The notes under the pieces were generated by a model. The model was not told the DNA's origin and searched no databases. It worked only from the letters and a program-made list of their open reading frames with translations. DNA of 24,275 nt from positions 1 to 24,275 of the IMG/VR virus record IMGVR_UViG_3300045107_000240. One strand, given 5' to 3'. This document shows, in pieces, positions 1 through 24,275 of this stretch. The stretch comes from a virus. Within the stretch, counting starts at the first letter, position 1; each line of letters starts with the position of its first letter. The translations under genes were made by a program, and so were the position numbers.

Positions 1-996
1 GACGTCGGCGCCATAGGTCGCCTTGACGTCATCGGGCGTCATAAGAATTTCTTTGGCGACGCGCTTGCATCCTTCGAACCCGTCGAGCGATGTGCAAAAT
101 TCGTCCGGGATAACCGACGTCGCCTTCGGGAAATCGAACACGAGCCCTTCGCGCAAAACGATTTCCGGTTCCGCCTGCAACGCCGTAATCGCGGCCTGCA
201 GCTCGGCCACCTGCGAAGCGGCCGGATCGACTTCGCCATCGGCAATATCGGCGCGCAGCTGCTCGATCTTCGCCAGGCGCTGCGTGTAGTCGTCGAGCTT
301 GGCGACCGTATCGGGGCGCTTCCCGAACGCGCGCTGATAGTCGATCTCGATATATCCAACGCCGCAGGTCTTCGTCCGGCGCACAAGCCGTTTCGCGCGC
401 CGCTTGAACGCGGGCGACTGCTGTTCGCCGATGCTGTACTCGAAAAGGATTTCGAGCGTCTGCGCGAGCCCCGCGATCTGCTTCCGGTACAGCATGCCTT
501 GCTGCAGATCCTGCAAGAGCGCAAGCGACGCGGGCGGCGCAGGCGCCGGCGTACCTTGCAACGTCGCGGCCTGCACCGCGGCGTCATACGCGGGGGCTTT
601 CACGGCGGCGTCCTGCTGCGCGGCCATGACGGACTCGGGCGTGCCATCCCAAATCGCGAAGTCGAGACGCTTCCGCCGGTAAGCCGCGGCCTTCGGGTTC
701 TTGGCGTAGAGCGCGGCCGTCTGCTGCTGCAGATGGCGCTGCACCAGGTTGATGACGACGCGCTTTTCCTTGCGCAATTCGGTCTGGCCGTCCCACTGCA
801 GCCCAAGAGCGAAACGCATGTCGTCGCGCATGGCGGCGAAATCGTCCGCCCATTTCTTTTTCGCGCGCTTCACGCCAGCGATGATTTCCTCGACCAGCTT
901 CGCGTCGGACTCGCCGTTGTCGACAGGCTCGCGTTGAATCGCGGTCGCGCTCGGCTCTGCCGCAGGCTGCATGGGCGTTTCGGTTAGACCGTCCAT
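1..996 (-). CDS. phage portal protein (3' end cut by window edge)
   Basis: Open frame of 332 codons that starts at ATG 996-994 and continues past position 1, so the C-terminus is missing. The start overlaps the large terminase stop as TGATG. The N-terminal part has a short acidic leader, then a helix (about residues 38-60) leading to GLQWDGQ near 64-70 and VINLVQRHL near 80. This head-of-protein pattern is typical of P22-like podoviral portals. Portals form the dodecameric ring at the capsid vertex through which terminase pumps DNA. Position directly after the large terminase supports the call. A charged, Ala/Gln-rich segment around residues 130-160 looks like an insertion or linker. The family assignment rests on pattern recognition and gene order; an unrelated head-tail connector is less likely. 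Confidence 0.72.
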   Translation of the reverse strand, partial: MDGLTETPMQPAAEPSATAIQREPVDNGESDAKLVEEIIAGVKRAKKKWADDFAAMRDDMRFALGLQWDGQTELRKEKRVVINLVQRHLQQQTAALYAKNPKAAAYRRKRLDFAIWDGTPESVMAAQQDAAVKAPAYDAAVQAATLQGTPAPAPPASLALLQDLQQGMLYRKQIAGLAQTLEILFEYSIGEQQSPAFKRRAKRLVRRTKTCGVGYIEIDYQRAFGKRPDTVAKLDDYTQRLAKIEQLRADIADGEVDPAASQVAELQAAITALQAEPEIVLREGLVFDFPKATSVIPDEFCTSLDGFEGCKRVAKEILMTPDDVKATYGADV

Positions 997-2585
997 CAAA
1001 AGCCTCCACGCAACGAGAATCGTTCAGCGAACTTTTTGCGCTGTTCGGACGCCGCCTTCACCCAGCCGAGCGTACCCGTCACCGGGCCGCGCTGTTTCGT
1101 CGGCGGGGGCGCAGCCGACACCATTTCGGCGAGCCCGCGGCCGAGCGCAGCGCAGCCCATCACGAAGTCGTCATGCGTGCCCTGCGGGAAATTGAGCAAT
1201 TCGGTGCGCGCCTCGTGGTACCACGGCGCCCACGCCGGCCACCGGACCATGCCCATCGCCATGCGCGCATGAAACGGCGAAACCTTTTTCATGGGGTCGG
1301 CGTGCGCGGTCAGCGTTTTCAAGCTGATGAAGGTGCTCGTTTCCTGCATGCGTTTCAGCAGAAACGGCCCCATGCCGCGCGTGATGTGATCGTCTTCGGT
1401 CCACCACAGCATCGGGTGGTGCTGCTTCTGGAACGAAAGCATTTGCTCGACGACGTGGTGCGTCTGCGCGCGCTGCCACCAGCAATTTTCGTCGAGCCAC
1501 AACACGCCGTCTTCGTCGAGCCCGCCGAGCACGATCGCCGTCCGGTCGTTCTGCTGCTTGGTGCCGAGCGCGTGATCGCTGCCGACATACAAGCGAAGGT
1601 TCGCCGGCTTCTGATGCGGCATGTATTCGACGAACATTTCCTGCTTGAAATGCGTCCCTTCCTCCGGGCTCGGCCGCTGCTGATAGAGCGCCGAAAAACC
1701 GCGCGGATCCGCGGCCTTGTATTCGAGGAAATACTGACGTCCAAACTGCTCGGGCCATAGCGGCTCGCCCGGCTGCCGCCCCAACGGGTCGTTGGCTTCC
1801 GCCAGCGCGGGAATGTTGATGACGTGCCACTGCTTGGCGAAATCCGCACGGTAATGGGGGTTTTTCGGATCGGTGATCCGGCCCACCAAATCGTCCTCGT
1901 GCCACCGCGTCTGAATGATAATCACCGGGCAGCGATCGTTCATGCGCCGCGAAAGCACGTCGCGGATGAACCACCGCCACAGATCGTCACGGATACCCGG
2001 GCTGTCGGCTTCCTCGCTGTTTTTCAGCGGGTCGTCGACGATCATCAAATGCGCGCCGCGGCCGGTGATCGAGCCGCCGCGACCGACGAAAGCCAGCATG
2101 CCGCCAAGCGTCGTTTGCATGCGGTCCGACGCCGCGGATCCTTTCTGCAGGCGCGCGCGGGGGAAAATGCGACCGTAGCGGTCCGACTGCATGATGTTGC
2201 GCACGTCGCGGCCGAAGTCGGCGGCGAAAGTTTCGTTGTACGTGCCCATCATCACGTGCCAACTCGGATGACGGCCGGCGAACCAGGCGGGCAGGCGGCG
2301 CGAAGACAGCTCACTCTTGCCGTGGCGCGGCGGGCAGCAGATGGCGAGATACGGAATGAGCCGCTGTTCGACGCGCTGCAGGGCGTTTGCCAGCGAACGG
2401 TGAAAGAGCGACGAGCGATAATCGGTTTTCAGAGGATCATCGGGATCCTCGGGGTCCGGCATCGTCACTTCGGTAAAGGTCAGCAGATCGTCGTGCGCTT
2501 CCCGAAAGCGGATCTGACGACGAATGTCGCGGTGCTGCTCGCGCAGCCGCTCCAATTGCATCGTATCGGCGAGAAGCGCGGACAC
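996..2585 (-). CDS. terminase large subunit
   Basis: ATP-driven DNA packaging motor and nuclease. Counting from the GTG at 2585, the Walker A motif CPPRHGKSE lies at about residues 84-92, Walker B LMIVDDP at 180-186, and the coupling motif TRWHEDD at about 226-232. A C-terminal RNase H-like nuclease has acidic residues near 337 (GSDHALG), 397 (TEDD) and 472 (THDDFVMG). The protein is about 530 residues, normal for this family. The reading frame is open upstream to 2777, but that part overlaps the holin-like gene and is Arg-rich, so it is probably not translated. GTG 2585 (6 bases after the upstream stop, weak GAG upstream) and ATG 2561 are the two plausible starts. It lies between the lysis-type genes and the portal, far from the small terminase at 5471. 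Confidence 0.93.
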   Translation of the reverse strand: MSALLADTMQLERLREQHRDIRRQIRFREAHDDLLTFTEVTMPDPEDPDDPLKTDYRSSLFHRSLANALQRVEQRLIPYLAICCPPRHGKSELSSRRLPAWFAGRHPSWHVMMGTYNETFAADFGRDVRNIMQSDRYGRIFPRARLQKGSAASDRMQTTLGGMLAFVGRGGSITGRGAHLMIVDDPLKNSEEADSPGIRDDLWRWFIRDVLSRRMNDRCPVIIIQTRWHEDDLVGRITDPKNPHYRADFAKQWHVINIPALAEANDPLGRQPGEPLWPEQFGRQYFLEYKAADPRGFSALYQQRPSPEEGTHFKQEMFVEYMPHQKPANLRLYVGSDHALGTKQQNDRTAIVLGGLDEDGVLWLDENCWWQRAQTHHVVEQMLSFQKQHHPMLWWTEDDHITRGMGPFLLKRMQETSTFISLKTLTAHADPMKKVSPFHARMAMGMVRWPAWAPWYHEARTELLNFPQGTHDDFVMGCAALGRGLAEMVSAAPPPTKQRGPVTGTLGWVKAASEQRKKFAERFSLRGGF

Positions 2586-2590
2586 GGGCG

Positions 2591-2833
2591 TCAGCTCAAA
2601 AAGCTTTTCGCGAGCTCGATCGCGATCCCGCCGAACGCGCCGGCGACGCCCCAGGCGACACGCTTCATGGTCGACTGGATCGCGTTGATCTGTGCCTGCA
2701 TACCTTCGGCGGACGTCTTGATCTGCGCCTGCAGGTCGGTAATCGACGCTTCGATGGCTTTGTAACGCTCGGCGCAAACCGCTTCGTGCACGGAAACGCG
2801 CGTGTGCAATTCGTCATTCGACGGCGGCATCAT
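2591..2833 (-). CDS. small holin/XhlA-like membrane protein
   Basis: 80 residues. Residues 10-52 form an amphipathic, Gln/Ile/Ala-rich coiled coil (for example TDLQAQIKTSAEGMQAQINA). A hydrophobic segment follows at about 56-76 (VAWGVAGAFGGIAIELAKSFL). A cytoplasmic coiled coil followed by one C-terminal membrane helix is the layout of haemolysin XhlA-like and some holin-type phage proteins, which act in the inner membrane at lysis. The start ATG 2833 is preceded by AAAGGA at a 6-base spacing and overlaps the upstream stop as ATGA. A second ATG follows immediately. Position just before the large terminase matches holin placement in T7-like gene orders. No endolysin is visible in this window, so the role is inferred from architecture and location only. 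Confidence 0.6.
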   Translation of the reverse strand: MMPPSNDELHTRVSVHEAVCAERYKAIEASITDLQAQIKTSAEGMQAQINAIQSTMKRVAWGVAGAFGGIAIELAKSFLS

Positions 2834-3099
2834 ACGATTTCCTTTCGCAGCTTGGCGCTATTGCCGCCTTCGTCGTCTTCGATCGACCGGTAGAAATGGT
2901 TCGGCACGACGAGAGACACGATCGCGAAAATCACGATGTGATCGCGACGCAGCGGCTTGCCCGCCCGCAGGGTCTTGCCGATGACCGACGACGTGCTCTC
3001 GTCAGGGTCGCCGCCGGTCGCCGCGTTGTACGCCTGCGACCACGACAGGAAGACATTGTAGGCCCAATCCCGAACCAGAAGGTGAAGCGGCTTCTTCAT
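2830..3099 (-). CDS. small phage protein with GGDPDE...RSIEDDEG pattern, unknown function
   Basis: 89 residues. The ATG at 3099 overlaps the upstream stop (ATGA), and the stop overlaps the next start in the same way. The frame is open further upstream, but that part is antisense-like to the neighbouring gene. It carries GGDPDES near residue 30, a hydrophobic stretch at about 54-68 (HIVIFAIVSLVVPNHF) and RSIEDDEG near 73. This resembles a recurrent family of small phage proteins with a GGDPDET start and an RSIE-DEG end that usually sits beside lysis genes. Members as I recall them have Cys residues in the middle, which are absent here. Function is unknown. A single membrane segment is possible. 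Confidence 0.6.
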   Translation of the reverse strand: MKKPLHLLVRDWAYNVFLSWSQAYNAATGGDPDESTSSVIGKTLRAGKPLRRDHIVIFAIVSLVVPNHFYRSIEDDEGGNSAKLRKEIV

Positions 3100-3497
3100 G
3101 GCGCCGGCTCCATCGGCCAGGCCGCCAGGAACGCGGCGCGCTGCACGTTCGTCAGAAAATTCGCGTCGATCATCGCTTGCAGCCATGCCGCGGTATCCGG
3201 CGATTCCTTCCGCACCTTGTCTTTCTGCGTCAGGATCACCCCGCGCCAAAACGCCATTTCCGGCGACCAAAACATGGCGCCGGCCGCGTCGGGCGTGAGC
3301 GCGCCCGAGGTCACGAACAGTTTAAGAATGTCGTCGCCATCGAGTCGTCGCGACCGCGCTGGCGGATCGCTCGGAACCGGCTCGACATACTCGATCACCG
3401 TCGCGCCGTCCGTCACCCGAACGACGTCGCCCGGCTGTATCGGTACGCCGGGCGTCGGTTGGCCGTTAAAGCCGTCGATGCGTTCGATCGTCGGCAT
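3096..3497 (-). CDS. hypothetical protein downstream of tail fibre genes
   Basis: 133 residues, starting at ATG 3497 six bases after the upstream stop and ending in an ATGA overlap with the next gene. The N-terminal 45 residues are Pro/Val/Thr-rich and look like a small beta domain (GDVVRVTDGATVIEY). The C-terminal two-thirds are helical, with conserved-looking Trp residues (MFWSPEMAFWRGV, AAWLQAMI, FLAAWPME). No family was recognised. Its place directly after two adhesin-type genes suggests a tail-fibre assembly or accessory role, but that is context only. Confidence 0.6.
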   Translation of the reverse strand: MPTIERIDGFNGQPTPGVPIQPGDVVRVTDGATVIEYVEPVPSDPPARSRRLDGDDILKLFVTSGALTPDAAGAMFWSPEMAFWRGVILTQKDKVRKESPDTAAWLQAMIDANFLTNVQRAAFLAAWPMEPAP

Positions 3498-3503
3498 GGT
3501 TCA

Positions 3504-4118
3504 TCACCCGCCGCGCATCTGGTAGAGGACGCCGGAATGACAATCGCCGGTCGTGCCGACGCCGTTACTGGCCCGAATTTCGACCAGCAGAGACTGTTCG
3601 AAGCGCACCAGGGACACGCCCATCGACAGGCACGCCGCCACCGGGACCGCCCGAATGCTGTCCCCGTTCCACGAATCGAATGTGCTTCGATTACGCGCCG
3701 CATTGAGGTTCGGCGATCGAGACGCGCCACCGGCCGTAGTGAAAAAATTGCCGGGCAGTGCGTGACCGATATACAAACCGGAGTTGCTTTCCGCGCTTTG
3801 CGAGAACGTCAAAACCGAACCGTCGAGCGTGACACGAACATCGATCGTGTCTGTGCTGTTCGGCGTCTTCGGGCAGACGATTCCCGACATCCAACCCGGG
3901 CCGCCGCTGACGTTCAGAATCGTTTTCCAGACGTTGGTCGAAAACCCCGTGTAATTCACGATCCCGCGGTTGTTGATTTCGGTCCAACCGTCGAAATTCG
4001 GGCCGTACAGATCGCCGCCGCCGGGCCCGAGCAGATTGTAGGTCTGGTGCTTCGGCATATCGCGAAAATCGCGAAGGTGAAGCCCGCTGCCGGGGAAAAA
4101 TTGTGCGCGGTTGCTCAT
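3504..4118 (-). CDS. putative tail/receptor-binding accessory protein
   Basis: 204 residues from ATG 4118, which overlaps the tail fibre stop (ATGA). The frame is open 11 codons upstream, but the overlap start is the natural one. The sequence is rich in Gly, Asn, Ser and Thr and looks all-beta (GGGDLYGPNFDGWTEINNRG, TIDVRVTLDGSVLTFSQS, GVSLVRFEQSLLVEIRAS). This composition is common in phage spike and fibre tips. No specific family was recognised. Being translationally coupled to the tail fibre gene, it is most simply read as a second fibre subunit or tip protein. A capsid decoration protein is an alternative. Confidence 0.6.
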   Translation of the reverse strand: MSNRAQFFPGSGLHLRDFRDMPKHQTYNLLGPGGGDLYGPNFDGWTEINNRGIVNYTGFSTNVWKTILNVSGGPGWMSGIVCPKTPNSTDTIDVRVTLDGSVLTFSQSAESNSGLYIGHALPGNFFTTAGGASRSPNLNAARNRSTFDSWNGDSIRAVPVAACLSMGVSLVRFEQSLLVEIRASNGVGTTGDCHSGVLYQMRGG

Positions 4119-5224
4119 ACCGTCAACCACCCGTGTCCGGCGCCGGGCCACCGAATGTCGAACGCGTCGTAGCGCGCCGTGACATCCAGATCCTCGGCAA
4201 GGTCCATGATCTTGTTGCCGTTGCGCGCCAGCGTCAGCCGGTTCGCACCAAGCTTGACGATGCTGCCCCGGAACGTCGTCGCAGGCGATCCCGGCAGGGT
4301 CGCCGTCACGTTTCCGGCGGTGCAGTCGACGATGTATTCGAACCCGTCGACGATGTTGAAATTCGCGGTCTGAACGCTCACCGGCAGCCCGCGGATGCGG
4401 GCGGCCCGGCGCGGGGTCACAACCTTCGTCCCGTTCGCGCCGGCGTCGATCTCCGCGTCGCTCGCTTCATCGAGTGTGAAGGTCAGCGTCTCGTTGGCGC
4501 CGGGGTTGTTGACCGCTTTCGAGATCAACCCGCCGGCGACCAGAAGCTTCGGGTTTAGAAAATCGTTCGTCGTGTCCGCCGCGGTCACGCGCGCGGGGCC
4601 GAGAACGACCGCGTTGATGCTCACCCAGGCCGAATTTCCCGCGTTCCGCGCCCGCATCTCGTTGGCGATCGTATCGAAATAAAGATCGCCCGGATCGTGG
4701 GGCCCCGCGGGGCTGCCGGCAAACGCGCCGCGATAAATCCCCTGAAACGTCGCCAGCGCCGCGGTCGCGGAATTTGCAGCGGACGTCGCAGTCGCAGCGG
4801 CGGCAACCGCAGTCGCTTCGCTCGCGACGATCGGCGCGTAATCGGCGATCACCTGCCAGCGGTTGGCCGCCAGGTCGGTTGCGAAGCTCGCCGCCGACGT
4901 ATGGCTGACGAGGCAGCGGTACAGCGTGCGGCCGTTCACCCACACCGCGTCGCGCGCGACATACGCCGTCGCGGTCGCCCAATTCGTCACCGAGCGAAAG
5001 CCGAGCACGAGCTCGTTGGAAAGCTGATCCGGCCCGATCGAATTATTCGCGACGGCGCCGTCGTCACGCTGGATCTTGGCGAGATTGACCAGCGTCGCGT
5101 CGACCGTGGTTTTCACCGCGTTGAATTCCGCGTCGATCGAAACGCCTTGGTGCGGAGTCGACGGGTTGTCGATCGACCACTGCGTAAAATTCGCCTGGCG
5201 GCTGTATGCGGGAGGCTGCGGCAT
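4115..5224 (-). CDS. tail fibre protein
   Basis: 369 residues from ATG 5224. The first 60 residues, containing FTQWSIDNPSTPHQG and then FNAVKTTVDATLVNLAKIQRDDG, match the N-terminal virion-attachment region common in podoviral tail fibres. A carbohydrate-binding-like module follows (VARDAVWVNGRTLYRCLVSHTS, about residues 90-115). Next comes an Ala/Thr/Ser-rich segment at about 130-155 resembling a trimeric coiled stalk, then a GDLYFDT beta motif. The C-terminal part (about 270-369) is beta-rich with TGVTATLPGS-like repeats (NVTATLPGSPATTF, LTLARNGNKIMDL) typical of fibre ends. The frame is open to 5350 from a TTG, but ATG 5224 fits the family start better, although no clear Shine-Dalgarno sequence precedes it. 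Gly/Ala richness agrees with host-recognition fibres. Confidence 0.85.
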   Translation of the reverse strand: MPQPPAYSRQANFTQWSIDNPSTPHQGVSIDAEFNAVKTTVDATLVNLAKIQRDDGAVANNSIGPDQLSNELVLGFRSVTNWATATAYVARDAVWVNGRTLYRCLVSHTSAASFATDLAANRWQVIADYAPIVASEATAVAAAATATSAANSATAALATFQGIYRGAFAGSPAGPHDPGDLYFDTIANEMRARNAGNSAWVSINAVVLGPARVTAADTTNDFLNPKLLVAGGLISKAVNNPGANETLTFTLDEASDAEIDAGANGTKVVTPRRAARIRGLPVSVQTANFNIVDGFEYIVDCTAGNVTATLPGSPATTFRGSIVKLGANRLTLARNGNKIMDLAEDLDVTARYDAFDIRWPGAGHGWLTV

Positions 5225-5470
5225 CGCGGGCGCGGGGGTTCGGGTGTTGCGCGGAAGGTAACTTGGTTGTGGATCAAACGCAACAAAGCGCTGATTTGGG
5301 TACCAACTTTCTGAAAATGCAAAAATTTTGTCGGAAAAAGGGATAGGCAAAATCGCGCGTGCGCGCGGGTGTACCCCCGGGGGTCGACCCCGGGCTGCGG
5401 GCCTGGCTGCGCTGGCCGCGCCGCGTCGCGCCGATCAAGAGACCGCTTCTCTCCCTTACCGGGGCAGAGA
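5225..5470. other. non-coding gap between small terminase and tail fibre
   Basis: No convincing gene is seen. On the minus strand the region has a GC-rich inverted repeat around 5376-5396 (CCCGGGGG/CCCCGGG type), then a CGCGC/GCGCG hairpin at about 5353-5368 followed by ATTTT, which could end or attenuate small-terminase transcription. An AT-rich stretch at about 5290-5345 may hold a promoter for the tail fibre operon, but no clean -35/-10 pair could be assigned. Confidence 0.4.
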
Positions 5471-6016
5471 TTAGCCAAATATATCAACGGCTTCGTCGTT
5501 TTCGATATCGTTCGGGGGGCGCAAAGAATTGTCCACATCCCGAGCCGGACCGGAATTATCCAGTTCTATCATAGGTTTAGACATTTCGGCGATCACCTGG
5601 TTAAGCATTGCCTCGACACGTTTCAGATCGTCCATGTTCGGGACGCGGGATTTCTCCAATTCTTCCGGCGCTTTTGGTTCATTCTGCTTCGCCAAGCTGG
5701 AAAACCGGAGGATTGTTTCAGCGGCTTTGATTTTGACGCTATGGCTTACCTGTTCGGGAGCCGCGTTCAACGTGTCCCGCAGGGTATCGAGCGCTAGCGG
5801 CGTCAGTTCGACGTCCACACGTGCGAGCAACGCGGTTCGCAAAGCCAATTGAACACGCGGGCGTCTGGCGATGCGCGGGCCTTCCGTGCCGGGCGATCCG
5901 TATCCTGCGTTGCGCGCGGCTTCTGTTGCCGACAATCCGTCGAAAAGCCCATCGACGAATTTTTCTTCTAATTCCGTAAGGTTTTCAACGGGTTGCGTTA
6001 TTAGAGCGCCGCCCAT
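5471..6016 (-). CDS. terminase small subunit
   Basis: 181 residues. Residues 13-45 (LTELEEKFVDGLFDGLSATEAARNAGY) match the DNA-binding helix-turn-helix of the Terminase_2 type small subunit, which has a T-x-x-E-x-x-F-x-x-x-x...eAAR-AGY pattern. RARRPRVQLALR-like helices and an oligomerisation segment follow (residues 60-110). The C-terminus is acidic (DIENDEAVDIFG), as is usual for the part that contacts the large subunit. The start ATG 6016 has AAAGGGAG at a 7-base spacing. It binds phage DNA at pac/cos and regulates the large subunit. It faces away from the plus-strand cassette, and both may be expressed from the shared 6017-6129 intergenic region. Confidence 0.88.
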   Translation of the reverse strand: MGGALITQPVENLTELEEKFVDGLFDGLSATEAARNAGYGSPGTEGPRIARRPRVQLALRTALLARVDVELTPLALDTLRDTLNAAPEQVSHSVKIKAAETILRFSSLAKQNEPKAPEELEKSRVPNMDDLKRVEAMLNQVIAEMSKPMIELDNSGPARDVDNSLRPPNDIENDEAVDIFG

Positions 6017-6047
6017 ATGCCAACTCCCTTTGTTGTTTACATGTTGC

Positions 6048-6076
6048 TTGACTGTTGTTTAGTACCCCGCTAACGT
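6048..6076 (+). promoter_or_regulatory. promoter-like element upstream of ardC with 13-bp shared motif
   Basis: TTGACT at 6048-6053 is followed 17 bases later by TAACGT at 6071-6076, a good -35 and a weak -10. The spacer and -10 contain AGTACCCCGCTAA (6061-6073), found exactly once more, in the promoter at 8671-8700. The repeat suggests a common regulator or sigma-contact element. Assignment is by eye. Confidence 0.5.
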
Positions 6077-6129
6077 CGACACCTGTTGCGGGCCAACGCA
6101 ACACCCAACCTACCAGAGGATCGCAAACC

Positions 6130-7104
6130 ATGGCAAAGAGCCAAACCAAAACCGAAGCCTATCAAGAGATTACCGCCGCTATTCTCGACGAATTGCGCAA
6201 CGGCGCCCGCCCGTGGTCGCCGAAATGGGATGCAGGAACTGCCATCAACGCCGCCGATTCGCTGCGCGGCTTCCTGCGCCCGCTGCGCTCAACCGGCAAA
6301 CCGTATCGGGGTGCGAATGTGTTCTGGCTCATGCTGCGCGCCCGTCAAAAGGGCTACAAGAGCCGCTACTGGCTCACCTTCCGCCAAGCGCTGGCGGATA
6401 AGGGCAGTGTGCGCAAGGGCGAAAAAGGGACGCCCGTCAGCTTCTGGAAATTCTCCAAGGTGCGCGACGCCAGCACGGGCGAAACGAAAACCGTTCCCTT
6501 CATGCGCGCCTACACCGTTTTCAACGCCGAGCAATGCGACAACCTGCCGGAACGCTACATCGCCAACGCCGCGCCGAAGCTGCCGAGCGAATTCGAACGC
6601 TATGAAGCGGCGGAAGCTTTCGCCCGCGCAACCGGCGCGCACATCGGCGACAGCACAGACGGGCGCGCGTACTACATCCCCGCCTTTGACCAAGTGTGCA
6701 TGCCCGCGCGCGTATCGTTCAAAACGCCTTCTGCGTACTACGGAACACTGCTGCACGAGCTGACGCACTGGACGGGCCACGCGTCACGCCTTGATCGTTT
6801 CAAGCCCATGACTCGATTCGGCAGTGCAAACTACGCCTTCGAAGAACTAACCGCCGAACTGGGCGCTGCGTATCTCTGCGCCGATCTGGAAATACCGAAC
6901 CATGAGCGGGCGGACCACGCGAGCTATATTGCGTCCTGGATCAAGCTTTTCGAAGACCACCCGAAAGCTCTTTTCTCGGCCGCGGCGGCTGCCGAAAAGG
7001 CCGCCGCGTACCTGCACGGGGCGAGCGAAACCGAAGACGACGAAAGCGCAGCGGACGAATACTCCGCCGCGCTCGCCGCTCGAACGGGAGGGCCCGACCG
7101 ATGA
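6130..7104 (+). CDS. ardC: ArdC-like antirestriction protein
   Basis: 324 residues. The N-terminal ArdC/TraC-type ssDNA-binding domain (about 8-135) contains NGARPW, GKPYRGANVFWL and a WLTFRQAL...VRKGEKGTPVSFWK block, all characteristic. The C-terminal zincin-like metallopeptidase domain (about 150-300) has HELTHWTGH with His209, Glu210 and His213. A downstream YAFEELTAELGAAYL supplies the third metal ligand near 239-243. ArdC proteins of plasmids and phages bind single-stranded DNA and protect incoming DNA from restriction. The start ATG 6130 follows AGAGGATCGCAAACC. The frame is open upstream to 6055, but that includes the promoter. It is the first gene of the plus-strand cassette and overlaps the next gene by ATGA. 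Confidence 0.9.
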   Translation: MAKSQTKTEAYQEITAAILDELRNGARPWSPKWDAGTAINAADSLRGFLRPLRSTGKPYRGANVFWLMLRARQKGYKSRYWLTFRQALADKGSVRKGEKGTPVSFWKFSKVRDASTGETKTVPFMRAYTVFNAEQCDNLPERYIANAAPKLPSEFERYEAAEAFARATGAHIGDSTDGRAYYIPAFDQVCMPARVSFKTPSAYYGTLLHELTHWTGHASRLDRFKPMTRFGSANYAFEELTAELGAAYLCADLEIPNHERADHASYIASWIKLFEDHPKALFSAAAAAEKAAAYLHGASETEDDESAADEYSAALAARTGGPDR

Positions 7105-7403
7105 AACGCATTAAATTCAAACCGAAAATGAACGCCGACAAACCGATTCCGGTCGCCGCTGTAACGCACGGATGCCTTTGCGTGCACCGCACGATTCCGA
7201 GCGGTAAAACGTGGACCGTTTCACACATACCGTCCGGCCTTGCGTTGCGATCCTACCTGCGCAAGCGCGCAAGCGCCGTGCTGATCGCACGGACGTTTGG
7301 CGACCGACCGGACCTTGCGGCATTCGAATCTCTATCGCGCGCCGAACAGGCCGCAATTGCGAACGAATTGCGCGACTTCTACGCCGCGAACGAATTGGAG
7401 TAG
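7101..7403 (+). CDS. hypothetical protein, second gene of ardC cassette
   Basis: 100 residues, translationally coupled to ardC through an ATGA overlap. The first 25 residues are basic (KRIKFKPKMNADKP). A central compact region has HGCLCVHRTIPSGKTWTVSHIPSG, and the C-terminal half is helical (AEQAAIANELRDFYAANELE). No family was recognised. Position inside an antirestriction cassette makes it a candidate for another anti-defence or early host-takeover protein, which is inference from context. Confidence 0.6.
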   Translation: MKRIKFKPKMNADKPIPVAAVTHGCLCVHRTIPSGKTWTVSHIPSGLALRSYLRKRASAVLIARTFGDRPDLAAFESLSRAEQAAIANELRDFYAANELE

Positions 7404-7406
7404 GCC

Positions 7407-7631
7407 ATGGAAAACAAGCACGCGCACCTGGCCGACAAGGGGCTTTGGTGGACCGTCTACCGTGATTGGGCTGGCGGCGTAACCCTGCGATTCAACAACA
7501 CGGGAAAAACCGCCTATTTCCAGCCGGGCGACGACGCAAACCGGTTTAGCAAAGACTACGCCGCCGCGTGCAAACGCGGAGCGTGGGCCATCGGAAACTT
7601 CCTCCACGACTACCAAGACGTGGCGAGCTGA
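7407..7631 (+). CDS. hypothetical small protein
   Basis: 74 residues, beginning three bases after the preceding stop. It is aromatic-rich (WWTVYRDWAGGV, FNNTGKTAYFQPGDDA, FLHDYQDVAS). The shape suggests a small beta domain followed by one helix. No family was recognised. It ends just before the perfect hairpin at 7640-7665, so it is probably the last gene of the first transcription unit of the cassette. Confidence 0.6.
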   Translation: MENKHAHLADKGLWWTVYRDWAGGVTLRFNNTGKTAYFQPGDDANRFSKDYAAACKRGAWAIGNFLHDYQDVAS

Positions 7632-7639
7632 CCGGCGAA

Positions 7640-7665
7640 ACACTCTCCGCACGCGCGGAGAGTGT
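7640..7665 (+). terminator. perfect 11-bp hairpin after the first part of the cassette
   Basis: ACACTCTCCGC (7640-7650) and GCGGAGAGTGT (7655-7665) are perfect inverted arms around an ACGC loop. No T tract follows, so it is either a processing or RNA-stability element, a Rho-associated stop, or a protein-binding palindrome rather than a classical intrinsic terminator. Confidence 0.5.
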
Positions 7666-7731
7666 CGCGGCGATGGTGACTCCGCGCCGCCTGACGATGC
7701 CAAGTCGGAAACCCTAAGAGGATCGCAAGCC

Positions 7732-7917
7732 ATGCAGACTTTTTTCGTTACATGGGAAATCCACGTAGACGCGGAAACCCCAGAGGCCGCGGCGCGAGAA
7801 GCGTGGGGCTTGATGCGCCGCCCGGGCTCGACCGCCAACGTGTTCGACGTTTTCGACACGTGCGGAAACATGCAGCGGGTCGACCTGGCCGAATTGGATC
7901 AGGAACCCCAAGCATGA
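7732..7917 (+). CDS. small conserved-type hypothetical protein
   Basis: 61 residues. FFVTWEIHVDAETPEAAAREAW at the N-terminus followed by STANVFDVFDTCGNMQRVDL is a pattern I recognise from small proteins of mobile elements with no known role: a beta strand, a helix with D-TPEEAA, then a beta hairpin. The start is supported by AGAGGATCGCAAGCC, which differs in a single base from the sequence in front of ardC. The stop overlaps the next start (ATGA). Confidence 0.65.
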   Translation: MQTFFVTWEIHVDAETPEAAAREAWGLMRRPGSTANVFDVFDTCGNMQRVDLAELDQEPQA

Positions 7918-8102
7918 AAACCCTGACAGCCGAAGAGGCGATGCGCATCGCCAGCGCCGCGGGGCACGACGCCGCGCGGCGCAACGCCGAACGCCGAAAC
8001 CTGAAAGTTTGGGACGCGGAATCGTGGGACGCCGGCGCGCTGGTCGCGTCACGCGTTCTGCACCTGCTGTTGCCCGAGCTCGCACCGCAGGAAGGAAATT
8101 GA
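7914..8102 (+). CDS. hypothetical small protein
   Basis: 62 residues from ATG 7914, overlapping the previous stop (ATGA). A longer frame from 7752 exists but is a shadow of the previous gene. The protein is mostly helical (AEEAMRIASAAGHDAARRNAERRNL) with a C-terminal amphipathic helix (ALVASRVLHLLLPEL). No family was recognised. Confidence 0.6.
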   Translation: MKTLTAEEAMRIASAAGHDAARRNAERRNLKVWDAESWDAGALVASRVLHLLLPELAPQEGN

Positions 8103-8105
8103 TCC

Positions 8106-8588
8106 ATGACTGAACACAGCAAAGCTTTAGCCGTGGCGCTGCCGCCTCTCCGCTGGACCGAAAAGGTTTTAATCCGCGAAGCGCTAGAAAACGAAGCCGA
8201 GCGGCTGGCAGACATATTCAACGATGAATACGAAGCAAGCTATTACGACGACGACGACCTGGCGACGATGCGCGTCAAGGCCGCGCAATGCGCCACGCTC
8301 GCTGATCGTTTTCGGCCCGCGGCCGACGACGTAGTTGAGGAATCGAGCCTGCTTGCGAAAACCACCATCGAAACCGTGGCCGTCGTCCTTGAAGGCGGAG
8401 TCGTGCAAGACGTGTTCTGCAAGGACGGAACGCCCCTCCGCGTCATCGTCATCGACTACGATTGCAACGACGAATCCGAAGGCCGGCAAACCCCGCAAGA
8501 TGACAGCGACACCGCGCTTGCCCGGGTTGCGCATTGGGGTGCGCGCAAAGCGGGAAGCGCCGAATTCTGGAAAGCGATAGCGCCATGA
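8106..8588 (+). CDS. hypothetical acidic protein
   Basis: 160 residues, starting three bases after the previous stop and overlapping the next start (ATGA). It is strongly acidic in places (DEYEASYYDDDDL; DYDCNDESEG). The N-terminal half is helical (VLIREALENEAERLADIF, AAQCATLADRF). The C-terminal half has short beta strands (TVAVVLEGGVVQDVF, LRVIVIDYDCND). Acidity raises the possibility of a DNA-mimic or inhibitor protein, but there is no motif to prove it. Confidence 0.6.
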   Translation: MTEHSKALAVALPPLRWTEKVLIREALENEAERLADIFNDEYEASYYDDDDLATMRVKAAQCATLADRFRPAADDVVEESSLLAKTTIETVAVVLEGGVVQDVFCKDGTPLRVIVIDYDCNDESEGRQTPQDDSDTALARVAHWGARKAGSAEFWKAIAP

Positions 8589-8674
8589 ACCCGCGCCACG
8601 CCGTCATCGTCGTTTCGCTGATCCTCTTCGCCGTTTACGCCTCGATCGCCTACTCGATCGCGCTCGCGCGTTGA
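8585..8674 (+). CDS. 29-residue single-span membrane peptide
   Basis: The frame MNPRHAVIVVSLILFAVYAS to IAYSIALAR has one predicted membrane helix (about residues 6-25) flanked by basic residues. Its ATG overlaps the preceding stop as ATGA, the same coupling used through the cassette, which is the main reason to believe it is translated. Its TGA lies inside the TTGACA of the next promoter (8671-8676). Function unknown. Confidence 0.55.
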   Translation: MNPRHAVIVVSLILFAVYASIAYSIALAR

Positions 8675-8700
8675 CAAGTACCCCGCTAATCGGCTATAGC
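8671..8700 (+). promoter_or_regulatory. promoter of the C4-like antisense RNA locus
   Basis: TTGACA at 8671-8676 is a perfect -35. TATAGC at 8695-8700 is a plausible -10 with an 18-base spacer. The spacer contains AGTACCCCGCTAA (8677-8689), shared exactly with 6061-6073. Transcription would start near 8706, at the foot of the first hairpin. Confidence 0.65.
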
Positions 8701-8872
8701 TTTACTTGGTGCTTCAAAACACCAAGACAGAGCGGTAGCCGCCCGCACGCGGCTATTTTTGTGCCCTGCGCTCATGCGCCGGGTGTGGCCGGATACAATA
8801 CCCGCAAGGGAAAGAAGGCCGCACGACTCTGTCCGTGTTTTGAGCACCCGGCACCAGCGCCGCTCGCTGGTG
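8701..8872 (+). ncRNA. C4-like antisense RNA / structured leader
   Basis: The region folds into successive stems: CTTGGTG/CACCAAG (8705-8711/8720-8726), the terminator stem at 8736-8755, a long stem GCCGGGTG/CACCCGGC (8778-8785/8845-8852) enclosing a GGCC/GGCC stem and a CCC-GCAA-GGG tetraloop (8801-8810), and CACCAGCG/CGCTGGTG (8852-8859/8865-8872). Two segments, CTCTGTC (8827-8833, b') and GTGTTTTGA (8835-8843, a'), are complementary in antiparallel order to TCAAAACAC (8714-8722, a1) and GACAGAG (8726-8732, b1). They also pair with CTCAAAA (8878-8884, a2) and GACAGA (8889-8894, b2), which flank the ribosome binding site of the downstream gene. This paired a/b design is the hallmark of the phage P1/P7 C4 antisense RNA. 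The match is made from architecture; no covariance search was run. Confidence 0.7.
8736..8760 (+). terminator. intrinsic terminator inside the C4-like leader
   Basis: TAGCCGC (8736-8742) and GCGGCTA (8749-8755) form a 7-bp stem around CCGCAC, followed by a run of T at 8756-8760. It lies only about 30-55 bases after the predicted transcription start, so it would yield a short two-hairpin RNA or act as an attenuator within the leader. Confidence 0.7.
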
Positions 8873-8904
8873 ATCCTCTCAAAAGGAAGACAGACCATGC
8901 CTAA
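8761..8904 (+). CDS. possible Icd-like leader reading frame overlapping the next gene
   Basis: A frame open from the TTG at 8671 runs through the antisense-RNA region to TAA 8902-8904, passing the ATG (8897) of the next gene in another frame. The part after the promoter could start at GTG 8761 (47 codons: CAHAPGVAGYNTRKGKKAAR and then DPLKRKTDHA). In P1 the icd frame overlaps ant in just this way, and C4 acts by blocking its translation. The peptide here is Lys/Arg/Pro-rich and has no good ribosome binding site. Similar leader peptides are often annotated in prophages, and they may only reflect conservation of the RNA. Confidence 0.35.
   Translation: MPCAHAPGVAGYNTRKGKKAARLCPCFEHPAPAPLAGDPLKRKTDHA
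8878..8894 (+). promoter_or_regulatory. antisense target (a2/b2) around the ribosome binding site
   Basis: CTCAAAA and GACAGA flank the AAGGAAG Shine-Dalgarno element in front of ATG 8897. They repeat the a1/b1 arrangement at 8714-8732 and are complementary to TTTTGAG (8838-8844) and TCTGTC (8828-8833). Pairing would hide the ribosome binding site. Confidence 0.65.
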
Positions 8905-9259
8905 GTCACTCCACATCGAAGCCACCGACCTTCCCGCCGATGACGACCCGCGCGTCGTCGCGTTGATGGACCGCATCCAACGCCTCATGCGTTCGGGCGG
9001 CGGAGACATTCTGTTCAACGGCGGGACGCGGATGACCGTCGTCCCCGCCCTACAGCCCGCGCCGAAGCCCAATACGAAACCGGAGCGCCGCCCCGCGCGG
9101 GCTGCCGTGCCGCCGTCTGCGCCTGCCCCGGAAGTCAGCGCGGGGCCGCTGGTCCTGCGGGAAGAGTATCGCGCGCTGCGCAACGTCTTCCGCCTCACGC
9201 TGGAATGCACCCCGGCGCAGCACGCCAAGCTGCGCGCATTCCTGACCGAACGGGCGTGA
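8897..9259 (+). CDS. hypothetical protein controlled by the C4-like RNA
   Basis: 120 residues. ATG 8897 follows AAGGAAG at a suitable spacing; the frame is open to 8759, but that part is leader. The N-terminal 45 residues contain a helix (DDDPRVVALMDRIQRLMRSGGG). A Pro/Ala/Arg-rich linker runs from about 58 to 84, and a C-terminal helical module follows (LREEYRALRNVF; CTPAQHAKLRAFLTE). No family was recognised. In P1 and P7 the C4-regulated gene is an antirepressor, so an antirepressor-like or early regulatory role is possible here, but nothing in the protein itself shows it. It is followed by a strong terminator. Confidence 0.7.
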   Translation: MPKSLHIEATDLPADDDPRVVALMDRIQRLMRSGGGDILFNGGTRMTVVPALQPAPKPNTKPERRPARAAVPPSAPAPEVSAGPLVLREEYRALRNVFRLTLECTPAQHAKLRAFLTERA

Positions 9260-9350
9260 GCCTAACACGCAAGGTCTGCTGACGACGCCCGCGCGCCCTA
9301 CGGCCGAACGAAGCCGCTACGCGCACGGGCTTGAATCCGACTGATCGCGA

Positions 9351-9388
9351 ACCGCCCTAAGGCACGTCCTTAGGGCGGTATTATTTTT
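9351..9388 (+). terminator. strong intrinsic terminator closing the plus-strand cassette
   Basis: ACCGCCCTAAGG (9351-9362) and CCTTAGGGCGGT (9368-9379) form a perfect 12-bp stem with a 5-base loop, followed by TATTATTTTT. The stop codon of the convergent minus-strand gene lies inside the stem. Confidence 0.92.
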
Positions 9389-9696
9389 CCCGGGTCTTCG
9401 CGCGTAAGTACGCCAACCAGCTTCATGAGCTTGGCGTTCCGCGCTTCCAATTCCGTAACCCGAACCTGCAGGCGAACAAACTCGCCCGCTTCGACATTTC
9501 GCATGTCGAAGAAAATCAGCGCGAGCCAATACCCGAACCCGACGACGAGCAGTGTACCCGAGTAACCGTCCGTCCAGGCGTTCAGAAGCATGGCGAACCA
9601 CGCCAGCGCGACAGGCGGGCCGAACAACAGCACCAAGCCCGCCGCCAGGCTCGCCAAGCCGCGATACCACCTGCCGATATCCGTCACGGTCCGCAC
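9370..9696 (-). CDS. small two-span membrane protein with C-terminal coiled coil
   Basis: 108 residues, starting with GTG 9696 preceded by GGAGGA at a 7-base spacing, which decides this start. Two hydrophobic segments (about 14-40 and 46-64: LAAGLVLLFGPPVALAWFAML and LLVVGFGYWLALIFF) are followed by a charged coiled coil (about 70-95: VRLQVRVTELEARNAKLMKLV). This would place the C-terminal coil in the cytoplasm. No family was recognised. Membrane proteins of this size next to phage early regions are sometimes superinfection-exclusion or host-takeover proteins, which is only a possibility here. Its 3' end lies in the terminator of the opposite cassette. Confidence 0.65.
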   Translation of the reverse strand: MRTVTDIGRWYRGLASLAAGLVLLFGPPVALAWFAMLLNAWTDGYSGTLLVVGFGYWLALIFFDMRNVEAGEFVRLQVRVTELEARNAKLMKLVGVLTREDPGKIIPP

Positions 9697-9922
9697 GGGC
9701 TTCCTCCGTCTCCTTGAAACGAAAACGCCCTGCCGCCGCGGCCAAGCGACAGACAGGGCGTGAGCCTTTGAGGGCTGCTTCGCGTCGCCGGCGGGAGAGG
9801 ATCGCGGCCAAAACCGCCGGCGTTGCGCAGCCCTGTTGTGCCTCGCCCCGTCTCCTTTTTCAAGCTCCGTCTCCTTGCCGCCGTTGCACAGTGTCGGGTA
9901 CCAAATACGGCGCCGTCTCCTT
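9697..9922 (-). ncRNA. structured leader with four AAGGAGACGG boxes
   Basis: On the minus strand AAGGAGACGG occurs at 9913-9922, 9867-9876, 9848-9857 and 9706-9715; only the last is followed by a credible gene start. Between the last two lie a nested stem (GGGCTGC/GCAGCCC at 9772-9778/9827-9833 enclosing CGCCGGCGG/CCGCCGGCG at 9786-9794/9814-9822) and an ACGCCCTG/CAGGGCGT hairpin (9725-9732/9754-9761). The region is long, structured and lacks a clear gene, so a regulatory leader of the membrane protein gene is the simplest reading. Confidence 0.45.
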
Positions 9923-9967
9923 AATTTCGCACGGCATTTTCTCGCTCGTGAGGTAACATAATACCGC

Positions 9968-10291
9968 TTTAGTACCCGTGCCAGGAATTACCGTGTAAAT
10001 ACAACCGCTTGCGCGATTTTTGGCACTGATCTTTAGTATCCGTGCCAAAGTTTTAGTATCCGTGCCAAGAATTACGTTTGAAAAACAGATACTTACGCGA
10101 TTTTTGGCACTGAGCACCGATTTTTGACCAACTATGACATTTCATGTGCGCACGCGCACGCGCACGCGCACGCGCACGCGCACGCGCACGCGCACGCGCC
10201 AGAGCCCTTAATGGGCCGAAAACCTGGTACCCGTGCCAAAAACGCCATAAGTCTTTGTAACCACTGTGAGATTCCTGGCACGGATACTAAA
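9968..10291. other. putative replication origin with 63-bp repeat units
   Basis: Two direct copies of a 63-bp unit (9968-10030 and 10052-10114) start with TTTAGTAYCCGTGCCA and end with GCGATTTTTGGCACTGA. A third, diverged copy is inverted at about 10229-10291. A partial copy (TTTAGTATCCGTGCCAAAG) is at 10032-10050. Additional half sites ATCAGTGCCA occur at 10295, 10361 and 10373, and an inverted ACGGATACC at 10390. Iterated binding sites next to an AT-rich stretch and beside the primase-helicase gene fit an iteron-type origin or a multi-site operator. Confidence 0.6.
10143..10199. repeat. eight GCGCAC hexamers, alternating purine-pyrimidine tract
   Basis: Positions 10148-10195 are eight perfect copies of GCGCAC. 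Alternation of purine and pyrimidine holds for 57 bases (10143-10199), which makes this a strong candidate for Z-DNA formation under negative supercoiling. It lies between the direct and inverted 63-bp origin units. Confidence 0.9.
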
Positions 10292-10405
10292 CGCATCAGT
10301 GCCAAGCCGTTCGCGGGTACTTGGTACCCCTTTGTGTTGGCGGCGAAAACACCGATTCCGATCAGTGCCAGGATCAGTGCCAAGCCGTCACGGATACCAA
10401 ACCCG

Positions 10406-10441
10406 AAAACGCAAAACGCGCGGAAATTGCTTCCCGCGCGT
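10406..10441 (-). terminator. terminator after the primase-helicase gene
   Basis: On the minus strand ACGCGCGGGAA and TTCCGCGCGT (10441-10431 and 10425-10416) form a 10-bp stem with one bulge. TTT follows, then TTTT five bases on. It lies 25 bases past the stop at 10466 and would end the replication operon before the origin repeats. Confidence 0.65.
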
Positions 10442-10465
10442 CACCCACCAAGCCGAATTGCGCGA

Positions 10466-12922
10466 TCAGGCGCGACGGCGCTCACCCCAATAAGCACGTC
10501 GGACGGCCCCGTGATCGTCCTCATCGACCAAGCGACGCAGCATCGACACGCGTTTGAAGCCGTAAAGGTTGCTGCGCTCGGCCAACTCGAGTCCCGCCTC
10601 CATGCCTTGCGGGGGCTCGCCGCAGCGCCAGGCGTGGATCAGCTTCGCACCGCCGACGCGATCGACCGCCCGGGCGATCGTCTTGCCGTTGACCGCCACC
10701 CGGCGCCGGATATCGCTCGGGACTGCGATTTCGATCTCGGCATGCGTCAGCAGGGACAACCGCTCCCACCGCCCGCCTTCGTCGAGCTGATCGGCCAGCC
10801 ATTGTTCAAGCGCGTTGCCGGTCGCTTTCCGCATCATCTCCTTTGCGGCCGTGGCCGGCGCGCGGCCCTTCGCCGGAAACGCCGAAACATCCCGCTGCAG
10901 CAGCCAGCGCGCAACCAGGCCCAAGCCCCCGCCCGTGCGATACCAGGCGTGAATCGCCGTGTAGTATTCCTCGCCTTTCGGCTCGACGTCGCACCAGATC
11001 ACGCAGAAACGCCGGTCGCCTGTGTCGATCGCCACCGCGTCCCGCTCGTTGGTGAACATGAGAAAAGCCGCGATGTTCGGCACGTCGTACGGACGCTGAA
11101 ACTTCTCGTTCACCCGCACATATTCCGGCGGCGCGGCGACATAGGGCTTAAGCTTCTGCAGCGTCTCCCTGCGATGGAACGAATGCACTTCCTGCACTTC
11201 GACGACGCGGCAGTTGGCGGCCCATCCGGTGAATTGCGAATCGAGCGTTTCCGCTGAAATCACCCGCACATTCGCGCGGCCGAGCGCTTCGCGCACCGGT
11301 TCGAACAGCGTGTCTTTGCCCGTGCCCTGCATGTCGCTTCCGATGAGCAGCGCCCAATTCACTTTCTCGCCCGGGTGCTGCAGCACATAGGCCATCCAGT
11401 CGAGCACCAGGCCGCGTTCGCGAGGATCCGGCAGCAGCCATTCCGCATGCGCGAGCCAGGGCAGCACGTCGAAATCGTCGACCGCCTCGCTCGGCACGTT
11501 CAGGTCGCCCGGGCTCCATGTGTTGAGCGCGGTCGCGCCCGCTTCGATCATGAAGCGCGGCCCGCCCGGCCGGTAGGTCAGCCGCTCCACGCTCTTGCGC
11601 CGCTGCGTCGAGGCGGACCACCGCGCCCAGGCGCACTCCTGCGTCTTGGTCGGCGGGCCGATGATCGCGAACCGCATGTTGAATTGCTGGCGGTTGTAGA
11701 GCGAACCCGTGCGGGCGTCGGCGGCGCAGTCGAGCTCGTGCACCCACACGAATTGATCGAACATTTCCTCGACGGCGGCGTTGTACGCTTCCGCGTCCGG
11801 CCGCAGCGTTTCGTCTTCACCGCCGAACGCCGCGCCTGTGTCCGCGTCCCGAGCATCTTCGGCGACCGGACCGAACACGTGCACCGCGTCGTTGTACCCG
11901 CGCACGCGCGCTTGTTCGGCGATCCAGGGCCAGCCGATCTTGTGCGGCGGCTCGCTCGTCTCCCACTTCTCGATCGCGAGCGCGTCGCTGTGCTCGGCGT
12001 CCTGCGCCGACCAGGCAAGCCACAGATCGAGCCCGGTTTCGATCTCGCCGGGGGCGGGGGAGAGCCCTTCGGTCGCGCCGCGGATCGCGCGGCACATTTT
12101 GTACCAATCGTCGTAAGACGGGAACGCGTCGCGCGTGTTCGGCAGCTTGGCCAGCGCGTCCCTGACGGCGGCGATCGACGGCGCCTGCAGCCCCGCCTGA
12201 TCGACGATAGCCGCGTCGGTTGCGTCGCCGGTCGCGCCCTTGCCCATGACGATCTGATAGCCCGCGCGCTCGATCTCGGCCGCGGCGAGCGCCAGGAAGG
12301 CGTCAAGTTTTTCGGGTGTCGCTTCCGGCAGCCCCATCAGACCCGCGAAGTCGGCGAGCTCGGTATCCCAAACGTAGCGCCCGCCTTTGGGGTGCGACCC
12401 GTAGGCGACGAACTGCTGCCCTTCGCCGAGGATTTCGATCCGGTGCGGCGGATCCTGGTCCGCGCGCCTGAACAGCAGCACCCGCTTGCGGATGCCGCCT
12501 AGCGGCGCGGAGAGGACCGTCAGGGCGCGCGAGCGGCCTTCGACGGTGCGCCAGGCCAGCGGTCCGAATACCGTCCCCGCTGCGGCGCGCAGCGCAGCCG
12601 TCAAGGCGTCGTCGCCGTCGACGTCGAGGTCGATCGCCGGGTGGCGGCGCGTCTGGATCCCGATGCCGAGGTCCGGCCATCTGCGCCAGCGCTCGATATC
12701 GCTCTGACGCGATGCCCACGCAGACCAGTCGCCGAAGCCCACCCAGCCGTTCGGCGACCAGCGACCAGGGATCTTGCCGCGTTTCGAGAGGATGCGTTCA
12801 GGCGCGCGGCTCGCGTCCGATATCTCGGCGTCCGGCGGGATGATCGGCAGCAGTTCCGAGAGGAAGCCTGCATCGGCCAGCGCCTGCAGCTGCAGCGGGA
12901 TTTCGTCGTGCACGGCGCGCAC
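10466..12922 (-). CDS. bifunctional primase-polymerase / SF3 helicase
   Basis: About 818 residues from GTG 12922 (GTG 12913 and 12964 are alternatives; the longer frame to 13168 overlaps the preceding gene and is not credible). The N-terminal primase-polymerase domain has the catalytic IDLDVD near residue 100 and the GSHPKGG histidine near 180. A PriCT-2-like segment follows (YDDWYKMCRAIRGATEG, then GLDLWLAWSAQ and EKWE, about 270-330). The C-terminal part is a DUF5906-type SF3 helicase with Walker A SDMQGTGKDT near 525-535, the Walker B region VVEVQEVHSF near 570, and sensor-like FLMFTNERDAV near 625. It would prime and unwind at the origin just downstream (10406-9968). Together with the family A polymerase it forms a near-complete replisome. 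Confidence 0.88.
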   Translation of the reverse strand: MRAVHDEIPLQLQALADAGFLSELLPIIPPDAEISDASRAPERILSKRGKIPGRWSPNGWVGFGDWSAWASRQSDIERWRRWPDLGIGIQTRRHPAIDLDVDGDDALTAALRAAAGTVFGPLAWRTVEGRSRALTVLSAPLGGIRKRVLLFRRADQDPPHRIEILGEGQQFVAYGSHPKGGRYVWDTELADFAGLMGLPEATPEKLDAFLALAAAEIERAGYQIVMGKGATGDATDAAIVDQAGLQAPSIAAVRDALAKLPNTRDAFPSYDDWYKMCRAIRGATEGLSPAPGEIETGLDLWLAWSAQDAEHSDALAIEKWETSEPPHKIGWPWIAEQARVRGYNDAVHVFGPVAEDARDADTGAAFGGEDETLRPDAEAYNAAVEEMFDQFVWVHELDCAADARTGSLYNRQQFNMRFAIIGPPTKTQECAWARWSASTQRRKSVERLTYRPGGPRFMIEAGATALNTWSPGDLNVPSEAVDDFDVLPWLAHAEWLLPDPRERGLVLDWMAYVLQHPGEKVNWALLIGSDMQGTGKDTLFEPVREALGRANVRVISAETLDSQFTGWAANCRVVEVQEVHSFHRRETLQKLKPYVAAPPEYVRVNEKFQRPYDVPNIAAFLMFTNERDAVAIDTGDRRFCVIWCDVEPKGEEYYTAIHAWYRTGGGLGLVARWLLQRDVSAFPAKGRAPATAAKEMMRKATGNALEQWLADQLDEGGRWERLSLLTHAEIEIAVPSDIRRRVAVNGKTIARAVDRVGGAKLIHAWRCGEPPQGMEAGLELAERSNLYGFKRVSMLRRLVDEDDHGAVRRAYWGERRRA

Positions 12923-12932
12923 CGCGGCGCGG

Positions 12933-13631
12933 CTAAAGCAGTGTTTCCGGTTTCCAAGGCTCACGGGGCGGCGGTTCGGTCGTGACGCGCGGGCGGGGCG
13001 ACGCGAAACCAACCCACTTCGCGGTATCCGGCGGCAAGGACGGTTCGCTGACGACGGGAAAGCCGACGAGCTCGTCGACGACGATTGAATTCGGGTTGCG
13101 ACCGGCCAGCTGATCGCGCGAATAGATGTCGCGCACGACGTCTTCGTCGCTTTTGACGCCGAGCTCACGCAGCAGCTTCCTTACCCATCGCGGTTCGCGC
13201 ATCGGCTCGCCGATCATCGCTTTGACGGTCAGCGATTCGACGACGGTCACGAAATCGCCCCGCCCGTGCGAGCGCAGGAATTCGATGACCGGAAGCGCGT
13301 CGTCCGGCAGGTTCAGGGTCTTGGGCATGGTGCGATCCTTTGTTGTCCACTTTCGTTGTTGAAAAGCGCAACAGGGCGGGCACACTACGTCACCCGCCCC
13401 ACCACGTTTCGCCGCGCCGGAATAGATTGTCTGGCACGCGTCTCCCTCTTTCTGGACGATCCAGAAGGCCAAGCGGGCGCGGTCGAAGGTCCATTGACCG
13501 AGCAGCTTAGCGGCACCGGGAATGAGGCCACGGGCTGCGGCGGCCTGCAAGGTTCGTTTGGAAAGCCCGGTCAAACGGCAAGCTTCCGAGACCTTTACGC
13601 GCTCGGGTATGCGCTCGGCCCATTTGCTCAC
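12933..13631 (-). CDS. excisionase/AlpA-like HTH protein fused in frame to an unknown domain
   Basis: 232 residues from GTG 13631, which overlaps the methyltransferase stop (GTGA). Residues 8-55 (PERVKVSEACRLTGLSKRTL then GLIPGAAKLLGQWTFDRARL) are a MerR/excisionase-type helix-turn-helix. CQTIYSGAAKRGGAG near 66-80 resembles the tail of phage HTH proteins that usually end at about 100 residues. Here the frame continues without a stop into a second module (MPKTLNLPDDALPVIEFLRS onward, residue 102 to the end) of unknown family. That module has its own ATG at 13328 with AAAGGATCGCACC in front. It may therefore be made both as a fusion and as a separate 131-residue protein. The stop precedes the primase start by about ten bases. 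Confidence 0.7.
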   Translation of the reverse strand: MSKWAERIPERVKVSEACRLTGLSKRTLQAAAARGLIPGAAKLLGQWTFDRARLAFWIVQKEGDACQTIYSGAAKRGGAGDVVCPPCCAFQQRKWTTKDRTMPKTLNLPDDALPVIEFLRSHGRGDFVTVVESLTVKAMIGEPMREPRWVRKLLRELGVKSDEDVVRDIYSRDQLAGRNPNSIVVDELVGFPVVSEPSLPPDTAKWVGFASPRPRVTTEPPPREPWKPETLL

Positions 13632-14602
13632 GCGCGCACCGCCTCGGCGTCAATCATGATTTCGCCGCCGCCGAGCGCGATCCACGCGGCTGCCGCCGCG
13701 AGCGGCACTTGCGCGTTGCCCAAGCCTTTGATGCGCTGTACCCGAGCGGAAACCCCATCCACCATTCCGCAAAGACCGGCGTCAGGCGGTGCCCAGTCGA
13801 ATGCACCAGTGTATCGCGCAGCGGCTTCGATCGCGTCTCTGTCTGCGCTTGATACCCCGCTTCGCTGTACGGCGATTTCCGATCGGTCGCGCAGAGTGTC
13901 GGCAAACCCCGCAACGCTGTTTTCAAACCCACCTGCTTCTTGCGGCCGTCCGGCGCTGCGCCCGTGATCGTCGTCCCCGGCGGCAGCGAGCGGCTGCCGG
14001 ACATCTCCGATGCGGTCAGCGTCGGCAATTTTCTCAACGCCGTCGCCACTCCATCGCCACTGTGCAGCGAAAGACCCGCGCGGTTGTAGTTGCCGTAAAC
14101 GGTCAGCGTCGGCAGCCAAACACCACCACCGTTTGCGGATGTGTCCGGCTCCGACATCAGCCGCGGCAAGGATTCCGTCGCGCCAGGCGTATCCGCGCGC
14201 CACCAGTTCGCCGATGACGACGTGGCGGCCTTTCGTGCGGATGTTCGGCGAGTTTTCGAGGAAGACGCAGGCAGGTCGAAGAGCGTCGATTGCGCGGATG
14301 ACTTCGCGCCAGAGGCCGCTGCGTTCGCCATCGATGCCTGCGCCTCGGCCTGCCGCAGAAATATCCTGGCAAGGGAAGCCCGCCGCGATGCAATCCACGC
14401 GCCCGGCCCATCGGCTGAAATCGACGGTACGCACGTCGGCGCAGACGACTTCGAGTCCGGGAAACCATCCATCTAAAGCGCGCTCCTGTAAAACCGTGCA
14501 GCAATATTCGTCCTGTTCGATCGCCGCGACCGGCGTGTGTCCGAGGATGAGATCGGCCAATAGGCCTCCGCCGATGCCCGCGAATAAATGCAGCGTGCGC
14601 AT
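13628..14602 (-). CDS. DNA (cytosine-5) methyltransferase
   Basis: 324 residues from ATG 14602, with GGGGAAG in front and one base between it and the previous stop. SAM-binding motif I LHLFAGIGG is at 4-12. The catalytic PCQ motif (FPCQDIS) has Cys78. ENSPNIR at 116-122 corresponds to the ENV motif. HIRKRWW at 154-160 is the motif VIII region, and GLGNAQVP at 293-300 is motif X. The target-recognition region (about 165-285) is short and contains repeated ADADR/FADTLRDR blocks. All catalytic elements are present, so it is expected to be active as a stand-alone Dcm-type enzyme. No cognate restriction gene is nearby, so self-protection of phage DNA is the likely role. Confidence 0.92.
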   Translation of the reverse strand: MRTLHLFAGIGGGLLADLILGHTPVAAIEQDEYCCTVLQERALDGWFPGLEVVCADVRTVDFSRWAGRVDCIAAGFPCQDISAAGRGAGIDGERSGLWREVIRAIDALRPACVFLENSPNIRTKGRHVVIGELVARGYAWRDGILAAADVGAGHIRKRWWCLAADADRLRQLQPRGSFAAQWRWSGDGVEKIADADRIGDVRQPLAAAGDDDHGRSAGRPQEAGGFENSVAGFADTLRDRSEIAVQRSGVSSADRDAIEAAARYTGAFDWAPPDAGLCGMVDGVSARVQRIKGLGNAQVPLAAAAAWIALGGGEIMIDAEAVRA

Positions 14603-14603
14603 G

Positions 14604-14822
14604 TCACTTCCCCGCCTCCTTCGCCTGCCACTCGCCGCACCAACCGTCGGCATGCACGCGCGGCCACACGGTCCACGCGGGGCTCATCATTCCGCCGGTC
14701 GGTATCGGCGCGCGGCGTCGGCATTTGTATCGCGGGCCGCCCTGCTGCTCCGTGCCTTGGTCTTCGTAGTAGTACTCGATAGGCCACGACGAATAGCGGC
14801 AGTTTTTGCATGTCTCGCTCAT
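14604..14822 (-). CDS. small Cys-rich, zinc-ribbon-like protein
   Basis: 72 residues from ATG 14822, overlapping the upstream stop (ATGA). CKNC near residue 5, KCRRRAP near 33 and a C-terminal WP-V...WCGEW block form a four-Cys arrangement seen in many small phage proteins of unknown function. Metal binding is likely from the spacing. It precedes the methyltransferase by one base. Confidence 0.7.
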   Translation of the reverse strand: MSETCKNCRYSSWPIEYYYEDQGTEQQGGPRYKCRRRAPIPTGGMMSPAWTVWPRVHADGWCGEWQAKEAGK

Positions 14823-15082
14823 GCTACGTGCCTCGTTTTTGCGCCGCGCGCAGTTTTATCCAGCGTGTTGAACCCGTCGTCGTCGACCAGAACGACGCCA
14901 TCCCACTCGCCGCGATTCCAGCGCGTCATGGCTGCGCTTTCGCTGCTGTAATCAAGCACGACCGCCCGGCATTCGTCGTTGTAGCACTCGATCGAGAAAT
15001 GCCACGGCGGCCCGCCGTGACCGTATGAGATTTCATCGCTGCCGCAGCGTGGGCAGCACAGAACTTGCGGTGGGTTCTTCAC
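14819..15082 (-). CDS. Lar-like restriction alleviation family zinc protein
   Basis: 87 residues, GTG start at 15082 in a GTGA overlap. The N-terminal CCPRCGSDEISYG, then HFSIECYNDECRAVV and ESAAMTRWNR, follow the pattern of the Lar/restriction-alleviation family: two Cys pairs, then a S-EAI-WNRR-like helix. In Rac prophage, Lar modulates type I restriction-modification. The second half (from about residue 60) extends beyond the core domain and is acidic. Many proteins with this fold are only putative restriction modulators, so the name describes the family, not proven activity. Confidence 0.65.
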   Translation of the reverse strand: MKNPPQVLCCPRCGSDEISYGHGGPPWHFSIECYNDECRAVVLDYSSESAAMTRWNRGEWDGVVLVDDDGFNTLDKTARGAKTRHVA

Positions 15083-15266
15083 GCCGCGTCTCCCGGATGG
15101 TCGTAGGGCGGGTGCGGGATAGACCGCGTGTCGATAGGCTCACCCTGCGCACACGCCGGATCGTCACCGGCTTGCGAATGAAAATGCCGGTCGCAGAAGC
15201 TCGGCACCCGCATTCGGTGCAGCGTGTAGCCCCGACGCCAGAAGCGGCATTGATCGCAGGTTTTCA

Positions 15267-15267
<1 letters not shown>
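15079..15267 (-). CDS. small Cys/His-rich protein
   Basis: 62 residues from ATG 15267. CDQCRFW near 4-10, FCDRHFH near 27-33 and a later Cys (DDPACAQGE) suggest a zinc-binding fold. The C-terminus is Pro/His-rich (SIPHPPYDHPGDAA). The ATG overlaps a TGA in the +1 frame of the upstream Gly-rich sequence (TGATG), the usual coupling in this operon. In the current sequence, however, the same frame stays open upstream through the Gly-rich stretch to GTG 15465, so a fused 128-residue product is also possible. Confidence 0.65.
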
Positions 15268-15451
<184 letters not shown>

Positions 15452-15465
<14 letters not shown>

Positions 15466-15742
15466 GCTTCGCCTCCGCCGCGGAGAAGGTTGCGCGCGCT
15501 TCTTCACTCGTCGGATGAATTTCGATCGCTTCGGTTAGAATGATTTCCGGCGCGGCGACCGACAGCGTAGATTTCTCGCTGTCGATCCCGAATCGCGCGA
15601 CCGCGTACAGTTCGAGCGCACCGTACCAGCGCCAGATGCGGCGGCAGTCTGTCAGCCGCACCATCTTGCCGTCGTGCTCCGCCAGAGTGCCGATGTGCAC
15701 ACCGGCAGAATGAGTGCGCACCAGTACGTGTTGTCCGATCAT
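15452..15742 (-). CDS. hypothetical protein
   Basis: 96 residues from ATG 15742 with GGAGAAG in front and an ATGA overlap upstream. The N-terminal half is beta-rich (IGQHVLVRTHSAGVHIGTLAE, KMVRLTDCRRIWRWYGALELYAVA). It resembles small phage proteins of DUF-type with an R-IW-W-GA pattern that form a beta sheet. The C-terminal quarter is helical and charged. No function is known to me. Confidence 0.62.
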
Positions 15743-15996
15743 CGCGCTTCTCCTTCGTTCAGTGCGTCGCGGGCTATGGCCTGCAACGCTTCTACGTTTT
15801 CCTCTACGTCGAAATCCCAATCAAATTCCTCGCTTTCAATTTCTCGCAGCGCATCCCGCAGCCGCTCGTTCTCGGCCAGCAGGTCATGCGCGGCGAGGGC
15901 GTCGTGAAACAACGCCTCTCGCAAACCTTTGTGATCGCCGTCGACAAAACAGCCGCGACCATCAGGACTGCGCGTCGTCTTGAGCGCGATGGTCAT
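15739..15996 (-). CDS. hypothetical coiled-coil protein
   Basis: 85 residues from ATG 15996 (ATGA overlap); the longer frame to 16530 is a shadow of the J-domain-like gene. After a short beta-like start (GRGCFVDGDHKG), most of the protein is helical with a leucine-zipper-like section (HDLLAENERLRDALREIE) followed by acidic residues. No family was recognised. Confidence 0.6.
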   Translation of the reverse strand: MTIALKTTRSPDGRGCFVDGDHKGLREALFHDALAAHDLLAENERLRDALREIESEEFDWDFDVEENVEALQAIARDALNEGEAR

Positions 15997-16565
15997 GCCG
16001 GCAACTCCTTCTGCGCTTGCTCCCAAGCGGCGTTCAGTTCGACCATCGCCTCTTGGCTGCCGCCGTTGTCCGGGTGCACCTGTTTGCTTTTGAGAATGTA
16101 ATAGGCGCGAGCGTCGCTCAAACGTCCGCCGTCTGCGGGCATGCCCAGCACGGCGCGCCACGGCCGCTGCATCGGCCCAGGCGCGGGCAGCGCCTTGAAC
16201 CCGGTGAACATGGCGCGGATCATGTGCTTGGCACCCCACCGCTCCATCCCGCGCATCGCTTCGATAGTCTTTGCGATGGCGCGCAGATTGCCGGGAACGC
16301 TCGTCCAGCGGTCGCACGGGATGCAAATCGCTATATCCTGGTAGTGCGCATAGACCGCAATACCGGGATCGGTTGGATTTTCTGCACCGAGCGTGCAGTT
16401 CGAAGAAATCACCACCTGCCTCGCTCCAAGCAGGCGCAATTCCTTTTGCAGTTCGGCGAGCGCGCCTGACAGCGTGATTTTGCCTTGGCTCGGCCAACGC
16501 TCGCGGCGCATTACGTCGGTGCGCGGCCATCCATCAGGCCAGGAAAGAGGATAGGCCGTGGTCAT
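15993..16565 (-). CDS. J-domain-like phage protein
   Basis: 190 residues from ATG 16565 (ATGA overlap). The N-terminus has YPLSWPDGWPRT. The middle region has VVISSNCTLG, DPGIAVYAHY, CDRW and GNLRAIAKTIEAMRGMERWG, a pattern I recognise in a family of phage proteins annotated as DnaJ-like. The C-terminal 45 residues end with ARAYYILKSKQVHPDNGGSQ EAM, which carries the HPD-like signature of J-domains and helix III. J-domains stimulate Hsp70 ATPase, so recruitment of host DnaK is possible. The rest of the protein has no known activity. Confidence 0.72.
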   Translation of the reverse strand: MTTAYPLSWPDGWPRTDVMRRERWPSQGKITLSGALAELQKELRLLGARQVVISSNCTLGAENPTDPGIAVYAHYQDIAICIPCDRWTSVPGNLRAIAKTIEAMRGMERWGAKHMIRAMFTGFKALPAPGPMQRPWRAVLGMPADGGRLSDARAYYILKSKQVHPDNGGSQEAMVELNAAWEQAQKELPA

Positions 16566-16960
16566 GCCGCGTCGCCTTCGGTAGTCTCGATTTCCGTGAC
16601 GAGTCGAGCCAATGCCTCGGCCACCAAGGTAGCCGGGTCCAACCCGTACGCGACGCAAAGCGCGAGTGCGTGTACGAGGTCATCGCCGACTTCTTCGCCG
16701 CGCACCTTTTCTTTTCGGGCGTCTCCTGGCTCCGCGCGGCCGGCCCGCCTTTCAACGTCGTAGCAAAGGCGAACCATCGTCCGCGTACCGTACAGCGCCC
16801 ACGCCGCCGGGTTCGCCTTTGCGATCGCCGATGTCGGGTGCATCCGCTCGACGAAACACATGACGCGAGCGAGCGCCGCGCGGGTTTCGCCGTCGCTTGC
16901 AATTCGGTGCGGGTCGAAGTTTCGGTTCATGGCGTCAACGGGATCCATTTCGAGCCTCAT
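16562..16960 (-). CDS. hypothetical protein, possibly MazG-like fold
   Basis: 132 residues from ATG 16960, overlapping the polymerase stop (ATGA). It is mostly helical. EEVGDDLVHALALCVAYGLDP (about 98-118) resembles the EE-x-x-D helix pair and following helix of all-alpha NTP pyrophosphatases such as MazG, which remove nucleotides or lower ppGpp in phage infection. The expected first acidic helix is not clear, so this is a weak assignment. Its position next to the DNA polymerase suits a nucleotide-metabolism role. Confidence 0.6.
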   Translation of the reverse strand: MRLEMDPVDAMNRNFDPHRIASDGETRAALARVMCFVERMHPTSAIAKANPAAWALYGTRTMVRLCYDVERRAGRAEPGDARKEKVRGEEVGDDLVHALALCVAYGLDPATLVAEALARLVTEIETTEGDAA

Positions 16961-19065
16961 TTCCGGTAGCGTTTTCCAACCCAGCCGTCGCTTGCGAGCG
17001 GCAGCCCCGCCGCCCACGGCGGCAGTTCGTCCATGATGGCGGCGATGCGGCTCGCGTCCGCGCCTTCGTCCGTTTCACAAACGATTTCGTCGTGTACGGT
17101 CAGCACCACGTCGATCCCGTGACGGTCGAGCGCGAGCATCGCTTCGGCCAGCACGTCGCGCGCGACCGCCTGCGTGATGTTTTCCGCCCATAACCCGCCA
17201 TAGCCTTTGTGGCGGCACCACTTATTCGTCGTTGAATCCATCGCCATGTAAGTGACGCTCGGCTTGACGTCGCCCCAGGGCGTTTCCGCGTCTTCGATGC
17301 GCGGGTCGCAGTAGGCCAGCACGCGACCGCTCGGCAGCCTGCACCACAGCACATTGTCTTTGACGAGATAGGCGATCGGCGGTCCGGCGAATCCGTTTCG
17401 CGACTGCACGCGGAAAATCGTCCCGGGGTTCTCGACGGCGAGGCGGGTTGTTTCTTCGAGGTCGTTCCACAGCGCGCGGGTGTTGCCGTGCGCGTCGCGC
17501 CAATTGTCGACGAGGATCCGCAGGCCGACCCATTCGTCGAGCGGCAATTCCTTCGCCGGCGACGTCGCCGAACGGCCTTCCGCCGTCATTTCCCAACGCA
17601 CCGGATCCGCAACGGCTTTCACCGCGGCGGCGACGTCGGGAATGCTCATGTCGTAGTTCTGCGCCATCGAAATGAAGGCGCCGTGCCCGCCCTGATAGCC
17701 GAGTGCAAGTTCCTGAACCTTGCCGATCTGCCGCTGCGGTTTCGTCACCGATGCGACGGGCACACCGAAGGACCGCGAATAGGCCAGCAGGTAAAGATCC
17801 GGGCCGGTCCCGTTGTCGTAGGCGCGAAACGCGTCGAGCTTCCATTCCTCGCCAGCGAGCCAGGCAAGCACGCGCCCTTCGATGTTGGCGTAGTCGCGCG
17901 CCACCAGCACACGGCCGGGCGCAGCGACGATCAGCGAGCGCAGGCAGTCGGAAATGACGGGCAGGGCAGGGCCGAAGACGAGCTCGACCGTCGCGGGATC
18001 GCGCGTGTGGAACAGGTCGAAGGCGAGTTCGATTTCGCTTTCCTTCAAGCCGAGCGTTCCGCGCGGCAGGTTCTGCAGCTGCACGCCGCGCCCTGCCCAC
18101 CGGCCGGTACCGGCGCCGTGGTACAGCAGCTGCTGGCGCAGGCGGCCGTCCTTCGAAACCTGCGCCTTGAAGGCGTCCAGCTTCGCCACGCTCGACTTGG
18201 CGGCCTGCTGTCGGATTTCGAGCACGCGGCGCGCTTTAGGGTCCGTAACGGACCGCAGCGCCTGTTTCACGGAACGGCGCGCGAGGGATTCGACATCGAC
18301 GCCCTGGCGCTGCAGCCAATCGACGATGCGCTGAACCTGCGTGATCGCGGTCGCTTCGTGGTTCGTCAGGCGGCCGAGCTCGCGGTTAAGATCCGCAACC
18401 GTCCAGCCCGCGACGGCCTTCGCGTTGTCGATCGCTTCTTCGTCGATCGCGACGCCGCGGTTGTTGATTTCGTAGTCGAGCAGCCAGAGCCGGCGTTCGG
18501 TGTCCGACAGATGCCGGACGCGGCGTTCGATGCGCTGTTCGACGCGCACGTCGTTCATGCAGTAATCGCCGAGGATCCGGCGGCGCTCGGGATCGTCCCA
18601 CCAGACGATCGACCCGTCCGGGTTGATCGCGCGGGGGCGGCACATCTGCAGCATCGTGCGGCGGCCGAGCATGTCTTTTTTGACGTCGAGCCCGAGCGCG
18701 ATCGCCGCCCGTTCAAGATCGCGCGGCAGGTTCATCGCCGCGGCCATGGCAGCGGTGCAGTAGAAGCGGCGGTAATCCGGCACGGGCCAGCCGTGACGCG
18801 CGCCCAACACGTCGCGCCAAATGGCGATTTCGAAATTGGCGTTATGTGCAAAGATCGGTTCGTCGCCGGCGAGCACGTGTTCGGCGATTTCGTACGGGCA
18901 GGGCTCGCCGATCCACCACAGCTTCGGCTCGCCGTCGTCGAACGCGTAGGCCGCGCACCAGACGTCGGTCGTTGGATCCGCCGCGTAGACCGGCAGCCCG
19001 CACTTTTTCAGGTCGACGACGGAACGCGTTTCGAAGTCGATATGCAGGACGGTTTGACCGATCAC
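16957..19065 (-). CDS. DNA polymerase, family A, with 3'-5' exonuclease
   Basis: 702 residues from GTG 19065. The proofreading domain has DFET with Asp10 and Glu12, AHNANFE near 73-79, and YCMNDVRV near 168-175 (Asp172), so all exonuclease motifs appear intact. Polymerase motif A is RDYANIEGR with Asp391. Motif B is RQIGKVQELALGYQGG (Arg445, Lys449, Tyr457). Motif C is TVHDEIV with Asp659. Motif A reads DYANIEGR rather than the common DYSQIELR, as in other phage enzymes of this type. No 5'-3' exonuclease domain is present. It is the replicative polymerase of the phage and belongs to the operon with the primase-helicase, SSB and SNF2 helicase. Confidence 0.96.
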   Translation of the reverse strand: MIGQTVLHIDFETRSVVDLKKCGLPVYAADPTTDVWCAAYAFDDGEPKLWWIGEPCPYEIAEHVLAGDEPIFAHNANFEIAIWRDVLGARHGWPVPDYRRFYCTAAMAAAMNLPRDLERAAIALGLDVKKDMLGRRTMLQMCRPRAINPDGSIVWWDDPERRRILGDYCMNDVRVEQRIERRVRHLSDTERRLWLLDYEINNRGVAIDEEAIDNAKAVAGWTVADLNRELGRLTNHEATAITQVQRIVDWLQRQGVDVESLARRSVKQALRSVTDPKARRVLEIRQQAAKSSVAKLDAFKAQVSKDGRLRQQLLYHGAGTGRWAGRGVQLQNLPRGTLGLKESEIELAFDLFHTRDPATVELVFGPALPVISDCLRSLIVAAPGRVLVARDYANIEGRVLAWLAGEEWKLDAFRAYDNGTGPDLYLLAYSRSFGVPVASVTKPQRQIGKVQELALGYQGGHGAFISMAQNYDMSIPDVAAAVKAVADPVRWEMTAEGRSATSPAKELPLDEWVGLRILVDNWRDAHGNTRALWNDLEETTRLAVENPGTIFRVQSRNGFAGPPIAYLVKDNVLWCRLPSGRVLAYCDPRIEDAETPWGDVKPSVTYMAMDSTTNKWCRHKGYGGLWAENITQAVARDVLAEAMLALDRHGIDVVLTVHDEIVCETDEGADASRIAAIMDELPPWAAGLPLASDGWVGKRYRK

Positions 19066-19069
19066 GGCG

Positions 19070-19324
19070 TCATCCGATTTCGTAGGTGAAGCCTTCGCCG
19101 GTTCCGCGCGGCCAGCCGGGCGTACCGATGCGTTTGACGCGTTCTTTCTTCGCCAGGCGCTGCAGCACCGAAGCGGCCCAGCGGTATTCGCGGAATTGCG
19201 CGCGCTCGGCGACTTCGCGCGCCGATAGCGGCTTTTCGGCCATCATCAACACGGCCAGCACCAGCTGTTCGCGCGACGGCGGCGCGATGCACCCGGGGTT
19301 CTGTCGACGTCCGCCGCGCGCCAT
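19070..19324 (-). CDS. small winged-helix protein
   Basis: 84 residues from ATG 19324 (TGATG overlap with the resolvase stop; a TTG one codon earlier is less likely). Residues 18-60 (REQLVLAVLMMAEKPLSARE VAERAQF then SVLQRLAKKERVKRIG) form a winged helix-turn-helix of the type that reads template double-stranded DNA. The basic N-terminus (ARGGRRQNPG) would help DNA contact. It could be a transcription factor or a replication accessory factor of the following polymerase, four bases downstream. Confidence 0.65.
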   Translation of the reverse strand: MARGGRRQNPGCIAPPSREQLVLAVLMMAEKPLSAREVAERAQFREYRWAASVLQRLAKKERVKRIGTPGWPRGTGEGFTYEIG

Positions 19325-19836
19325 CAAACAGTCTCCCCGCGGATATTGAGCGACTGCCAGCCGAAATAAGCGATCATCGCCGCTTCGGCGCGGCCGTCAT
19401 GCTTGCCCAAGCGCCACAGATTCGACGCCTGCGGCATGAGCTCGGAAGCGCGTGCCCGTGCGCCGTTCTTGTCGCGCGGCACGCGCAGCGCGGCTTTCCA
19501 CATCGGCGGCGTGACGAAGGTCGTCGGGATGAAATGCGCCGACAGCACCCCGAGAATTTCGCCATAGGTACGGCCGAAGGTGAAAGCGCTCGACACGCCC
19601 ATCTGCGGCGACGAGCTCACATGCTCGACGAAGGCGTGCGAAATGTGCGTCGGCTTCTGCGCATCGTCGATCCACCGCGCGAGCTCGACGCGATCGACGG
19701 CGCGCGCTTTGCCGTGCGCACGGCCGTTGCGCGTAACAAACGTGGTCGGCACGTCCTGCACGATCAGGTTGCCGCTTTTGGTGTCGATCAGCGCCAACGC
19801 GCCGGCGAGCCCGGGATCGACGCCGAGGATCAGCAT
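19324..19836 (-). CDS. RuvC-like Holliday junction resolvase
   Basis: 170 residues. GVDPGLAGALAL carries catalytic Asp7. HAFVEHVSSSPQMGVSSAFTFG supplies Glu71, and KHDGRAEAAMIA near 145-156 supplies the C-terminal acidic pair. All features of the RNase H-like RuvC fold are present at the normal length. It would resolve branched replication and recombination intermediates before packaging. Its ATG overlaps the end of the preceding small gene by seven bases. Confidence 0.9.
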   Translation of the reverse strand: MLILGVDPGLAGALALIDTKSGNLIVQDVPTTFVTRNGRAHGKARAVDRVELARWIDDAQKPTHISHAFVEHVSSSPQMGVSSAFTFGRTYGEILGVLSAHFIPTTFVTPPMWKAALRVPRDKNGARARASELMPQASNLWRLGKHDGRAEAAMIAYFGWQSLNIRGETV

Positions 19837-20018
19837 GACGCGGAGTCCAGTCGTTCTTGGAGCCGGTCGATTTCGGCGCTAAGGGCGTCGAAACCGTCCA
19901 AAATCGCGCTGATTTCGGCGCTGCTAAAAACGTACGATTTTTCTCGTGCTGCGTTTTCGCGCAGGCGCTCCTTGATCGCGGCGAGGTCGTACGCAGCTTC
20001 TCTCCGTGCGGTGCCCAT
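19830..20018 (-). CDS. hypothetical small coiled-coil protein
   Basis: 62 residues from ATG 20018, overlapping the stop of the GapR-like gene (TGATG). Almost fully helical with a C-terminal heptad-like segment (ILDGFDALSAEIDRLQERL). No family was recognised. It may be a partner of the neighbouring GapR-like or resolvase protein. Confidence 0.6.
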   Translation of the reverse strand: MGTARREAAYDLAAIKERLRENAAREKSYVFSSAEISAILDGFDALSAEIDRLQERLDSASC

Positions 20019-20284
20019 CAGTCCCACATCCCGAGCGCTTGCTTGTAGAGGTCAAGCTGCGCTTCCTGTTCTTGGCGGTCGGCGGTTTCCATCTTCCGCA
20101 GGCGGATGATGGTGCGCATCGTCTTCGTGTCGAAGCCCTGGCTTTTCGCTTCGGTGAAAATCTCACGAATATCCGCCGCAAGATCTTCTTTCTCGCTCTG
20201 CAGACGTTCGATACGCTCGATTAGGGACTTTAGCCGTTGTCCTTCGATCCCGGTGTTGTCGCCCTTCTTTTTCTTGTCAGCCAT
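20018..20284 (-). CDS. GapR-like DNA-binding protein (DUF2312)
   Basis: 88 residues from ATG 20284. After a basic lead (MADKKKKGDNTGIEGQ), LKSLIERIERLQSEKEDLAADI and then TEAKSQGFDTKTMRTIIRLRKM followed by LDLYKQALGM match the DUF2312/GapR family almost from end to end. GapR of alphaproteobacteria binds overtwisted, AT-rich DNA ahead of replication forks and stimulates topoisomerases. In a phage replication operon it may play the same role at phage forks or organise phage DNA. The start is chosen at the conserved family N-terminus; the frame is open further upstream. Confidence 0.85.
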   Translation of the reverse strand: MADKKKKGDNTGIEGQRLKSLIERIERLQSEKEDLAADIREIFTEAKSQGFDTKTMRTIIRLRKMETADRQEQEAQLDLYKQALGMWD

Positions 20285-20471
20285 CAAGGTACTCCTTTTG
20301 CATGCGGCGCAGCTGTTCCCATTGCGCCGGCGTGACGGAGATATGGCGGCCCCAGCGCTCAAGCCGGGCCAGCATGTCGTCGACGAATTTCGCGTCCCAA
20401 TCTTTGAGCGTCTGTTCTTCGAGATCGCCGAGAAGGGTCCGCAGTTCGGCGGAGTCGATATTGTCGAGCAT
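20277..20471 (-). CDS. hypothetical small protein
   Basis: 64 residues from ATG 20471, overlapping the upstream membrane peptide stop (TGATG) and running into the GapR-like start by eight bases. Helical, with acidic beginning (LDNIDSAELRTLLGDLEEQTL) and a Trp-containing C-terminal half (LERWGRHISVTPAQWEQLRRM). No family was recognised. Confidence 0.6.
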   Translation of the reverse strand: MLDNIDSAELRTLLGDLEEQTLKDWDAKFVDDMLARLERWGRHISVTPAQWEQLRRMQKEYLDG

Positions 20472-20596
20472 CACACCGCCCCTTTCGCCCAAGCCAGGAG
20501 AGGCGGAAACCACCACTCGGCAAAGAGAAGCAGCCAGCAAAAGCCGACCAGCATCGCGAGGTCGATGATTGTTTCCGCCCACTCCCGGAAGGTCAT
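20471..20596 (-). CDS. 41-residue membrane peptide
   Basis: The frame from ATG 20596 to TGA 20471 encodes MTFREWAETIIDLAMLVGFC followed by WLLLFAEWWFPPLLAW and a short basic end: one long hydrophobic helix. GGGGAAG sits before the ATG in the same context (GGGGAAGTGACATG) as before the methyltransferase gene. The stop overlaps the next ATG (TGATG). These two features support translation. Function unknown. Confidence 0.6.
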   Translation of the reverse strand: MTFREWAETIIDLAMLVGFCWLLLFAEWWFPPLLAWAKGAV

Positions 20597-20608
20597 GTCA
20601 CTTCCCCA

Positions 20609-21193
20609 TCAGCCGAAGATGGAGTCGGCGGGCGCGGTCGAAGACGCATCGTCTTCGTCGGCGTCGACCGGCTTGAACGCGTCCTGCGGGCGCGACGTGT
20701 TGCCGAGCGGCTTACCGTCTTTCACTTTCTGGACGTGGTTCAGGCCGAAGCTGACGCCCTTGTTGCCCGAATTGTCGTAGCCGTAGGCGTTCACCGCCGC
20801 CTTGACGTAGCAACCGGCGTAGATTTCGCGCTGGTCCAGGATCGGCTGCACCTTGGCGTCGACCACGCCCGGCGCCATTGCGGACGAGCAGTTGATGAAC
20901 ACGAAACCGGCTTCCATCCCGTCCGGGAATTTGCCGTCCGCGTCCATCTTTTCTTCGGCTTTGCGAAACGGGTTCCGTAGATTCAGGTTCTTTGCGTTCG
21001 CGCCGAACTTTTCGAAGGCCGCGGCCTGCACGGCGGCCATCATCGCTTTGAATTCCGGCGTCGCCTGCGCGGCTTTGTCGAAGATCAGACAGGCCGAAAA
21101 TTTCGGTTCCGAACCGGGCTTGTCTTTGTTGGCGCGCGGTTTGAACAGGTTCGGGTAGGAGAGGCGCGCAGTCGGGGTAACGAGATATGCCAT
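20609..21193 (-). CDS. single-stranded DNA-binding protein, DUF2815 family
   Basis: 194 residues from ATG 21193, preceded by AAAGGA at 8 bases. ARLSYPNLFKPR, KFSACLIFDK, NPFRKAEEK, then GCYVKAAVNAYGYDNSGNKGVSFGLNHVQKVKDG match the DUF2815 family, an OB-fold ssDNA-binding protein group of phages (Enc34 SSB-like). The acidic C-terminal tail (DADEDDASSTAPADSIFG) is typical of SSBs and usually recruits partner proteins. It lies between the DUF2800 nuclease and the polymerase, a common phage replication order. Confidence 0.9.
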   Translation of the reverse strand: MAYLVTPTARLSYPNLFKPRANKDKPGSEPKFSACLIFDKAAQATPEFKAMMAAVQAAAFEKFGANAKNLNLRNPFRKAEEKMDADGKFPDGMEAGFVFINCSSAMAPGVVDAKVQPILDQREIYAGCYVKAAVNAYGYDNSGNKGVSFGLNHVQKVKDGKPLGNTSRPQDAFKPVDADEDDASSTAPADSIFG

Positions 21194-21206
21194 ACGGGCG
21201 GTCCTT

Positions 21207-22397
21207 TCAGTCGAGGGTTTCAAAGAGAGATTCGACCGTAGGCGCGAGCTCGTCCCGTCGATCGCTGTCGACGACGAGGGTCACGCCGCGGTCGGGCTTC
21301 GTGACGATTTCGGCGAGACGTTCCTTGTCCGCTTTCGTCGTCAGAAGTTTTTCCACCTGCGCCGGGGTAATCAGCTTCTTGGTGGTCGTTTCGCTGTATT
21401 TCAGGCCGAATTCGAGCAGCAGCTTTGCTGCCGCTTCCTTGTCGCTCACGGCCCATGTGCGGCGGCCCTGCTTGCGCACGAGCTTGTAGCCGGGGATTTT
21501 CGTTCCGCCTTCGGCGGCGTGCTGCGCAAAGGCCCAAACCGCGCTGAGCCAGTCTTCGACAAGCGAGGATTCGCGCAGGATCGAGGCGATTTCTTCGGTG
21601 TCGAATTCGAAGATCGGCATGAACATTTTCTGCGCGGTCGCCTGCGCGCGCTTTTTCAGCGCTTCGCAGAAACCGGCCGCGGGGCAGAAGCGACACCAAT
21701 CGCCGGGGTTCAACGGCGCGTTCGGATCTTCGGTCGCTTTCGCGAATGCGAGCAGGTCGACGCTCCAATCGAGCAGGTCGAGCCCTTCGATCTGAAACCG
21801 GCGTACCGGCCCGTCTTTGTGAGCGGCGCGCGGCTGCACGATCACGATTTCGATGGTCGATACCGGCCGGTCTTTGAAGGACAGCAGCACGCCGAGCGCG
21901 TAGTACATGCCCTGTTTGTTGTTGTTCGCTTCGACGGCGACGCCGGCGCCGTGCTTGTAGTCGTAGACGCGCAGCAGCTTTTCGCGTGTCCAGTACTGCA
22001 CCGCGTCGGCGGTCCCGAAGAAATCGGGGTGCAGATCGGCGATCGCGAAGCCCTGTTCGATCCAGCGTTCGACCAGTGAGGGAAAGCCGCCGGCGGCGTC
22101 GCCGCGCACCGTGTCGAGATAGACCTGAACGGCTTCCGCCATGTCGTCGTCGACTTCGAAGGTGTCGTTATCGACGACGATCGTTTCGCCGATATAGAAA
22201 TCGGCGTCGAAGCCGCGTTTCAGGCAGCGAGCGGCGAGCTCGTGCGCGGCCGTGCCCAAACGCGCGTAATGCGTGCTGCGGCTCGGGGCGGTTTCGCACA
22301 GTCGGACGGAGCCGGGGCAGGCGGTCCAGCGATAGGCGGACGATGCGCCAAGCTTGCTGTGAAGGCGCTCGCCGGTCGGGGAAACAGGGGCGTTCAT
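21207..22397 (-). CDS. DUF2800 PD-(D/E)XK nuclease
   Basis: 396 residues from ATG 22397, with GGAGAAG about 11 bases upstream. The early part has SSAYRWTACPGSVRLCE and the helix RLGTAAHELAARCL with His52. The nuclease core is FGTADAVQYW (Asp131) followed by RVYDYKHGAG (Asp146, Lys148) and KQGMYYALG (Gln162), as in RecB/Cas4-like exonucleases. Cys27 and the cluster CRFCPAAGFC (235, 238, 244) could hold an iron-sulphur cluster as in AddB/Cas4. It is expected to be a replication- or recombination-linked exonuclease working with the adjacent SSB. The C-terminal 140 residues are helical and Lys-rich. Confidence 0.88.
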   Translation of the reverse strand: MNAPVSPTGERLHSKLGASSAYRWTACPGSVRLCETAPSRSTHYARLGTAAHELAARCLKRGFDADFYIGETIVVDNDTFEVDDDMAEAVQVYLDTVRGDAAGGFPSLVERWIEQGFAIADLHPDFFGTADAVQYWTREKLLRVYDYKHGAGVAVEANNNKQGMYYALGVLLSFKDRPVSTIEIVIVQPRAAHKDGPVRRFQIEGLDLLDWSVDLLAFAKATEDPNAPLNPGDWCRFCPAAGFCEALKKRAQATAQKMFMPIFEFDTEEIASILRESSLVEDWLSAVWAFAQHAAEGGTKIPGYKLVRKQGRRTWAVSDKEAAAKLLLEFGLKYSETTTKKLITPAQVEKLLTTKADKERLAEIVTKPDRGVTLVVDSDRRDELAPTVESLFETLD

Positions 22398-22412
22398 TCG
22401 TTGCACTTCTCC

Positions 22413-22460
22413 ACAACGGAGAGCCACACTCGCAACACCGCGGGCGCGGCTCTCCCTTGT
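22413..22460 (-). promoter_or_regulatory. hairpin upstream of the DUF2800 nuclease gene
   Basis: ACAA-GGAGAGCC (22413-22425) pairs with GGCTCTCC-TTGT (22448-22460) with a single mismatch, giving a long stem around a 22-base loop. It occupies the only real gap in the right-hand operon and includes the GGAG of the nuclease ribosome binding site region. An attenuator, RNA-processing site or translational control element are all possible. Confidence 0.45.
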
Positions 22461-22475
22461 CGGTGGTTGACGCGG

Positions 22476-23129
22476 TTACTTCTTCGCGGCGGTGGCGGCT
22501 TCGAATGCCGCGACCGCTTCGGCCCACTTCTCCTGCGGGATATCCCGCAGCTTCTGCACGCCGAGAGACTTCACCAGCGCCTGCGCAGCGACCGCGCCCT
22601 TGGCGTCCTGCAGCGCACGGGCTGCCGCCGTCAGCTGTTCGAACGTCACCGCGGACGGCGCGTCTTCGAACCCGAGGTCGGCCGCGGCTTCGGCTTGCGC
22701 AATACGCGTGCGGGCGGCGTCGATCGCGTCGCTGATCTTCGCGCGCAGGTCGTCCGGCAGCTCGTCGATCAGCTGGCCGTTTGCGCCTTCGAAACGATCC
22801 ATCGTTTCGGTGTCGCTGATCGTGTCGAACTGCTTCCCCAGGGTTTCGACTGCGCCTTCGGCCGTCTTCACGGTCGTGAAGACCTGGCCGTCTTCGCCGT
22901 AGATGGTGAAAGTCCGTTTTTCCGCGGCCGGGGCTTTGTCTTTCGACGGCCGTCCGCGGCGTGCTGCGGCCGTCGTGGCGAAGGGTGGCGAAATCGGCGC
23001 GGAAAGCGGCGCGGGCGTTTCGGCTTTGGCCGGTGAGGCGGCAGCGCCGAGCAGCCCGCCGGCGAGCGTGCGCAGTTTTTCCAGCGCCTCACCCGCGGTT
23101 TCTCCGAATACTTCGATGCGTACGGTCAA
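22476..23129 (-). CDS. hypothetical protein with AT-hook-like segment
   Basis: 217 residues from TTG 23129, which is supported by AAGGAG at a 7-base spacing and by overlap with the helicase stop. The N-terminal 35 residues form a small helical start. An Ala/Pro-rich linker contains RRGRPSKDK (about 58-66), an AT-hook-like DNA contact. A beta hairpin follows (RTFTIYGEDGQVFTTVKTAEGAVETL). The C-terminal half is helical and ends with a segment resembling a small binding domain (AQALVKSLGVQKLRDIPQEKWAEAVAAFE), a shape also found at the ends of phage recombination proteins. No function is known. Position between the helicase and the nuclease suggests a DNA-metabolism accessory role. Confidence 0.65.
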   Translation of the reverse strand: MTVRIEVFGETAGEALEKLRTLAGGLLGAAASPAKAETPAPLSAPISPPFATTAAARRGRPSKDKAPAAEKRTFTIYGEDGQVFTTVKTAEGAVETLGKQFDTISDTETMDRFEGANGQLIDELPDDLRAKISDAIDAARTRIAQAEAAADLGFEDAPSAVTFEQLTAAARALQDAKGAVAAQALVKSLGVQKLRDIPQEKWAEAVAAFEAATAAKK

Positions 23130-24275
23130 GCGACTTCTCCTTTTCCAAGTGTGGCGTTGATGATGCGGATCTTGCGTTCGAGGATCCGGGTCAGGATCTC
23201 GTCAGCGGTCCCGGCGAGCGCCATCGTTCGCACGCGCACGGGTTCGGTTTGGCCGATGCGGTGCACGCGCTGCGCCGCTTGGCTGTTGTCGGCCGGAACG
23301 AAAGAGAGCTCGGCGAAGACGAGCTCGGAAGCGGCGGTCAGGGTGATCGCCGTCCCGGCGGCGATGATGTTGCCGACGAAGACGCGGCAGGAGGGGTCGT
23401 TCTGAAACCGGTCGACGTTTTCCTGGCGCTCGCGCGCGGGTGTCGAACCGATAACCATCGCGGGCTCGAGCCCTGCGGCTTCGAATGCGTTGAACAGGGC
23501 AAGCGAAACGTCGGTGTGCCAGGCAAAGACGACGATCTTGCGGGGGTTTTGCTCCAATTCGTCGACGAGCAATTCGGCGAGAATGTCGGCTTTCTCGAGC
23601 CCGGCTTCGCGCCGGGCGGTCGACAGGGCGTCGTCGCCGACGACGGTTTTGCCGCCGGCAAGCGCCTGCGCGGCGCGTTCAAGGATCTTCTGGTTGAACT
23701 TGCCCGCTTTGGCGGCGGTTAGCGTCGTAATCTCGTAGCGGATCGGAGGCAGGTCGTTGAGGACGTCTTTTTTCAGGCGGCGCAGCATGACGGGCGCGAC
23801 CCGTGCGCGGAGGTCTTCGATGTTGCGCGCGGCGACGATGATCGGCCCCCACGCGCCTTCCTTGACAACGCAATAGCGGTGCAGGAATTCGTCGTAGCTC
23901 ATGGTTTTGCCGTGGCGGACGATCACGTCCGGCGCCAGAGCGCGCAGCAGCGACCACAGTTCGCCCGGGTGGTTCGGCGTCGGCGTACCCGTCAGCGCGA
24001 ACACCCGCTTTGCGCGGCGGGCGATGCCGTCGCCGCCCAAAACCGCGCGGGACCGTTTGGTTAAGTGATTTCGCAAAAGGTGGGCTTCGTCGAGGATCAC
24101 CAGATCCCACGTGACCGCCTGCAGATAGCGGTACCGCGCCGGGCGGATCGCCGATTCATAGCTGCAGATTTCGACGTTGCCGGTGGCGGTTCCGTCGTCG
24201 ACCTGCACGATCCGCAAGGCTGCAGAGTGCCACCGCTCGAATTCCCGCTGCCAGTTGATGCGTGCGATAGCCGGG
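23126..24275 (-). CDS. SNF2-type DEAD/DEAH-box helicase (5' end cut by window edge)
   Basis: The frame is open to the right edge, so the start and motif I are outside. Visible parts are PAIARINWQREFERW (motif Ia region), then VTWDLVILDEAHLLRN (DEAH motif II), ALTGTPTPNHPGELW (motif III), MLRRLKKDVLNDLPP, VVFAWHTDVS (motif IV), and QAAQRVHRIGQTEPV (motif VI). The arrangement matches SNF2/SMARCAL1-like translocases. In phages of this type this helicase accompanies PolA, DUF2800 and DUF2815 proteins and probably remodels forks or supports recombination. The stop overlaps the TTG start of the next gene. Confidence 0.93.
   Translation of the reverse strand, partial: PAIARINWQREFERWHSAALRIVQVDDGTATGNVEICSYESAIRPARYRYLQAVTWDLVILDEAHLLRNHLTKRSRAVLGGDGIARRAKRVFALTGTPTPNHPGELWSLLRALAPDVIVRHGKTMSYDEFLHRYCVVKEGAWGPIIVAARNIEDLRARVAPVMLRRLKKDVLNDLPPIRYEITTLTAAKAGKFNQKILERAAQALAGGKTVVGDDALSTARREAGLEKADILAELLVDELEQNPRKIVVFAWHTDVSLALFNAFEAAGLEPAMVIGSTPARERQENVDRFQNDPSCRVFVGNIIAAGTAITLTAASELVFAELSFVPADNSQAAQRVHRIGQTEPVRVRTMALAGTADEILTRILERKIRIINATLGKGEVA

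Follow-up and report, generated by a model that had tools for sequence, protein, structure and literature searches.

The C4 antisense RNA of phages P1 and P7 (RF01695) and its leader, c4-a1b1 (RF03163), constitute clan CL00128 of Rfam, and the P1 RNA is released from a precursor by RNase P. In the SymE-SymR system of Escherichia coli, SymR lies on the strand opposite symE. The sRNA-Xcc1 family (RF02221) belongs to no Rfam clan. Its Xanthomonas campestris member is an 88-nt RNA mapped by RACE (PMC2996969). In the literature searched, sRNA-Xcc1 is discussed as a trans-acting virulence RNA, and even as a cross-kingdom effector, with no verified target. A 2025 paper places sRNA-Xcc1 upstream of symE and proposes that the mechanism of regulation is divergent (PMC12444791). 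In Gifsy-1, a short terminated RNA, IsrK (RF01394), activates translation of its own read-through mRNA (PMC4825925).

We analyzed a window comprising the whole 24,275-nt stretch of IMG/VR record IMGVR_UViG_3300045107_000240. It contains a locus that is very probably a self-contained antisense unit of the C4 type, built on an sRNA-Xcc1 RNA, which would combine leader termination and read-through, excision of the sRNA, a block of the ribosome-binding site (RBS) of the gene ORF120, pairing with the leader, and a role in lysogeny. The locus is organized as follows:

8671–8700, plus strand: promoter-like site with −35 TTGACA (8671–8676), an 18-nt spacer and −10 TATAGC (8695–8700), read from the sequence
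8706–8725, plus strand: leader hairpin TTGGTG/CACCAA with the target of the linker element in its loop (folding, −6.5 kcal/mol for 8706–8735)
8714–8722, plus strand: leader target of the linker element, TCAAAACAC (9 bp of complementarity)
8726–8732, plus strand: leader target of the loop element, GACAGAG, followed by a conserved CGG (7 bp of complementarity)
8736–8760, plus strand: intrinsic-terminator-like hairpin TAGCCGC/GCGGCTA with T5, between the leader targets and the sRNA (leader model R1)
8778–8852, plus strand: sRNA-Xcc1 family RNA (Rfam match 8778–8860), with a closing helix (8778–8786/8844–8852) that encloses two hairpins
8822–8837, plus strand: sRNA hairpin 3 (CACG/CGTG) with CTCTGTC (8827–8833) in its loop (Rfam alignment; folding)
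8838–8844, plus strand: single-stranded linker element TTTTGAG (Rfam alignment)
8852–8872, plus strand: 8-bp hairpin CACCAGCG/CGCTGGTG between the sRNA and the RBS (folding)
8878–8884, plus strand: RBS-side target of the linker element, CTCAAAA (7 bp of complementarity)
8884–8888, plus strand: Shine-Dalgarno AGGAA between both RBS-side targets; position 8884 is shared with the 3′ end of CTCAAAA (sequence)
8889–8894, plus strand: RBS-side target of the loop element, GACAGA (6 bp of complementarity)
8897–9259, plus strand: controlled gene ORF120, an orphan of 120 aa with its ATG at 8897 (open reading frame)
9351–9388, plus strand: strong terminator closing the unit, a 12-bp stem (9351–9379) followed by a T run (terminator scan)

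The RNA at 8778–8860 matches RF02221 with 63.6 bits (E 1.4e-9; gathering threshold 53) over model positions 1–87 of 87. Folding of 8778–8852 yields a minimum free energy of −31.6 kcal/mol and the same topology as the Rfam model. The loop element corresponds to the third-hairpin loop of the model, and the linker element to the unpaired stretch before the closing helix. A preliminary description of the DNA had proposed a covariance search with the C4 model as a check. This check failed: neither the C4 model nor the c4-a1b1 leader model gave a match up to E 10 (for C4, in 8600–8950), and isrK reached 12.1 and 11.2 bits in the window, noise level for a family that needs 50. Membership of these three families was rejected by the model thresholds; P1 C4 itself, used as a positive control, scores 68.8 bits with the C4 model. 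The window RNA is thus an RF02221 member, outside the C4 family, that probably works like C4.

The pairing elements were located where the preliminary description had placed them, namely CTCTGTC and GTGTTTTGA (8835–8843) in the sRNA, the latter taking in the 3′ side of hairpin 3, with their copies in the leader and around the RBS. The loop and linker elements form 7 + 9 bp with the leader and 6 + 7 bp with the RBS, antiparallel and in the right order. When the flanks were shuffled with dinucleotides preserved, the RBS pair was recovered in 67 of 20,000 shuffles, the leader pair in 1 of 20,000, and both in 0 of 20,000. The claimed consensus promoter holds for its perfect −35 element only; the −10 matches at 4 of 6 positions, and the site was missed by a consensus scan because of this weakness. 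The intrinsic terminator in front of the sRNA also went unreported by the consensus scan, but it comprises 7 bp followed by T5 and lies within the match to our leader model. Predicted helices in the unit are the leader hairpin, the terminator, the three sRNA helices and the hairpin at 8852–8872. The unit closes at the strong terminator, and therefore no second gene seems to be served. An antirestriction gene, said to adjoin the locus, is a neighbor only in a loose sense: this ArdC-type protein (ArdcN + MPTase-PolyVal; 6130–7104) heads the plus-strand cassette about 1.6 kb upstream, with several open reading frames between. The phage also has a C5 cytosine DNA methyltransferase gene, at 13628–14653 of the minus strand.

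To extend the analysis to the family, sRNA-Xcc1 loci were gathered from viral and genome contigs by the exact core motif, and 129 that differ in RNA or target were kept; because of this selection, the sample is skewed to typical members. Every locus was scored against its own target and against the targets of all other loci. The summed score for own RBS regions was 3951, compared with a maximum of 2906 in 2000 permutations, and that for own leaders was 4415.5, compared with a maximum of 3763.5 in 2000 permutations. The own target ranked best in 57 of the 129 loci and within the top 5% in 102. A simpler measure, the presence of Watson-Crick words of at least 6, also separates own from swapped targets for loop and RBS (77% versus 5.6%), loop and leader (84% versus 12.9%), linker and RBS (64% versus 13.8%), and linker and leader (84% versus 25.4%). 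Swapped scores are raised by related sequences, so the comparison is conservative. The loci contain 114 distinct hairpin-3 loop sequences, and loop and linker covary with leader and RBS in the family. Two loci that are 95.5% identical (L020 and L021) illustrate this behavior: at all three sites, the loop and its targets in leader and RBS region, CCATGG gives way to another word. In 23% of the 129 loci the loop-RBS word of 6 is absent; some cases reflect wrong start-codon choices and others, in Xanthomonas, true absence. An [AG]CC triplet next to the closing helix is shared by 102 of the 129 loci, a raw count given without a chance level. Three sRNA-Xcc1 units (L145, L149 and L198; Cystobacterineae metagenome-assembled genome, Th196P3bin117) occur outside Pseudomonadota, before short or unresolved open reading frames, with RBS pairing intact in L145 and L149.

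In most loci the RNA matches both its own leader and the RBS of the gene that follows, and the sRNA-Xcc1 family therefore probably acts as an antisense switch of the classic P1 C4 kind. The bipartite logic put forward in the preliminary description, with elements facing the RBS and a second target copy in the leader, is strongly supported by the 129-locus comparison.

A leader model, R1, was made from 36 other loci with the window excluded. R1 matches the window leader at 8708–8764 with 37.1 bits (E 1.3e-8), and a hairpin equivalent to that of the window leader is present in most of the loci compared. The model also matches the P1 leader, weakly (E 0.008), which hints at, without proving, a common descent of the sRNA-Xcc1 and C4 systems. 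Within the window, the leader duplex has a predicted energy of −27.7 kcal/mol versus −16.0 kcal/mol for the RBS duplex; in the predicted folds, the full transcript pairs the leader to the sRNA, and a leaderless transcript pairs the sRNA to the RBS. Such a global fold switch was rejected as a general feature of the 129 loci, in whose minimum-free-energy folds the RBS is similarly accessible with the leader (0.40) and without it (0.46). The leader duplex is the stronger one in 108 of 129 loci, a count confounded by the longer leader stretch searched. A GCGG/CCGC antiterminator switch was likewise rejected: the GCGG (or CGG) that follows the leader target stays constant while the terminator stem changes, and this lack of covariation disfavors a simple antiterminator. 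The role of the leader may be attenuation, decoy, or both.

A family scan of 118 downstream proteins revealed Bro-N (34), KilA-N (16), P22_AR_N (12), Rha (10) and AntA (7) domains, multiple matches per protein being possible, and SymE in one. In annotated records, the sRNA-Xcc1 RNA lies directly before ant in Aaphi23 and in Rac-SA53, before an antirepressor of Bordetella phage vB_BaM-IFTN1 and, in a prophage of E. coli, before an ORF6N gene. All four show the pairing; that of vB_BaM-IFTN1 relies on words that are shorter or more distant. The controlled genes thus appear to be antirepressors mostly and symE sometimes. ORF120 looks coding, with codon-position GC of 0.74/0.53/0.82, the same pattern as the other genes of the phage. 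As the preliminary description had held, it belongs to no known family: Pfam, PHROGs, NCBIfam and a tblastn search of phages and plasmids gave no match, and its sole relative is in a near-identical contig. A single-sequence structure model (pLDDT 54) was too poor for a structure search. Close DNA relatives of the locus were limited to a short match in vB_BaM-IFTN1 and one in a Methylomagnum plasmid. Because the RNAs of most relatives control antirepressors, our guess for ORF120 is a short-lived takeover or antirepressor-type function.

All 31 Xanthomonas genomes sampled carry sRNA-Xcc1, in 1–13 copies each, and symE is present in 30 of them. A copy lies at most about 700 nt upstream of symE, on the same strand, for 4 of 4 symE matches in one genome (G001) and 6 of 7 in another (G002). 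Loop and linker match the RBS region in one Xanthomonas symE unit (L185), as judged by eye, and both match well in a symE unit of Thiosymbion (L177). Most copies from Xanthomonas lack a loop or linker match at the RBS of the following gene. The loop still pairs with the leader through at least 6 pairs in 22 of 22 loci, and the loop-leader covariation (22 loci, 15 distinct loops) gives a trace of 170 compared with a maximum of 124 in 5000 permutations. Since loop and linker covary with the leader though the RBS match is mostly gone, leader pairing is selected on its own, pointing to control at the level of the leader in these copies. Among the Xanthomonas genomes (L185–L234), the X. prunicola copies examined differ in their loops, as if mutually insulated.

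For the phage unit, we infer the following mechanism from the anatomy and the covariation. A single promoter would produce one transcript that contains the leader, with the targets and then the terminator, the sRNA and ORF120. The leader terminator would stop part of the transcription, and read-through would yield the sRNA, which would be cut out of the transcript and would present two antisense elements, the first in a hairpin loop and the second in a single-stranded linker. By pairing with the copies that flank the Shine-Dalgarno sequence, the sRNA would block translation of ORF120, as with C4. Its pairing with the leader of newly made transcripts would be stronger and would limit transcription of the unit, soak up the sRNA, or both. 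In a lysogen ORF120 would be off, and in a sRNA-free cell entered by the phage it would be on.

Other arrangements of the same parts are conceivable. The sRNA might mainly target the leader of its own transcript, favoring termination before the sRNA and the gene by transcription attenuation, with RBS pairing secondary or absent. The Xanthomonas symE and XAC0095-like loci, in which 15 loops covary with the leader, 22 of 22 loci reach at least 6 pairs and the next RBS is unmatched, fit this arrangement, as does the conserved terminator directly 3′ of the targets. We regard it as unlikely for the window, however, given that phage loci keep the RBS copy about as strictly as the leader copy, and no conserved antiterminator structure reveals a route from pairing to termination. 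Similarly doubtful is an activation resembling that of Gifsy-1 IsrK, in which the short terminated leader would itself act as a regulator, titrating the sRNA element and turning translation on. The Rfam isrK model does match the P1 C4 leader (35 bits) and a site immediately upstream of C4 in a prophage of E. coli, and the leader duplex wins thermodynamically in the window; but sRNA-Xcc1 leaders lack isrK model matches, and no general gain in RBS accessibility emerges across the 129 folds.

Readings that dispense with local pairing fare much worse. An sRNA that regulates host or other phage genes in trans, with incidental local complementarity, would agree with the literature, which names sRNA-Xcc1 trans-acting with many predicted targets. 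It is nonetheless highly improbable, as a host-targeting loop would not vary from phage to phage in step with its own leader, and the local complementarity covaries over 114 loops and exceeds every permutation. That the region instead encodes protein, from a 77-aa TTG open reading frame (8671–8904) or a minus-strand gene, with a coincidental RNA signal, can practically be dismissed: both frames are open, but their codon-position GC values (0.57/0.61/0.56 and 0.54/0.69/0.73) are unlike those of the phage's genes, and the RF02221 match has an E of 1.4e-9. The C4-type unit set out above is the reading we retain.

What is probably new here is an RF02221 member that would work like C4, with cis targets defined from sequence. 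No cis target for sRNA-Xcc1 was found in the literature searched; Chen et al. (2011) lies outside that search and may hold an earlier notice. The covariation assigns each sRNA-Xcc1 copy a concrete cis target and predicts immunity-like specificity groups among phages. It also suggests how the hitherto unexplained sRNA-Xcc1/symE cassettes of Xanthomonas may work, the pairing being a candidate for the regulatory mechanism proposed in PMC12444791, and it provides a route by which genes in the antirepressor position can be found in unannotated phages, the orphan ORF120 being an example.

Compared with described systems, the window RNA shares with sRNA-Xcc1 a full-length covariance match, the same three helices and the same core, AUACAAUACCCG-AAGGG; it differs in that cis target pairs are defined, whereas the literature searched presents a trans-acting RNA linked to integrons and virulence, without a defined target. 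With C4 and c4-a1b1 it shares the order of promoter, leader targets, terminator, RNA, RBS targets and gene. As in P1 C4, a closing helix encloses two hairpins and the antisense elements occupy the second hairpin loop and the linker, complementary to leader and RBS. The P1 leader also contains the GCGG..CCGC..GCGGTATTTTTGTG segment within its weak R1 match. Antirepressor genes are the usual targets of C4 and of most sRNA-Xcc1 relatives. The two differ in core sequence, with no C4 model match up to E 10, and P1 C4 controls icd-ant, whereas the window unit would control an orphan gene without a family match. IsrK of Gifsy-1 likewise has a short terminated leader followed by a read-through mRNA with an antirepressor-like gene (PMC4825925), but isrK matches in the window reach 11–12 bits versus the 50 needed. 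In E. coli NZ_AP018796 (at about 1.18 Mb; L237:462-1608), an isrK-C4-rha unit and an sRNA-Xcc1-ORF6N unit stand in tandem in one prophage, which suggests that what Rfam files as isrK is the leader in units of the C4 type. SymE-SymR of E. coli resembles several sRNA-Xcc1 units, which control symE or lie ahead of it; SymR, however, is a cis-encoded antisense RNA of symE (PMC12444791), and sRNA-Xcc1 lies upstream on the same strand as the gene. On balance, we find it fairly probable that sRNA-Xcc1 as a whole, with its integron and Xanthomonas symE copies, represents a second lineage of self-targeting antisense switches of the C4 type, filed apart from C4 and using pairing codes specific to each lineage, in which Xanthomonas would have mostly lost the RBS target and would retain leader-only action in many parallel, mutually insulated switches per genome.
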